64,000 nt of DNA, from NCBI GenBank assembly GCA_016868895.1, contig VGFK01000002.1, positions 186,001 to 250,000 on the forward strand, given 5' to 3'. Each line of letters starts with the position of its first letter. The first letter of the stretch is position 1. Positions 1 through 64,000 of the stretch are shown piece by piece. Source of the DNA: Bacteroidota bacterium. GTDB taxonomy: Bacteria; Bacteroidota; Bacteroidia; Chitinophagales; Chitinophagaceae. A program made the translations under genes and the position numbers. The notes under the pieces are model-generated. The model did no database searches. It was not told the origin of the DNA and worked only from the letters and a program-made list of their open reading frames with translations.

Positions 1-107
1 CTTTTTTTGAACTCTCCCACATGAATTGAAAATAAACGATTAGTTGGGTGATTTGTGCTACTTTAGCGACTCAAATTTACATTTAATTACTGCCCTAAAC
101 AGCACCT

Positions 108-605
108 ATGTGGAGCAAGTCACGTTTTCGTAGCATGGTGAAAAAAAGATCCCGTTCCCTGCGCCTTTTTCTAACCCGATTGTCAAAGCAGCCGGTTCCA
201 GGATTGGATAAGCTGATAGCAGAAATTGAAATAGAGGTCTGGAAGAAAACAGATTGTTTGAAATGTGCTGCCTGCTGCAAAGAAATGACACCCACGTATA
301 CAGCAGGGGATATGAAACGCATCGCAGGCCATTTTGAAATGACAGTAAACGAGATGAAATCAAAGTGGCTGAAATTGGAGAGCAACCGAGATTGGATCAA
401 CCGTTCTATACCCTGTCAATTCTTGAATCTGAAGACGAATAAATGTTCGATATATGCCATTCGTCCGCAAGACTGCAGTGTCTTTCCTCATTTGTCCAAA
501 AAGAAGATGGTCGATTATATCCATGTACATCACCAAAATCTCACGATGTGCCCTGCAACCTATCAGATGGTTGAACAACTCCGCAAAACATTGGAAAACG
601 GTTAA
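108..605 (+). CDS. YkgJ-family cysteine-cluster protein (copy 1)
   Basis: A 165-residue cytosolic protein with no signal peptide. Its N-terminal 45 residues are basic and then helical. The family signature follows: C50-x2-C53-x2-C56-C57, then a second group of cysteines in KCSIY, RPQDC and MCPATY. This spacing matches the YkgJ/UPF0153 zinc- or iron-sulfur-binding family, whose biochemical role is unknown. The start at the first ATG gives an Arg/Lys-rich leader; an ATG at 135 is an alternative. The stop lies one base from the end of the convergent tamL gene. A paralogue with the same cysteine layout lies at 55561-56049. Family assignment is firm, function is not known. Confidence 0.85.
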   Translation: MWSKSRFRSMVKKRSRSLRLFLTRLSKQPVPGLDKLIAEIEIEVWKKTDCLKCAACCKEMTPTYTAGDMKRIAGHFEMTVNEMKSKWLKLESNRDWINRSIPCQFLNLKTNKCSIYAIRPQDCSVFPHLSKKKMVDYIHVHHQNLTMCPATYQMVEQLRKTLENG

Positions 606-606
606 A

Positions 607-3003
607 TCAGAACGGATATCCAATGGCAAACTGAAATACCGGGCGGCTCCACACCTTTCGCACAAACCACCCGCCCTCTGAAGCTGAGTAATACTTGAGT
701 GCATTATTTGAGCCAGTATTGGACGGACCGTACCGGGGATCTTTTATGGGAAATCCCAGGTCAAAACGCAATAAGAAATAATTGAAATCCACACGAGCGC
801 CAGCACCGCTTGCAATGGCCAGGTCTCTGCCTAATTTATCAAGCCGGAACCCTGCATTTTTCAGGGTCTGATCCAAATCGTTTCTGAACCAGATGTTTCC
901 AATGTCGGTAAACACAGCACCCCTCATCCAAAACCCATAAAACGGAAATAAATTGAACCGGTACTCAAGATTCGCCTCCAACTGAATATCGGCGTATTTA
1001 TCATTGAATTTCCCGTTGGCCACAGTATCGTAAAACAGATTGGACCCGATACCCAGTTTTCTGAGCGACCATCCCCGCATGCTGTTGGGTCCGCCTGCAG
1101 TATAACTTTTGAAAAAGGGTAGGGTAACCTGTCCCTTTCGGGATGCTGTAGAGAATGCATAGCCCATGCCTGCAAATGCCCGAAGATTCAAGCTGCTTTT
1201 TTTATAATTGATTACATGCTTGAATTCTGCGTCAATTTTGATGAAGCGATAGAGATTGCTCAAGTATTTCCCTGAACGCGTTTGTTTATAGAATAGGGCA
1301 CCTGTCAACAAACCGCTTTCTTCGCCATACACCTTCAAGAAACTGATGTGCTTGGTTCCACCTGGATTGAGGTTACGATTGAATAAAAAGTTGCTACCGA
1401 TAATCAAACCATTGTTATACGTGTACAGCAAAAGAGGGAAGTCCTTGATCGATTCAATGAATAGGCTGTCGGGGTTGAATTGCGTAAACTCCAGATTGAT
1501 CGGTTTTACTTGCCAAGATGTATTGGGATTGGGTCTCCACTCATATCCAATTGATGTATTGAAGGAAGTGAGTTTAAAAAAACGAAACCGATCTATATAG
1601 GATACATCTGCGGAAACAACTGTTCGTGCTTGCTGGAACCTCGACTTCCAGCGATCTCCTATAGGGGCCAGCATCCAGGGGAAGGTCAGTCGATTGCTTA
1701 AACTAATTTCACCCGTCAGAATCTTCTTGAAATTATTGAACTCAATACCCGTCCTGAGGCTATTCTCCAACTGAATTGCACGCTTTCCAATATTTCGGTT
1801 ACGCAAGGTGAAATTGTTGGCCAGGCCCACTCTTCCACTGCCCACTTGAATCATCTGTGACGAATTGATGATGCTGCTTCCTTCAAGATCGATGCTGAAA
1901 AATTGTCGTTTTGCGGGTTGCATCCTAAGCGTGTAGTTGATCAGCCTGCTGCTGTCAATGGACTCTGTCAACAAATTGATGTTTTGCCAAACGTCCATTT
2001 TATTGAAGTTGCCTATGGTCTTATTGTAGTCATCGCGCTTGAACAGGCTTCCAGGCACCATGCTGATATTGGATCGGATAAAGTTGGGGTGAAAAGTGTT
2101 GTGCAGAGAGATGATGGCGACGTCGGTATCTTGGGGTAGGCTGTCCACGGCAACCGAGTCTCGCTCTTCCGCCATCAGATCAGGTATGACCTTGATCTTA
2201 CCGATGGTGTACTGAACAAGATGGGTAGTGTCCCGATTGGCTCTTAGTCCAAATTGTACGTGTATTCGCGGAATGCCCCACTGGTGCGTGAGTTCCTCTA
2301 GTCGAATGGCTAGTTCAAAGGGACTGATCGAGGCGTCCAGCAATGAAAGGGCATTGGTATCGATCTCTGCAATGACATCCTCTTTTGAGATTTTGTAATA
2401 ACCGTTGTTCTGAAAAAGATCGGTGAGTCGACTGATTTCCGCATCTACCAACCGATAGTCCAATCCAGTCCCTTTTTTCACAAATGCTTTATCGAGAGCG
2501 GACACCGCTACAGCCGTCAAAGCCGTATCGCTGAAATCGTATACCACACTATCAATGGAATAAAGGGGACCTGTTTGTACAGTGTAGTGTGTAACCACCC
2601 GAACCTGATCTTTTTTTCGAACATGGGCCGTATCAAATGACACCCCATTTTTTCGATAGCCCAGACTGGCCATCAAATTGCGCATATTGATAGCGGATTG
2701 ATTGGAGTAACTTCGCTGATAGGCTACTGGCTGGTCCAATATGGGCGAAGGAATGAACCATGGAAAATTGGGCCATGGTATTTTTGAGGCCATTCGGATC
2801 TGCGCACTGTCATCTATTTGCTCAGTGAGTAGATTTTTTACCGTTGTGCGAATCGACTTGTTTTCTTCACCCGTTATATTTATTGTATTTTCGAAAAAGA
2901 AGGGTCGTTCAGAGGGGTAGTTTCGGACCACAGTACAGGATGCATAGCAGAAAAGTATTCCGAGCGGACCAATAAGATGTCGAAAATACCTGAGAGCGAT
3001 CAT
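607..3003 (-). CDS. tamL: TamL-type outer-membrane assembly lipoprotein (BamA/TamA superfamily)
   Basis: A 798-residue Omp85-superfamily protein. The N-terminus is a hydrophobic signal ending in a lipobox-like Y-A-S-C, so Cys23 is the likely lipidated residue; lipidation is what separates the Bacteroidota TamL from proteobacterial TamA. POTRA-like segments follow to about residue 330. The C-terminal half is an alternating amphipathic beta-barrel ending in an aromatic signature (QFAIGYPF). The TGGPNSMRGW-like stretch resembles the conserved VRGF/Y barrel motif. The role known for the family is insertion of outer-membrane proteins together with a TamB-like inner-membrane partner; no tamB is in the window. 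It is divergent from the TrmH-type methyltransferase gene with 21 bp between starts. A -7-like element lies at 3045-3052. Confidence 0.85.
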   Translation of the reverse strand: MIALRYFRHLIGPLGILFCYASCTVVRNYPSERPFFFENTINITGEENKSIRTTVKNLLTEQIDDSAQIRMASKIPWPNFPWFIPSPILDQPVAYQRSYSNQSAINMRNLMASLGYRKNGVSFDTAHVRKKDQVRVVTHYTVQTGPLYSIDSVVYDFSDTALTAVAVSALDKAFVKKGTGLDYRLVDAEISRLTDLFQNNGYYKISKEDVIAEIDTNALSLLDASISPFELAIRLEELTHQWGIPRIHVQFGLRANRDTTHLVQYTIGKIKVIPDLMAEERDSVAVDSLPQDTDVAIISLHNTFHPNFIRSNISMVPGSLFKRDDYNKTIGNFNKMDVWQNINLLTESIDSSRLINYTLRMQPAKRQFFSIDLEGSSIINSSQMIQVGSGRVGLANNFTLRNRNIGKRAIQLENSLRTGIEFNNFKKILTGEISLSNRLTFPWMLAPIGDRWKSRFQQARTVVSADVSYIDRFRFFKLTSFNTSIGYEWRPNPNTSWQVKPINLEFTQFNPDSLFIESIKDFPLLLYTYNNGLIIGSNFLFNRNLNPGGTKHISFLKVYGEESGLLTGALFYKQTRSGKYLSNLYRFIKIDAEFKHVINYKKSSLNLRAFAGMGYAFSTASRKGQVTLPFFKSYTAGGPNSMRGWSLRKLGIGSNLFYDTVANGKFNDKYADIQLEANLEYRFNLFPFYGFWMRGAVFTDIGNIWFRNDLDQTLKNAGFRLDKLGRDLAIASGAGARVDFNYFLLRFDLGFPIKDPRYGPSNTGSNNALKYYSASEGGWFVRKVWSRPVFQFAIGYPF

Positions 3004-3024
3004 GAAGTAGATTAAAATTCAAAG

Positions 3025-3774
3025 GTGATCACACGATCAGTTGTCAAATATATTCAAAGTTTAGGCGACAAAAAAGCCAGAGAACAGGAAGGGCGGGTTG
3101 TTGTGGAAGGACCCAAAATCATTGCTGAACTATTAAAAGAGCAACCGGAAGCAGTCAAACACGTATACGCCACCAAAAAGTGGCTGAGTCAATTCGAACA
3201 TACACTTCCTGCTTCTGCGGATGCGGAAGAAGTATCCGAACAGGAACTTTCCAGAATATCTTTTCTATCCAGTCCCTCAGACATACTGAGCCTGGTTGAA
3301 TTGCCGCATCCTGAGCCTTTTAAGCCCAGCCCCCATGGGTTCACAATGCTTCTTGATCAGATCCAAGACCCCGGCAATCTTGGAACCATAATTCGGACAG
3401 GCGACTGGTTTGGGATCGGTCACATCATGTGTTCTCCGGATACGGCTGATGCCTTCAGCCCTAAAGTTGTGCAGGCTTCCATGGGTAGTGTGTTCCGCAT
3501 CCAGGTTCACTACGCGGATTTAAGTCAAATCATCCAAGCCCATGATCGCATAACGGTATTTGCAGCCGTTTTAGACGGAAGGTCCATAGACGAAGTCAAA
3601 CCGGTAACGCCTGGCTTTTTGATCATTGGAAATGAGTCAAAAGGGGTATCGGCTGAATTGAGAAAAGATGCTGTACAGGGAATTACCATACCCCGGCTTG
3701 GCGGTGCTGAATCGTTGAATGCTGCTGTGGCCACGGGGGTATTGCTATCATGGTTGACCCGGCCCGTTACCTGA
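3025..3774 (+). CDS. TrmH/SpoU-family RNA 2'-O-methyltransferase
   Basis: A 249-residue protein with an N-terminal substrate-binding region (KKAREQEGRVVVEGPKII-like) followed by a SPOUT methyltransferase domain. The three SpoU motifs are visible: motif 1 around DQIQDPGNLGTIIRTGDWF, motif 2 around LIIGNESKGVS, and motif 3 around IPRLGGAESLNAAVATGV. These build the trefoil knot that binds S-adenosylmethionine. The target nucleoside (tRNA or 23S rRNA) cannot be read from sequence. The start is a GTG; no in-frame ATG lies at the expected N-terminus. Its 3' end overlaps the convergent FtsX-like permease gene by 8 bp. Confidence 0.9.
   Translation: MITRSVVKYIQSLGDKKAREQEGRVVVEGPKIIAELLKEQPEAVKHVYATKKWLSQFEHTLPASADAEEVSEQELSRISFLSSPSDILSLVELPHPEPFKPSPHGFTMLLDQIQDPGNLGTIIRTGDWFGIGHIMCSPDTADAFSPKVVQASMGSVFRIQVHYADLSQIIQAHDRITVFAAVLDGRSIDEVKPVTPGFLIIGNESKGVSAELRKDAVQGITIPRLGGAESLNAAVATGVLLSWLTRPVT
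3045..3052 (-). promoter_or_regulatory. -7 element upstream of tamL
   Basis: TATATTTG on the minus strand, an exact TAnnTTTG, with TTTG 16 nt upstream, slightly short of the usual 19. It lies inside the divergent methyltransferase gene, 41 nt before the tamL ATG. Confidence 0.42.
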
Positions 3775-5029
3775 ACTGAAGTTGCCGGGAAACACTGATT
3801 TTTCGACTGATCAAAGAGGGGACCAATAAAAATAAAAAAGAAACAACTAGACTGCACACGCATATGAGCATCACCTGAACAGGATCAATCATTACCGGTG
3901 CAGTACTCACATAGTAGGATTCTTCGTTTAGCTGAATAAAGCCTGTCCATTGCTGCAAAAGACAAATTCCCAGTCCTACCAATAATCCAAGTCCAATTCC
4001 CAATGCATTGATCCAGCTGCCATAAAGTAAAAAAATCTGCTGAACAGGAGATTCTTTCATCCCCAAAGCTTTCAATACAGCAATCATATGGGTTCTTTCC
4101 AGCACAAGAATGATCAAACAGGTAATTAGGTTGATGAGTGCAACAATCGACATGACGATAATCAGGATATACCGATTGGTATCTTGCAGCCCCAGCCAAT
4201 CAAAGATTTCAGGGGACAATTCCCGAAGGGTCAAGACGGTAAGTCCTGATGGAAGTAAAGGGAAAAGCGCCTCACTCGTTTGATCCATTTTTTTGGGATC
4301 CTTCAATGTGATTTCATATCCACTGATGAGGGACGTGTCCCATTTGTTGACGCGCTGAAGGAAGGAAAGAGATCCAATTGCATAAACCTGATCAAAAACA
4401 TCTATTCCGGTTTTATATAAACCGCTCACTACAACTTTTCGTATGCGTGGGGCCGTACCATCTTCCTGTATGAATAGACAATAGAGACTGTCGTTTACGC
4501 CTATGTTCAGGCGGGATGCTGTAACCGAAGAAATCGCCAGTTCCAATCGGCTTGCAGCACTGTCAACAATTGGCCATTTTCCCGACACCAAAAATGGCGA
4601 TAGGGTAGTTAAAGCAGCAAGGTCTTGCACCCCTTTAATTTGTACCCCTTCTAGTTCACTCCCAGACCTCAAGATGACCGATTGTGTTGCATAGGGACTG
4701 AACTGCAGGATGTCAGTATTTTGCTTTAACAGTTGTTCGAGGCTATCCGATCGCGAAATGAGTGTATTTTCAGCAATGGTAGATTTTACGGGTTCGAATC
4801 GCTGGATACGCAGGTGTCCTGAAAACCCAAATACTTTATCCGCTATGATCTGTTGAAAACCATTGATGAACGACATGGCAATTACCATAGCCGCTATACT
4901 GATGGCAGTAGCAGCAATTGAGATTCGCATGATCAAAACCGAAAAACTCTTTTTTTCAGTGCTGATGATACGGGCCACAATGGTAAAGGGAAGGTTCAAC
5001 TCAGATGTTTTGTTAAAAATACAAATCAA
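3767..5029 (-). CDS. FtsX/LolE-like ABC transporter permease
   Basis: An inner-membrane permease of about 410 residues with MacB/LolCE topology. One N-terminal transmembrane helix (RISIAATAISIAAMVIAMSF) is followed by a periplasmic domain of roughly 200 residues and three C-terminal helices typical of FtsX domains. Family members work with a separate ATPase to release lipoproteins from the inner membrane; no ATPase gene is adjacent, so the substrate is inferred only. The longest frame opens with TTG at 5029. The family consensus start (MNLPFFIARR-like) aligns better with the TTG at 4999, so the true protein may be 10 residues shorter. It is divergent from the T9SS plug-domain gene. Confidence 0.85.
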   Translation of the reverse strand: MICIFNKTSELNLPFTIVARIISTEKKSFSVLIMRISIAATAISIAAMVIAMSFINGFQQIIADKVFGFSGHLRIQRFEPVKSTIAENTLISRSDSLEQLLKQNTDILQFSPYATQSVILRSGSELEGVQIKGVQDLAALTTLSPFLVSGKWPIVDSAASRLELAISSVTASRLNIGVNDSLYCLFIQEDGTAPRIRKVVVSGLYKTGIDVFDQVYAIGSLSFLQRVNKWDTSLISGYEITLKDPKKMDQTSEALFPLLPSGLTVLTLRELSPEIFDWLGLQDTNRYILIIVMSIVALINLITCLIILVLERTHMIAVLKALGMKESPVQQIFLLYGSWINALGIGLGLLVGLGICLLQQWTGFIQLNEESYYVSTAPVMIDPVQVMLICVCSLVVSFLFLLVPSLISRKISVSRQLQFR

Positions 5030-5051
5030 ATATTGATTAATTTACCCTCAA

Positions 5052-6347
5052 ATGAATTTGACGGGTAAACGCCTCCTGCTGATCATGCTGTTCTTGGGAG
5101 CTACACGCTTCTGCTTTTCACAACGTGAACCGGATCAGGTATACATGTCCACAATCCGATCCGTTAAGCTCAATCCTCCCAATGATCCCATCGGATATCC
5201 CATCATTGCTCTCAATTCTGCCGATCAGCTTGAATTGAATTTTGATGATCTTTCTGCCGGAGTGAAAACCTATTTCTATAGCCTTACATTGTGCAATGCC
5301 GATTGGACGCCTGCACAAATGAATTATTTTGATTACATAAAAGGCTATTCGCAGGTTCGGATTTCGAATTTTAGAAATTCTTCTATTTCCCTTACCCGCT
5401 ATACCCACTACCAGGCAACTTTGCCGGATCGCAGCTGCATGCCGTTTCGCTCAGGCAATTACCTCTTGAAGGTTTTTCTAAATGGGGATACTACCCGGCT
5501 GGCTTTTACACGCCGACTCATGGTAGTTGACCAGCGCCTCCCTGCCGCTGTAATCATCCAACAGCCGTTTGATCAGCAGCTTTTTTCCACCCATCAACGT
5601 CTTCGCATTACCCTGGATACAAAAAATGTTGATGTTCGTTACCCGCAACAACAATTGAAACTAATGGTCTTGCAGAACTACCGCTGGGATAATGCAGTAA
5701 CACTGGATGCTCCAACATTCATGCGATCTGCACTGCTGGAATACAGCAATGAACAACAGCTGTCCTTTCCTGCGATGAAAGAGTTTCGCTGGCTCAACCT
5801 GAGAAGTTTTCGATTGCTTGGCGACCGGATACGCCGACAAGAAAATTCCGATAGCTCGTTCGTTCTTTTTGCCAAAGAAGACCTTCCCCGGTTGCCCCGT
5901 CAGTATTTCTATTATAAAGACATCAATGGAATGTGCATCTACGAGACAGTTGAGCGCATCAACCCATTCTGGAATGCTGATTATGCTCATGTTCATTTAT
6001 CACTGCGCCCTCCTGAGGGTAAACCTTACGGTACAGCCGATGTAGTGGTCATGGGTGAGTTAACCCGATATGGCAAAGACCCCGCTGCGGTGATGAAATT
6101 CAATGCCGAAAAGGGAATGTATGAAACCGATCTATTTCTAAAGCAGGGATATTACGATTATGCATATGCGCTTCGTGTTGAGAACAATCACACCTACCTT
6201 TTTGATACCGCTCCCATTGAACAGAATGCATGGGAAACTGAAAATGCCTATTTACTACTGGTGTATTATCGGCCATTGGGCGGGCGTTACGATGAATTGA
6301 TAGCCGTTCGTGCTGTTTCCAGTCAGATCAACCGATCACTTCAATGA
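5052..6347 (+). CDS. Type IX secretion plug-domain protein (formerly DUF5103)
   Basis: A 431-residue exported protein. Residues 1-23 form a signal peptide ending in a Phe-Ser-Gln site. The mature protein matches my recollection of the DUF5103 family: an N-terminal beta domain with conserved YSLTLCNADW and RYTHYQATLP stretches, and a C-terminal immunoglobulin-like region ending in AYLLLVYYRPLGGRYDELIA. This family was renamed after the plug protein that closes the lateral gate of the SprA translocon of the type IX secretion system. A T9SS role in this organism is inferred from the family. Its last codons overlap the promoter region of the SRP RNA gene. Confidence 0.82.
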   Translation: MNLTGKRLLLIMLFLGATRFCFSQREPDQVYMSTIRSVKLNPPNDPIGYPIIALNSADQLELNFDDLSAGVKTYFYSLTLCNADWTPAQMNYFDYIKGYSQVRISNFRNSSISLTRYTHYQATLPDRSCMPFRSGNYLLKVFLNGDTTRLAFTRRLMVVDQRLPAAVIIQQPFDQQLFSTHQRLRITLDTKNVDVRYPQQQLKLMVLQNYRWDNAVTLDAPTFMRSALLEYSNEQQLSFPAMKEFRWLNLRSFRLLGDRIRRQENSDSSFVLFAKEDLPRLPRQYFYYKDINGMCIYETVERINPFWNADYAHVHLSLRPPEGKPYGTADVVVMGELTRYGKDPAAVMKFNAEKGMYETDLFLKQGYYDYAYALRVENNHTYLFDTAPIEQNAWETENAYLLLVYYRPLGGRYDELIAVRAVSSQINRSLQ

Positions 6348-6354
6348 ATTTTGC

Positions 6355-6362
6355 TAACTTCG
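6355..6362 (+). promoter_or_regulatory. -7 element of SRP RNA promoter
   Basis: TAACTTCG differs from the Bacteroidota -7 consensus TAnnTTTG at one base. It ends 5 nt before the first paired base of the SRP RNA, the expected distance to a transcription start. No clear TTG -33 element is seen about 19 nt upstream, so the call rests on position. Confidence 0.5.
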
Positions 6363-6367
6363 CGCCG

Positions 6368-6465
6368 GCAGGTCTTGCACGACCAGCTCCTGTTGAACTC
6401 CCCCAGGACCGGAAGGTAGCAAGGGTAGACGGTTGAGCGGTGCGATGCAAGTAACCTGCTTTTTT
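6368..6465 (+). ncRNA. ffs: Small signal recognition particle RNA (4.5S-type)
   Basis: A bacterial small SRP RNA. The conserved domain IV is visible, with the tetraloop GGAA in CCGGAAGGTAGC and the asymmetric-loop bases on both sides (CCCCCAGGACC and GCAAGGGTA). The outer helix closes well: GCAGGT at 6368-6373 pairs with ACCTGC at 6454-6459, and CTTGCA at 6374-6379 pairs with TGCAAG at 6446-6451. A run of T residues at 6460-6465 directly after the closing helix acts as a terminator. The RNA binds Ffh to target nascent membrane and exported proteins. It lies between the plug-domain gene and fsa on the same strand. Confidence 0.92.
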
Positions 6466-6530
6466 ATTGTGAATAACTCCAAATCCATGTGTTCTTTGAT
6501 TTGAGTACTTTCGACACCAAATCCATTTCA

Positions 6531-7181
6531 ATGAAGTTTTTTATCGACACTGCCAACCTCTCTCACATTCAGGAAGCAGCAGACCTTGGAATTTTAGATG
6601 GCGTTACCACCAATCCTTCGCTCATGGCCAAAGAAGGCGTGAAGGGTAAAGACAATATTTTGAAGCACTATGAAGCCATTTGTCAGATTGTAGATGGAGA
6701 TGTCAGTGCCGAAGTGTTATCCACTGACATGGATTCTATGATTGCTGAAGGAAAAGAATTGGCTGCCATCCACACCAATATTGTTGTGAAAGTGCCCATG
6801 ATCAAAGATGGAGTCAAAGCCATAAAATGGTTTTCTGATAATGGAATACGAACCAATTGTACGTTGGTTTTCTCGGCCGGTCAGGCCATTCTTGCTGCAA
6901 AAGCAGGAGCAGCCTATGTTTCTCCGTTTATTGGGAGAATTGACGACAGCAGTTGGGATGGCATTGAACTCATTGGGCAAATCGCTCATATTTATTCCGT
7001 ACAAGGTTTTTCAACTGAAATTCTTGCTGCATCCATCCGCAACCCACTTCATATTGTCCGTTCAGCAGAAGCAGGTGCCCACGTCTGTACCTGTCCCCTG
7101 GATTCTATTTTGGGACTGCTCAAGCATCCATTGACGGATATCGGGTTGGCAAAATTTTTGGAAGACGCAAAGAAAATGTAA
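6531..7181 (+). CDS. fsa: Transaldolase, fructose-6-phosphate aldolase (Fsa/TalC) type
   Basis: A 216-residue class I aldolase of the short transaldolase family. The start [10 protein letters not shown] is the canonical N-terminus; an upstream in-frame ATG at 6489 would add 14 residues unlike the family and is rejected. Visible motifs are [13 protein letters not shown], the active-site lysine in [16 protein letters not shown], and [11 protein letters not shown]. In the family the lysine forms a Schiff base with dihydroxyacetone units in the non-oxidative pentose phosphate pathway or in fructose 6-phosphate cleavage; which activity dominates cannot be told from sequence. A TACTTTCG -7-like element lies at 6506-6513. 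Its stop is one base from the convergent DUF5916 gene. Confidence 0.92.
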
Positions 7182-7182
7182 C

Positions 7183-9357
7183 CTAGAGGTTCCACCAATA
7201 ATTGAACTTCAATACAACGGCTCTGTTTTTTACGTTGAAGGGTGAAGGGTAGTAATTATCGGTGTAGACAATAAACAGATCAGACGCCGGTTTGTATCTC
7301 CACTGCAGCCGTGAGTTGATGTTGAAATTTTTTTGCTGGTTGTTGTACTGCATGAATGTAGTAAAGAACAGTTTATCGGTGAATGTGATTTCTACCCGGG
7401 GACCAACCAGCCAAAATGTAGTCTTATTCCATGGACTCGGTAGCGATATATGATTCATGCTGGCTGCGATCGCTAGGCTGACAAAGGGTTGATAACGGTA
7501 CCCCAATTCAGCACTGATGAACGTACGCTTGCCATTGTTGTAATATCCTCCCAATCGTGCTGAAAAACTGTAGGTGAACAGTTGCTGGGGTTTTGAATTG
7601 TACGTGGTACCTATGGCATTCCATTGATGGCGCGAGCCCCTGGCCAAGGTGTCTTTTCCAAAATTGGTAGGATCAAAGGGTTGCAATAGCCTGATGTTAT
7701 CGGAAGAAACCCATTGCGTAAAAGTCGACTGATCGCGCATGGCCAATGTATAGGCCATATACGTTGTATTCTCAGTAAACCTGAACTGGTTATCATAGAA
7801 ACTAAAGGATTCCAGTTTGATGGAATGAGAAGCAATTTTTGGATTTTTTACAAAAAACAAACGCGTGATGCCCGGTGATAATCTGAAATAATCTTTCCTT
7901 GGTACAAAACCAACATCTGCCGTATAATTCCTGCCAACATATTCTTGTTGCCAGCTGATTTGCCATTTTCTCGTGGAATATTGAAGAGTAGCCGCATGCA
8001 CCCAATCTTCTTTGGATATGTTTCTGGAAAATGATTTCAACAAAATCGCTTTGCCTGTCCAATGGTTATTCGAAGATGCGAGGTTGTATTCAAGTCCAAT
8101 GTTTCGGTTGTACGGATTGGTGAAATACTTGGGATCTTTTTCGTCGCTGCGCAACACCTGATCGCGATTGACAAAAATCATTCCAATGTTTGAGCGGGAA
8201 AATACCCTGCGTTGCAGTGCAAATACAGTGTAGTTCTGAGCAGCTGTTTGTGTATTCAATACCCGCTCTGTTTGCATATTCATGAATCCCATTCTCCAGT
8301 CTTTGTTGATCTTGCCGCTCAGCCGGGCGCCTGCTACGATGGGAGTGTTCAAGCCAATTCTCCTTGAGAAAAAAGGACGAATGGTCGAGTATCCAAAGTT
8401 ATTCACCTGGTCACCATTTTCTATGAAAAATTGTCTTCGTTCAGGGAAGAAGAGTTCAAATCGATCCAGGTTGGTGACTTGTCGATCAACTTCCACCTGA
8501 GAGAAATCAGGGTTCAGCGTAAGGTCGAGATTCAGGGAAGACGTCACTGCTACTTTTGCATCCAATCCAACTTCGAATCGGTTCTTAGCTGGAGTTTTGG
8601 CTTCAAAATTTCTACTGGTGCCCGCCAATGCAAAGGGGATGAGCGAAACATTGGTGCCGGCATGCGGTGGCGGCTGATCCCAAATCAATTCACCGGTATA
8701 GGCCAGCGACGCAGTAGGAAATTGACGCGGTACGGGGGCCCAGCTTGACTTCTCAGCTTTTGAAATATCGAGTCGGCTAAAATTCACACCCCAGGTAGTA
8801 ATACCTTTTTTGTATCGAATTGTTTTGAATGGAATGGAGGCCTCCCAAATCCATTTGTCCGGATAGCTTTTGACAATAGAATTCCACTTGTTGTCCCAAT
8901 TCAAATCGGCTCTTCCACCATCATACAGCAATCCATCCCATTGTGCTCCCGCTGCGTTTGATCCAAATGTGAATCCATTGATCTGATCATCAAACGGATC
9001 GATGAACAACAAGAAATTATCATTTTTGCCAAAGTTAAAATCTCGTTTGAGGGATTCCACCATGAACTGCTGATCCTGATCCGTATAGCAGATGGCTATG
9101 ATGTAAAGATGATTTTCGTCGTGGGTCATTTTTACTTCCGTCCTGACGAACGCACGACTGGTATCCATGGGAAGAACCATGTGAAAATCCGTCGCGGTTT
9201 GCGCAGCAGACCATGCTTCATCGATTTTCCCATCGACCTGAATAGGGGCAGGAGATTTTCCGATCCTGTATTTGAAAGAGGAATTTTTCTTTTGTCCCCA
9301 AACATTACCTGGGGCAAACAACAGTCCGATAACAATAAAGCGAAGGAAAAAAGACAA
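7183..9357 (-). CDS. DUF5916 protein with N-terminal CBM9-like domain
   Basis: A 724-residue exported protein. Residues 1-21 are a signal peptide. A carbohydrate-binding family 9-like fold occupies about residues 35-230 (PIQVDGKIDEAW, DNFLLFIDPFDD, GVNFSRLDI). The rest is the DUF5916 region, a run of amphipathic beta strands consistent with an outer-membrane barrel (FFPERRQFFIENGD, LFFSRRIGLN-like segments), ending in an aromatic strand. The function of DUF5916 proteins is not established. It begins 21 bp after the end of sucC on the same strand and could be co-transcribed with it. Confidence 0.85.
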   Translation of the reverse strand: MSFFLRFIVIGLLFAPGNVWGQKKNSSFKYRIGKSPAPIQVDGKIDEAWSAAQTATDFHMVLPMDTSRAFVRTEVKMTHDENHLYIIAICYTDQDQQFMVESLKRDFNFGKNDNFLLFIDPFDDQINGFTFGSNAAGAQWDGLLYDGGRADLNWDNKWNSIVKSYPDKWIWEASIPFKTIRYKKGITTWGVNFSRLDISKAEKSSWAPVPRQFPTASLAYTGELIWDQPPPHAGTNVSLIPFALAGTSRNFEAKTPAKNRFEVGLDAKVAVTSSLNLDLTLNPDFSQVEVDRQVTNLDRFELFFPERRQFFIENGDQVNNFGYSTIRPFFSRRIGLNTPIVAGARLSGKINKDWRMGFMNMQTERVLNTQTAAQNYTVFALQRRVFSRSNIGMIFVNRDQVLRSDEKDPKYFTNPYNRNIGLEYNLASSNNHWTGKAILLKSFSRNISKEDWVHAATLQYSTRKWQISWQQEYVGRNYTADVGFVPRKDYFRLSPGITRLFFVKNPKIASHSIKLESFSFYDNQFRFTENTTYMAYTLAMRDQSTFTQWVSSDNIRLLQPFDPTNFGKDTLARGSRHQWNAIGTTYNSKPQQLFTYSFSARLGGYYNNGKRTFISAELGYRYQPFVSLAIAASMNHISLPSPWNKTTFWLVGPRVEITFTDKLFFTTFMQYNNQQKNFNINSRLQWRYKPASDLFIVYTDNYYPSPFNVKNRAVVLKFNYWWNL

Positions 9358-9378
9358 CCTGTATGCGATTTCGTTCTG

Positions 9379-10590
9379 TTAAGCTACGGCTTTCTTGACC
9401 AAATCTGCCGCTTCACTCAAAAGAATAGCACTTTGAACCTTTAACCCGCTTTCGTCAATGAGCTTCTTTGCTTCAACAGCATTGGTGCCTTGGAGCCGCA
9501 CAATGATGGGGATGGAAATATTGCCCAGATTTTTATAGGCTTCTATTACGCCTGACGCAACCCGGTCGCAGCGGACAATCCCTCCAAAAATATTGATCAG
9601 AATGGCTTTGACATTGGGGTCTTGAAGGATGATTTTGAAACCTGCTTCAACGGTTTGTGCATTTGCAGTACCCCCCACATCCAAAAAGTTCGCCGGCTCA
9701 CCGCCACTCAGCTTGATCATATCCATGGTGGCCATTGCCAATCCTGCACCGTTGACCATGCAGCCGACATTGCCATCGAGTTTGACAAAATTTAGGTTGT
9801 ACTTTCCGGCTTCCACTTCGGTAGGGTCTTCCTCGGTGAGATCCCGCAAGGCAGCAAGATCAGGATGCCTTCCAAGTGCATTCTCGTCCAGATTCATTTT
9901 GCAATCCACTGCAATGATCTTGTCGTCAGCCGCCTTGAACAACGGATTGATTTCAAGCATGGAGCAATCCAACCCAACATAAGCAGTGTAGAGCTGTGTT
10001 ATGAATTTCACCATGTTTTTGAATGCATCGCCCGATAGACCCAAGTTGAATGCAATCTTTCTGGCCTGAAAGGGGAGAAGACCTCCTCCAGGATGTACCC
10101 ATTCCCGAAATATTTTTTCTGGTGTATCATGGGCCACATCTTCAATATTCATCCCCCCTTCGGTGGAATACATGATCACGTTTTGTCCTTTGCTTCTGTC
10201 CAGCAGAATGGAGAGGTAAAATTCTTTTCGCTCGGAAGGACCATCATAATACATGTCCTGCGCAACGAGAATTTTATTCACCACTTTACCCGTTGGACCG
10301 GTTTGCAGGGTGACAAGGGTGCCGCCCAGAATTTTTTGTGCAAATTCCTTGATGTCATCTTCACTTTTTCCAACCTTGACGCCGTTGATGCCGGTTTCCT
10401 TTACAGTTCCTTTACCGCGGCCACCTGCATGAATCTGTGCTTTTACGACCGCAAACCTGCTTCCTGATTTTTCTTTAATGGAAGCGTACGCGGAAAGTGC
10501 CTCTTCCACAGTGGAACAGGCCTTTCCTTCCTGTACGGGAACATGGTAGCGTTGAAGCAATTCCTTGGCTTGGTATTCGTGCAGATTCAT
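9379..10590 (-). CDS. sucC: Succinate-CoA ligase (ADP-forming), beta subunit
   Basis: A 403-residue subunit of succinyl-CoA synthetase, which interconverts succinyl-CoA and succinate with ATP formation in the TCA cycle. An N-terminal ATP-grasp domain starts MNLHEYQAKELL, with the nucleotide-binding stretch AQIHAGGRGKG. The C-terminal CoA-ligase domain carries NGAGLAMATMD, FLDVGGTA and NIFGGIVRCD. Length is normal for the family. The alpha-subunit gene sucD is not next to it and not in the window. It follows ilvC by 39 bp on the same strand, but a TATATTTG element at 10607-10614 suggests its own promoter. Confidence 0.96.
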   Translation of the reverse strand: MNLHEYQAKELLQRYHVPVQEGKACSTVEEALSAYASIKEKSGSRFAVVKAQIHAGGRGKGTVKETGINGVKVGKSEDDIKEFAQKILGGTLVTLQTGPTGKVVNKILVAQDMYYDGPSERKEFYLSILLDRSKGQNVIMYSTEGGMNIEDVAHDTPEKIFREWVHPGGGLLPFQARKIAFNLGLSGDAFKNMVKFITQLYTAYVGLDCSMLEINPLFKAADDKIIAVDCKMNLDENALGRHPDLAALRDLTEEDPTEVEAGKYNLNFVKLDGNVGCMVNGAGLAMATMDMIKLSGGEPANFLDVGGTANAQTVEAGFKIILQDPNVKAILINIFGGIVRCDRVASGVIEAYKNLGNISIPIIVRLQGTNAVEAKKLIDESGLKVQSAILLSEAADLVKKAVA

Positions 10591-10606
10591 TCCTGAAAAG
10601 TTTGCG

Positions 10607-10614
10607 CAAATATA
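10607..10614 (-). promoter_or_regulatory. -7 element upstream of sucC
   Basis: On the minus strand the sequence reads TATATTTG, an exact match to TAnnTTTG, 16 nt before the sucC ATG. A TTG lies 16 nt upstream of it, slightly closer than the usual 19. This would let sucC be transcribed independently of the branched-chain amino acid genes. Confidence 0.5.
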
Positions 10615-10629
10615 CTACAGCAACATCAA

Positions 10630-11679
10630 TCAATGTTGATTTTCAGGCCTCAGGCTTCTCACTGTTTTTCCGGCTTGCCACATTTCACTTTCCCTGAGTT
10701 CTTTGAGTTCTACTTCCAGCTTTTCGCGGTAATCGGGTTGTAAGTTGGAATCAATGCTGCGCTGACTTTCTTTGCCTGCCGCTACACTGTCGTATAATTC
10801 ATTGAACACCGGCATGGTGGCATCCCTGAACTTCTTCCACCAATCCAATGCTCCGCGCTGAGCCGTTGTAGAACAGTTGGCATACATCCAGTCCATTCCG
10901 TTTTCTGCCACCAATGGCATGAGCGATTGGGTCAATTCCTCAACTGTTTCATTGAAGGCTTCAGAAGGAGAGTGTCCTCTTTCGCGCAATACCTGATACT
11001 GTGCGGCAAAAATTCCTTGAATGGCACCCATCAAGGTTCCCCGCTCGCCGGTTAAATCGCTGAATACTTCTTTTTTAAAGTCGGTCTCAAACAGATAGCC
11101 GCTGCCGATGGCAATTCCCAGCGCCACCACGCGTTCTTTTGCGCGACCTGTTGCATCCTGGAAAATGGCATAACTGGAATTCAATCCTCTGCCTTGTAAA
11201 AACATCCTTCTTAACGAAGTGCCCGATCCCTTCGGAGCAACCAGAAAAACATCTACGTCGGCTGGGGGAATGATCCCTGTTTGATGGTTATAGGTAATTC
11301 CGAATCCATGTGAAAAGTAAAGTGCTTTTCCAGGAGTCAGGTATTTTTTTACGGTTGGCCACAATTGAATTTGAGCAGCATCTGATAGCAAGTAGCAGAT
11401 GATGGTGCCCCGTTGCAACGCTTCTTCAATTTCAAAAAGTGTTTCACCAGGGACGAAGCCATCAGAAACAGCTTTGTCCCATGTCTTGGAGTTTTTACGC
11501 TGACCAATGATCACATTGATGCCGTTCTCTTTTTGATTCAGCGCCTGACCGGGTCCCTGTACGCCGTACCCAATCACTGCCACGACTTCATTTTTCAATA
11601 CCTCCTGTGCTTTTGCCAGGGGGAATTCATCACGCGTGACCACATTTTCCAGTGTGCCTCCAAAATTTAATTGTGCCAT
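10630..11679 (-). CDS. ilvC: Ketol-acid reductoisomerase
   Basis: A 349-residue enzyme of isoleucine, leucine and valine synthesis. It isomerises and reduces acetolactate or acetohydroxybutyrate using NADPH and Mg2+. The N-terminal Rossmann domain contains VIGYGVQGPGQALN (a GxGxxGxxxA/G variant) with the cofactor-specificity loop GQRKNSKTW. The knotted C-terminal domain shows the Mg-binding acidic residues in DLTGERGTLMGAIQG and ETVEELTQ. Length is that of the class I (short) enzyme. It is the last ilv gene of the cluster, 27 bp after ilvN. Confidence 0.96.
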   Translation of the reverse strand: MAQLNFGGTLENVVTRDEFPLAKAQEVLKNEVVAVIGYGVQGPGQALNQKENGINVIIGQRKNSKTWDKAVSDGFVPGETLFEIEEALQRGTIICYLLSDAAQIQLWPTVKKYLTPGKALYFSHGFGITYNHQTGIIPPADVDVFLVAPKGSGTSLRRMFLQGRGLNSSYAIFQDATGRAKERVVALGIAIGSGYLFETDFKKEVFSDLTGERGTLMGAIQGIFAAQYQVLRERGHSPSEAFNETVEELTQSLMPLVAENGMDWMYANCSTTAQRGALDWWKKFRDATMPVFNELYDSVAAGKESQRSIDSNLQPDYREKLEVELKELRESEMWQAGKTVRSLRPENQH

Positions 11680-11706
11680 AAACTTGTTTTGTATTGTTTT
11701 AAAAGA

Positions 11707-12294
11707 TTAAACGATGCTGGAGTTGGCTTCTTCCTCAGAAATGGGATCTTCGGAAATATGGGGAGCAGGTTCCACCTGTTCGAATTCCCGAAGTTTCTCG
11801 TGGAATCCTTTGCTGTCTTTGATAATCGCTACCCGTGCACTTCGGACAAATTCTATCAGTCCATAAGGTGCGAGTACCTCAATCAGTTTATCGGTTTCTT
11901 CGCGCTGACCGGTTGTTTCAAAAATGGTGTAGTCCTTTCGAATAGCCACTACACGCGCTCCATAGGTTCTGAGCAACCGTTCTACTTTCACTTTTTCAGC
12001 AATGATGTCCGTCGGCACCTTGTACAACGCAAGTTCCTGCCAGATGATATTGTCATTGGTATTGAAGTATACTTTGAGCACGTCCACCTGTTTTTCGATT
12101 TGGCGCACCACTTTCCTCACCATGACCTCGGTTTCATGGATCACAATATTGAACCGGTGAATGCCTTCTACTTCTGATGGAGAAGTATTCAGGCTTTCGA
12201 TGTTGATTTTTCTGCGCGAAAAAATGATGGCAATGCGGTTGAGTAAGCCTACCTGGTTCTCGGCATATACGGTCAGTGTATATTCTTGTTTCAT
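11707..12294 (-). CDS. ilvN: Acetolactate synthase, small (regulatory) subunit
   Basis: A 195-residue protein with an N-terminal ACT domain (YTLTVYAENQVGLLNRIAII, residues 4-80) and the C-terminal ALS_ss domain (ERLLRTYGARVVAIRKDY, TGQREETDKLI). In the family this subunit activates the catalytic subunit and confers feedback inhibition by valine. A Glu/Pro/Ser-rich tail of about 25 residues follows. It lies 5 bp downstream of ilvB in the same direction. Confidence 0.95.
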   Translation of the reverse strand: MKQEYTLTVYAENQVGLLNRIAIIFSRRKINIESLNTSPSEVEGIHRFNIVIHETEVMVRKVVRQIEKQVDVLKVYFNTNDNIIWQELALYKVPTDIIAEKVKVERLLRTYGARVVAIRKDYTIFETTGQREETDKLIEVLAPYGLIEFVRSARVAIIKDSKGFHEKLREFEQVEPAPHISEDPISEEEANSSIV

Positions 12295-12299
12295 GTCGT

Positions 12300-14039
12300 T
12301 TATTTTAAGCGGACTTCGCTAACGCCACATCCCTGGGGCACCATAGGAAATACATTGTTCTCCTTGCCCACGTGTACCTCCAGCAGATAAGCACCATTGT
12401 GCTCAAGCATGGTTTTCAGTGCTGCAACAAGATCATCTCGTTGGCTGATGGAATTGCCTTCAATGCGATAGCCTTTTGCTACGGTTACGTAGTCGGGGCT
12501 ATCGATATCCACAAATGAGTAGCGTTTTTCGTGAAAGAGTTGTTGCCATTGCCGCACCATTCCAAGAAAGTGGTTGTTGAGGATGAGAATTTTTATGTTG
12601 ATGTTATTCTGCATGATGGTCCCCAATTCTTGAATGGTCATTTGGATCCCTCCATCGCCAATGATGGCAACAACCGTACGATCTGGAGCTCCGTATTTTG
12701 CTCCCATGGCGGCAGGAAGGGCAAATCCCATGGTGCCCAGTCCGCCCGATGTGATATTGCTTTTGCTTTCTGTGAATTTGGCATACCGGCAGGCCACCAT
12801 CTGGTGCTGTCCTACATCGGTTACGATGATTGCATCACCACCGGTGAGTAAGTTGAGTTGGTGGATCACTTCTCCCATGGTCATGATATCAGAAGTCGGG
12901 TGAAGTTCCTGTTCAATCACCGCGTCTATTTCTTTTTCCATGCATTCGCTGAAGCGTGCAATCCAGGCAGAATGATTGTTTTTCTTTAACGCTGCGGTGA
13001 TCAGCGGTAAGGTTTCTTTGCAGTCGCCCCAGACGGGAACATCTGCCTTGATATTTTTATCGATCTCTGCCGGATCAATGTCCAGGTGGATCACCTTTGC
13101 CTGCTTGGCATAGCGGTCTAACCGACCCGTCACGCGGTCATCGAAACGCATGCCCACGGCAATCAGCACGTCACACTCGTTGGTCATCACATTGGGCCCG
13201 TAATTACCGTGCATACCCAGCATGCCCACATTCAACGGATGATCGGTAGGCAGTGCGCTGAGACCGAGAATGGTCCAGGCTGCAGGCAGACCTGCTTTTT
13301 CAATGAAATCTTTGAATTCTTGCTCGGCCTTGCCAAGAATAACGCCTTGTCCAAAGATAACCAGCGGGCGTTCTGCTTTGTTGATCATGGACGCGGCAGC
13401 CTGAATGTATTCGTTGCGAACAATGGGAGTGGGGCGATAGCTTCGGATGTGGGTACACTTTTCATAGCCCGCGTACTGAAATTTTTGGATCTGTGCATTC
13501 TTGGTGATGTCAATCAGCACAGGGCCCGGTCTTCCGCTCCCGGCAATGTAATAGGCCTTGGCCATTACTTCTGGAATTTCAGTGGCGTCGGTTACCTGGT
13601 AGTTCCACTTGGTGGCCGGTGTGGTGATGTTGATGACATCGGTTTCCTGGAATGCGTCGGTTCCCAGCAAATGGGCAAACACCTGGCCTGTGATGCACAC
13701 CAATGGGGTGGAGTCGATCAGCGCATCGGCCAGTCCGGTAACCAGGTTGGTGGCACCCGGACCACTGGTTGCAAAAACAGTCCCGATGTTTCCAGAGGAT
13801 CGTGCATACCCTTGTGCCGCGTGAATACCACCTTGTTCGTGGCGAACCAGAACATGTTCCAGTTGATCGCGGTAGTCGTATAGCGCGTCATAGATGGGCA
13901 TGATGGCACCACCGGGATAACCAAATATGGTTTTCACGCCTTCGGCGACCAATGCCTTCAATACGGCTTCACTTCCCGAGATTTCAATGGTTTCGGTGAG
14001 AGTGGTGGCTAATGCTGAGTTGAGTGTTTCTGTCTGCAT
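12300..14039 (-). CDS. ilvB: Acetolactate synthase, large (catalytic) subunit
   Basis: A 579-residue thiamine-diphosphate enzyme that condenses pyruvate with pyruvate or 2-oxobutyrate, the first common step of branched-chain amino acid synthesis. Seen in the sequence: the catalytic Glu in VRHEQGGIHAAQGYAR, the central FAD-binding domain (GMLGMHGNYGPN), and the thiamine-diphosphate motif beginning GDGGIQMTIQEL and closing at LNN. The first 20 or so residues are a variable extension. It is followed by ilvN and preceded by ilvD with 5 bp on each side. Confidence 0.96.
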   Translation of the reverse strand: MQTETLNSALATTLTETIEISGSEAVLKALVAEGVKTIFGYPGGAIMPIYDALYDYRDQLEHVLVRHEQGGIHAAQGYARSSGNIGTVFATSGPGATNLVTGLADALIDSTPLVCITGQVFAHLLGTDAFQETDVINITTPATKWNYQVTDATEIPEVMAKAYYIAGSGRPGPVLIDITKNAQIQKFQYAGYEKCTHIRSYRPTPIVRNEYIQAAASMINKAERPLVIFGQGVILGKAEQEFKDFIEKAGLPAAWTILGLSALPTDHPLNVGMLGMHGNYGPNVMTNECDVLIAVGMRFDDRVTGRLDRYAKQAKVIHLDIDPAEIDKNIKADVPVWGDCKETLPLITAALKKNNHSAWIARFSECMEKEIDAVIEQELHPTSDIMTMGEVIHQLNLLTGGDAIIVTDVGQHQMVACRYAKFTESKSNITSGGLGTMGFALPAAMGAKYGAPDRTVVAIIGDGGIQMTIQELGTIMQNNINIKILILNNHFLGMVRQWQQLFHEKRYSFVDIDSPDYVTVAKGYRIEGNSISQRDDLVAALKTMLEHNGAYLLEVHVGKENNVFPMVPQGCGVSEVRLK

Positions 14040-14044
14040 GTGGT

Positions 14045-15730
14045 TTATTTGTCGGTGATACAGCCTTCCGCTGCTGTCGTCACGTATTTCGCATATTTAT
14101 AGAGTATTCCTTTTTGAGCGGCAAGCAGCGGTTGTTTCCAGGCCGCTTTGCGGGCTTGAAGGGTGGGTTCATCGATGAGTACATTCATGGTGTTGTGTAC
14201 AGCATCGATTTCAATCGTATCATTTTCTTCGATGATTGCGAGGTTGCCGCCATCGAATGCTTCAGGAGTAATGTGGCCCACCACAAATCCATGTGTGCCG
14301 CCGCTGAATCGGCCATCCGTGATCAGCGCAACATCTTTTCCTAATCCTGCTCCGATGATTGCAGAAGTGGGCTTCAGCATCTCGGGCATGCCTGGAGCTC
14401 CGCGTGGTCCCACATACCGAATCACCACTACGTCACCTTTTTTTACTCTTCCGCTGCTGATTCCTTCGATGAGTGCTTTTTCTCCATCAAATACCCGTGC
14501 AGGTCCCACAAAGCGTTCGCCTTCTTTGCCGCTGATCTTTGCTACACTGCCGCCTTGTGCAATATTTCCGTAGAGAATCTGCAGATGTCCGGTGGCTTTA
14601 ATGGGGTTTTCCAACGGACGAATAATCGTTTGCTGGGAGAAGTCAATATCGGGAACGGTTGCAAGATTTTCCGCAACGGTTTTGCCTGTGACGGTCAAGC
14701 AAGAACCATCAATCAGTCCCTTCTGCATCAGGTACTTCATCACCAACGGCACGCCTCCAATATGATGCAGGTCTTCCATCAGGTATTTTCCAGAAGGTTT
14801 AAAATCGGCGATGACGGGGACCTTATTGCTCATGGCTTGCACGTCGTCTTGTGTCAACACAATGCCTACGCTGTGCGCCATGGCAATGAGGTGCAATACA
14901 GCATTGGTGGAACCTCCCATCGCCACAATAATGGCCAGGGCGTTATCGAATGCCTTTCGGGTCATGATATCGGAAGGCTTGATATCTTTTTCGAGCAACA
15001 CCCGAATCGCTTTTCCGGCTTCAGCACATTCTTTCTTTTTTGCTTCACTTAGCGCAGGATTGGAAGAAGAATAAGGAAGGCTCATGCCAAGTGCTTCAAT
15101 GGCAGACGACATGGTATTGGCGGTGTACATGCCTCCGCAGGCACCGGCGCCAGGGCACGAATGTTTGACGATGCCTTTGAAGTCTGCTTCATCCAACTGG
15201 CCTGCAATTTTTTTGCCCAATGCTTCAAATGCCGAAACAATATTGAGGTCTTCTCCTTTGTAATGACCCGGAGCAATGGTGCCGCCATAGACCATGATGG
15301 ATGGCCGGTTCAACCGCCCCATCGCCATGATTGAACCCGGCATGTTTTTATCACATCCAGGAACGGTAATCAACGCATCATAGTATTGCGCTCCGCATAC
15401 TGTCTCAATGGAATCTGCGATGATGTCCCTGCTCACCAATGAATACCGCATGCCATCGGTTCCATTGGACATGCCATCGCTTACGCCAATGGTATTGAAA
15501 ATCAATCCCACCAAATCATTCTCCCATACTCCTTTTTTAATGATGGCCGATAATTCATTGAGGTGCATGTTGCACGTATTGCCGTCATAGCCCATGCTCG
15601 CAATACCCACCTGTGCTTTTGCCAGATCATCATCGGTCAGCCCAATGCCATAGAACATCGCCTGGGCTGCAGGTTGTGTGGGATCTTGCGTTATGGTTTT
15701 GCTGTATGCATTCAATTCCATGGTGTACAA
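14045..15730 (-). CDS. ilvD: Dihydroxy-acid dehydratase
   Basis: A 561-residue iron-sulfur enzyme that dehydrates dihydroxy acids to 2-oxo acids in valine and isoleucine synthesis. Cluster-binding cysteines are visible in [19 protein letters not shown] and [18 protein letters not shown]. The C-terminal domain carries [19 protein letters not shown] with the conserved catalytic serine region. Its start codon directly abuts the leuB stop with no gap, so translation is probably coupled. Confidence 0.96.
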
Positions 15731-16849
15731 TTAAATAATGGTGGATTTTCTCATTTGGATATTCGCTCTGTTGACGGCATCATCAACGCGGTTGAGGATA
15801 AAGTCGCACAGCAATTCTCCAATGGTAGAAGTAAAATAAAAATTGACCGGGTCAATGTCCTTGGTAACGAATCCATGTTGAATGGACCAGTCGACTGCCT
15901 CTTTAATGTTCTGTGCTTCTTCTTTTAATCCAAGGCTCTCCAGCATCAGGGCAGAAGAAAGAATGGACCCAATGGGATTGGCAATGTCTTTGCCTGCTGC
16001 TTGCGGATACGAGCCATGTATGGGTTCGAATACAGAAGTGCCGGAGCCGATGGATGCAGAAGGAAGCAATCCCAGCGAACCCGCCAATACACTGGCTTCA
16101 TCACTGAGGATATCGCCAAACATGTTTTCCGTAAGGATCACATCGAATTGAGCCGGATGAAGGATCAATTGCATGGCTGCGTTGTCTACAAACATGAATT
16201 CAGTCTGCACTTCAGGAAATGCATGGGATAGTTCTGAAATAGTTTTTCTCCAGAGCCGGGATGTTTCCAGGACATTGGCTTTGTCGACCAGACAAAGTCG
16301 TTTTTTCCGGCGCATGGCATGTTCAAAGGCAAGGGTTCCAACGCGTGTAATTTCATCTACTGAATACGTGCAGGTGTCTACGGCCCACTGTCCATCGGCG
16401 CTCAATTTTTTTTCACCGAAATAAATCCCTCCAGTGAGCTCCCGGTAAATGATCAGATCTGTATTGTTTAGCCGGGTTGATTTTATGGGCGAAAGGTGAT
16501 GAAGAGAAGGATAGGTTTGGACAGGGCGAATGTTGGCGAACAATCCCAGCTCCTTTCGCATGCTCAACAAGCCCTGTTCTGGTCGAACTTTTGCCAGTGG
16601 ATCGTTGTCAAATGCGGGATCGCCCACTGCGCCAAACAGCACGGCATCACTGCTTCTGCACAGTTCCAGTGTTTCTTCCGGAAGGGGAGAGCCGGTAGCA
16701 TGTATGGCGACAGCACCTATTTGTCCGTGCTTGTACTCCAAGTGATGATCAAATTTTTTTGCAATGGTGTCCAGTACCAGCAAGGATTGATGGATGACTT
16801 CTGGGCCGATGCCATCTCCTGGTAGAACTGCTATGGTAAGGGTGGGCAT
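15731..16849 (-). CDS. leuB: 3-isopropylmalate dehydrogenase
   Basis: A 372-residue decarboxylating dehydrogenase of leucine synthesis, NAD- and Mg2+-dependent. Family motifs: VLPGDGIGPEV at the start, ELTGGIYFGEK (the RELTGGIYFG substrate loop), VDKANVLETSRLWR (active-site lysine), and NMFGDILSDEASVLAGSLGLLPSAS near the nucleotide site, followed by FEPIHGS. The presence of RELTGGIYFG favours LeuB over isocitrate dehydrogenase. It sits 4 bp after leuA. Confidence 0.95.
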   Translation of the reverse strand: MPTLTIAVLPGDGIGPEVIHQSLLVLDTIAKKFDHHLEYKHGQIGAVAIHATGSPLPEETLELCRSSDAVLFGAVGDPAFDNDPLAKVRPEQGLLSMRKELGLFANIRPVQTYPSLHHLSPIKSTRLNNTDLIIYRELTGGIYFGEKKLSADGQWAVDTCTYSVDEITRVGTLAFEHAMRRKKRLCLVDKANVLETSRLWRKTISELSHAFPEVQTEFMFVDNAAMQLILHPAQFDVILTENMFGDILSDEASVLAGSLGLLPSASIGSGTSVFEPIHGSYPQAAGKDIANPIGSILSSALMLESLGLKEEAQNIKEAVDWSIQHGFVTKDIDPVNFYFTSTIGELLCDFILNRVDDAVNRANIQMRKSTII

Positions 16850-16853
16850 GAAC

Positions 16854-18005
<1,152 letters not shown>

Positions 18006-18173
18006 GTGGTTGTTGTTTATAAGTTGTGGATAGCGGGGCTAAGCGACCGTCTGCTAATTTAAACGATAAAATCTCGTTTTTGGAACAAAATCATTTTAAA
18101 ATTACGATGTATAAACTTAAATAGAGATCAAAAATTATCTGTATATCAATATTTATAATAAATTTATACTACG
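18006..18173. promoter_or_regulatory. Divergent intergenic region leuA / helical-repeat gene
   Basis: This 168-bp AT-rich region must hold the promoters for the leuA cluster (minus) and the 18174 gene (plus). I found no exact TAnnTTTG on either strand; TAATTTTTG on the minus strand near 18129-18137 has one T too many. The leuA leader contains an 11-codon mini-ORF (18059-18094, minus) and a 6-bp hairpin with arms AAACGA and TCGTTT that overlaps it. See the corresponding finding. Confidence 0.5.
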
Positions 18174-19724
18174 ATGTCCAAAACAATAAAAAGCGATACA
18201 TTTCAACTGGTAAAAGCGCTGGATAAGGGGGAGAAGCGAAATTTCAAGCTCTTTATGGGGAGGGTAGCGGCATCAAAAGATTTAAAAGTCGTTACCCTTT
18301 TTGATGCAATGGACCGGATGGAGACCTATGATGAAAGGGTTCTGCTTCAGCGCCACCCTGAACTAAAAAAGCATCAGCTTTCCAATTTGAAAGCGCATTT
18401 GTACCGTCAAGTTCTCGCCAGTTTGCGGATGATGCGCAACGAGCAGGCGATTGATATGCAGTTGCACGAGCAGTTGGATCAAGCGAGAATATTGTACAAC
18501 AAGGGACTGTATCGGCAGAGTTTAAAAGTTCTCGAGAAGGCCAAACAGCGCTCACGGGAGTACAACCAAATTACCTTTTGGATGCAGGCTCTTTTTCTGG
18601 AAAAGAAAATAGAAACCTTGCACATCACGCGGAGTTTTGATGATCGGGCAGAGGTGTTGGCCGAAGAAGTTGTTGAACTCAATGACCGGCTGACGAAAGT
18701 GGGACAACTCAGCAACCTCGCGCTTCAGCTGTATGGTTGGTACATCAAAAATGGACACGTTCGGGATGAACGCGATGTGCTGGCCGTGAAAGCGTTTTAT
18801 CAAGCGCATCTTCCTGAACGCGCAATTGAAGCAGAAGGATTTTATGAACGCTTGTATCTCTACCAAAGTCAAGCCTGGTACGGGTTTATCCTGCAAGACT
18901 TCCTTGTGTATTATCGGAATTGTCAGCGGTGGGTAGATTTATTCGAGCGTGAGCCACAGATGATTCGTGCAGAGCCCCAACACTTCATCAAGGGAATGCA
19001 CAACATCCTCAATGCACATTTTCTGCTGCGCAACGACAAGAAATTTTTACACGAAAAAAATCGATTCGAAGCATTTTCCAATTCTGCAGAAGGGAAGGCC
19101 ACCATCAATTCACGCGTGCAGTGTTTTGTGTACTTATACCTGGCTAAATTGAACCGTCATTTTTTAGCAGGTAGTTTTTCTGAGGGACTCACACTGGTGC
19201 CCGTGATTGAAGAAGGTCTGAAAAAATTTGCACTGCACATCGATCGTCACCGCACCCTGGTTTTTTACTACAAAATTGCCTGTCTGTTTTTTGGATGCGG
19301 GGATTACAACCAAGCCATCACCTACCTGAACAAGATCATCCACTGGAATGCCGATCTGCGATCGGATTTACAGTGTTACGCGCGAATGCTCCACCTGATC
19401 GCCCATTTTGAACTGGGGAATAACTCCATCATCGAGCACCAGCTCAAATCTCTGTACCGGTTCATGTCCAAAATGGAAAACCTCAGTACGGTGGAACTGC
19501 GCATTTTTGATTTTCTTCGAAATGCCATTGGTATGTCGCGCGCCCGCGCCCGCTCAGCGTTTCAGCAATTGCATGAGCAACTCAAAGAACTGGAAGGTCG
19601 GCCTACCGAAAGCCGCTCGTTCATGTATTTGGACATCGTTTCCTGGTTGGAAAGCAAGATCCGAAAAGTGCCGGTTCAGACGGTCATTGCTGATCGCTAC
19701 CGGTCCCGCAGCCATGCCGCATGA
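18174..19724 (+). CDS. Uncharacterised all-helical (TPR-like) protein
   Basis: A 516-residue protein I cannot assign to a named family. There is no signal peptide or transmembrane segment, so it should be cytosolic. The sequence is almost entirely predicted helix, with repeated pairs resembling tetratricopeptide units, for example around ARILYNKGLYRQSLKVLEKA (about residues 103-122) and YKIACLFFGCGDYNQAITYL (about residues 365-384). The N-terminus resembles a short winged or helical domain (FQLVKALDKGEKRNFKLF). It is divergent from leuA and precedes rpoC by 208 bp. A scaffold role is possible from the architecture, but no function can be claimed. Confidence 0.85.
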   Translation: MSKTIKSDTFQLVKALDKGEKRNFKLFMGRVAASKDLKVVTLFDAMDRMETYDERVLLQRHPELKKHQLSNLKAHLYRQVLASLRMMRNEQAIDMQLHEQLDQARILYNKGLYRQSLKVLEKAKQRSREYNQITFWMQALFLEKKIETLHITRSFDDRAEVLAEEVVELNDRLTKVGQLSNLALQLYGWYIKNGHVRDERDVLAVKAFYQAHLPERAIEAEGFYERLYLYQSQAWYGFILQDFLVYYRNCQRWVDLFEREPQMIRAEPQHFIKGMHNILNAHFLLRNDKKFLHEKNRFEAFSNSAEGKATINSRVQCFVYLYLAKLNRHFLAGSFSEGLTLVPVIEEGLKKFALHIDRHRTLVFYYKIACLFFGCGDYNQAITYLNKIIHWNADLRSDLQCYARMLHLIAHFELGNNSIIEHQLKSLYRFMSKMENLSTVELRIFDFLRNAIGMSRARARSAFQQLHEQLKELEGRPTESRSFMYLDIVSWLESKIRKVPVQTVIADRYRSRSHAA

Positions 19725-19762
19725 ACCCATGGATTTTCGCCCATTTTTCACGATAATTTTTA

Positions 19763-19792
19763 TTGCTAATTCACCCCTTTTAGCTACCTTTG
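19763..19792 (+). promoter_or_regulatory. Promoter for rpoC (Bacteroidota type)
   Basis: TTG at 19763-19765, a 19-nt spacer, then TACCTTTG at 19785-19792. This is an exact match to the Bacteroidota primary sigma consensus TTG-N19-TAnnTTTG. Transcription should begin near 19797-19800, giving an rpoC leader of about 135 nt. Confidence 0.72.
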
Positions 19793-19844
19793 CCATCCTT
19801 AAATTTGGCATGCCCGCACCTCTACACGTTCATATCCTTGTAAA

Positions 19845-19886
19845 TTATTGATTATCAATAAATTACACGTGGAACACGCTTCCACG
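19845..19886 (+). other. Palindrome and hairpin in the rpoC leader
   Basis: Two symmetric elements lie in the predicted 5' leader. TTATTGAT-T-ATCAATAA (19845-19861) is a perfect 8-bp inverted repeat around one base, suited to a dimeric DNA-binding protein. CGTGGAA-CACGC-TTCCACG (19868-19886) is a perfect 7-bp hairpin with a 5-nt loop. No T tract follows, so it is not an intrinsic terminator. A regulatory role is inference. Confidence 0.5.
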
Positions 19887-19932
19887 GTGAATCTGTCGTG
19901 CGATCGTTTGACCATCAAAAGAAAACAGCGCT

Positions 19933-24228
<4,296 letters not shown>

Positions 24229-24246
24229 TCCATTTAAACTCCACGT

Positions 24247-24837
24247 ATGAACCAAAAAGCAATCAACATCATCCTTGCAGCCGGCATTGCTGTAGCACTC
24301 TTTCTTCAGCTGCGTCCAGGCGCAGCCGCTCCGTCTTCTTCTGCAAGTCCTGCTGCGCCGCACGCAGTTAAGCTGGGCTATGTCGACCTCGACTCGGTAC
24401 AGGAGAACTATCTTCTTTACAAAGAGAAAATGGATCTCTTTGAAAAAAAGAAAGAGGATGCTGACCGCAACCTCAATGCTGCCTTCCAAAAAATCGAAAA
24501 CGAACGCATTGCATTTGCAAAGCGCGGAGAATCGATAACACAAGCCGAGTTTGAAAATTTTCAGCGTTCCTATCAAACCAAAATGCAGAACCTGGAAGAG
24601 CAAAAGCGAGTGCTGGAGGGACAAATCGCGGAAGAAGGTGAGAATACCCTTAACGAACTCCGTTCCACCATTAATGAATTTCTGAAGGAATACAACACAA
24701 CAAAAGGATATACCTATATCTTTTCGTATTCTGCTTCCCTGAGCATGCTGTTTTACAAGGATAGTGCAACCAACATCACCGATGAGGTGGTAGCGGGACT
24801 CAATGCTTCGTACAACAAATCCAAAAAGGGAAAGTAA
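24247..24837 (+). CDS. OmpH/Skp-family periplasmic protein
   Basis: A 196-residue protein with an N-terminal hydrophobic segment (residues 5-22) that is a signal peptide or membrane anchor, followed by an Ala/Ser/Pro linker. The OmpH domain begins at KLGYVDLDSVQENY and continues as a long charged coiled coil (about residues 60-150) before the closing beta strand (TYIFSYSASLSMLFY). Skp-like proteins are trimeric chaperones for outer-membrane proteins in transit. It follows rpoC by 18 bp and is closed by a strong terminator. This pairing is not one I recognise as conserved. Confidence 0.88.
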   Translation: MNQKAINIILAAGIAVALFLQLRPGAAAPSSSASPAAPHAVKLGYVDLDSVQENYLLYKEKMDLFEKKKEDADRNLNAAFQKIENERIAFAKRGESITQAEFENFQRSYQTKMQNLEEQKRVLEGQIAEEGENTLNELRSTINEFLKEYNTTKGYTYIFSYSASLSMLFYKDSATNITDEVVAGLNASYNKSKKGK

Positions 24838-24861
24838 AATACCCGTTGAAATGCTTAATTT

Positions 24862-24889
24862 AAATCCCGGTAAACTACCGGGATTTTTT
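24862..24889 (+). terminator. Intrinsic terminator after the OmpH-like gene
   Basis: An 11-bp perfect stem (AAATCCCGGTA / TACCGGGATTT) with a 3-nt loop runs into six T residues. It closes the rpoC-OmpH transcript and ends 16 bp before the permease start codon. Confidence 0.9.
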
Positions 24890-24904
24890 ATTTAATGTCA
24901 CAGT

Positions 24905-26326
24905 ATGTCAGATCAACAAGCGTTTAAGCCCAGCCTTGGATTGCTGGATGCCACCATGATCGTTGCAGGATCCATGATCGGTTCCGGCATTTTCATTGTG
25001 AGTGCAGATATTGTTCGCCATGTAGGCAGCCCCGGATGGCTGATTGCCGTATGGGCCATTACCGGATTCATGACCCTCAGCGCAGCGTTGAGCTATGGGG
25101 AATTGAGCGGAATGTTTCCCAAAGCCGGTGGACAATACGTCTACCTGAAAGAGGCGTACAATCCCCTGATCGGCTTCCTGTACGGGTGGAGTTTCTTCTC
25201 GGTCATACAGACCGGTACCATCGCTGCAGTAGGAGTGGCATTTGCTAAGTTTGCCGGCTATTTTATTCCATCACTCAATATGGTGGATGAAAACGCGCTG
25301 CTTAACCTGGGATTTGTAAAAATCTATCCCGCTCAACTCTTGGCCATTTTTTTAGTCATCCTCCTGACCTACATCAATACCAAGGGTATTCGGGAAGGGA
25401 AGCTGATTCAAACCACGTTCACGGTTTCAAAACTGTTGGCGCTCTTTGGACTTATTGTGTGTGGATTTTTATTTGTCGACCTGAATCACTGGAGCGATAA
25501 TTGGTCGAAAGGCTTCATTTCCCAATCGGCTATCATTGATGCAAACGGTAACATTACCTGGAATGCCATTGGAGGGATTACACTGCTCGGCGCAATTGCT
25601 GCATCCATGACAGGCTCCATATTCAGCAGCGATGCCTGGAACAATGTCACCTTCATTGCAGGTGAAATCAAAAATCCTAAACGGAACATCGGACTGAGTT
25701 TATTTTTGGGAACATTGTTGGTAACCCTTATCTATGTTGCTACCAACCTCATGTATCTCTATGTCATTCCTTTTGATAAAATCGCTCAGCCGGAAGAAGA
25801 CCGGTTGGCCGTTGCTGCAGCCAGCATCATTTTTGGTGCTGCCGGGCGATCCATTATCGCGATCCTGATCATGGTCTCCACCTTTGGCTGCCTGAATGGG
25901 TTGGTCTTGGCCGGAGCACGCGTGTATTATACGATGGCGCAGGACGGATTATTTTTTAAAAAGGCAGGCGTGCTGAATCAAAATGCTGTTCCGCAATGGG
26001 CGTTGTGGAGCCAGGCCGTTGTTGGTTCAATATTGTGCTTGAGTGGAAAATACGGACAGCTCCTGGACATGGTCTCCTTTGTAGTAGTGATCTTCTATGT
26101 ATTGACCATCATCGGCATCTTTATCCTGCGGCGCAAACGACCAGATGTGGAACGTCCCTATAAAGCCTTTGGATATCCTCTGTTGCCCTTGGTGTACATC
26201 GCCATGGGACTAACCTTCTGTGGACTCTTAATTGTATTCAAACCCGAATACACATGGCCGGGACTGATCATCACCCTCTTGGGAATACCCCTCTATTTCT
26301 TTGCACTCAAAACCAATCGGTCCTGA
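24905..26326 (+). CDS. APC-superfamily amino acid permease
   Basis: A 473-residue integral membrane protein with about 12 hydrophobic helices. The first helix carries the APC substrate-binding glycine motif (MIVAGSMIGSGIFI). FPKAGGQYVYLKEAYNP and the helix-6 region (GSIFSSDAWNNVTFIAGEIKNPKRN) match LAT/YfnA-type amino acid transporters. Substrate cannot be assigned; neutral or cationic amino acids are typical. The stop TGA is followed immediately by the ispD ATG, so the two may be co-transcribed, but no functional link is evident. Confidence 0.9.
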   Translation: MSDQQAFKPSLGLLDATMIVAGSMIGSGIFIVSADIVRHVGSPGWLIAVWAITGFMTLSAALSYGELSGMFPKAGGQYVYLKEAYNPLIGFLYGWSFFSVIQTGTIAAVGVAFAKFAGYFIPSLNMVDENALLNLGFVKIYPAQLLAIFLVILLTYINTKGIREGKLIQTTFTVSKLLALFGLIVCGFLFVDLNHWSDNWSKGFISQSAIIDANGNITWNAIGGITLLGAIAASMTGSIFSSDAWNNVTFIAGEIKNPKRNIGLSLFLGTLLVTLIYVATNLMYLYVIPFDKIAQPEEDRLAVAAASIIFGAAGRSIIAILIMVSTFGCLNGLVLAGARVYYTMAQDGLFFKKAGVLNQNAVPQWALWSQAVVGSILCLSGKYGQLLDMVSFVVVIFYVLTIIGIFILRRKRPDVERPYKAFGYPLLPLVYIAMGLTFCGLLIVFKPEYTWPGLIITLLGIPLYFFALKTNRS

Positions 26327-27001
26327 ATGCACCTGTCGGTTGTCATAGTAGCCGGAGGATCTGGAACACGAATGGGTAACGAATTGCCCAAGCAATTCCT
26401 CTCCCTATCCGGTACTCCCATATTGATACGGACGATTGCTGCTTTTCGTTCTGCTTTGCCGGAGGCTACCATTCGGGTAGTCCTGCCTCCATCGCATCAG
26501 GAACTGGCAACGGAAATGCTTCGCGAACACGATCTCCTGCATGCAGTCGCATTAACAGAGGGAGGAACAACCCGATTTGAATCCGTAAAAAACGGAATCT
26601 TTCAATGCGACCATCCTTCGTTGATTCTGGTGCACGATGCAGTCCGTTGCCTGGTCTCGCCGCAACTGATTCAACGATGTGTAGCACACGCGATTCAGCA
26701 GGGTACCGCGATTCCGGTTGTAGCGGTGCGCGACAGCATGCGCAAAGTGGTCGACAACCGATCCGAAGTTGTTTCCCGCGAGGGGATGTATAGCGTGCAA
26801 ACGCCTCAGGTATTTTCTTCCGCGACCTTGCGTGCTGCATTCCATCAGCCGTACCGACAAGCATTCACGGATGAAGCCAGTGTTGTTGAAGCAGCTGGAC
26901 ATGAAGTATCTCTTGTCGAAGGAGAACACCGCAATATCAAAATCACGTTTCCGGAAGATCTTATCGTAGCAACGTGCATGCTGCAAAATTCCGTTGATTA
27001 G
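26327..27001 (+). CDS. ispD: 2-C-methyl-D-erythritol 4-phosphate cytidylyltransferase
   Basis: A 224-residue enzyme of the MEP isoprenoid pathway that transfers CMP from CTP to methylerythritol phosphate. The nucleotide-binding loop is VIVAGGSGTRMGNELPKQF near the N-terminus. LVHDAVRCLVSPQLI and the C-terminal FTDEASVVEAAGHEVSLVEG and NIKITFPEDL stretches are family hallmarks. It abuts the upstream permease gene and overlaps the convergent oxidoreductase gene by 4 bp. ispH, a later pathway step, is 2 kb away. Confidence 0.95.
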   Translation: MHLSVVIVAGGSGTRMGNELPKQFLSLSGTPILIRTIAAFRSALPEATIRVVLPPSHQELATEMLREHDLLHAVALTEGGTTRFESVKNGIFQCDHPSLILVHDAVRCLVSPQLIQRCVAHAIQQGTAIPVVAVRDSMRKVVDNRSEVVSREGMYSVQTPQVFSSATLRAAFHQPYRQAFTDEASVVEAAGHEVSLVEGEHRNIKITFPEDLIVATCMLQNSVD

Positions 27002-27981
27002 TGCCCGGCAGTTCGAATACTGGTTGATCCAATTTTTTCAAGGATGTGGTGAGCGACTTCCATAGCGGCCAATCCGTCGTGTTCCGATACCACAGTTGGC
27101 GTGTTGAGGAGAATTGCATCCCGAAACGCTTTTAATTCTGTTCGAATCGCATTCTCTTGAATAATTTCCGGATATTCTACCGCGATCGTCTTTGCACCGT
27201 GCTGCGTATCGATATCAAAACTGAACAAATGCTCATCATCTTGGGCTTTTAATTTGATGAGTTCTGTCTTTTTCTCCAGTAGATCCATCCCGATATAGGC
27301 GTCTTTTTGAAAGAGTCGAATCTTCCTCATTTTCTTCATCGAAATGCGCGAAGAAGTCAGATTGGCGACGCATCCGTTTTGAAATTCTATCCGAACGTTT
27401 GCAATGTCCGGGGTGTCGGTCAGCACGGAAACGCCACTGGCATGAATATTTTTAATGGAACTCTTTACAATGTGCAGAATGATGTCGATATCGTGAATCA
27501 TCAGGTCCAGAATCACGCTGACTTCTGTGCCCCGTGGATTGAATTGTGCTAACCGGTGCACTTCGATGAACATGGGCTCCAGTTGTTTTCCCTGAAGGGC
27601 AAGAAAAGCAGGATTGAATCGCTCTACATGCCCGACCTGGAATTTGACTTTTGCCTCACCCACCAGTTTTATTAATTGGGCAGCTTCTTCCATAGAATGG
27701 GCCAATGGCTTCTCCACGAATACATGCTTGCTTTTTCGAAGTGCTGCTTCACAAATTGGGAAATGAAACTGCGTTGGGGTGACTACATCAATTGCGTCCG
27801 ATGCATCGATGAGTGCATCCCTGCTGGAAAACCGGGTTAAACCATACTCTTGAGCTGCATGCGCTGCTGCGCTGTCATCTGGATCGTGAAAGCCGACCAA
27901 CTCAACGCTTTCCAGTGCCTTCCAGTTCTGGACGTGAAACTTTCCAAGATGGCCTACGCCGAAAATCCCGATCTTTAACAT
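26998..27981 (-). CDS. Gfo/Idh/MocA-family oxidoreductase
   Basis: A 327-residue NAD(P)-dependent dehydrogenase-like protein. The Rossmann fold begins at the N-terminus (KIGIFGVGHLGKFHVQNW). The family signature EKPLAHSMEEA carries the usual catalytic-region lysine after FVEKP. The C-terminal alpha/beta domain includes DLMIHDIDIILHIV, with the H-D-I-D arrangement often seen near the active site. The substrate is unknown; sugars, inositol derivatives and biliverdin are all used in the family. Its ATG lies only 5 nt after a TACCTTTG promoter element. Confidence 0.88.
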   Translation of the reverse strand: MLKIGIFGVGHLGKFHVQNWKALESVELVGFHDPDDSAAAHAAQEYGLTRFSSRDALIDASDAIDVVTPTQFHFPICEAALRKSKHVFVEKPLAHSMEEAAQLIKLVGEAKVKFQVGHVERFNPAFLALQGKQLEPMFIEVHRLAQFNPRGTEVSVILDLMIHDIDIILHIVKSSIKNIHASGVSVLTDTPDIANVRIEFQNGCVANLTSSRISMKKMRKIRLFQKDAYIGMDLLEKKTELIKLKAQDDEHLFSFDIDTQHGAKTIAVEYPEIIQENAIRTELKAFRDAILLNTPTVVSEHDGLAAMEVAHHILEKIGSTSIRTAGH

Positions 27982-27986
27982 GGTTG

Positions 27987-27994
27987 CAAAGGTA
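27987..27994 (-). promoter_or_regulatory. -7 element adjoining the oxidoreductase start codon
   Basis: On the minus strand the sequence reads TACCTTTG, an exact -7 consensus. Only 5 nt separate it from the ATG at 27981, so the transcript would start at or beside the start codon. No clear -33 TTG is present. Confidence 0.5.
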
Positions 27995-28046
27995 TATATT
28001 TTGCTATTCTCTCAGGATGCATCAGTTTTGCAGCGCAGCGTAAAGT

Positions 28047-28727
28047 ATGTCAAAGATTATCATTACAGTCGACGGATGGTCCTCTTGTGGTAAAAGCACC
28101 ATGGCGCGTCAATTGGCCAAGCGCCTCAACTACATCTTCATTGATTCTGGTGCCATGTACCGGGCCATCACCTTGTATTTCTTGAGAAACAATATCGCAT
28201 TGAATGACCGCGAACAGGTGAAAAAGGCCATGGAGTCGATCGAGCTTGACTTTCATTTGAACCCTGAATCAGGAAACAATGAAATCTGGATGAACGGCGA
28301 ATGGGTGGAGCCCTATATCCGTGAAATGTCAGTGGCACAAAAGGTCAGTGAAGTCGCCGCCATCAAGGAAGTGCGGGAGTTTGCTGTTCGCCAGCAGCAG
28401 CGCATTGGCGCTCAAAAAGGAATCGTCATGGATGGTCGGGACATCGGTACGGTAGTGTTTCCCGCTGCCGAACTCAAGATCTTCATGACGGCAGATGTGG
28501 ATATGCGGGTGGATCGCCGCTTCCGCGAACTAGCACAAAAAAATCCTGCTATTACCCGGGAAGCAGTTCGTGCCAATTTAATGGATCGCGACCATCAGGA
28601 TTCCCATCGGGAAATATCACCGCTTCGTCAGCCCGATGACGCGCGTGTGCTGGATAATTCACACATGACTCCCGAAGAACAATTTGAGACGGCTCTGAAC
28701 TGGGCATTGGAAAAAATATCCCAATAG
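28047..28727 (+). CDS. cmk: (d)CMP kinase
   Basis: A 226-residue nucleoside monophosphate kinase that phosphorylates CMP and dCMP with ATP. The P-loop is GWSSCGKST near residue 9. IDSGAMYRAIT and the MDGRDIGTVVFPAAELKIF region bind the nucleotide monophosphate, and the LID-region arginines lie in DRRFRELAQKN and LMDRDHQDSHREISPL. Length is standard. It converges on ispH with 23 bp between them. Confidence 0.95.
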   Translation: MSKIIITVDGWSSCGKSTMARQLAKRLNYIFIDSGAMYRAITLYFLRNNIALNDREQVKKAMESIELDFHLNPESGNNEIWMNGEWVEPYIREMSVAQKVSEVAAIKEVREFAVRQQQRIGAQKGIVMDGRDIGTVVFPAAELKIFMTADVDMRVDRRFRELAQKNPAITREAVRANLMDRDHQDSHREISPLRQPDDARVLDNSHMTPEEQFETALNWALEKISQ

Positions 28728-28750
28728 ATGGATGACGAATTATTCAATCG

Positions 28751-29977
28751 TTATTCCCATTCCGATTGAATGGAACGCAGTGTTCGCGCGCCGGGAAAAA
28801 AGGAAACCAGTCGTTCAATGGTCGCTTCAACAACGGCATCTGGGCACGAAGCGCCACTGGTCATCGCAATGCGAACAGGCGTGTTCGTTGGAAGAAAATC
28901 AACCCGTTCGTAGGGCTCGTGTGTTCTCCAATTGAATCCCTGAATCAATTGCCACGAGGGGATATCGGTATGCGACTCTATAAAATAAGTCGGGAATTGT
29001 TGCTCCAGCAATTCCACCAAGTGTGAGCTGTTGCTGCTTTTTCTTCCGCCCATCACAATGGCCAAATCTGCCTGTTCTTTCATCAGGCTCAAAACCGCCG
29101 TTTGATTATCGTTTGTTGCATAGCACAGCGTATCACGCGTATCCGCAAAATGTGAAGAGGCGGTGGATTCGTTCAATCCATATTTTTCCATGAGGACGGT
29201 ACGCAGGTAATCGGCAATGGATTGCGTATCGCTGGCCAGCATGGTGGTTTGATTGACCACGCCAAAGCGAACCAGATCGCGTGTGCAGTCAAATCCCTCG
29301 CTGTACCTGCCATTGAAAACATCTGGAAACGTATGCGCTTCTCTTTTACCTAATACAAATTCTCCTAATACAATGGCTTCTGCCATATCGTTGATCACCA
29401 GCGTGGGGGCATGTTCGTCGCTGTGTGAAAACGTAGCACGGGTCTCTTCGTGTGAAGGTTTACCGTGCACCACTATGCTATAGCCTTTTTTGGCAATCTG
29501 TTCCGAACGGTTCCATACTTTTTCAACAAACGGACAGGTGGTATTGTACTGCTCAATCTGGATTCCGATGGCACGGAGTTCATTTTCAATGTCCAAGGTG
29601 GTCCCAAATGCGGGTATGATGACAACATCGTCTCTCGTCAGTTCACTGAACGGTATCAGTGTTTTGCCTTTGGTATCCATCAGAAAGCGAACTCCTTTGG
29701 ATAACAGGTCTTCGTTTACAAATGGATTGTGAATCATTTCACTGAGCAGAAAAATTCGTTTGTCTTTATTTTTTTCTATTGTATCAAATGCAATTTCAAT
29801 CGCATTTTCTACTCCGTAACAGAAACCAAAATGGCGGGCGAGAATAATTTCTACGGGTCCAAAATTCAGGCGGGTAGGACTAAAATCTTTTTTGAGCCTG
29901 TCGGCTTCCTTGCGCTTATTTTTAATGGCGGCAATCAAGGGACTCCTGTATACAGACGGAATGGTGAACTGCTTCAT
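28751..29977 (-). CDS. ispH: 4-hydroxy-3-methylbut-2-enyl diphosphate reductase, long form
   Basis: A 408-residue iron-sulfur enzyme that makes IPP and DMAPP in the last MEP-pathway step. Three cluster cysteines are visible: Cys53 in FGFCYGV, Cys148 in TTCPFVEKVW, and the one in SGASCPDAVVE near residue 380. The catalytic Glu region (VVNQTTM) and the HGKPSHEET loop are also present. It is about 90 residues longer than E. coli-type enzymes, owing to an N-terminal extension of about 40 residues and internal insertions, as in cyanobacterial or plant forms. The frame can be opened by a TTG at 29989, but that codon lies inside a promoter -7 element, so I use the ATG at 29977. Confidence 0.93.
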   Translation of the reverse strand: MKQFTIPSVYRSPLIAAIKNKRKEADRLKKDFSPTRLNFGPVEIILARHFGFCYGVENAIEIAFDTIEKNKDKRIFLLSEMIHNPFVNEDLLSKGVRFLMDTKGKTLIPFSELTRDDVVIIPAFGTTLDIENELRAIGIQIEQYNTTCPFVEKVWNRSEQIAKKGYSIVVHGKPSHEETRATFSHSDEHAPTLVINDMAEAIVLGEFVLGKREAHTFPDVFNGRYSEGFDCTRDLVRFGVVNQTTMLASDTQSIADYLRTVLMEKYGLNESTASSHFADTRDTLCYATNDNQTAVLSLMKEQADLAIVMGGRKSSNSSHLVELLEQQFPTYFIESHTDIPSWQLIQGFNWRTHEPYERVDFLPTNTPVRIAMTSGASCPDAVVEATIERLVSFFPGARTLRSIQSEWE

Positions 29978-29986
29978 GGTGGTCGA

Positions 29987-29994
29987 CAAAATTA
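29987..29994 (-). promoter_or_regulatory. -7 element upstream of ispH
   Basis: TAATTTTG on the minus strand, an exact TAnnTTTG match, ends 9 nt before the ATG at 29977. It overlaps the alternative TTG start, which argues against that start. No clear -33 TTG is seen. Confidence 0.5.
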
Positions 29995-30024
29995 CAGATT
30001 CCAGTTTTAACTATCTTGCTGGAG

Positions 30025-31320
30025 ATGAGCAAGCAGTTTGTGCCTGTGGAATGGTGCAGGAATACCACCATTTATGAAGTCAACCTTCGGCAGTACACGG
30101 AAGAAGGGAATTTCGCTGCATTCAGGGAACATTTGCCCCGATTAAGAGACATGGGGATTGAAACACTCTGGTTCATGCCCATAACACACATCTCGGAGAA
30201 AGGAAGAAAGGGGTCATTGGGGAGCTACTATGCTTGTAGCAGTTACCGGCGCATCAATCCTGAATTTGGAACGTTTACCGAATTCAAAGATCTGGTAGCG
30301 GAGGCACATCAATTAGGATTCAAGGTCATCTTGGATTGGGTAGCCAATCATACCGGATGCGATCATGAGTGGACCCTTCAGCATCCTGATTTCTACACGC
30401 GGAATGAAGCCGGGGAGTTTTACGATAAGCACGGATGGGAGGATGTTATTGATCTGGATTATGAACACCGTGGTCTACGAAAAGAAATGATCGATGCCAT
30501 GCAGTTTTGGGTTGAAGAGTGCGACATCGATGGATTCCGGTGCGATATGGCCATGCTGACCCCAGCGGATTTTTGGTACGAAGCGCGCACCTGTCTTGAA
30601 TCGATCAAGCACCTCTTTTGGCTGGCAGAGCTGGATCCCCTGGATAATTCTGCCTACATGGAGGTATTCGATGCTGCCTATACCTGGAGATGGATGAATG
30701 CTACCCGTATATTTAAATCCGATGGGGCATTCAACATTTATCCCTTGCGGGAGCAGCTCCAATCGTATAAGGATGGACTCCCTGCCGGCGCTATGGGAGC
30801 GTGGTTCACCAGCAATCATGATGAAAATTCATGGAACGGAACGGAGTATGAAAAGTATGCTGAAATGGCATTGCCCCTTGCGGTTTTTTCTGCAACCTGG
30901 AATGGAGTTCCGTTGCTCTACAGTGGACAAGAAATTCCCAATCACAAACGTCTCGCTTTTTTTGATAAAGATCACGTGGAGTGGTCACATGGAACAGCTC
31001 TGCACGGGTTTTATAGCGTACTGTTTCAATTGCGCGCATCGCATCCCGGATTCTCCACCTCTTGGGAAACGAATAGTTGCACGATCATCCCCAACAGCGT
31101 TGAACACCATGTACTGAGTTTTGCCAGGATCCATGGGGGAGAGGCAGCATTTATTGCCATCAATTTTTCATACCATCTCCTTCCCGAAGTAGAAATCGAG
31201 TTGGGCGAATGTTCCACTGGCGTAAAGGAATTATTCAGTGGAAAAAAGATTGAATCGGTGAGTCGGTTCATCTATTCTTCAATGGAGCCTTGGTCGTATC
31301 GAATCTGGATCAAACAATAA
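30025..31320 (+). CDS. Alpha-amylase-family glycoside hydrolase (GH13)
   Basis: A 431-residue GH13 enzyme with the four conserved regions intact: DWVANH (region I), DGFRCDMA with nucleophile Asp174 (II), AELD with general acid Glu202 (III) and SNHDEN with Asp266 (IV). A C-terminal beta domain follows from about residue 345. There is no signal peptide, so it is probably cytosolic and may act on internal glycogen, maltodextrin or trehalose-type substrates; specificity is not readable. An upstream in-frame TTG at 30016 would add three residues; the ATG at 30025 is preferred. It stands alone, without a SusCD or glycogen cluster. Confidence 0.9.
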   Translation: MSKQFVPVEWCRNTTIYEVNLRQYTEEGNFAAFREHLPRLRDMGIETLWFMPITHISEKGRKGSLGSYYACSSYRRINPEFGTFTEFKDLVAEAHQLGFKVILDWVANHTGCDHEWTLQHPDFYTRNEAGEFYDKHGWEDVIDLDYEHRGLRKEMIDAMQFWVEECDIDGFRCDMAMLTPADFWYEARTCLESIKHLFWLAELDPLDNSAYMEVFDAAYTWRWMNATRIFKSDGAFNIYPLREQLQSYKDGLPAGAMGAWFTSNHDENSWNGTEYEKYAEMALPLAVFSATWNGVPLLYSGQEIPNHKRLAFFDKDHVEWSHGTALHGFYSVLFQLRASHPGFSTSWETNSCTIIPNSVEHHVLSFARIHGGEAAFIAINFSYHLLPEVEIELGECSTGVKELFSGKKIESVSRFIYSSMEPWSYRIWIKQ

Positions 31321-31345
31321 AGGCAGGTAGATACCTGCCTTTATT
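31316..31345. terminator. Bidirectional terminator between GH13 gene and htrA
   Basis: A 13-bp perfect stem (AATAAAGGCAGGT / ACCTGCCTTTATT) with a 4-nt loop AGAT. A/T-rich ends on both sides let it stop transcription from both convergent genes. The GH13 stop codon lies inside the left arm. Confidence 0.85.
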
Positions 31346-31362
31346 ATAGAGAGCAATTCCAG

Positions 31363-32871
31363 TTATTCATTGATCTCAATGGGGTATTGATAAACGCCTT
31401 CGTAACCAGGGTAAAATCCTTCAAACAAGACCCGCTTGGGGGATTTGGCAATGGCAGCGTTGAATTGATCGATCGTACTGACTTCTGTGCCGTTTACTTT
31501 TAAGACAACAAATCCATCTCTCATGCGCGTTTGCTCATCAATCAGTCCAGTTGAGATTTTAGTCACCACAACCCCGCCTTTAACGCTGTACTCCTTTGCT
31601 TTTTTTGCGTCCAGGGGTTGTAGGGTAGCGCCTAGTTTATCTGAAACGGCATTGCGAACAATTTCATAGCTGCCGGACTTGTTTTTTAAGGTAATGGTCG
31701 TTGTATATTCTTTCTCACCCCTGATGTAGTGAACCGTGATTTTATCGCCAGGCTTATACCCCGCTACTTGCTCCACCATTTCACTGCCATTGGTCACTTT
31801 CACACCGTTGATTTTTGAAATATAATCACCTGTCTGAATTCCCGTCGCGGACATCGCGCCATCTTTTGCAACGTCCATCACCAGCACGCCTTGCCCTTCT
31901 TTGAAATTCAGTTTGCCTTTTTCGCTTTCAGGAGCATTTTCGGGTAAATAGGTAATGCCTAAATACGCGCGCTGCACGGTACCGTACTGCAACAAATCAT
32001 TGATGATTTTTTTAACGATGTTGACCGGTATGGCATAGGAATACCCTGCGTATGCTCCGGTAGGCGAGGCGATCGCCGATACAATCCCGACCAATTCGCC
32101 TGTCGTGTTGATCAAGGCTCCACCCGAATTGCCCTGGTTGACGGCAGCATCGGTTTGGATGAAGGATTCAATGGGACTGGTGCTTTTACGCTGATTCAAT
32201 CCCAGGGTTCTGGCTTTTGCACTCACAATGCCCGCGGTAACTGTAGTTTCAAGATTCAGCGGATACCCAACGGCTAATACCCACTGTCCGACTTTCACGT
32301 TATCGGAGTTTCCGTACAACAAAAAGTTCAGGCCTTTTTCTTCGATCTTGATCAGCGCCAAATCACTGCTTGGATCAGCGCCAATGAGTTTGGCCTTGTA
32401 CTGTTTTTTATTGTTGAGGGTAACATTGATTTCGCTTGCTTCTTCGATGACATGGTTATTGGTCACGATGAATCCATCTTCACTGATGATCACTCCTGAT
32501 CCACTGGCTCGTTGAGGGACGCTTCGCATTTGCGGTCCACCAAAAAAATCCTCAAAGAAATCTTCGCCAAAGAAGTCGCTGAAGGGACTTCTTCTGTTCT
32601 TGGGTAAATTATTGCTGGCCTGACCACTTCCTATTGTGGTCGTGATGTGAACCACTGCCGGTACGCCTGCCTGTGAGGCGGGCATAAAATCGATGGGTTG
32701 TCCAGGGACTCTGCCGTTGCTGTCATAAAATCCTGCATAGCTTGAAGGGAGCTTTCCATTGAGTTCCTGAATGGGTGCTGGTTTGCGCATAAATGAATCA
32801 TAAGCAAACATAGCAGCGGTAGAAGTCACCGCACTGATCAGCACAACAGTTAATGTTTGTTTCATGTTCAT
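31363..32871 (-). CDS. htrA: HtrA/DegP-family serine protease
   Basis: A 502-residue periplasmic protease/chaperone. An N-terminal hydrophobic helix (about residues 5-23) is a signal or anchor. The trypsin-like triad is complete: His140 in TNNHVIE, Asp170 in DPSSDLALIKI and Ser249 in QGNSGGAL. A long Phe/Asp/Glu-rich loop (FSDFFGEDFFEDFFGG) precedes the protease core, as in DegP's LA loop. A PDZ domain follows at about 310-400 (YLGITYLPENAP, GDYISKINGVKV), and a second PDZ-like region at about 415-495. A 14-bp palindrome lies 112 bp upstream of the start. It converges with the GH13 gene. Confidence 0.93.
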   Translation of the reverse strand: MNMKQTLTVVLISAVTSTAAMFAYDSFMRKPAPIQELNGKLPSSYAGFYDSNGRVPGQPIDFMPASQAGVPAVVHITTTIGSGQASNNLPKNRRSPFSDFFGEDFFEDFFGGPQMRSVPQRASGSGVIISEDGFIVTNNHVIEEASEINVTLNNKKQYKAKLIGADPSSDLALIKIEEKGLNFLLYGNSDNVKVGQWVLAVGYPLNLETTVTAGIVSAKARTLGLNQRKSTSPIESFIQTDAAVNQGNSGGALINTTGELVGIVSAIASPTGAYAGYSYAIPVNIVKKIINDLLQYGTVQRAYLGITYLPENAPESEKGKLNFKEGQGVLVMDVAKDGAMSATGIQTGDYISKINGVKVTNGSEMVEQVAGYKPGDKITVHYIRGEKEYTTTITLKNKSGSYEIVRNAVSDKLGATLQPLDAKKAKEYSVKGGVVVTKISTGLIDEQTRMRDGFVVLKVNGTEVSTIDQFNAAIAKSPKRVLFEGFYPGYEGVYQYPIEINE

Positions 32872-32982
32872 GGTCTTGAGTATTTGATGAAATCAGGACA
32901 AATTCCGTGCCTGATGGATGCAAATAAGTAAACCTGACCGAATTTCAGTCTACCTGTCAGCCTATTTAACAATTTCTTAGAC

Positions 32983-32996
32983 GGAATAGCTATTCC
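32983..32996. repeat. Perfect 14-bp palindrome upstream of htrA
   Basis: GGAATAGCTATTCC is a perfect palindrome, flanked by AGAC and (after one extra A) GTCT, which extends the symmetry. It lies between the end of the acyl-CoA reductase gene and htrA. No T tract follows on either strand, so an operator is likelier than a terminator. No protein can be named for it. Confidence 0.5.
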
Positions 32997-33007
32997 AGTC
33001 TGGCGAA

Positions 33008-34015
33008 TTATCCTGTTTCGCTCAGCTGGCTGAGAAACCTGAGGATGTCCAGTCCGTCAGGGAAATCCCTCAGGTGAGGGGATTGTGATACTCCAAATGG
33101 AAGGTGACCCCTGCCTACACAGCACTGGATCGTGTTAGCGTCCATCATTTCACTGATCCTGTTTTTGTCCGCATAAAACCGATAGTTGAGTTGCGAGATG
33201 GGGGAGAAAGGGTTTGCGTCTTCGATCAACAGGATGGAGTCGTTGGACATATAATATTGCTTATTTAAAATAGCCAGTGTCAGGCGAAAATCATAGTTGT
33301 TTCTGTATTTATCGTGGTCTTTGTAGTAGTCGTATTTTTTTAAAGCGAGTAAGAGGGGTTGAAAATCATAGCCAAGGGGGACAATGACCTGCGTCACATT
33401 TCTACATCCCAAACCGAAGTAAAGTTGTATGTCGTCTGCCAGGGCGCTCAGTTCATCGGCCGTTTCATCTCCTTCGAGCAGGGCAATGGACGTGCGATTT
33501 TTTCGGATGAGGTGCGGATGATTGCGAAAATAATATTCAAAATGACGGGCGGTATTATCGCTGCCTGTAGCCAGAAATGCATCGCAACCCGTTAATCGCT
33601 CTTCAAACGCAAAGTATTCCGTTGCGGGGGGGTGTTCATGCTGCAATACGCTAATCAAGTGACGAATGAGATCGCCATCTTTAGATGAGGGTTTGATGAT
33701 GGCTTTATGTCCACTGAGAAATACACAAATCAGGTCCTGAAGTCCAACCCAGGGGATATTTCCAGCCATAACGATTCCAACGGTTTTGCGCTGCCGCCGT
33801 TCACCATGGATGGCATACTCTTCTGCAGCATGGATCAATTCAGCAGGCTGAAGCATCCGATGCGCAATGGCAGAACCGGCCTGGAAAACAAATTCCGGCA
33901 GAAACCACTTATTCAGTGCATATGCTTTATTTCTGGCAGTCTGATACGATGGGCTATCTCTTAACAGGTACTGCCCCATTGCGTACAGAAAGTCAATTCG
34001 TTGTTCAAAATTCAT
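33008..34015 (-). CDS. LuxC-like acyl-CoA reductase
   Basis: A 335-residue protein of the aldehyde dehydrogenase-like fold. The cofactor-binding segment is [17 protein letters not shown] followed by [12 protein letters not shown]; the probable catalytic cysteine is Cys204 in [12 protein letters not shown]. This matches the LuxC acyl-CoA reductase family, which reduces acyl-CoA to aldehyde with NADPH in bioluminescent bacteria. No luciferase genes are present, so the physiological substrate here is unknown. It is shorter than LuxC proper (about 480 residues). It is divergent from a dicluster ferredoxin, an arrangement I recall from other Bacteroidota, suggesting a redox partnership. Confidence 0.85.
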
Positions 34016-34102
34016 TTTTACAAATTAGTGACGATGAAGTATCTTTACGAATACAGGATTGCAAAATTAAATCCATTTCTAACCAAAAAAAATTTGATCA
34101 AT

Positions 34103-34450
34103 ATGGCAATCAAGATTACGGATGAGTGCATCAATTGTGGAGCGTGTGAACCAGAATGTCCCAATAATGCAATTTATGAAGGCGGAGTGGAATGGGCTGT
34201 GTCAGAGGGGACTTCTGTAAAGGGATCTTTTTCCCTCATGGATGGTTCAGTTGTGGATGCTGATTCCAAGAATAATCCAATCAGTAACGATACATATTAT
34301 ATTACTCCAAATAAGTGTACCGAATGCCAGGGCTTTCACGAGGAGCCACAGTGTGCAGCGGTTTGTCCCGTTGATTGCTGTGTGCCAGATGAGCAATACC
34401 GTGAAACGGTAGAAGAATTATTGAGTAAAAAGGGCCGTTTACATCTTTGA
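34103..34450 (+). CDS. 4Fe-4S dicluster ferredoxin
   Basis: A 115-residue ferredoxin. The first cluster motif, [12 protein letters not shown], begins at residue 10. The second is spaced differently: CTECQGF, then [11 protein letters not shown]. The insertion between cysteines and the roughly 40-residue loop between the two motifs are typical of Alvin/chromatium-type ferredoxins. The frame can be read 34 codons further upstream from 34001, but [15 protein letters not shown] is the family N-terminus, so the start is 34103. It leads a plus-strand run with ddl (4 bp gap) and the PASTA protein. Confidence 0.92.
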
Positions 34451-34454
34451 TTCA

Positions 34455-35453
34455 ATGTCAAAACCGATCATTGCATTTGTCACAGGCGGATATTCCTCCG
34501 AATGTGTGATTTCGTATAAGAGTGCCATCAATATCGAAAAATTCATCGATCGGGATCGATACGAGGTTTACCGAATAGATATAACTCCTGAAGCCTGGTT
34601 TCATCCAACGGCATCCGGTGATCAGATTCCGGTTGACAAGCACGATTTTTCTTTACTCATCAATGATCACCGCATAACATTCGATGCCGTATTCATTGGA
34701 ATTCACGGGACCCCGGGTGAGGACGGTAAGCTGCAGGGATACCTGGATATGATGGGGTTGCCCTATACTTCCTGTGACGTAACAAGTTCCGCCATCACGT
34801 TCAACAAGCGCTACACTGTGGCAGTGGCTGGAGCTTCCGGGTACCATGTTGCCCGATCCGCCCACCTCTTCAAGCATTCGTATCGGAAACAGGATGTGGA
34901 CCGGCTGGGATTGAGGTTGCCTGTATTTGTAAAGCCCAACAACGGGGGCTCCAGCATTGGTATGAGCAAAGTCCACCAGCCTGAAGCATTAGAGGCAGCC
35001 ATCGAAACTGCATTTCGGGAAGATGATCAGATTTTAGTCGAAGAAGCCATTCAGGGAAGGGAATTTACCATAGGGGTCTATCGCTCAAATGGAGTGGCGG
35101 TTACCTTGCCGTTTACGGAAGTCATGTCCGAAAATGACTTTTTTGATTTTGAGGCAAAATACCAAGGTAAATCCAGTGAAGTCACCCCCGCAGTTTGTTC
35201 CGATGAAATGGCAGAAAAGATCAGATCTGCTGCAAAAGGGATTTATGATGTATTCAATTGCCGTGGTGTCGTGCGTATGGATTTTATTTACAATGAGCAA
35301 GAGCAAGCACCCTTCTTGCTGGAGATCAATACCATTCCTGGACAGACAGCAGCCAGTATCATTCCACAACAAGTAGCTGCTGCTGGCATGCAGATTGGAG
35401 CATTTTATACACTCCTCATCGAAGAAGCGCTCTCTTTCAAAAAGAAAGCCTGA
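34455..35453 (+). CDS. ddl: D-alanine--D-alanine ligase
   Basis: A 332-residue ATP-grasp ligase that makes the D-Ala-D-Ala end of the peptidoglycan stem peptide. Motifs: FVTGGYSSE at the N-terminus, FIGIHGTPGEDGKLQGYLDMMGLPYT (substrate and omega-loop region), KPNNGGSSIGMSKV (ATP binding), and FLLEINTIPGQT (Mg-binding Glu and Asn). The Tyr in GLPYTSCD rather than Phe fits a D-Ala rather than D-Lac type. It lies between ferredoxin and the PASTA gene with 4-bp and 1-bp gaps. Confidence 0.95.
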   Translation: MSKPIIAFVTGGYSSECVISYKSAINIEKFIDRDRYEVYRIDITPEAWFHPTASGDQIPVDKHDFSLLINDHRITFDAVFIGIHGTPGEDGKLQGYLDMMGLPYTSCDVTSSAITFNKRYTVAVAGASGYHVARSAHLFKHSYRKQDVDRLGLRLPVFVKPNNGGSSIGMSKVHQPEALEAAIETAFREDDQILVEEAIQGREFTIGVYRSNGVAVTLPFTEVMSENDFFDFEAKYQGKSSEVTPAVCSDEMAEKIRSAAKGIYDVFNCRGVVRMDFIYNEQEQAPFLLEINTIPGQTAASIIPQQVAAAGMQIGAFYTLLIEEALSFKKKA

Positions 35454-35454
35454 T

Positions 35455-36261
35455 ATGAATGTTGCATTCATCACCAAACGTCCGCTTTGGCAAAATATAC
35501 TGGCCGGGATTCTGATTTCTTTTTTTGCGGTTGCAGTCTTTTTGCTGATGCTCAACCTGATTACCAACCATGGGGAATACCTAACGGTTCCAGAGGTAAA
35601 AGGCAGAAATTACCTGGAGACAAAAACTGAACTGGAAGAAAAAGGGTTTGAGGTCATCATACAGGATTCAATTTATGTCGACAGTCTACCAGGTCTTGTT
35701 GTCATCAAGCAATTTCCCGAACCTGAAGCAACAATAAAGGTAAATCGAGTTATCTATTTGACTGTCAATTGTATGATTCCTCCTACAATTGAAATGCCCA
35801 ACCTCATTGGCATGAGTTTCCGCAATGCGCTGCTGGAGTTGCGATCGTTGGGACTAAAAATGGGGGATACCACCTTTATTCCGGACTTGGCTAAAAATGC
35901 GGTAAAGGACCAGATCTTCAACGGTATCCTGGTTAAGCCCGGTGCGCCGATCCGGATGGGCTCGGTCATAGATTTACTCATCGGATCGGGTCTAGGCGGT
36001 ACACCCTTGCCCGTTCCTGATTTATTTGGATTGACTTATCTGGAAGCAAAACTGGTAATGGAATTAAATGGCATAACTCCTGGTGTTATTTTACTGGATG
36101 AAGGACTGGTGGATACTTCACTTGGGTTTGTGTATTGGCAAAATCCACTGCCATTCGATGAGGCACAGCAGACCAATACTATACGACCGGGGCAATTAAT
36201 GGATCTCAGGATCAGTACTGTGAAGCCTGAGAATCGACAAGATACTGTCCTGATTCGCTGA
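35455..36261 (+). CDS. Membrane-anchored PASTA-domain protein
   Basis: A 268-residue protein with a short cytoplasmic N-terminus, one transmembrane helix at about residues 13-36, and three periplasmic PASTA domains (starting near VPEVKGRNYLETKT, MPNLIGMSFRNALLELRSLG and VPDLFGLTYLEAKLVME). PASTA domains bind peptidoglycan stem peptides or muropeptides in kinases and penicillin-binding proteins; here there is no kinase or transpeptidase domain. Position directly after ddl (ATG one base after its stop) supports a cell-wall role. An upstream in-frame ATG at 35395 inside ddl is rejected. Confidence 0.9.
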   Translation: MNVAFITKRPLWQNILAGILISFFAVAVFLLMLNLITNHGEYLTVPEVKGRNYLETKTELEEKGFEVIIQDSIYVDSLPGLVVIKQFPEPEATIKVNRVIYLTVNCMIPPTIEMPNLIGMSFRNALLELRSLGLKMGDTTFIPDLAKNAVKDQIFNGILVKPGAPIRMGSVIDLLIGSGLGGTPLPVPDLFGLTYLEAKLVMELNGITPGVILLDEGLVDTSLGFVYWQNPLPFDEAQQTNTIRPGQLMDLRISTVKPENRQDTVLIR

Positions 36262-36285
36262 TCAGGTATAGATCGGTGAATTCTT

Positions 36286-36293
36286 TATTTTTG
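36286..36293 (+). promoter_or_regulatory. -7 element adjoining the rhodanese start codon
   Basis: TATTTTTG is an exact TAnnTTTG match and ends only 4 nt before the ATG at 36298, so the transcript would begin at or within the start codon. No -33 TTG is obvious. Confidence 0.5.
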
Positions 36294-36297
36294 CATC

Positions 36298-36600
36298 ATG
36301 AAAACAATAAGTGTTACCGAATTGCACAACCGCATCCAGTCTGGAGAACAACTCCATTTGGTTGATGTTCGAGAATCCTTTGAACACGATGATTTCAATA
36401 TCGGCGGAGTCCTATTGCCCCTTGGGGAAATACGTGTGGGGGAAACGGCCTCAATTGACCATTTGAAAGGCGAGGAAGTGATTCTCTATTGTCGAAGCGG
36501 AAACCGGAGTGGTCAGGCTGCCTTGTTGCTGGAATCTCTTGGATTCACCAACACGGTCAATGTCGTGGGCGGAATGTTGGCGTGGAAAGAAGCCTTTTAG
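36298..36600 (+). CDS. Single-domain rhodanese-like sulfurtransferase
   Basis: A 100-residue cytosolic rhodanese domain. The active-site loop is YCRSGNRSGQAA with a catalytic cysteine able to carry a persulfide. LVDVRESFEHDDFNIGGVLLPLGEI is the N-terminal CH2A-like motif and GGMLAWK closes the fold. Length is typical of GlpE/PspE-type proteins. The physiological acceptor is unknown. Its stop overlaps the convergent lipoprotein gene by 4 bp. Confidence 0.92.
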   Translation: MKTISVTELHNRIQSGEQLHLVDVRESFEHDDFNIGGVLLPLGEIRVGETASIDHLKGEEVILYCRSGNRSGQAALLLESLGFTNTVNVVGGMLAWKEAF

Positions 36601-37115
36601 TTATTGCGCAAGCCCGCTAAGTCTTCCAGCGCTTTTCTCAGCATGCTGTCAATGAGTCCAGTGCTAAAGGTTTCTATGCTGGATGGATTGGTTGTTTTTG
36701 TTTGAACAGACCATAGGAGAGTTTCGGTGTCTGCATCAAACAAGTTTCCTTCCGGGAACATAGCGGGTTTACTTACTTTATCAATCAGGTTTATGGTGAA
36801 GATCAAATTGCACCCAAGATTTTTCACTTTCACCATCATGGAGTCTTTTTCAGGAGGGTTGGGTCTGCTGAACGATGGGGGAAAATAATCCCAACTCCGA
36901 TGCGCATTGAACCCATTGGATCGGGCCGACTTCCACATGTCTTCTTCCAGATGTGTTCGCATGTGAGGACCGGATACCAGTGCTGCAAGAAAAATACTGG
37001 TGTACGGTGTGCTGGACTTGAAAGCTTTGTTGGTCCAGGAATAGGTAATTCGATTGGATACAGAACATGAAATGATTACACTCGCGAATAATAGGCTGGT
37101 GACAACTGATTTCAT
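36597..37115 (-). CDS. Uncharacterised lipoprotein
   Basis: A 172-residue predicted lipoprotein that I cannot place in a named family with confidence. The signal is residues 1-16 with a lipobox I-I-S-C, so Cys17 is lipidated. The mature part is mixed alpha/beta with MVKVKNLGCNLIFTINLID as the most conserved-looking core, and it resembles small DUF4136-like lipoproteins only in general layout. The frame is open 11 codons further upstream, but the ATG at 37115 fits the signal peptide. It is convergent with the rhodanese gene. Confidence 0.75.
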   Translation of the reverse strand: MKSVVTSLLFASVIISCSVSNRITYSWTNKAFKSSTPYTSIFLAALVSGPHMRTHLEEDMWKSARSNGFNAHRSWDYFPPSFSRPNPPEKDSMMVKVKNLGCNLIFTINLIDKVSKPAMFPEGNLFDADTETLLWSVQTKTTNPSSIETFSTGLIDSMLRKALEDLAGLRNN

Positions 37116-37211
37116 GCCGTTGATTGAGAAATGCAACTTAATCAACAATGCAGGGGTTGGTTATGTATTTGTTGATGAAAATATGTGTTTAATGCAGAAT
37201 GGTAAAAAGGA

Positions 37212-39389
37212 CTATAGGTTGATCGTGATTCCAGCCATCACATTTCTGATGGCCATCGGGTAGTAAAAATTATTTCGAACCAATTCACCATTGTAGCGAT
37301 AGCTGTAGGTGTATCCATTTGGCGCATACAATGCATTCCACAGGTTGTTGATCTGAATTATTGCATCCACTGATTTTATTTTTCCCAGTCGAACGGTTTG
37401 ATTCCATTGAAGGTCTTGAACCAGAAAAGGGTTGAGGCTTCTGTCCATTCTCCCGGTATTGTCCATGAATTGTCTACCTGTGTATCGGGTAACCAATTTA
37501 ATCTCTGCCAATGTCCAGGGTCGATACACGAGGGTAGAGGCAGCTGTGATTGAAGGAGAAAAGGCTAGCGGTGCAGTGGCGACCAAAAGTGATTGTTGAC
37601 CTCCGGCATCGTAATCATCCCAATACTCCGTATGGTCGATGATTCGATTTCTGCTGATGGTAAAGTTGTGGTACAGGGACCAGCGGGAGGTTGGAGTCCA
37701 TGTAACTTCTACTTCCAGGCCAGTGCGGAAGCTATTGGAGACATTGGTTCGGGTGTATGCGCCAACGTCATTTATTTTTCCGGTGAGGACAAGCTGATCG
37801 CGGTAGCGCATATAATATAATGTGGCATTGATTCGCAAAGCAGTGGTGCTGTGTTCTATACCCAGTTCCCAATCGGAGAGCCGCTCTGCTTTGGGGGTTT
37901 GCGTAGCTCCTGCTTCAAAATCATCGCGATTGGGTTCTTTGTTTGCCACTGCATACGAAAGAAAGGCTGTCGTTCTTCCCTGTGTATAGCGTACCCCCCA
38001 TTTGGGGTTGATGAAGAGCCATTGCTGATCAATGGTAAGAGTAGGATTGTTCCTGAATCCATCGAGTGCATAGCTCATATTTCTGAGTTGCAGGTCACCA
38101 AATACGTTGAGGTCACCTTTTTTTTCAAGCCATTTTAAAAACAGGTGCTGTTCGTTTTTGCTGGCATCCAGGTCGTACCATTTATAATCTTTAAGGATAC
38201 CTGTCTTGGACCAAATAATTTTTCCAAAGTGCTGTCCATCGTATTCACTCATGCCTCCGCCCAGCATCACTTCTCGTTTATTGGAACGATGTTGAAGGTT
38301 GAGGTTTATTCCTTTATAGAGATTGTCCAGCCATAGCTGCCGAATCAGGTCGGTGGTTTCAATGCTCAATCCATTGATGCGAGGGTTGGGTAATCCATAA
38401 TTGGAATACGCTTGATCGGCTTTGTACTGTTCATAATATCCTTCACCCGTTGTTGCAAAAACAGCAGTATTGAAATTCCACGTGGAGGATATGCGTTTAT
38501 TGTAAAAAAGTTGGTAATGGGTTTGGGTATAGTTGTCCGTTTCATTTTCATAAGGGTCTCCTGGTTTCTCAGTGCCTGCTGCATTGAAGCGTCGGTTGGT
38601 GTTGAGTTGTTCCTCTGAAACGCCATACCAGGCTTGATAAGTAGTTTCATCCCCTGAGAATGCATTGAACCGCAACGAGGAGTTTTGCTTGATGCTGGCA
38701 GCAGAAAGGTAAAAAGATTGAAGTCGGCTCTTAGCCCGATCAATGTATCCATCGCTTTGAATACGGGAGAGTCTTCCATCTACGGTAAAACGATTGTTGA
38801 TGAGACCAGTACCAAATTTGATGGTGTTCTTCAGGGAACGAAATGAGCCTATACTGCTGGAGAGCTGTGCATATGCTGTATCGAGCACGTCATTGGTGAA
38901 CAGGTTGATGGTCGCTCCAAATGCACCGGGACCATTGGAGCTGGTTCCAACACCCCGCTGTATTTGAATATCGCTTACACTCGATAAGAAATCAGGCAGA
39001 TTGACCAGAAAAACTCCCTGTGATTCCGCATCGTTATAGGCAATGCCGTTCAAGGTGAAATTTATTCTGCTTGCATCGGTACCCCGTATTCGGATGCCGG
39101 TATACCCAATGCCGTTGCCTGCATCCGAGTTGGCGACTGCTCCTGGGAGTTGGCTCAGCAGCATGGGGATGTCTTGTCCCAGGTTATTTTTTTGTATGTT
39201 TTGTTTTGAAATATAACTCGTAGTAAACGGATAGGAGCGTTCTGCCCGAACGGCTTTTATCTCAATGGGCTCCATCCATTTTAAAATCGATGAATCTTTT
39301 GGACGCAGGGTATCAGGTTTGCCGACGGGTTGTCCGTGTGTGAAGAGAGCGAATAAAAAAAACGAGCAACTGAGCCAATGCTTTTTCAT
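37212..39389 (-). CDS. TonB-dependent outer-membrane receptor under thiamine control
   Basis: A 725-residue receptor. Residues 1-20 are a signal peptide. The plug domain runs to about 210 and contains YISKQNIQ, IRIRGTDASRINFTLNGI and the closing IQIQRGVGTSSNGPGAFGATINL. A 22-strand-type barrel follows and ends in an aromatic C-terminus (RNVMAGITINL). No CarboxypepD-like N-terminal repeat is present, so it is not a SusC. A TPP riboswitch immediately upstream implies repression when thiamine is plentiful, so uptake of thiamine or a precursor is the best inference. Start at 39389 rather than the longer frame from 39419, because the signal peptide begins there. Confidence 0.92.
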   Translation of the reverse strand: MKKHWLSCSFFLFALFTHGQPVGKPDTLRPKDSSILKWMEPIEIKAVRAERSYPFTTSYISKQNIQKNNLGQDIPMLLSQLPGAVANSDAGNGIGYTGIRIRGTDASRINFTLNGIAYNDAESQGVFLVNLPDFLSSVSDIQIQRGVGTSSNGPGAFGATINLFTNDVLDTAYAQLSSSIGSFRSLKNTIKFGTGLINNRFTVDGRLSRIQSDGYIDRAKSRLQSFYLSAASIKQNSSLRFNAFSGDETTYQAWYGVSEEQLNTNRRFNAAGTEKPGDPYENETDNYTQTHYQLFYNKRISSTWNFNTAVFATTGEGYYEQYKADQAYSNYGLPNPRINGLSIETTDLIRQLWLDNLYKGINLNLQHRSNKREVMLGGGMSEYDGQHFGKIIWSKTGILKDYKWYDLDASKNEQHLFLKWLEKKGDLNVFGDLQLRNMSYALDGFRNNPTLTIDQQWLFINPKWGVRYTQGRTTAFLSYAVANKEPNRDDFEAGATQTPKAERLSDWELGIEHSTTALRINATLYYMRYRDQLVLTGKINDVGAYTRTNVSNSFRTGLEVEVTWTPTSRWSLYHNFTISRNRIIDHTEYWDDYDAGGQQSLLVATAPLAFSPSITAASTLVYRPWTLAEIKLVTRYTGRQFMDNTGRMDRSLNPFLVQDLQWNQTVRLGKIKSVDAIIQINNLWNALYAPNGYTYSYRYNGELVRNNFYYPMAIRNVMAGITINL

Positions 39390-39462
39390 ACTGTTTTTGT
39401 TTTGTCCGATCGGGTACAATCAGTCAGGTGACAAAAACAGGAAAGGATGGAATGGGGGATTC

Positions 39463-39545
39463 GTCCTTCCCTGCGCAGGCATTATCCTGATCAGGTTCTA
39501 CGGGTTTGATCTCAGCTGCAGTTCTGCACTGCGGCACCCCGGAAC
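39463..39545 (-). ncRNA. TPP (THI-box) riboswitch aptamer
   Basis: On the minus strand the conserved THI-box blocks occur in order: CCGGGGTGCC, CTGAGATC, ACCC, GAACCTGATC, GGATAATGCC and GCGCAGGGA. P1 can form between GTTC (39542-39545) and GGAC (39463-39466). The aptamer ends about 73 nt before the receptor ATG. No strong terminator was found in that interval, so control may be through translation initiation. It senses thiamine pyrophosphate. Confidence 0.95.
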
Positions 39546-39549
39546 AGCA

Positions 39550-39557
39550 CAAAATTA
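39550..39557 (-). promoter_or_regulatory. -7 element of the riboswitch transcript
   Basis: TAATTTTG on the minus strand is an exact -7 consensus ending 4 nt before the first P1 base of the riboswitch. A CTG, one base off the -33 TTG, lies 18 nt upstream. Confidence 0.6.
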
Positions 39558-39647
39558 ATAAAAAATGATTTAGTTCAGCAGGAGTTTATTCACAGCAGTG
39601 TAACTTAATGGTCATTCCAACGTATCAAGTATATTCAAAATCAACGC

Positions 39648-40361
39648 ATGAAAAATTGGTTCGTTGTCCCATTCATTTTGTTATTCCTGCAATTGGCAGG
39701 ACAAGAAAAAATTATCTTCAATGACAAGCATACTGTTCTGAGGGATCCGGGCTATTTTCGCTCGATAGAAGTAAGGGGTCCTATCAACGTATATTATTCA
39801 GAAGATCGCGAAATGCACGTGGCCGTGAGTGCAAACAGTGATGCAGCCCGGGATCGCATTCGAACAACTCTTTCCGACGGCACCTTAATCATTTCGCTGG
39901 AAAGTGGAATGGTATGGGATTGGAACAACCAGGAGTATCGAGTGTACATTACCGCTCCAACGTTGGATCGGGTCAAAGCTTCAGGTGCTGCTGATATTAT
40001 TGTGGTGGATGTGCTGCATGCTCATACTTTGCGGATAGATTTTTCAGGAGCTAGCGATTTTTCTGGAAAATTGGATTGTGAATCACTGGATGTTCGGCTA
40101 TCCGGTGCATCCGACATGCAGCCGTCAGGAACGATAAAAAAGGCGGTGATCACGTGCACGGGTGCCAGTTCGTTCAAAGGGACTGCTTTGCGCGTAACGG
40201 ATGCAGAACTCAGTGCTACTGGAGCATCTGATCTTCACGTTGCTGTTGGAAATTCTCTCAGCGCGAAGGCTACGGGAGCCAGCAGCATTGTTGTAAAGGG
40301 AACCCCTCGAATATACAATCAACAAAGCACTGGTGCGAGTAAAATCAAGATCCAGCAATAA
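39648..40361 (+). CDS. Exported head-GIN domain (DUF2807) protein
   Basis: A 237-residue exported protein. A signal peptide of about 18 residues precedes a head-GIN adhesin-like domain. That domain is a parallel beta-helix made of repeated SGAS/TGAS turns, visible at intervals (KASGAADI, DFSGASDF, RLSGASDM, TCTGASSF, SATGASDL, KATGASSI, QSTGASKI). Family members are auto-transporter-like or cell-surface proteins of unknown function. It ends just before a bidirectional terminator shared with the initiator tRNA. Confidence 0.88.
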   Translation: MKNWFVVPFILLFLQLAGQEKIIFNDKHTVLRDPGYFRSIEVRGPINVYYSEDREMHVAVSANSDAARDRIRTTLSDGTLIISLESGMVWDWNNQEYRVYITAPTLDRVKASGAADIIVVDVLHAHTLRIDFSGASDFSGKLDCESLDVRLSGASDMQPSGTIKKAVITCTGASSFKGTALRVTDAELSATGASDLHVAVGNSLSAKATGASSIVVKGTPRIYNQQSTGASKIKIQQ

Positions 40362-40388
40362 GCCAATTACAAAGAAGATTTTCAATAC

Positions 40389-40415
40389 AAAAAGCAACCG
40401 AGTGGTTGCTTTTTT
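40389..40415. terminator. Bidirectional terminator between head-GIN gene and tRNA-fMet
   Basis: An 11-bp stem (AAAAAGCAACC / GGTTGCTTTTT) with loop GAGT. T tracts follow on the plus strand (five to six T residues) and, read from the other side, on the minus strand, so it can end both the head-GIN transcript and the tRNA transcript. Confidence 0.85.
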
Positions 40416-40416
40416 G

Positions 40417-40488
<72 letters not shown>

Positions 40489-40491
40489 CTG

Positions 40492-40522
40492 CAAAGTTAC
40501 CCCAATAAAGCCAAAGTCCAAA
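40492..40522 (-). promoter_or_regulatory. Promoter for tRNA-fMet
   Basis: On the minus strand: TTTG at 40522-40519, a 19-nt spacer, TAACTTTG at 40499-40492. This is a full Bacteroidota consensus promoter. Only 3 nt separate it from the mature tRNA 5' end, so the tRNA transcript has almost no leader. Confidence 0.75.
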
Positions 40523-40538
40523 ACAATTTTTAGAGTAG

Positions 40539-40546
40539 TAACTTTG
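40539..40546 (+). promoter_or_regulatory. -7 element of the era promoter
   Basis: TAACTTTG, an exact -7 consensus, 7 nt before the era ATG. It is part of a 15-bp sequence (GTAACTTTGCAGCGC) that is exactly mirrored at the tRNA promoter. No TTG occurs at the right distance upstream on this strand. Confidence 0.55.
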
Positions 40547-40553
40547 CAGCGCA

Positions 40554-41426
40554 ATGCGATCAGGTTTTATCAATATTATGGGTCGACCCAACGCGGGTAA
40601 AAGCACACTGCTGAATGCATTGGTTGGAGAGAAAATGGCAATTGTCTCACCCAAAGTGCAAACTACTCGACATCGCATTCGGGCGATTTTATCAGGGAAA
40701 GACTATCAAATCGTATTTTCAGATACGCCGGGCATTATTCAGCCTGAGTATAAGTTGCATGAACGCATGATGCATGCAGTCCGATCCGGCATATCCGATG
40801 CGGATATCTGCTTATTTCTTTTGGACGCACGGGATGATTTAGCCTTGATTGAAAACTGGATATCAGAATTGCTTCCATCACAATCCATATGGATTGTGGT
40901 GAACAAAGTGGACATCATTCATGAACAACGGAAACAAGAAATCAGTGCATTTTTTCAAGGGAAGCCCTACGTTAAACAACTTACGTTTATTTCAGCTGCA
41001 AAGCAGATGGGGTTGGATAAATTGTTGTCCGAATTGATTGATCATCTGCCGGAAGGTTCTGCATATTTTCCGGAAGATGCATTGACAGATATGCCTACTC
41101 GTTTTTTTGTGAGCGAACTCATCCGAGAACAAACTTATTTTTTGTACGAGGAAGAACTTCCTTATCAAATAGCAGTTGCCATCACAAAATTTGAAGAAAA
41201 AGAGCAGATAACGGCCATTGCTGCTGATATCATCGTGCACCGTGAATCTCAAAAAGGAATTATTCTGGGGGCAGGAGGAAGCATGATCAAGAAACTCGGA
41301 ATGGCATCGCGGGTATCCATTGAGAAATTTTTGGATAAAAAAGTATACCTCGAATTATTTGTCAAGGTCAGAGCCAATTGGAGGAATAATGAAACATTTC
41401 TCAGGGAATATGGGTATCTTCAATGA
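40554..41426 (+). CDS. era: GTPase Era
   Basis: A 290-residue ribosome-assembly GTPase. The G domain has GRPNAGKS (residues 10-17), the switch-I TTRHR, DTPG, and NKVD. The C-terminal KH domain binds the 3' end of 16S rRNA; its signature GGSMIKKLGMASRVSIEKFL and VYLELFVKVRANWR are present. Length is normal. A gene of unknown function separates it from der, the double GTPase also used in 50S maturation. Confidence 0.96.
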   Translation: MRSGFINIMGRPNAGKSTLLNALVGEKMAIVSPKVQTTRHRIRAILSGKDYQIVFSDTPGIIQPEYKLHERMMHAVRSGISDADICLFLLDARDDLALIENWISELLPSQSIWIVVNKVDIIHEQRKQEISAFFQGKPYVKQLTFISAAKQMGLDKLLSELIDHLPEGSAYFPEDALTDMPTRFFVSELIREQTYFLYEEELPYQIAVAITKFEEKEQITAIAADIIVHRESQKGIILGAGGSMIKKLGMASRVSIEKFLDKKVYLELFVKVRANWRNNETFLREYGYLQ

Positions 41427-41435
41427 CGCATGTAT

Positions 41436-42182
41436 ATGAGAAAATCACTTGCATATGTTTTTATCTTATTGCTGTGTGGTGGTACCCATTTTGGCTATGC
41501 ACAAAGCGGCTATTTGCCCCGCGAGGACTTCAGCGGTGCTGCGTATACCCTTGCCGTTCACGAGGTGAATTTTGAGGGCGTGCAAAATGAATCTAAGTTG
41601 CGTTTGCCCTATTCTTCCGTAAAAGGAAGTCCTTATTTTACAGAAACATTTCTGTTGGCTGATTTTTTCAACCAAAAAGGGAAAATGGTGGGTCGGCAAA
41701 TCGCCCGTATGAATCTTGCTACACAGGAAGTTCACTTCATTGGTGAGAAAGACCAGGAATACATTGCGCCTGGGGAGCTGTCGACAAAAGTTATATTTCA
41801 TTCCCCTGAGAAAGCGGATACGGCTGCTTTGTTTGTCCGGTATGTGCCTGGACTCCAATTAGGAGCAAAGCCACTTACAGATTTTGTTCAGCAACTGACG
41901 TTTGGAGAAGCGGTCCTTTATAAACATGCCAAGCGTTATGTTGCGTCCGCTGATTCAATGTTTGGTACCTTGAAACGGTATTTTTTTGCGACTTCGACGG
42001 GCTATTTCTTAAAACTCAATGCAGATCCACAATACATCAACAAGCTCTCACTCAATGCGCTGTTGAGCATGCTTCCTCAATCAGAGAGCATGGCAGCGTG
42101 GGTGAAAAGCAACAAAATCAACATTCGCCGCGAGGAGGATTTGATTGCATTGATTGATCATTGGAATAAAACAAGGCGTTGA
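41436..42182 (+). CDS. Uncharacterised exported protein between era and der
   Basis: A 248-residue protein with a clear signal peptide ending in Tyr-Ala-Gln (about residue 22). The mature part has mixed alpha/beta character with no transmembrane segment and only one Cys in the whole sequence, in the signal peptide. I do not recognise a family. The first ATG of the frame, at 41430, is two codons earlier; MRKSLAYVF fits a signal better. It follows era by 9 bp and precedes der by 33 bp on the same strand. Confidence 0.8.
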   Translation: MRKSLAYVFILLLCGGTHFGYAQSGYLPREDFSGAAYTLAVHEVNFEGVQNESKLRLPYSSVKGSPYFTETFLLADFFNQKGKMVGRQIARMNLATQEVHFIGEKDQEYIAPGELSTKVIFHSPEKADTAALFVRYVPGLQLGAKPLTDFVQQLTFGEAVLYKHAKRYVASADSMFGTLKRYFFATSTGYFLKLNADPQYINKLSLNALLSMLPQSESMAAWVKSNKINIRREEDLIALIDHWNKTRR

Positions 42183-42215
42183 TCTCAACCGATTAACGCA
42201 TCATTTAACTGAACC

Positions 42216-43523
42216 ATGGCGGGATTTACATTGGCAATAGTAGGGCGTCCAAACGTAGGGAAAAGTACATTTTTTAATCGTCTGCTTGAACAACGGAAGG
42301 CAATTGTTGAGGATACACCCGGGGTAACCCGCGATCGTCAGTATGGAATTGCTGATTGGAATGGTAAGTCGTTCAACGTTATTGATACGGGTGGATTTGT
42401 TGCCGGAAGTGACGATGTTTTTGAAAAAGAGATTCGGAAGCAGGTATTGATTGCAGTTGAAGAGGCCAATGCCGTGTTGTTCATGGTGGACGCCAGTACC
42501 GGTATCATGCAGTTGGATGAAGAAATGGCAGAAGTCCTCCGGCCTTCCAAAAAACCGGTGTTCCTGGTTGTGAATAAAGTCGATAACAATTCCCGGTTGC
42601 TAGAAGCTGCCGAATTTTATTCACTCGGTTTTGAAAAGATATTCTTTCTCTCTTCCATGACTGGAAGTGGGACGGGAGAGGTCCTGGATGATGTCGCAGC
42701 ATTGATCCAAATTGAGGCAGATGCTCCAAATGAGGAGTTGCCTCGTATTGCGATCATGGGCCAACCCAACGTGGGCAAATCATCTTTGCTGAATGTGTTG
42801 GTGGGCGAGGAACGCACCATTGTAAGTGATATAGCCGGTACCACCCGTGATACCATTCATACCCATTACAACCTGTTCCAGAAGGAGTTTATTTTGATTG
42901 ATACTGCCGGTATTCGAAGAAAAATGAAAGTGCAGGAAGACTTGGAATTTTACTCTGTTATCCGCGCCATCAAAGCCATGGATGAGGCAGACGTTTGTTT
43001 GATCATGATTGATGCAGTCAAAGGAATTTCCCAACAGGATTTAAATATTTTTTCTCTGGCAGTAAAAAAAGGGAAGGGGATTGTGTTGCTGGTCAACAAA
43101 TGGGACCTGATTGAAAAAGATACCAAAACCGCAAAAACATTTGAGACAGAATTAAAATACCGGTTAGCGCCATTTACTGATTTACCTATTTTATTTGTTT
43201 CTGTAAATGATAAGACCCGAATTTTTAAAGTAATCGAAGTGGCATTGGAGGTGTACCAGAATCGTCGGCGCCGGATTCCTACTTCACGGTTGAACGAAGC
43301 CATGCTTCCATTTATAGAAGCGTATCGTCCGCCGGTGGTGAGGGGCAATTCAATTAAAATCAAATTCATCGCACAACTGCCAACTGTGGTACCCAGTTTT
43401 GCCTTCTATACCAATTATCCAGATGACATTAAAGGACCCTATCGCAATTATCTTGAAAATAAATTACGGGAATGTTTTCAATTCAAGGGGGTACCCTTAC
43501 GCGTATACTTTAGGAAAAAATAA
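42216..43523 (+). CDS. der: GTPase Der (EngA)
   Basis: A 435-residue protein with two tandem GTPase domains and a C-terminal KH-like domain, acting in 50S ribosomal subunit assembly. The first domain has GRPNVGKS (residues 10-17), DTGG and NKVD; the second has GQPNVGKS (residues 182-189), DTAG and NKWD. The C-terminal region contains VPSFAFYTNYPDDIKGPYRNYLEN. Length and layout are standard. It is followed by a hairpin that terminates the convergent porin gene. Confidence 0.96.
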   Translation: MAGFTLAIVGRPNVGKSTFFNRLLEQRKAIVEDTPGVTRDRQYGIADWNGKSFNVIDTGGFVAGSDDVFEKEIRKQVLIAVEEANAVLFMVDASTGIMQLDEEMAEVLRPSKKPVFLVVNKVDNNSRLLEAAEFYSLGFEKIFFLSSMTGSGTGEVLDDVAALIQIEADAPNEELPRIAIMGQPNVGKSSLLNVLVGEERTIVSDIAGTTRDTIHTHYNLFQKEFILIDTAGIRRKMKVQEDLEFYSVIRAIKAMDEADVCLIMIDAVKGISQQDLNIFSLAVKKGKGIVLLVNKWDLIEKDTKTAKTFETELKYRLAPFTDLPILFVSVNDKTRIFKVIEVALEVYQNRRRRIPTSRLNEAMLPFIEAYRPPVVRGNSIKIKFIAQLPTVVPSFAFYTNYPDDIKGPYRNYLENKLRECFQFKGVPLRVYFRKK

Positions 43524-43544
43524 AGGGCGACTGGAAAGCCGCCC
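43513..43544 (-). terminator. Intrinsic terminator of the porin gene
   Basis: A stem at 43525-43544 (GGGCG, one A-C mismatch, CT / AG, CGCCC) with a GGAA loop on the plus strand. On the minus strand it is followed by a T-rich run (TTTATTTTTT), so it mainly stops transcription from the porin gene. The der stop codon lies within the T-run region. Confidence 0.65.
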
Positions 43545-43570
43545 CGTAAATTCTGACCCAAAAATTACGA

Positions 43571-44635
43571 TTACAACTTGAAATAAGCTGCAATCAAAAA
43601 GTTAGATGCCGATTTCTTTCCATTTCCTGTCTTGTTGTAAAAGACTCCAGCGCTGGCGGTTTCCAGTCGGTATTCAGGGATGATGGTAAATTTCTTGAGT
43701 TTAATGTTGGCAGATAGGGTGTTGGCAAAAATGCTTGCTCCTTTTGAAGCGGAACTCAGCGCTGCCAGTTGGTTAGCATCATTGAATACTTCTGAGCGAA
43801 GCGTTATGCCGATTGTTTCTTTGGGATCATAGTTGAAATATCCTGCCAATCCACTCCAGGTTTTTGCCGCTAGGTAGGAACTTCCGGAGGGCAATCGTAC
43901 GGATGTAACGGTTCCATTCACACCTACGTTGAATTTGTCGCTGGCTTTTGCTGTAAGGACCAGATCCACCTGTCTTGTTTTAGCGTAGTCTGTAGGACGT
44001 TGACCTCCCACATAATTCAGGTACAGTTTTACGTTATCGTTGATGGCCTGGCTGAGTTGGATCAATACGGACTTCTTATTGGGAGCAGGTGCTTTTCTGT
44101 AGTCGGTTGGGTTGGCCAATCCAACCATGATTCCCGTAGCACCAAATGTGAGGTCTGCTTTGATGCCGGTATGGAGAAAAGGACCGTACGAGAACATATA
44201 CGACATGCTGTAGTTGCGATTGGCGTAGGGATCCACCAACTCATACCCAACGTGCGTAGCCCAAGAACCCACTGTGAGTTTTAACCAGTCCGTGGGCGCT
44301 ACGGAAGCGTAGAGTTGCTTTACATACGATAAAGCTCCTTTATCATTGTAAGCGAATTCGGTCGCCCGCTTTCCATACCCAAGATCTGCAGTGAACGAAA
44401 ATTTTCCAACGGAGTAGTCTCCTCGAACCGAGATCATTCCCAGTGCCAATTTTCCAGTACTGTTGGTAAAACTCGTTCTGTTGTTGGCGAGGTTACTGGC
44501 CAGATCCGAGCGAAAATATCCATCAACAAATCCGGTGAAGGTGAACGGTGATTTTTTTTCTGTTGAATCTTCCTGTGCAAACAGTACCAGAGAGGCATTC
44601 AGCATCAAAGCGAATAAGCAAAGTTTTCGTAACAT
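43571..44635 (-). CDS. Outer-membrane beta-barrel porin (BBP2/OmpL-like)
   Basis: A 354-residue protein with a signal peptide (residues 1-20, ending LFAQ) and a barrel of about 12-16 amphipathic strands, finishing with a C-terminal aromatic strand. SPFTFTGFVDGYF near the mature N-terminus matches the putative beta-barrel porin-2 family as I recall it. The substrate is unknown. The frame extends upstream to 44725, but the signal peptide begins at 44635. It lies 95 bp downstream of amt in the same direction, which suggests coupling to nitrogen uptake. Confidence 0.82.
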   Translation of the reverse strand: MLRKLCLFALMLNASLVLFAQEDSTEKKSPFTFTGFVDGYFRSDLASNLANNRTSFTNSTGKLALGMISVRGDYSVGKFSFTADLGYGKRATEFAYNDKGALSYVKQLYASVAPTDWLKLTVGSWATHVGYELVDPYANRNYSMSYMFSYGPFLHTGIKADLTFGATGIMVGLANPTDYRKAPAPNKKSVLIQLSQAINDNVKLYLNYVGGQRPTDYAKTRQVDLVLTAKASDKFNVGVNGTVTSVRLPSGSSYLAAKTWSGLAGYFNYDPKETIGITLRSEVFNDANQLAALSSASKGASIFANTLSANIKLKKFTIIPEYRLETASAGVFYNKTGNGKKSASNFLIAAYFKL

Positions 44636-44730
44636 TGTTTTGGTTTTTAGTTCTAAAAGAGGGTATGGCAGAGGCGAATGTTCTAGTCCAACACCGCCTT
44701 GCGCTGTACCCTTGTTTGTTATCAATTCTA

Positions 44731-46080
44731 CTAAGCCTTTTGAGGATTTCTTCCATATTTTTCATCGTGCTGCGTTGCGTCCAATCCCAGTTCTTCTTCT
44801 TCCTCGCTCACGCGAAGGGGTTGAATGAAATTGATGATTTTGAAGATGAGGAAGGATACGACAAATGAATATGCAACGGCAATACCCATTGCTTTGAGCT
44901 GGGTCAAAAAGAATTCTGAATTACCGTAAAACAAACCATCGTTACCAGCTCCATTGACTGCTTTTGTGGCAAAGACTCCAGTGAGGATCATGCCCACCAT
45001 GCCTCCTATTCCATGACAGGGGAACACGTCCAACGCATCGTCAAGGGTGGATTTTTGTTTATAATAGACGGCTACGTTGGAAATGATGGCAGAGATGACA
45101 CCGATAAAAATGCTTTGTGGTATTCCTACAAATCCGGCTCCAGGAGTAATGGCAACCAGTCCTACTACTGCTCCGATACAGAATCCCATCACGGATGGCT
45201 TCTTTCCTTTCATGACATCAAAAAACATCCAGGAAAGTCCCGCAGCTGCTGCCGCTGTATTGGTAGTAGCAAATGCTGAAACAGCCAATGCATTTGCACC
45301 CAATGCTGATCCGGCGTTGAACCCGAACCATCCAAACCATAATAACCCGGTTCCAATTAACACATACGGAACGTTAGCGGGTGGAATTTCTGCACCTTCT
45401 TCGTGTACTTTTCTTCTCTTCAAGACCAATGCACCCGCCAATGCAGCGCAACCTGCTGAGATGTGTACGACTGTTCCACCTGCAAAATCAAGTGCACCTA
45501 ATTTGAACAAAAATCCTTCCGGGTGCCAGCTCCAATGCGCAAGCGGAGCATAGACCAATACACTGAAGAGGATGATGAATAGAATATAAGATGTAAATCG
45601 AACGCGCTCGGCCAAAGCGCCCACTACCAGTCCCGGTGTGATGATTGCAAACATGAGTTGAAAGAGTGCAAACAACGATTTAGGGATGGTAGGTGCTAGG
45701 CTCCAGGGTTCTGCATTGCTGACATCCTTAAAGAAGAAGTGGGTGAGGGGATTGCCAATGAATCCGCCAATGCTTTCTCCAAAACTCAAGCTGTAGCCAA
45801 ATGTGATCCAAATTACACTGACCACTCCTGCTGCTACCGTGCTTTTGATCATGGTGGAAATAACATTTTTCCTATGAACCATCCCCCCGTAAAAGAATGC
45901 AAGTCCGGGTGTCATCAGAAATACCAACGCAGTGGCCACTACCACCCAGGCGATATCGGCTCCTACATAAGCACCCTGCTTATCCTCCCAATTGGGCAAT
46001 ACCGGAACGAAAAGGGCACAGACAGAAATCAGAATCAAGACTAGAAAAGGGAGACGATCCCGAACAATTTTTGAATTCAT
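44731..46080 (-). CDS. amt: Ammonium transporter (Amt/Mep/Rh)
   Basis: A 449-residue transporter with about 11 transmembrane helices and a cleavable or membrane-inserted N-terminus. Hallmarks: FFYGGMVHRKNVIST, WSWHPEG, the signature DFAGGTVVHISAG, the HG pair in DVFPCHGIGGMVG, and a C-terminal cytoplasmic tail used by GlnK in other bacteria. No glnK gene adjoins it. The longer frame from 46107 is rejected in favour of MNSKIVRDRLPFLV. It follows gltD on the same strand across a 262-bp AT-rich region with its own -7 element. Confidence 0.95.
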   Translation of the reverse strand: MNSKIVRDRLPFLVLILISVCALFVPVLPNWEDKQGAYVGADIAWVVVATALVFLMTPGLAFFYGGMVHRKNVISTMIKSTVAAGVVSVIWITFGYSLSFGESIGGFIGNPLTHFFFKDVSNAEPWSLAPTIPKSLFALFQLMFAIITPGLVVGALAERVRFTSYILFIILFSVLVYAPLAHWSWHPEGFLFKLGALDFAGGTVVHISAGCAALAGALVLKRRKVHEEGAEIPPANVPYVLIGTGLLWFGWFGFNAGSALGANALAVSAFATTNTAAAAAGLSWMFFDVMKGKKPSVMGFCIGAVVGLVAITPGAGFVGIPQSIFIGVISAIISNVAVYYKQKSTLDDALDVFPCHGIGGMVGMILTGVFATKAVNGAGNDGLFYGNSEFFLTQLKAMGIAVAYSFVVSFLIFKIINFIQPLRVSEEEEELGLDATQHDEKYGRNPQKA

Positions 46081-46342
46081 GAGCAAAATTTTTGGTTTTA
46101 AAATCAAATCTTGCTCAAATATAAGGCTACGGTCTCACAAATATTAATATATAAAAAATTGTAATATCAATGTTTTTAATTGTAAAGCATTGAATACGAG
46201 AATAATAAGAATTTTAGTTTAAAAAAATGTGAATAAGTTTATTGTATAATTATGTAAATAGATAATTATATAATATGTAATGAATTGATAAATTGAGATA
46301 AAAATTTAAGGAGATGAAATTCAATACATATATAATAAAACA
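46081..46342. other. AT-rich intergenic region between gltD and amt
   Basis: A 262-bp, strongly AT-rich region. It holds the amt promoter (-7 TATATTTG on the minus strand at 46116-46123) and part of the gltD terminator hairpin. I see no gene; a plus-strand ATG at 46314 opens a frame that only runs into antisense gltD. Confidence 0.6.
46116..46123 (-). promoter_or_regulatory. -7 element upstream of amt
   Basis: TATATTTG on the minus strand, an exact TAnnTTTG, 35 nt before the ATG at 46080. TTTG lies 14 nt upstream, closer than the usual 19. Confidence 0.45.
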
Positions 46343-46359
46343 TTATATGAATAATGTTT
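46338..46359 (-). terminator. Hairpin at the end of gltD
   Basis: A 9-bp perfect stem (AAACATTAT / ATAATGTTT) with a 4-nt loop. The gltD stop codon is within it. On the minus strand it is followed by TTATTATATATG, a weak T tract, so termination efficiency is uncertain. Confidence 0.5.
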
Positions 46360-47836
46360 GGTCTTTTGATTCCAAAATGGAATGTCCCATGAGGAATTCA
46401 TCTACTTTACGAGCGCATTCTCTGCCTTCGCTGATGGCCCAGACGACCAGCGATTGTCCTCTGCGCATGTCGCCGCAGGTAAAGACCTTGGGGATGTTGG
46501 TTTTGTACTCTTTTTCGCCTGCTTTGACATTTCCCCGCTCATCGTGTTCCACATCCAGGTCGTAAAGCATGCCGGTTTGCTGGGGGGAGACAAATCCCAT
46601 GGCCAATAAAACAAGGTCGCAGGGTATTATGCTTTCTGATCCTGGCTTTTCAATAAAGTTCATGGGTTTGCCTTCCTCCACTTTCCATTCCAACTCTACG
46701 GTTTTTAATGCAGTCAATTCCCCTGCAGCATTGCCGATGAATTCTTTTGTTGCAATGGCCCAGTGGCGCTCGCATCCCTCTTCATGTGAACTGGAGGTTT
46801 TGAGGACCATGGGGTAGGAGGGCCATGGCATGAATGGTGTCCTGTTTTTGGGTGGCTGTGGAAGCAATTCAAATTGGATAACGGATAGAGCACCTTGGCG
46901 GTTGGAAGTACCAACACAATCAGAACCGGTGTCGCCGCCACCGATCACCACAACCTTCTTGTTTGTTGCACTGATCACGCCTTCAGCAACATTGCTTTCT
47001 ATCCCTTTATGGGCAAACGGATCGCGCTGTGCCGTGATTTTGTTTTGCTGTTTTAGAAACTCCATTGCAAAATGCACTCCTTTCAGAGATCTTCCTGAAA
47101 TGTTCAGGTCTCTGGGAACTGTTGATCCGCCGGCCAGAACGAGTGCGCTATACTCTCTCAATAAATCATTCACGCTGATGTTGACTCCAACGTTGCTGTT
47201 GCATTGAAATACGATGCCTTCTTTTTCCATCACGTCGATCCGTCGATCGACTATCTTTTTTTCCAGTTTGAAATCGGGGATGCCATACCGCAATAGCCCT
47301 CCTGGCCGATCATCGCGCTCAAATACGGTAACCGAATGACCCGCCTGGTTGAGTTGTGCAGCAGCAGCCAGACCTGCAGGACCACTTCCTACGACTGCAA
47401 TTTTTTTTCCGGTTCGAATAACCGGTTCTTTGAATTGAACAAACCCTTTATTGAACGCGATCTCGATGATGTGTTTTTCAATTTCTTCAATGTTGACCGG
47501 AGGTTGATTGATTCCCAGCACGCAAGAACTTTCGCAGGGTGCGGGGCAAATCCTACCGGTGAATTCAGGGAAATTGTTGGTAGAAGTCAGGATCTCGTAT
47601 GCTTCTTTCCAGTCCTCACGGTATACCGCATCATTGAATTCGGGAATGACGTTGCCCAATGGACAACCATGATGGCAGAACGGCACTCCGCAATTCATGC
47701 ACCGTGCTGCTTGCTTGTTCAGTTCCTCCTTTTCGTAGGGATGCACAAATTCATTGAAATGACCAATCCGTTCTTTGGGATCATTTTTTTGTGGAGCAAC
47801 CCGTGTAAACTCAAGAAATCCTGTTGGTTTTCCCAT
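46343..47836 (-). CDS. gltD: Glutamate synthase, small subunit
   Basis: A 497-residue flavoprotein that passes NAD(P)H electrons to the large subunit. The N-terminal dicluster region has CMNCGVPFCHHGCPLGN and CPAPCESSCV. An FAD-binding motif follows (VVGSGPAGLAAAAQL), then an NAD(P)-binding GGGDTGSDC and the C-terminal CGDMRRGQSLVVWAI. Length fits the family. It follows gltB by 9 bp in the same direction. Confidence 0.95.
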   Translation of the reverse strand: MGKPTGFLEFTRVAPQKNDPKERIGHFNEFVHPYEKEELNKQAARCMNCGVPFCHHGCPLGNVIPEFNDAVYREDWKEAYEILTSTNNFPEFTGRICPAPCESSCVLGINQPPVNIEEIEKHIIEIAFNKGFVQFKEPVIRTGKKIAVVGSGPAGLAAAAQLNQAGHSVTVFERDDRPGGLLRYGIPDFKLEKKIVDRRIDVMEKEGIVFQCNSNVGVNISVNDLLREYSALVLAGGSTVPRDLNISGRSLKGVHFAMEFLKQQNKITAQRDPFAHKGIESNVAEGVISATNKKVVVIGGGDTGSDCVGTSNRQGALSVIQFELLPQPPKNRTPFMPWPSYPMVLKTSSSHEEGCERHWAIATKEFIGNAAGELTALKTVELEWKVEEGKPMNFIEKPGSESIIPCDLVLLAMGFVSPQQTGMLYDLDVEHDERGNVKAGEKEYKTNIPKVFTCGDMRRGQSLVVWAISEGRECARKVDEFLMGHSILESKDQTLFI

Positions 47837-47845
47837 TGTACTTTC

Positions 47846-50800
47846 TTATTTAATGACTGCTGCAGTGGATAGCTGCTTCGACTGCAGTACTTTTTTATAG
47901 TCCCTCGGAAATACTTTTACAAAATGCTGCTTCTGGGCATCCAGATCACTCAGTATGAACTGGGCAATGTGGCTTTTTGTGAGTTGTGCGTGCTCATGCA
48001 ATAAACTGCACAATACGGTCACATCAGATTCATCAATGGGATCCAGATCCACCATTTCTGTATTGCACTGTTCATTCAATCGACCATGAACGTCGTACAC
48101 ATAAGCAATGCCTCCGCTCATTCCTGCAGCAAAGTTTCTTCCTACCTTCCCCAAGATCAGGACCGTTCCACCTGTCATGTACTCGCATCCATGATCACCC
48201 ACTCCTTCCACAACTGCGGTCGCACCGGAATTTCTCACTGAAAACCGCTCTCCAGCTTTACCTCTGATGAATGCTTTTCCTGAAGTCGCACCATAGAACG
48301 CAACATTGCCTATAATGATGTTTTCTTCTGGGGTAAAGACACTCTCTTTGTCAGGATAAACAATCATTTTCGCACCACTGAGTCCCTTTCCAAAATAATC
48401 GTTCGCATCTCCTTCCAGTTCTAACAGAATGCCGTGTGTATTGAAGGCTCCGAAACTTTGACCTGCTGTTCCGTTGAATTTGATGTGGATGCACCCTTTT
48501 GGTAATCCTAACGCACCATACTTTCGTGTAATTTCATTGCTGAGTATGGTCCCGGTTGAACGATCTGTATTTTTAATTTGTGATTCAATTTGAACGGTAT
48601 GACCAGATTCAAGCGCAGGGGTAGCTTCTTTTAACAATTTCCAATCCAACACATCCGCAATCCCATGGTCTTGTTCTTCGATTTTATGTACTGCGGTGAA
48701 AGGATCAGATGGTTCCTTGTATAAGACAGGAGAGAGGTCCAGTTTAGCATATTTCCAATGCGTGATGCCTTCGCGCATTTTCAATGCCTCTGCTTGTCCT
48801 ACCATTTCTTCGATGGTTCTGTACCCCATGCTGGCCATAATCTCTCTGAGCTCTGCGGTGAGAAATTGAATGAAATTGACCACATACTCTGCCGCACCAT
48901 TGAAGCGTTTTCGTAATTCAGGATCTTGCGTTGCAACGCCAACGGGACAGGTATTGAGGTGACACTTGCGCATCAAAATACACCCCTCAACCACCAGTGC
49001 GGCGGTAGCCACGCCCCATTCTTCTGCGCCCAATAAAGTTGCAATGGCAATGTCTCTTCCGGTCTTCATCTGGCCATCCGCCTGTAATACAACTCTTCCG
49101 CGTAATTTATTTCGCACCAGTGTTTGTTGGGCCTCTGCAAGTCCAAGTTCCCAGGGAAGACCTGCATGGCGGATGGAGCTTACCGGAGATGCACCCGTAC
49201 CGCCATCATGACCGGATATCAGCACCACATCTGCTTTTGCTTTCGCAACCCCTGCTGCAATGGTACCCACGCCAGCTTTGGAAACCAGTTTCACGCTGAT
49301 GCGTGCACGACGATTTGCATTTTTTAAATCAAAAATCAACTGTGCAAGATCCTCAATGGAATAGATATCGTGGTGTGGCGGAGGCGAAATCAGTCCCACG
49401 CCCGGTGTTGAGTGCCTGACCCTTCCAATCCAATCATCTACTTTATGTCCAGGCAATTGTCCGCCTTCTCCCGGCTTTGCCCCTTGTGCCATTTTGATTT
49501 GCAATTCATCGGCCTCTGTCAGGTACTGACTGGTTACGCCAAAACGAGCAGAAGCGACTTGTTTGATTGATGAGCGCATGGAGTCACCGTTGGGAAGCGG
49601 GGTGTATCGGACTTCATCTTCTCCACCTTCTCCAGTGTTGCTCTTTGCTCCCAATCGGTTCATAGCTATGGCCAGGGTAGTGTGCGCTTCCCAGGAAATG
49701 GAACCGAATGACATGGCTCCCGTCGCAAATCGCTTGTATATGGTTTCCGCAGGTTCTACTTCTTCAAGTGGAATAGCCGAACGCGAAGGGTTGAATTCAA
49801 ATAAGCTTCTTAAGGTGCAGGCTTTTTCGCTTTGCTCGTTGACCAATTTGGAATATTTTTTAAATAGTCCATAGTCGCCTGTACGTGTTGAGTGCTGCAG
49901 CAAATGAATGGTTTGCGGATTGAACAAGTGAAACTCACCTTTTCGTTTCCATTGAAATATACCCCCCACGGGTAAACGATCCACCGGCAAACTTTTTCTG
50001 CTGAACCCCCGCATGTGTTTTGCAAGGGCCTCACGCGCAATTTCATCCAATCCCATGCCCTGGATCCGCGAAACCGCTCCGGTAAAATATTTATCAACTA
50101 CATCGTTGTTCAGTCCAATGATTTCAAAAATTTGTGCGCCTTGATACGATTGCAAAGTAGAAATACCCATTTTTGAGAACACCTTCAGCAGGCCGTCGTT
50201 CACAGCCTTGATGTAGTTTTTCTTGAGCTTCTCTACTTCCAGTTCGGTATCGATTTTTCCGCTCAATTTCATATCGCGAATACTGGAAAGAGCCAAATAC
50301 GGATTGATGGCTGTGGCGCCAAATCCAATCAGGCAGGCAAAATGGTGCACTTCCCATACATCGCCGGCTTCCACAATGATGCCAACTTTTCCGCGGTATC
50401 CTTTGCGGATCAGGTGGTGATGAATGGCAGAAGTGGATAGTAGAGAGGGAATGGGGGCATGGTCTGAATCAATCGCCCGATCCTGCAATATCAATACTTC
50501 AAAGCCGTCTTCAACAGCATCCACTGCATACCGGCAAATTCGGTCTAATGCTTTTTTCAACGCACCCGCTGAACCATCTGCCCTGAAATAGCATTGCAGC
50601 GTTTTTGCTTGAAAGATTCCGGTATCGATGCTGCGTATTTTTTCCAGGTCGTGATTGGTCAATACCGGATGTTTCAATGCCACCGTGTGGCAACTCAACG
50701 GATCTTCTATCAACATGTTTCCGTTGTTGCCGACAAATGTGGCAAGCGACATGACCAATCGTTCGCGAATCGGATCAATCGGAGGATTGGTCACTTGCGC

Positions 50801-52372
50801 AAACAGTTGTTTGAAATAACTGCTGAGGTGTTGGGGTTGATCACTGAGAATGGCCAGCGGAATATCCGTACCCATAGAACCTACGGGTTCTTTTCCATCC
50901 AATGCCATGGGCCCGATGATCGACTCAAGATCTTCAGTAGAATAGCCAAACGACTTCTGATACTTGAATACTTGATCGTGTTCCAGATGCGTGAACGCTA
51001 CGCGGGGCTCCGGCAATTCATTGAGCCGAATTTTGTATTTATTCAGCCATTCTCCATACGGTTTTTGACTGCAGATCTGGTCTTTTAATTCGTTGTCGCT
51101 GATGATGCGGCCTTCTTCCATGTTCACGACAAACATCTTTCCGGGTTGAAGCCGACCTTTCTCAATGATCATGGAAGGATCAACCGGAAGTACTCCCGTC
51201 TCTGAAGCCATGATGACTCGATCATCCGAGGTCACGCAATAACGGGAGGGGCGCAATCCATTTCGATCGAGTGTGGCACCAATTATTTTTCCGTCGGTAA
51301 ATGAAATGGAAGCAGGTCCATCCCAGGGTTCCATGATCGAGGCATGAAACTCATAAAACGATTTTTTAATAGGATCCATTTGCTCATCTCCATCCCATGC
51401 TTCTGGAATCAACATCATCATCACATGCGGCAAGGATCGCCCGGTCATCGTGAGGAGCTCAATCATGTTATCCAGACTTGCAGAGTCACTTTGACTGCCA
51501 CCGATCAGCGGAAGCAAGATCTCCATTTCTTTTGTCGTGAAATAAGGAGAGGTGTAACCGCGTTCATTTGTCTTGATCCAATTCAGATTACCCTGAAGTG
51601 TATTGATTTCTCCGTTGTGGGCGAGGTACCGAAACGGCTGTGCCAACTTCCAGGAAGGAAATGTATTGGTAGCGAATCGGGAGTGCACCAGTCCCAATGC
51701 ACTGACCATCTTTTTATTGCTAAGATCGGGGTAATAGTTGCGAACCTGCAGGCTGGTCAACTGACCTTTGTACACGACAACCTTGTACGAGAGTGACGCA
51801 ATATAAAATCCAATTGCATCTTTTTTAACGGTGTTGTTGATCAGGTGGCTGGAATAGTTTCGGAGGACAAACAACTTTCGCTCAAATCCCATCGCATCCG
51901 TAACATGATCAGGACACGCAACAAACACCTGCTCAATTTCTGGCTCAACAGATCGTGCAGTAAAACCAATGCCATCGGGGTTGACGGGAACTTTCCTCCA
52001 TGCCAATATTTCCAACCCAAGTTCTTCTGCAGCATGAACAAATAACTCACGGCACTCTTCACGTGAACGAACATCCTTTGGGAAAAAAACAACCCCAACC
52101 CCATATTTACCAAACGCCGGCAAATGCACGCCCAATTTCAGGCACTCGTCAAAAAAGAAGGCATGCGGTGTTTGTATCAATATGCCTGCACCATCTCCCG
52201 TATTGCTCTCGCACCCACAGGCGCCCCGGTGTTCCATGTTCTCCAATACGGTGAGGGCATCGGAAATGATCTGATGGCTTTTGTTGCCTTTGATATTGGC
52301 AACAAAGCCAATGCCACATGCATCGTGCTCGAATTCCGGACGGTACAAACCTCTGTTACTTGTCATAAACAA
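47846..52372 (-). CDS. gltB: Glutamate synthase, large subunit
   Basis: A 1508-residue enzyme that transfers the glutamine amide to 2-oxoglutarate to make glutamate. The class II amidotransferase domain begins with the nucleophile Cys19 in HDACGIGFVA, exposed by removal of a short propeptide. A central domain follows, then the FMN-binding barrel (VKLVSKAGVGTIAAGVAKA, ISGHDGGTGASP), a Fe-S site (CILMRKCHLNTCPVGVA) and the C-terminal GXGXG beta-helix. The start may be ATG at 52366 rather than 52372 (two Met codons). Together with gltD it forms GOGAT. Confidence 0.96.
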   Translation of the reverse strand: MFMTSNRGLYRPEFEHDACGIGFVANIKGNKSHQIISDALTVLENMEHRGACGCESNTGDGAGILIQTPHAFFFDECLKLGVHLPAFGKYGVGVVFFPKDVRSREECRELFVHAAEELGLEILAWRKVPVNPDGIGFTARSVEPEIEQVFVACPDHVTDAMGFERKLFVLRNYSSHLINNTVKKDAIGFYIASLSYKVVVYKGQLTSLQVRNYYPDLSNKKMVSALGLVHSRFATNTFPSWKLAQPFRYLAHNGEINTLQGNLNWIKTNERGYTSPYFTTKEMEILLPLIGGSQSDSASLDNMIELLTMTGRSLPHVMMMLIPEAWDGDEQMDPIKKSFYEFHASIMEPWDGPASISFTDGKIIGATLDRNGLRPSRYCVTSDDRVIMASETGVLPVDPSMIIEKGRLQPGKMFVVNMEEGRIISDNELKDQICSQKPYGEWLNKYKIRLNELPEPRVAFTHLEHDQVFKYQKSFGYSTEDLESIIGPMALDGKEPVGSMGTDIPLAILSDQPQHLSSYFKQLFAQVTNPPIDPIRERLVMSLATFVGNNGNMLIEDPLSCHTVALKHPVLTNHDLEKIRSIDTGIFQAKTLQCYFRADGSAGALKKALDRICRYAVDAVEDGFEVLILQDRAIDSDHAPIPSLLSTSAIHHHLIRKGYRGKVGIIVEAGDVWEVHHFACLIGFGATAINPYLALSSIRDMKLSGKIDTELEVEKLKKNYIKAVNDGLLKVFSKMGISTLQSYQGAQIFEIIGLNNDVVDKYFTGAVSRIQGMGLDEIAREALAKHMRGFSRKSLPVDRLPVGGIFQWKRKGEFHLFNPQTIHLLQHSTRTGDYGLFKKYSKLVNEQSEKACTLRSLFEFNPSRSAIPLEEVEPAETIYKRFATGAMSFGSISWEAHTTLAIAMNRLGAKSNTGEGGEDEVRYTPLPNGDSMRSSIKQVASARFGVTSQYLTEADELQIKMAQGAKPGEGGQLPGHKVDDWIGRVRHSTPGVGLISPPPHHDIYSIEDLAQLIFDLKNANRRARISVKLVSKAGVGTIAAGVAKAKADVVLISGHDGGTGASPVSSIRHAGLPWELGLAEAQQTLVRNKLRGRVVLQADGQMKTGRDIAIATLLGAEEWGVATAALVVEGCILMRKCHLNTCPVGVATQDPELRKRFNGAAEYVVNFIQFLTAELREIMASMGYRTIEEMVGQAEALKMREGITHWKYAKLDLSPVLYKEPSDPFTAVHKIEEQDHGIADVLDWKLLKEATPALESGHTVQIESQIKNTDRSTGTILSNEITRKYGALGLPKGCIHIKFNGTAGQSFGAFNTHGILLELEGDANDYFGKGLSGAKMIVYPDKESVFTPEENIIIGNVAFYGATSGKAFIRGKAGERFSVRNSGATAVVEGVGDHGCEYMTGGTVLILGKVGRNFAAGMSGGIAYVYDVHGRLNEQCNTEMVDLDPIDESDVTVLCSLLHEHAQLTKSHIAQFILSDLDAQKQHFVKVFPRDYKKVLQSKQLSTAAVIK

Positions 52373-52518
52373 GACAATTTTTGAAAATATTCAATAAAAT
52401 TCCTGTTATTAGGAAAAAATTCTAAAGTAATGGCAGGCACTCGCTTGAAAGTACAAAAGATTGACGATTTAACGATTAAAATCGCCAAAAAATAACTCCA
52501 AAGTTTTCAACCTTATGG

Positions 52519-55398
52519 TTATTCAGCATAGCTGCTTACCGGCTCGCAGGTGCAGACCAGATTTCGATCACCGTAGGTGTTGTTTACCCGGGCCACGCTG
52601 GGCCAGAATTTAGTGTTACGCAAGTAATCGATGGGAAATGCTGCTTCTTCTCGGGTATAGGGTCGATCCCACTCTGAAGAACAAATACTTTTTTGTGTAT
52701 GAGGGGCTCTTTTGAGCAGGTTGTCTTTTTTGTCGACTTTCCCGGCTTCAATGGCGCTGATTTCCTTTCGAATGGAAATTAGTGCATCGCAGAAGCGGTC
52801 CAATTCTCCTTTGTCCTCGCTTTCAGTTGGTTCGATCATGATGGTCCCTGCTACTGGAAAGCTCATGGTTGGAGCATGAAATCCATAGTCCATCAATCGT
52901 TTGGCCACATCTTCTGCTTCGATGTCTGCTGACTTTTTGAATGGGCGCAGATCGACTATGAATTCATGTGCGCACGTATTGTTGACGCCCAAGTAGAGGA
53001 TATCGTAATGTCCCTGCAACCGGGCTCTCATGTAGTTGGCATTGAGAATAGCGTATTCAGTGGCAGAAGTGAGTCCATTGCTGCCAAGCATGCGGATATA
53101 CGCATAGCTGATTAGTAAAATGCTTGCGCTGCCAAATGGTGCAGCACTGACAGCAGTATTTCCCTTTGTAGGGTCCAGCGCTTCGTTATTCAAATGCGTA
53201 TGTCCCGGTAAAAAAGGTGCCAGATGTGCTTTCACGCAAATGGGTCCCATGCCCGGACCCCCTCCACCATGGGGGATCGCAAAAGTTTTGTGCAAATTCA
53301 AGTGACATACGTCAGCACCAATCAACCCCGGTGCAGTCAATCCCACTTGTGCATTCATGTTGGCGCCATCCATGTATACTTGTCCTCCGTACTGATGAAT
53401 AACATCGGTGATTTCATTTACCGTTTCTTCATACACACCATACGTACTGGGATAGGTAATCATGATACCGGCCAATGCACCTCTGTGCTGCAGGGCTTTT
53501 TCTTTCAGGTCCTCAAGGTCGATGTATCCATTTTCCAGGGCTTTGACCACCACAACTTTCATGCCTGCCATAACCGCTGAAGCAGGATTGGTTCCATGTG
53601 CAGAAATAGGGATGAGCATGATGGTGCGGTGATGATCTCCTCTCGCTTGATGGTAGCGTCTGATGGCAAGCAGTCCTGCGTATTCGCCCTGCGCTCCGCT
53701 GTTGGGTTGAAGGCTGCAGGCATCAAATTGAGTGACGGAACAGAGGTAGGCAGAAAGTTGATCAATAATATACTGGTAACCTTTTGTTTGAGAAGCAGGC
53801 GCAAATGGATGAATGCTGTTCCAGCAAGGCCAGCTCAATGGCATCATTTCAGAGGCAGCATTGAGTTTCATGGTACAGCTTCCCAGTGAAATCATCGAAG
53901 TATTCAAGGAGAGGTCTTTATTCTCCAGCATTTTAATGTACCGCATCATCTTGCTTTCGCTGTGATAGGAGTTGAATACAGCTTGCTGCAGATAAGGAGT
54001 GGTTCGGGTGAGTGCGGTGGGAATATGGGAGAGGTAGGCGTCATCTTCAATTTCAAGCGCAGCAGTGGATGATTCATTGAAGCACCGCAAGATATCCAAC
54101 ACATCACTCACTGTTGTTGTTTCATCCAGGCTGATGCCAATGGTAGTGGAATTGATTTTACGGAAATTAATATTTCTTTTTTCAGCACGCTCGATGATTG
54201 CCATCGCTTGATCGGTTTCGATTGCGAGCGTATCCACGTATGCGGCACTGACTACCTTCCAGTTGGTTTGCTTCAGCGCTTCTGCCAATTTGCTCGTCAA
54301 CAATGAAGTGCGTGTAGCAATCTGTTTGAGCCCTGCAGGTCCATGGTACACTGCATACATCGCAGCCATGTTGGCCAACAATGCCTGTGCAGTGCAAATA
54401 TTGGAAGTTGCTTTTTCGCGTTTGATGTGTTGTTCACGAGTTTGAAGTGCCATCCTCAACGCCCTTTTGCCGTCGGCATCGATGCTGATACCGATGATTC
54501 TTCCTGGCATGTTGCGTTTGAACTCGTCTTTGGCTGCAAAAAATGCGGCATGTGGACCACCGTATCCAAGGGGTACACCGAACCGTTGCGCAGAACCGCA
54601 TGCTACATCAGCGCCCAGCTCACCGGGAGGAGTGAGTAAGGTGAGTGCAAGCAGATCGCTGGTCATGACCACATACCCACCAATTGCATGAACCTGCTCA
54701 ATGAAGGAGCGAGGATCGGTCAATGCGCCCATGTTATTTGGATATTGCACAAGAGCGCCGAAATAGGTTCCGTCCAATGTTACTTCGGACATATCCCCGC
54801 TGATGATTTCTATACCTATGGGTAGTGCCCGCGTGATGAGCAAATCAAGCGTTTGAGGAAAGCAGTGACGGTCGACAAAAAACTTATTGCGTTCAATGTG
54901 GTCTTGACGGTTGAGCGCATTGAAGAACATGGTCATGGCCTCTGCAGCGGCAGTTGCTTCATCCAGCAATGACGCATTCGCAATGGGGAGTCCTGTTAGT
55001 TCACAGACCATTGTTTGAAAATTCAGCAAGCTCTCCAAACGTCCTTGTGCAATCTCTGCCTGATAAGGGGTGTATTGTGTATACCATCCCGGGTTCTCAA
55101 ATATATTTCTCAGTATCACACTCGGTGTGTGCGTGCCGTAATATCCCTGGCCAATATAATTTTTTGCAACAGTATTCATCGCCCCAATTTCTTGAACATG
55201 TTGCAGGTAAGCAGCCTCTGAAATCGGAGAAGGGATGGTAAGGGCAGTATTCATTTTGATGGACTGCGGTACCGTTTTTTCAACCAATTCGTTAAGTGAG
55301 CGAACTCTAATCGTGTCGAGCATTTCATTGAGTTCGCGCTCACTTGGACCAATGTGTCGACCTCTGAATTCATTATCCTGTTGCTCCAAAAGATTCAT
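52519..55398 (-). CDS. gcvP: Glycine dehydrogenase (decarboxylating), P protein
   Basis: A 959-residue PLP enzyme of the glycine cleavage system. It decarboxylates glycine and passes the aminomethyl group to the lipoyl H protein. The PLP lysine is Lys704 in HLNLHKTF, followed by AIPHGGGGPGMGP. The N-terminal half keeps GYYGTHTPSVILRNI, YTPYQAEIAQGRLE and FQTMVCELTGLPIANASLLDE-like stretches of the P-protein fold. The single long polypeptide is the fused gcvPA/gcvPB form. gcvT and gcvH are not in the window. It precedes gltB by 146 bp on the same strand. Confidence 0.96.
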   Translation of the reverse strand: MNLLEQQDNEFRGRHIGPSERELNEMLDTIRVRSLNELVEKTVPQSIKMNTALTIPSPISEAAYLQHVQEIGAMNTVAKNYIGQGYYGTHTPSVILRNIFENPGWYTQYTPYQAEIAQGRLESLLNFQTMVCELTGLPIANASLLDEATAAAEAMTMFFNALNRQDHIERNKFFVDRHCFPQTLDLLITRALPIGIEIISGDMSEVTLDGTYFGALVQYPNNMGALTDPRSFIEQVHAIGGYVVMTSDLLALTLLTPPGELGADVACGSAQRFGVPLGYGGPHAAFFAAKDEFKRNMPGRIIGISIDADGKRALRMALQTREQHIKREKATSNICTAQALLANMAAMYAVYHGPAGLKQIATRTSLLTSKLAEALKQTNWKVVSAAYVDTLAIETDQAMAIIERAEKRNINFRKINSTTIGISLDETTTVSDVLDILRCFNESSTAALEIEDDAYLSHIPTALTRTTPYLQQAVFNSYHSESKMMRYIKMLENKDLSLNTSMISLGSCTMKLNAASEMMPLSWPCWNSIHPFAPASQTKGYQYIIDQLSAYLCSVTQFDACSLQPNSGAQGEYAGLLAIRRYHQARGDHHRTIMLIPISAHGTNPASAVMAGMKVVVVKALENGYIDLEDLKEKALQHRGALAGIMITYPSTYGVYEETVNEITDVIHQYGGQVYMDGANMNAQVGLTAPGLIGADVCHLNLHKTFAIPHGGGGPGMGPICVKAHLAPFLPGHTHLNNEALDPTKGNTAVSAAPFGSASILLISYAYIRMLGSNGLTSATEYAILNANYMRARLQGHYDILYLGVNNTCAHEFIVDLRPFKKSADIEAEDVAKRLMDYGFHAPTMSFPVAGTIMIEPTESEDKGELDRFCDALISIRKEISAIEAGKVDKKDNLLKRAPHTQKSICSSEWDRPYTREEAAFPIDYLRNTKFWPSVARVNNTYGDRNLVCTCEPVSSYAE

Positions 55399-55449
55399 GC
55401 GTTACGGTTTTGAATGAAGACCCTGTCCATCAGGGATCAAATAGGACTG

Positions 55450-55457
55450 CAAATCTA
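55450..55457 (-). promoter_or_regulatory. -7 element upstream of gcvP
   Basis: TAGATTTG on the minus strand, an exact TAnnTTTG, 51 nt before the gcvP ATG. No TTG is found about 19 nt upstream. Confidence 0.4.
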
Positions 55458-55560
55458 CTTTGTTGGCCCGATTATTTGTAGATTTTGTCGATGCTGGCAG
55501 CCGATTGTGGATTAATTGGTGAAACAACTTCATATTGAAACATCAAGTAATTTTACCGAT

Positions 55561-56049
55561 ATGAAAAGGGAGCTGGAAAACAATTGGGAAAAGCGATCCG
55601 AAGAGCGTTCCAAAACCTATGCGCGGTACCTGAAAAAAGTAGATGCTTCCCGGGCGATTCGATCGCTTCCCGCGCTTCACGATGCCGCATTTGAGCATGT
55701 GGATTGCCTTGCGTGCGGCAATTGCTGCAAAGGGTATTCACCCCGGTTCAAAACTCCGGACATCAAACGCATCAGTCGGTTGCTCAACCTAAAAGAAAGT
55801 GATTTTATCCATCAGTACCTGCGTTTGGATGAAGAGGGGGATTATGTCGCTCATACCACTCCCTGTCCCTTCCTTGGCAAAGACAATCAGTGTTCAATCT
55901 ATGATGACCGACCATCCGATTGCGCCCGGTTTCCGTATACCGATGAAGATGTATTTGTTAAACGGCCATCCATCACACTGAAAAACGTCAGTTTTTGTCC
56001 CGCCGCCTACCTGGTTATAGAAAACCTCATGGAGCAACTGCCTGCATGA
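55561..56049 (+). CDS. YkgJ-family cysteine-cluster protein (copy 2)
   Basis: A 162-residue cytosolic protein. The family motif C49-x2-C52-x2-C55-C56 is followed by TPCPFLGKDNQCSIYDDRPSDCARFP and a C-terminal CPAAY. The layout is that of the gene at 108-605, with which it shares the overall order of cysteines though little else. The frame is open upstream with TTG/GTG codons from 55516, but the ATG at 55561 follows a TAATTTTA element and gives a charged start typical of the family. The metal bound and the function are unknown. Its stop is one base from the convergent MFS gene. Confidence 0.85.
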   Translation: MKRELENNWEKRSEERSKTYARYLKKVDASRAIRSLPALHDAAFEHVDCLACGNCCKGYSPRFKTPDIKRISRLLNLKESDFIHQYLRLDEEGDYVAHTTPCPFLGKDNQCSIYDDRPSDCARFPYTDEDVFVKRPSITLKNVSFCPAAYLVIENLMEQLPA

Positions 56050-56050
56050 T

Positions 56051-57295
56051 TCAATAGTTCACTGTTCGAATTCTGGGGACTTTGAACCAGGTGAATGCCA
56101 CAATTGAGACGGTCATCAATCCACCCAATACTACGGAAGGGACTACCCCCAATATACGGGCTGCAAATCCGCTTTCAAAGGCACCCAGCTCATTGGAAGA
56201 AATAATGAAAATGCTGTTGAGCGCTGATACGCGGCCCTTCATTTCATCCGGAGTTTTCAATTGTAAAATAGTGGAGCGAACAATGACGCTGATCCCGTCC
56301 AGTATGCCGGATACCATCAAGATCGCAAACGATAGCCAGAACGTTTCAGAAAGACCAAACAGGGTCATGCACAGACCAAACCCGCCCACACACAGCAACA
56401 TGGTTCGACCCTGATTTTTTTTCATAGGAACCACATTCATGGTCAACAGCACTAAAATCGCCCCCAATCCCGGTGCTGCCCTTAAAATACCCAATCCCTC
56501 CGGACCTGCACCCAGGATAACATCCGAAAAATAAGGGAGCAGGGCAGTGGCTCCGCCAAAAAACACGGCAAACAGGTCCAGGCTGAGCACCCCCAGTATT
56601 TCTTTAGTGTTCCAAACAAAACGAAAACCCTTTTGGATGCTCTGCAACATCGGCTCTCGCTCCATGCCTCCGACTGGCGGCTTGGGGGAAATGAAAAATA
56701 ATACACATACCGATGCCGTCAGCATGGCAATCATGACACCAAAGGCAAAAGTGATTCCCGCTTCTCCATACAGCAAACCTCCAATAGCAGGGCCGCTGAC
56801 GGCAGCAATTTGCCAGGAACTGCTGTGCCAGGTGATGGCATTGGGCAAGTGTTCTTTCGGTACCAGCGCACTAACCAGCGCAAATGATGCAGGACCACTG
56901 AATGCCCGAGCAATTCCAGTCAGAAAAGCGATGCAATAGATGCTGATCAGCACAATGGAACGGTCGAATGTTTCCAGTGCATGTTTACTGGTGATGTAGG
57001 TAAAAAGAACGGTCAATACAAGATTGCCTGCAATACTGAGGTGCAGTAATTTTTTTTTGTCGGTTCGATCAATGATGTATCCTGAATAAATCGCCATCGC
57101 AACTGCCGGAACAAATTCCACCAGTCCGATCAGGCCGATGCTGAAGGGATCACGGGTGATGGCAAACACTTCCCATCCAATCAACGTGGCCTGCATGGTC
57201 AGCACCAGTATGAAAAAAAAGCGCGCAATGATGTACAACCGGAATTCAGAAAATTGCAATGCACTGAGGCTTTTGTGCTGAAGCAGATGCGCCAT
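56051..57295 (-). CDS. MFS transporter
   Basis: A 414-residue integral membrane protein with 12 predicted helices. The A-motif-like loop between helices 2 and 3 reads GYIIDRTDKKKLL; a corresponding repeat at helix 8/9 is weak. It resembles enterobactin-exporter-like or DHA-type members with the N-terminal FRLYIIARFFFILVLTMQA. The substrate cannot be assigned. The start MAHLLQHKSLSALQF is a good cytoplasmic N-terminus. GAACTTTG (one mismatch to -7) ends 4 nt upstream. Confidence 0.88.
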   Translation of the reverse strand: MAHLLQHKSLSALQFSEFRLYIIARFFFILVLTMQATLIGWEVFAITRDPFSIGLIGLVEFVPAVAMAIYSGYIIDRTDKKKLLHLSIAGNLVLTVLFTYITSKHALETFDRSIVLISIYCIAFLTGIARAFSGPASFALVSALVPKEHLPNAITWHSSSWQIAAVSGPAIGGLLYGEAGITFAFGVMIAMLTASVCVLFFISPKPPVGGMEREPMLQSIQKGFRFVWNTKEILGVLSLDLFAVFFGGATALLPYFSDVILGAGPEGLGILRAAPGLGAILVLLTMNVVPMKKNQGRTMLLCVGGFGLCMTLFGLSETFWLSFAILMVSGILDGISVIVRSTILQLKTPDEMKGRVSALNSIFIISSNELGAFESGFAARILGVVPSVVLGGLMTVSIVAFTWFKVPRIRTVNY

Positions 57296-57328
57296 TGCAC
57301 AAAGTTCGCATTTTGTTGCACATGCTGG

Positions 57329-57964
57329 TTATGGAAACGTAAGATAATGTTGGCCTTCGGGGTACTCTTTGTTCAGGGCATCCAAAATGGTTTCTATGTG
57401 CAGTTCATTTCCTAAAAAATCGGCCTGACTGGCATCGACGTAAAGTGTTTTGACGTTATGCTGCTTGATATAATGGGTATACGTTTGCTGAATGTTGAAT
57501 AAGTAATCGTCTTTGATGTTTTGTTCAAAAGATCGGTTGCGCTTGCGAATATTTTCTTGCAGCGTTTGTACAGGGGCATGCAGGTAAATGAGTAAGTCGG
57601 GTTGCACCAATTGCTGATGAAGAATCTCAAACAACTTTTGATACAACCGAAACTCATCATCCGGTAAATTCACTTTTGCGAACAATAAACATTTGGTGAA
57701 CAGATAATCCGATATGGTCACGTGTTGAAACAAATCTTGTTGATTGACCAGGTTTTTCATTTGCTTAAATCGTTCCGCCATGAAGAATAACTCTACCGAA
57801 AATGCATACTGATCGGGGTTTTGGTAGAATTTCTCCAGAAAAGGATTTTCAGCAAATTCTTCCAAGACCAATCGGGCGTTGAGCGATTTCGACAGCAGAT
57901 GTGCAAGTGTTGTTTTTCCTGCGCCAATATTGCCCTCAATCGTGATGAATCGGTACTTACACAT
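57329..57964 (-). CDS. Deoxynucleoside kinase
   Basis: A 211-residue kinase of the dCK/dGK family that phosphorylates deoxynucleosides for salvage. The P-loop is EGNIGAGKTT. LVLEEFAENPFLEKFY supplies the conserved Glu, ISDYLFTKCLLFA has the catalytic-region Asp, and the LID region contains RKRNRSFEQ. The frame is open to 57985, but the ATG at 57964 starts the family N-terminus (CKYRFITIEGNIG). It overlaps the end of folK by 8 bp, a pairing known from Bacteroidota. Confidence 0.9.
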   Translation of the reverse strand: MCKYRFITIEGNIGAGKTTLAHLLSKSLNARLVLEEFAENPFLEKFYQNPDQYAFSVELFFMAERFKQMKNLVNQQDLFQHVTISDYLFTKCLLFAKVNLPDDEFRLYQKLFEILHQQLVQPDLLIYLHAPVQTLQENIRKRNRSFEQNIKDDYLFNIQQTYTHYIKQHNVKTLYVDASQADFLGNELHIETILDALNKEYPEGQHYLTFP

Positions 57965-58445
57965 CTCCAAATGTAGTGACTTCAAGTGTATCGGTGCAGC
58001 TGTGGAGCATTTCCTGGATGCTCAACTGATGTTTTGGGTCGATAAAATCCGGCGACAATTCATGGAGGGGAATCAGCACAAACTTTCTGTCCCGTATCCG
58101 GGGATGGGGAATTTCCAGTTCTTCGGTTTGATAGACACCCTGACCATAATATAATATGTCGATATCAATGATGCGGGCATCATTTTTGAGTCCTCTGACC
58201 CTGCCCATCTCCGTCTCAATGACCAACAGTGCTTTCAGTAATTCAGTGGGAGAGAGTACGGTATGGAGATGGAGTACCTGGTTGAGGAAATAAGGTTGAT
58301 CTGGCTTTCCCCACGGAGCTGTCTCGTAGAGCGCTGAGCACCGAAGTATCGTTCCACAATTTTTTTCAACGAGCGATTTTGCACGCGCAAGGTTTTCCTG
58401 CCGATTGCCCAAATTACCGCCTGTCAATAAAAATACCTCATTCAT
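57957..58445 (-). CDS. folK: HPPK: hydroxymethyldihydropterin pyrophosphokinase
   Basis: A 162-residue enzyme of folate synthesis that transfers pyrophosphate from ATP to 6-hydroxymethyl-dihydropterin. Motifs are LTGGNLGNRQENL, SALYETAPWG, the metal-binding DIDILYYG, and IPHPRIRDRKFVLIPLHEL. Length is normal. It is divergent from sppA and translationally overlaps the downstream deoxynucleoside kinase gene. Confidence 0.95.
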   Translation of the reverse strand: MNEVFLLTGGNLGNRQENLARAKSLVEKNCGTILRCSALYETAPWGKPDQPYFLNQVLHLHTVLSPTELLKALLVIETEMGRVRGLKNDARIIDIDILYYGQGVYQTEELEIPHPRIRDRKFVLIPLHELSPDFIDPKHQLSIQEMLHSCTDTLEVTTFGDV

Positions 58446-58506
58446 ATACCCAAGTCCACGATAGGGGGCTAAAGTTCTTTATTTTAGCATTCTAAATCAT
58501 CGGTAC

Positions 58507-60261
58507 GTGAAAGGATTTTTCAAAAGTTTTTTGGCGGGGCTTCTGGCCCTCATCGTTTTCTTTGGCGTATTGTTTTTTGCCACCATTGGCATTATTGGTG
58601 CACTCGCTTCTCAAGAACAGGTTGAACTAAAGCCCGAATCTGTCTTGGTGATTGATCTCTCAAAGCAGATGAACGACAAGAAAGTCGAAGATCCTTTTTC
58701 AGACTTATCCGGTGAAGAGGTCTACCCCGAGCTTTCTGCTGCAATCCAATTGATTGGCGAAGCGGCAAAAGACTCGATGATCAAGGGGGTATACCTCATT
58801 GCCAAAGACAATGCAAATGGTTTTGCTTCCTCCAACGAACTCAGGGAAGCGCTCTCTGCTTTCAAGTCCAGCAGAAAATTCATTTATGCTTATGGCGACT
58901 ACCTCTCTCAGCGCGCATACTCCGTTGCCAGTCTCGCCGATAAGGTGTATTGCCACCCCAAAGGAATTTTTGAATGGCAGGGCATGTCCGTCAAATTGGT
59001 GTTTTTCAGACGGATGCTCGATAAGCTGGAGATCAAGCCTCAAATTTTTTATGCCGGTAAGTTCAAAAGTGCGACTGAACCTTTTCGGGAGACAGCCATG
59101 ACGGATGCTAACCGTGAGCAGACCACCCAGTGGCTGAATGATATCTACTCACAGTTCCTGGAGCAGGTGGCACGTGACCGAAAATTGAATGCTGATTCGC
59201 TTCGGGCATGGGCAGATCGTTACGCATTGGATCGTCCTGAAAAAGCAGTTGCGGTGAAGTTACTGGACGGATTGCGCTACGACGATGAAGTCAAATCTGA
59301 AATCAGGAAAAAATTGGGAATAAGAGCTGCTGAAAAAATCAATTTCATCACATTGCCCAATTATGCCAAGGCGGTGACCTTAAATAAGCCTTTTTCAAAG
59401 AACAAGATTGCAGTGGTATATGCAGAAGGCGACATTGAGTATGGAAAGGGAATGCCGGAATCCATTGGTTCAGAAGAATACTTGTCCGTTTTGAGAACCA
59501 TCCGAAATGATGATGACATCAAGGCCGTTGTGCTGCGCGTCAATTCACCCGGAGGAAGCAGCTTGGCCAGCGAAATCATGTGGAGGGAACTCGAACTGAT
59601 GCGCCAACAGGGCAAGCGATTGGTGGTTTCCATGGGAAATGTGGCAGCCAGCGGCGGGTATTATATCGCCTGCAATGCAGACCGAATTTTAGTGCAACCC
59701 AATACCATAACCGGTTCCATTGGGGTGTTTTCAATTGTACCGGATCTTTCCGGTTTCATGAACAATAAACTTGGAATTACATTTGATCGGGTCAGTACAT
59801 CGACGTATGCCGATGCGCCTTCTTTAACCCGACCCATGCGGGAGGATGAAAAACGAATTGTTCAAGGGGAAGTCGATAGGATTTACCTTGATTTCAAACA
59901 ACGGGTGGCAGATGGCCGTAAGCGCGACATTGCCTATATCGATAGCATTGCTCAGGGGCGGGTCTGGACAGGCAAGAAAGCAATTGAAATTGGTCTGGCC
60001 GATGAAATCGGAGGGTTGGCAAAAGCCATTGAAGTTGCTGCAAAGCTGAGCAAGATGACCGATTATCGCATCAAAGAATATCCTGAACCCAAGTCGATTT
60101 TGGATTATGTGCTGCAGACTTATCCCACGGAATTTTCACGCACTCAACTCAAACGGGAGCTGGGAGAGGAGGAATATAAAATCATGGGACAGATTAAAAA
60201 ACTAAAAGACATGACCGGGGATGTCCGCACTGAACTGCCCTTTCGATACAATTATAAATGA
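58507..60261 (+). CDS. sppA: Signal peptide peptidase SppA, 67-kDa type
   Basis: A 584-residue membrane-anchored serine protease that degrades cleaved signal peptides. Residues 5-33 form the single transmembrane anchor. The Ser-Lys dyad is visible: Lys185 in YAGKFKSATEPFR and Ser382 in GNVAASGGYYIAC, in the two tandem S49 domains. RVNSPGGSSLASEIMWREL marks the second domain. The start is a GTG; no ATG lies at the membrane-anchor start. It is divergent from folK with 61 bp between starts, and its end overlaps the next gene by 4 bp. Confidence 0.93.
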   Translation: MKGFFKSFLAGLLALIVFFGVLFFATIGIIGALASQEQVELKPESVLVIDLSKQMNDKKVEDPFSDLSGEEVYPELSAAIQLIGEAAKDSMIKGVYLIAKDNANGFASSNELREALSAFKSSRKFIYAYGDYLSQRAYSVASLADKVYCHPKGIFEWQGMSVKLVFFRRMLDKLEIKPQIFYAGKFKSATEPFRETAMTDANREQTTQWLNDIYSQFLEQVARDRKLNADSLRAWADRYALDRPEKAVAVKLLDGLRYDDEVKSEIRKKLGIRAAEKINFITLPNYAKAVTLNKPFSKNKIAVVYAEGDIEYGKGMPESIGSEEYLSVLRTIRNDDDIKAVVLRVNSPGGSSLASEIMWRELELMRQQGKRLVVSMGNVAASGGYYIACNADRILVQPNTITGSIGVFSIVPDLSGFMNNKLGITFDRVSTSTYADAPSLTRPMREDEKRIVQGEVDRIYLDFKQRVADGRKRDIAYIDSIAQGRVWTGKKAIEIGLADEIGGLAKAIEVAAKLSKMTDYRIKEYPEPKSILDYVLQTYPTEFSRTQLKRELGEEEYKIMGQIKKLKDMTGDVRTELPFRYNYK

Positions 60262-61370
60262 TGCCAAATTCTTCCTCGAACTCATATAGTCAGACAAGGG
60301 CCATGCTGGCCATCGCCCGAGCAAGCCTTCGTTCCATATTTAGGAGTCCCTCTGCAGTAATTTTCAGCTTCCTCTTCCCGATCATTTTCATTTTGGTGTT
60401 TGGGTTTCTCAGTTCGACTACTCCTGTGATTCGAGTCGCGTTTGCCGATGACTCGACCAATGGCAACGAATTGTACACCAAGCTCATTGAGAAGACGAAT
60501 TTGAAAATCATTACCCAACCCAATGTCATTTCGCGACAAGAACTGGAGAAGGGACATATAACAGCTATACTGAAAATCAAAGCAGTCAACCCTGCGCAGT
60601 TTCCCAAGTATGCAGTGGAAATCACCACCTCTACGGCCGCAGCCGACCGCATCGGACTGTTGCAGTCCATCATCCAGCAGACCATTGCAGAATTGGATCT
60701 CGCAAACTTTCCGCAGCGACCAACCTATGCCTACATGATCAAAGAAACTTTACCGGGAAGAGAATACCGAACCATCGATTTTATTTTACCCGGACAACTG
60801 GGCTTTTCCTTGCTGAGTGCAGGAGTATTTGGTGTGGCCTTTATATTTTTTAACCTGCGGCAAACCTTGGTCTTGAAACGGTTCTTTGCAACTCCAATCA
60901 AGCGCACCTACATCGTTTTTGGAGAAGGACTAGGCAGGATCGCGTTTCAAATGATTACCGCCGTAGTGATTCTTTCCATCGGACACTTTGCGTTTAAATT
61001 CACGTTGATCCATCAATGGGTAACCTTCTTGGAATTGATGGTGCTGAGCCTCGTAGGACTCATTGTTTTCATGGGATTTGGTTTTATTGTCAGTGGACTG
61101 GCCACCAGTGAAAGCACCATTCCTCCATTTGCTAATTTGGTTACGCTACCGCAATTTCTTTTGGCAGGAACATTTTTTCCTGTTGAAAATTTTCCTAGCT
61201 GGCTGCAACCGCTTTGTAAAATTCTTCCGTTGACCCACCTCAATCAGGCCATGCGCAACGTTGCATTTGAAGGCGCTCACCTGCAGGACTGCCTTCCTCA
61301 ATTGCAGTACCTATTGTTATGGGGAATTGTCCTCTATGCAATTGCCATCCGGGTGTTCCGGTGGGAATAA
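60258..61370 (+). CDS. ABC-2-type transporter permease
   Basis: A 370-residue inner-membrane protein with one N-terminal helix (FSFLFPIIFILVFGF), a periplasmic region of about 120 residues, and five C-terminal helices. The QLGFSLLSAGVFGVAFIFFNLRQTLVLKRFFATPI segment is the ABC2_membrane-type core that contacts the ATPase. The substrate is unknown (drug, polysaccharide or lipid export are typical). No ATP-binding protein gene is nearby. Its ATG overlaps the sppA stop, so translation may be coupled. It ends 4 bp from the convergent queG. Confidence 0.88.
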   Translation: MMPNSSSNSYSQTRAMLAIARASLRSIFRSPSAVIFSFLFPIIFILVFGFLSSTTPVIRVAFADDSTNGNELYTKLIEKTNLKIITQPNVISRQELEKGHITAILKIKAVNPAQFPKYAVEITTSTAAADRIGLLQSIIQQTIAELDLANFPQRPTYAYMIKETLPGREYRTIDFILPGQLGFSLLSAGVFGVAFIFFNLRQTLVLKRFFATPIKRTYIVFGEGLGRIAFQMITAVVILSIGHFAFKFTLIHQWVTFLELMVLSLVGLIVFMGFGFIVSGLATSESTIPPFANLVTLPQFLLAGTFFPVENFPSWLQPLCKILPLTHLNQAMRNVAFEGAHLQDCLPQLQYLLLWGIVLYAIAIRVFRWE

Positions 61371-61374
61371 TGCA

Positions 61375-62304
61375 TTAGACTTTTGGCAAAAGTTTTAGAT
61401 TGCGCTGCATCCCTTTCCATTTGGTCCTTTTTAACGGAGAAGATGCGAATACCTCATTGAAGCGTTCTTCACTCAGGCTCATCCAATCGTGTATGTTGAA
61501 ATTCAGGATTTCATTAAGGGGCGCTAACTCAGGGTGATCATGAGGTCGACTGAATCTGTTCCACGGGCATACATCTTGGCAAATATCACACCCGAACACC
61601 CAATCGCTGGAAACAGTGCTCAATTCCTCCGGGAGTTCCTGTGATTTCAACTCTATGGTGAAGTAGGAGATGCATTGGGATGCCAGCAATTCTTTGTTGG
61701 GAAGAATGGCCGATGTGGGACAGGCCTCTATGCATTTTGTGCAGGTTCCACAGAAATCATGTGCAATTGGATCATCTGCTTCCAATTCAAGATCCACAAT
61801 CAGCGTAGCCAAAAAAAAGAATGATCCTTTTTGGGGATGGATCAACATTCCATTTCTTCCAATCCAACCCATTCCACTGCGTTGCGCCCAAGCTCGCTCC
61901 AATACAGGAGCTGAATCGACAAATCCTCTTCCTTGAACGTTTCCAAATTGATGTTGAATGGCAGCTAAAAACGCGTTGAGTTTTTCTCGGATTACCACGT
62001 GGTAATCTTGTCCGTAAGCGTATTTCGCAATATGAGGAGCATGTTCATCTTGCTCTGTTTCCGGAAAGTAGTTGAACATCAGCACGATCACCGATTTGGC
62101 TCCGGGTATAAGTTCAGAAGGATTGACACGCTTTTCAACATGATTGGACATATAGTCCATCGTACCGTGATATCCTTTGTTCAACCATGCCTCCAGCCTG
62201 CGTGCATCATCATCCAATCGTTGTGCTTTGGCGATTCGGCAATCATCAAAGCCAAATTGGTTTGCCAGTTGTCTGATGAGCTGTGAGCGTTGATTGAGCA
62301 ACAT
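61375..62304 (-). CDS. queG: tRNA epoxyqueuosine(34) reductase
   Basis: A 309-residue cobalamin-dependent enzyme that reduces epoxyqueuosine to queuosine in the wobble position of GUN tRNAs. Two 4Fe-4S motifs are visible: CGTCTKCIEACPTSAI and CDICQDVCPWN. The N-terminal catalytic region has MDYMSNHVEKRVNP and WAQRSGMGWIGRNGMLIHPQ. Length is near that of the short bacterial forms. No other queuosine gene is in the window. The gene is followed by a convergent ABC permease. Confidence 0.94.
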   Translation of the reverse strand: MLLNQRSQLIRQLANQFGFDDCRIAKAQRLDDDARRLEAWLNKGYHGTMDYMSNHVEKRVNPSELIPGAKSVIVLMFNYFPETEQDEHAPHIAKYAYGQDYHVVIREKLNAFLAAIQHQFGNVQGRGFVDSAPVLERAWAQRSGMGWIGRNGMLIHPQKGSFFFLATLIVDLELEADDPIAHDFCGTCTKCIEACPTSAILPNKELLASQCISYFTIELKSQELPEELSTVSSDWVFGCDICQDVCPWNRFSRPHDHPELAPLNEILNFNIHDWMSLSEERFNEVFASSPLKRTKWKGMQRNLKLLPKV

Positions 62305-62314
62305 GCAGCATTCA

Positions 62315-63361
62315 TTAATTGATTACGGCCTCTACTTCTGAAATGAGTTGTTCGTAAAATGCGCGATTGGTTACGGCCAGTGGTTTTTCTGGAAGAAACA
62401 TTCCAATGGTTCGGTTGTTCAGATCGATCCACGGCCAGGCGCCAGTGGGTGACCCGCAGGAATACCGCAGACCTTTTCCATCGGTTGACGTGGTTTCCAT
62501 CCAGGCTCCCATCGCAAACGTAAAACCTTTGGTGAGTTCAGGATTGTAGCGAATTCGTGCATCAGGAAACTGGTTTTTTAAAAGTTCGCCGACTGAAGCT
62601 GCGCTCAATACTTTTTTCCCATTGAACATTCCCTTGTTCGCAATCATAGTCAAAAAGTTCATGTAATCAAATGCAGAACATGACGCACCTCCTGAAGGAT
62701 TAGGTGCTTTTCCTTCTTCGTCGTAGAACGATGATGTTTTCATCATCAGGGGTCGAAACAACTTTTCTTGCGCGACACGGTCAAATGTTTTTTTTGTAAT
62801 GACCTCTAGCACCCGACCTGCTATGTTCAATCCCACACTGGCATCTGCAAAGGCTTCTCCAGGATTATCGACAATGAGCTTTTTTGTAGCAAAATATTCC
62901 ATCTCTTCTTCGAGGGTGTTGTATCGGGTTTTTTGCGTGAATTTGACCAGTCCTGCTGCATCCGTATCCAATCCAACTGTTTGAGATAGGCAGTGTCGAA
63001 GGGTGATGTATCCTTTCATGTATTTGCTAAAAATGGGGATGTATTTACTCACCTGATCGTCCAGTGAAAGTTTGCCTTCATCGACAAAAATCATCACCAA
63101 TGCGGCCGTCAACCATTTGCTGCTGGCGCCAACCGGTGCCGGCATTTTTAATTTAAAATCTTCTGTTTCTTTCAGGAAAATAGTTTTCCCGTCTTTTTGA
63201 ACTACCAGCAGTTTATTCTTCCCTAAAAATTTGTCGTTTTGCATCAGGATCTTATCAAGACCCGATAAATCGACCTGTGCCTTTAGGTTCATCTGAAAAA
63301 ATAGCAGAAAAGCCAGAAGGAGACTGCAGTTAAGGCATTTAAATCTGAAGCAATATGTCAT
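62315..63361 (-). CDS. Beta-lactamase-fold (S12) protein with missing nucleophile serine
   Basis: A 348-residue exported protein with a signal peptide of about 29 residues (ending LKAQ). The fold matches class C beta-lactamase/serine hydrolases: SKWLTAALVMIFVDEGKLSLDDQVSKYIPIF, ITLRHCLSQTVGLD. But the SxxK position reads A-S-S-K, with GCC (Ala) at 63125-63127 where the nucleophile serine should be. The usual YxN position reads D-A-S (in FADASVGLNIAG), and the HxG/KTG region reads CGSPTGAWPW. The enzyme is therefore probably inactive and may be a binding protein. The longer frame from 63421 is not used; the ATG at 63361 fits the signal. Confidence 0.82.
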   Translation of the reverse strand: MTYCFRFKCLNCSLLLAFLLFFQMNLKAQVDLSGLDKILMQNDKFLGKNKLLVVQKDGKTIFLKETEDFKLKMPAPVGASSKWLTAALVMIFVDEGKLSLDDQVSKYIPIFSKYMKGYITLRHCLSQTVGLDTDAAGLVKFTQKTRYNTLEEEMEYFATKKLIVDNPGEAFADASVGLNIAGRVLEVITKKTFDRVAQEKLFRPLMMKTSSFYDEEGKAPNPSGGASCSAFDYMNFLTMIANKGMFNGKKVLSAASVGELLKNQFPDARIRYNPELTKGFTFAMGAWMETTSTDGKGLRYSCGSPTGAWPWIDLNNRTIGMFLPEKPLAVTNRAFYEQLISEVEAVIN

Positions 63362-63421
63362 AATTACCATTTTTTTCGATTGGTGGCCTATTTGAGCGAA
63401 ATAACATGTAAATCTACACAT

Positions 63422-64000
63422 ATGAATTTAAACAACTTTACCATACAGGCCGCTGAGGCAGTACAGTCGGCTCAGCAAATCGCCTTCAACAATGCACACC
63501 ATTCAGTGGAAACAGAACACCTGCTCTCTGCTTTGCTGGAACAAAAGCAGTCGCCAGTCGATTATCTTTTGAAAAAGAACAATGTTTCGGTTCCGGTTCT
63601 TCGAACTAAATTGAGTGAGTGGCTCAAGAAATTGCCGAATGCCGAGGGGGAACCTGCACAATCACTGGGAAGGGAAACCAATACGGTATTCATGCGGGCC
63701 ATATCGGGATTGACCAAGTTTGGAGATGAATTTGTTACACCCGAACACCTGCTGATGTCCTTGCTGAATGGAAATGATCAAGTGGCAAAATTGCTTCGGG
63801 AAGTGGGGCTTACAGAAAATGGATTGCTTCAATCCATCACGGAACTCCGTAAAGGAGAAAAAATCAAGAGTCAAACACAGGAAACGCAGTTCGATGCGTT
63901 GAACAAATACGCAAAAAACCTGATTGAACTTGCTCGAATGGGCAAGCTGGATCCTGTAATTGGCAGGGACGAAGAGATACGCCGCACGCTCCACATCCTC
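63422..64000 (+). CDS. clpB: ATP-dependent chaperone ClpB (5' part)
   Basis: The first 193 codons of clpB; the gene runs past the window edge. The N-domain carries both Clp-N repeats ([21 protein letters not shown]-like and [16 protein letters not shown]), followed by a linker ([23 protein letters not shown]), which begins NBD1. ClpB refolds aggregated proteins with DnaK. The ATG at 63422 is divergent from the S12 gene. The rest of the gene cannot be assessed here. Confidence 0.92.

Follow-up and report, generated by a model that had tools for sequence, protein, structure and literature searches.

Probable overlapping divergent promoters between the initiator tRNA gene and era in Bacteroidota

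The window, by which we mean the whole 64,000-nt stretch of Bacteroidota DNA that we analyzed, contains an initiator tRNA gene and era in divergent orientation, with 65 bp between them. The features of this region are:

40389–40414, no strand assigned: perfect 11-bp hairpin flanked by A/T runs, just past the 3' end of the tRNA gene; terminator-like, and probably a terminator
40416–40488, minus strand: initiator tRNA-Met (CAT) gene, from ARAGORN (Rfam RF00005, 66.4 bits)
40486–40500, minus strand: left arm of a 15-bp inverted repeat (the −7 box with its preceding base, and the tRNA start region)
40492–40499, minus strand: putative −7 element of the tRNA promoter, TAACTTTG, matching TAnnTTTG
40519–40522, minus strand: putative −33 element of the tRNA promoter, TTTG (CAAA on the plus strand), with a spacer of 19 nt
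40527–40531, no strand assigned: T-tract (an A-tract on the tRNA strand), at an UP-element-like position for the tRNA promoter, where it may act as one
40538–40552, plus strand: right arm of the 15-bp inverted repeat (the −7 box with its preceding base, and the era start region)
40539–40546, plus strand: putative −7 element of the era promoter, TAACTTTG, matching TAnnTTTG, 39 bp from the tRNA −7 element
40547–40553, plus strand: the seven bases between the era −7 box and the ATG, with a predicted leader of 2–3 nt
40554–41426, plus strand: era, encoding the GTPase Era, 290 amino acids

Initiator tRNAs are marked by a CAT anticodon, a mismatch at positions 1/72, and three G:C pairs in the anticodon stem. 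The tRNA in the window has all three (a C1/A72 mismatch and a GGG/CCC anticodon stem, read from the sequence), so the first-pass annotation of this DNA was right to call it an initiator. Of the 30 tRNA genes found in the genome, which is represented by an assembly rated 95.8% complete, one other has a CAT anticodon (contig C7, 364–437). Because this gene begins with GGCGGGG and lacks the C at position 1, no initiator gene other than the one in the window was detected in the genome. The identity of era was also borne out (NCBIfam NF000908, 343.8 bits versus a cutoff of 237). We found no sign of another Rfam element between the two genes, as only the tRNA reaches its gathering score there; a sub-threshold match to asX2 at 40392–40450 was taken as chance. 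On the other side of era, a 250-amino-acid protein without an NCBIfam match (41430–42182, plus strand) is followed by der (42216–43523, plus strand; TIGR03594, 532 bits), which places two ribosome-assembly GTPases near each other.

The first-pass annotation drew attention to a 15-bp sequence, GTAACTTTGCAGCGC, at 40538–40552 (plus strand), with an exact inverted copy at 40486–40500 (minus strand) and 37 bp between them, and we found it just so. To put this in context, we searched 324 kb (the window and 260 kb of the same contig) for exact inverted repeats with spacers of 20–100. This is the only one with arms longer than 12 bp, and the three others all have arms of 12 bp. A first-order Markov control gave, over five runs, means of 2.2 repeats of 12 bp and 0.2 of 14 bp, and none longer. 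The repeat is not base-level chance, and part of its identity is fixed by the two promoter boxes that it contains. Six face-to-face pairs of TAHHTTTG (gap 0–60) are found in the 324 kb, compared to a mean of 1.25 in 20 random runs, and the tRNA/era pair is the only one of the six in which over 9 of the 15 bases match. Across the whole genome, GTAACTTTGCAGCGC has four sites with up to two mismatches, namely the two exact arms in the window and two sites with 2 mismatches. Near-matches are not enriched, since a reversed control pattern has seven. We also considered whether the two arms could pair as an RNA hairpin and rejected this, because each predicted transcript begins inside its own arm and heads away from the other.

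In Bacteroidota, the consensus for the primary sigma factor (sigma-ABfr) is reported as TTTG at −33 and TAnnTTTG at −7 (PMC6847099, PMC7366714, PMC9723704). Both putative promoters in the window have the −7 consensus and the tRNA promoter has the −33 element as well; the relatives described below agree. Unlike typical sigma-ABfr promoters, the two face away from each other with an almost constant 39 bp between their −7 boxes, and the era promoter has no TTTG at −33. The first-pass annotation had noticed that only the tRNA side has this element, with a 19-nt spacer, and indeed the era side has GTCC at a spacer of 19 and AGTC at a spacer of 20. The missing TTTG lowers the chance that the era promoter belongs to the sigma-ABfr type, but does not exclude it. 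In Flavobacterium johnsoniae promoters, the −33 element is described as weak or not identified (PMC6847099).

The first-pass annotation also had the bases after the era box reach an era leader. Any such leader must be very short, as the ATG lies only 7 nt past the TTTG of the box. In F. johnsoniae, transcription is taken to start 4–5 nt after the −7 box for probable promoters (PMC6847099); the same distance here would give the predicted 2–3 nt. Short leaders are known in the phylum: about 3.7% of leaders in Bacteroides thetaiotaomicron are reported to be under 10 nt, and leaderless mRNAs are reported at 5.5% in F. psychrophilum (PMC9723704, PMC7366714). In a crude survey of the window's own genome (first ATG of long ORFs), 44 of 243 ORFs have a box and in 11 of these 44 it lies at most 10 nt from the ATG, so a leader this short may be nothing exceptional in this genome. 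On the other side, only 3 nt separate the tRNA box from the mature 5' end of the tRNA. An intact tRNA would need transcription to start at most 3 nt after the box, with a precursor leader of 0–3 nt. This is closer than the 4–5 nt of F. johnsoniae, which counts against the promoter model.

To examine conservation, we compared the regions upstream of era across related genomes; 6 of 137 regions were removed as duplicates. The genus set has 34 distinct regions from 34 of 37 genomes. We left out G014, G015, and G028 (a fragment or a weak match), as well as G041, which is from another family. Two tRNAs of the genus (in L018 and L023) were missed by ARAGORN and were placed by string match. Boxes were accepted up to 16 nt from the tRNA end and up to 20 nt from era. 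The initiator tRNA is divergent from era in 32 of the 34 regions and codirectional in two (L020 and L025). Among the 32 divergent loci, the gap between the −7 boxes is 39 bp in 25, 38 bp in three, 40 bp in three, and 49 bp in one. The box lies 3, 9, 10, or 12 nt from the tRNA and 7–10 nt from era. The proposal that TAACTTTG is a −7 element on both sides holds up well: the era box is TACCTTTG in 29 loci, TAACTTTG in two, and TACCTTCG in one, and it matches the consensus at 6/6 positions in 31 of the 32, while the tRNA box matches at 6/6 positions in 27 and at 5/6 in the other five.

The best conserved block is CAAAACAATTTTTA. In the 25 loci with a gap of 39 bp, the plus-strand CAAA columns of the tRNA −33 element have C in 25, A in 18, A in 25, and A in 25, and positions 40528–40531 have T in 25, 25, 25, and 24. 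The corresponding columns on the era side of these loci contain no TTTG. The nearest relative (L002), whose Era protein is 82% identical, allows a finer comparison; among named relatives, a Chitinophagaceae MAG comes closest. In L002 the tRNA arm and the two TAACTTTG boxes are retained, and over the 58 bp that begin at the tRNA end and run through the era box there are just 3 differences. None of the 7 bases that follow the era box is shared, and there is a 1-nt length difference as well. With 55% mismatches at the third codon positions of era, the promoter block must be strongly constrained and the era leader is not. Purifying selection probably keeps both boxes and their spacing.

The 15-bp identity itself, whose loss in close relatives would by the first-pass annotation's own standard refute its reading, is absent from L002, which keeps CAGCGC on the tRNA side and has TGTATTGC on the era side. 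Nor does mirrored CAGCGC appear to be a shared signal: the window is the only divergent genus locus in which all 6 bases downstream of the boxes match, and the other 31 match at 4 of 6 at most. We asked if the arms are more alike within genomes than between them, using 30 distinct pairs from the genus, the 6 nt downstream of each box, and era sides shuffled among genomes. They are not (mean of 2.13/6 versus 2.04 after shuffling, p = 0.30, or p = 0.46 without the window; these permutation tests ignore kinship among loci).

These results bear on the idea that the arms are a regulator's binding site or a shared signal by which the tRNA gene and era are co-regulated, which the first-pass annotation raised. 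The arms are exact over 15 bp, their centers are 52 bp apart (about five helical turns), and both products act in translation. However, none of the other 31 divergent genus loci has the 15-bp identity, the arms do not co-vary outside the −7 core, and the genome has no further exact match to GTAACTTTGCAGCGC. We consider this idea very improbable. We reject the repeat as a conserved mirrored element or operator, given the lack of the 15-bp identity in other genus loci and of co-variation between the arms. The geometry suggests competition between the two promoters at least as much as co-regulation.

How, then, did the arms become identical in this genome? The tRNA promoters of this genome have a C-rich start region. 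C follows the TTTG directly in 20 of 22 tRNA promoters, and C is found at positions 4, 5, and 6 in 16, 17, and 16 of the 22. At 44 mRNA promoter-like sites, the same four positions have C less often (23, 13, 15, and 18 of 44). This shared bias in the start region raises the chance of matching arms. Nevertheless, among 966 pairs of a tRNA promoter and an mRNA promoter, only one matches at 6/6 downstream bases (the pairs of era with the two tRNA-Met genes were left out of this count), so coincidence is not a comfortable explanation. A related observation is that the tRNA promoters of this genome (L155–L184) share TAnnTTTG followed by C-n-n-(C or T)-C-C. A box is found within 60 nt of 22 of the 30 tRNAs, and in three of them (initiator Met, Ser-TGA, and Arg-CCG) it lies 3–6 nt before the mature 5' end, which would leave almost no 5' leader.

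As an alternative to coincidence, a single event of template switching (quasi-palindrome correction) could have copied CAGCGC from the tRNA arm into the era leader in this lineage only. The pair of inverted TAACTTTG boxes is an imperfect inverted repeat, of the kind that quasi-palindrome mutation would perfect in one lineage, and template switching has been described as homogenizing the arms of inverted repeats (PMC8604942, PMC3820800, PMC7202029). Such an event could also account for the 7 of 7 changed bases and the 1-nt length change in the era leader, beside 58 bp with three differences, and for a 6/6 match that only one of the 966 other pairs attains. In the Sphingobacteriaceae, which are described below, two loci, L263 (CAGACC) and L233 (CATTCC), carry arms that are uncommon in sequence yet fully symmetric, compared to about 0.64 such pairs expected on shuffling. 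On the other hand, neither the genus nor the Sphingobacteriaceae (p = 0.21, 27 distinct pairs) shows an excess of arm similarity within genomes over 6 nt, so there is no statistical sign that template switching has acted repeatedly at tRNA/era loci. Also, an unconstrained leader would be scrambled anyway, just as the third codon positions of era are. We view a single template switch as a fair rival for the origin of this genome's copy, though an unlikely one; the identity of CAGCGC in an unconstrained era leader is most likely a coincidence, helped by the bias in the start region.

Leaving the arms aside, we examined the promoter pair beyond the genus. The family sample has 40 regions from outside the genus (the top regions by E-value, with a few skipped), of which 7 are divergent, 21 are codirectional, and 12 have no tRNA found within about 300 bp. 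Another list has 60 new regions, also the top ones by E-value with a few skipped. In 22 regions from other families of the order, 3 are divergent, 4 are codirectional, and 15 lack the tRNA. Lastly, an 80-genome sample of the phylum gave 20 regions (3 from the same family, 1 from the order, 10 from the class, and 6 from the phylum), with 8 divergent, 1 codirectional, and 11 without the tRNA. In this sample, the divergent arrangement is seen in 3/3 regions from the family, 0/1 from the order, 5/10 from the class (with one more codirectional), and 0/6 from beyond it. The divergent arrangement is not universal. A tRNA-Met lies beside era in the same direction in 67 regions (39 named, 21 from the family, 2 from the genus, 4 from the order's other families, and 1 from the class), which implies that the adjacency of tRNA-Met and era outlives their orientation.

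We then measured the gap at another 17 divergent loci, of which 7 come from the family sample, 3 are same-family loci of the phylum sample, and 7 are named ones (the family is not stated for all of these). Exact box pairs are 37–40 bp apart in nine loci, 33 bp in two, and 12, 43, and 54 bp in one each, and three loci have no exact box pair. CAAA is found at a spacer of 20 in 9 of the 14 exact pairs and at a spacer of 19 in 2. Four of the nine loci at 37–40 bp have tRNA leaders of 45, 51, 86, and 96 bp, yet their gap is 39. The gap is 38–40 bp in 8 of the 17, and in 39 of 49 divergent loci when those of the genus are included, with tRNA-side leaders of 3 to 96 bp. A gap that holds steady as the leaders drift lends indirect support to a functional unit. 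Since the loci are related, the constant spacing must be partly inheritance.

A different and tighter arrangement is found in the Sphingobacteriaceae, the family of Pedobacter glucosidilyticus (G138, L150). We sampled 90 regions (L205–L294), which were not deduplicated: 86 are distinct over the last 120 nt. (L189 repeats L214.) In our search, the box distance was left free over 8–16, and the unusual era box TTTCTTTG was imposed; with that box, a mirrored element is found in 84 of the 90 loci (80 distinct), with the boxes 7 bp apart. The distance is the same in 84/84. ARAGORN finds a divergent tRNA-Met within about 300 bp in 84 of the 90 regions as well, but this is a different 84: L233, L261, and L209 have the mirrored element without a tRNA call, L227, L229, and L230 are the reverse, and L258, L292, and L234 have neither. 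Among the 84 mirrored loci, the era promoter has TTGG as its −33 at a 19-nt spacer in 83, and the tRNA promoter has TTTG as its −33 at a 20-nt spacer in 82. The −33 element of either promoter falls within the other's start region, so the symmetry of this inverted repeat arises from interleaving two copies of one type of promoter. At 37 of the 84 loci, the two arms agree at all 6 bases.

These data also bear on whether the era box matters at all. It could be that only the tRNA promoter is important, that the constant distance is inherited in a compact intergenic region, and that the era box is minor and does not interact with the tRNA promoter. This would fit the best conserved block, which could be explained by the tRNA −33 element and the UP-like A-tract, and the absence of TTTG at −33 of era. 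It would also fit L191, a member of the same class whose divergent boxes are 69 bp apart, which shows that such close spacing does not extend to all of the class. However, the era box retains a full consensus match in all but one of the 32 divergent genus loci, the 38–40 bp gap is largely kept across tRNA leaders of such different lengths, and the Sphingobacteriaceae sample keeps the −33 and −7 elements of both promoters. We regard it as unlikely that the tRNA promoter is all that matters.

Instead, we think it probable that the 65 bp between the tRNA gene and era hold two ordinary Bacteroidota housekeeping promoters (of the TTTG/TAnnTTTG type), back to back and overlapping, that are probably mutually exclusive and that would couple the initiator tRNA to era. 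The tRNA promoter would comprise the −33 TTTG, the A-tract behind it, and the −7 box, and the era promoter would comprise a −7 box with almost no leader. The T-tract at 40527–40531 falls inside the spacer of the predicted era promoter, and the era −7 box coincides with the expected position of the upstream part of a polymerase that occupies the tRNA promoter. By analogy with the usual footprint of the polymerase, such a polymerase would extend over the era box. If so, two polymerases should exclude each other, and the output of era should vary with the activity of the tRNA promoter.

We can compare this arrangement to systems that are already described. The bidirectional promoters of E. coli are reported to share a pseudo-symmetric −10 element, with starts mostly 18 bp apart, and with 10 and 23 bp also common (PMC12825309). 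As that report defines them, they do not include the pair in the window, which has two separate −7 boxes at a 39-bp gap. The start sites that we infer would be about 63–64 bp apart in the window and about 32–34 bp apart in the Sphingobacteriaceae sample. The window pair may still work like one bidirectional promoter, by mutual exclusion. In Proteobacteria, era is reported to be co-transcribed with rnc from one promoter (PMC10582724). That operon also ties the expression of era to another gene of the translation apparatus, but through a shared promoter rather than divergent ones. The synteny section of the same Era review names no tRNA as a neighbor of era. Overlapping divergent promoters are already known as a kind; for the pair of the initiator tRNA and era in Bacteroidota, we found no earlier report among the matches listed from the open-access literature.

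We also speculate, more tentatively, that the distance-locked overlapping promoters of the Chitinophagaceae (39 bp) and the Sphingobacteriaceae (7 bp) form an exclusion switch, in which each firing of one promoter costs the other gene. This stronger claim is possible but doubtful. If it is true, the ratio of initiation capacity to 30S assembly would be set without a regulatory protein. If exclusion is real, then the geometry of the DNA alone would link the supply of initiator tRNA to the assembly of the small subunit, in a phylum that largely lacks Shine-Dalgarno sequences, and the pair would offer a simple, testable model of promoter competition that two families have kept. Even without exclusion, the reading of the repeat is corrected, and a C-rich start region is recognized as common to the tRNA promoters of this genome.

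Two other RNA elements were found in the window. A Bacteroidales-type small SRP RNA lies at 6359–6465 on the plus strand (RF04183, 84.5 bits). A TPP riboswitch (39450–39551, minus strand; Rfam RF00059, 68.2 bits) is just upstream of a 735-amino-acid ORF on the minus strand (37212–39419), which, from reading its sequence, resembles a TonB-dependent outer-membrane receptor and is perhaps a thiamin-related transporter.
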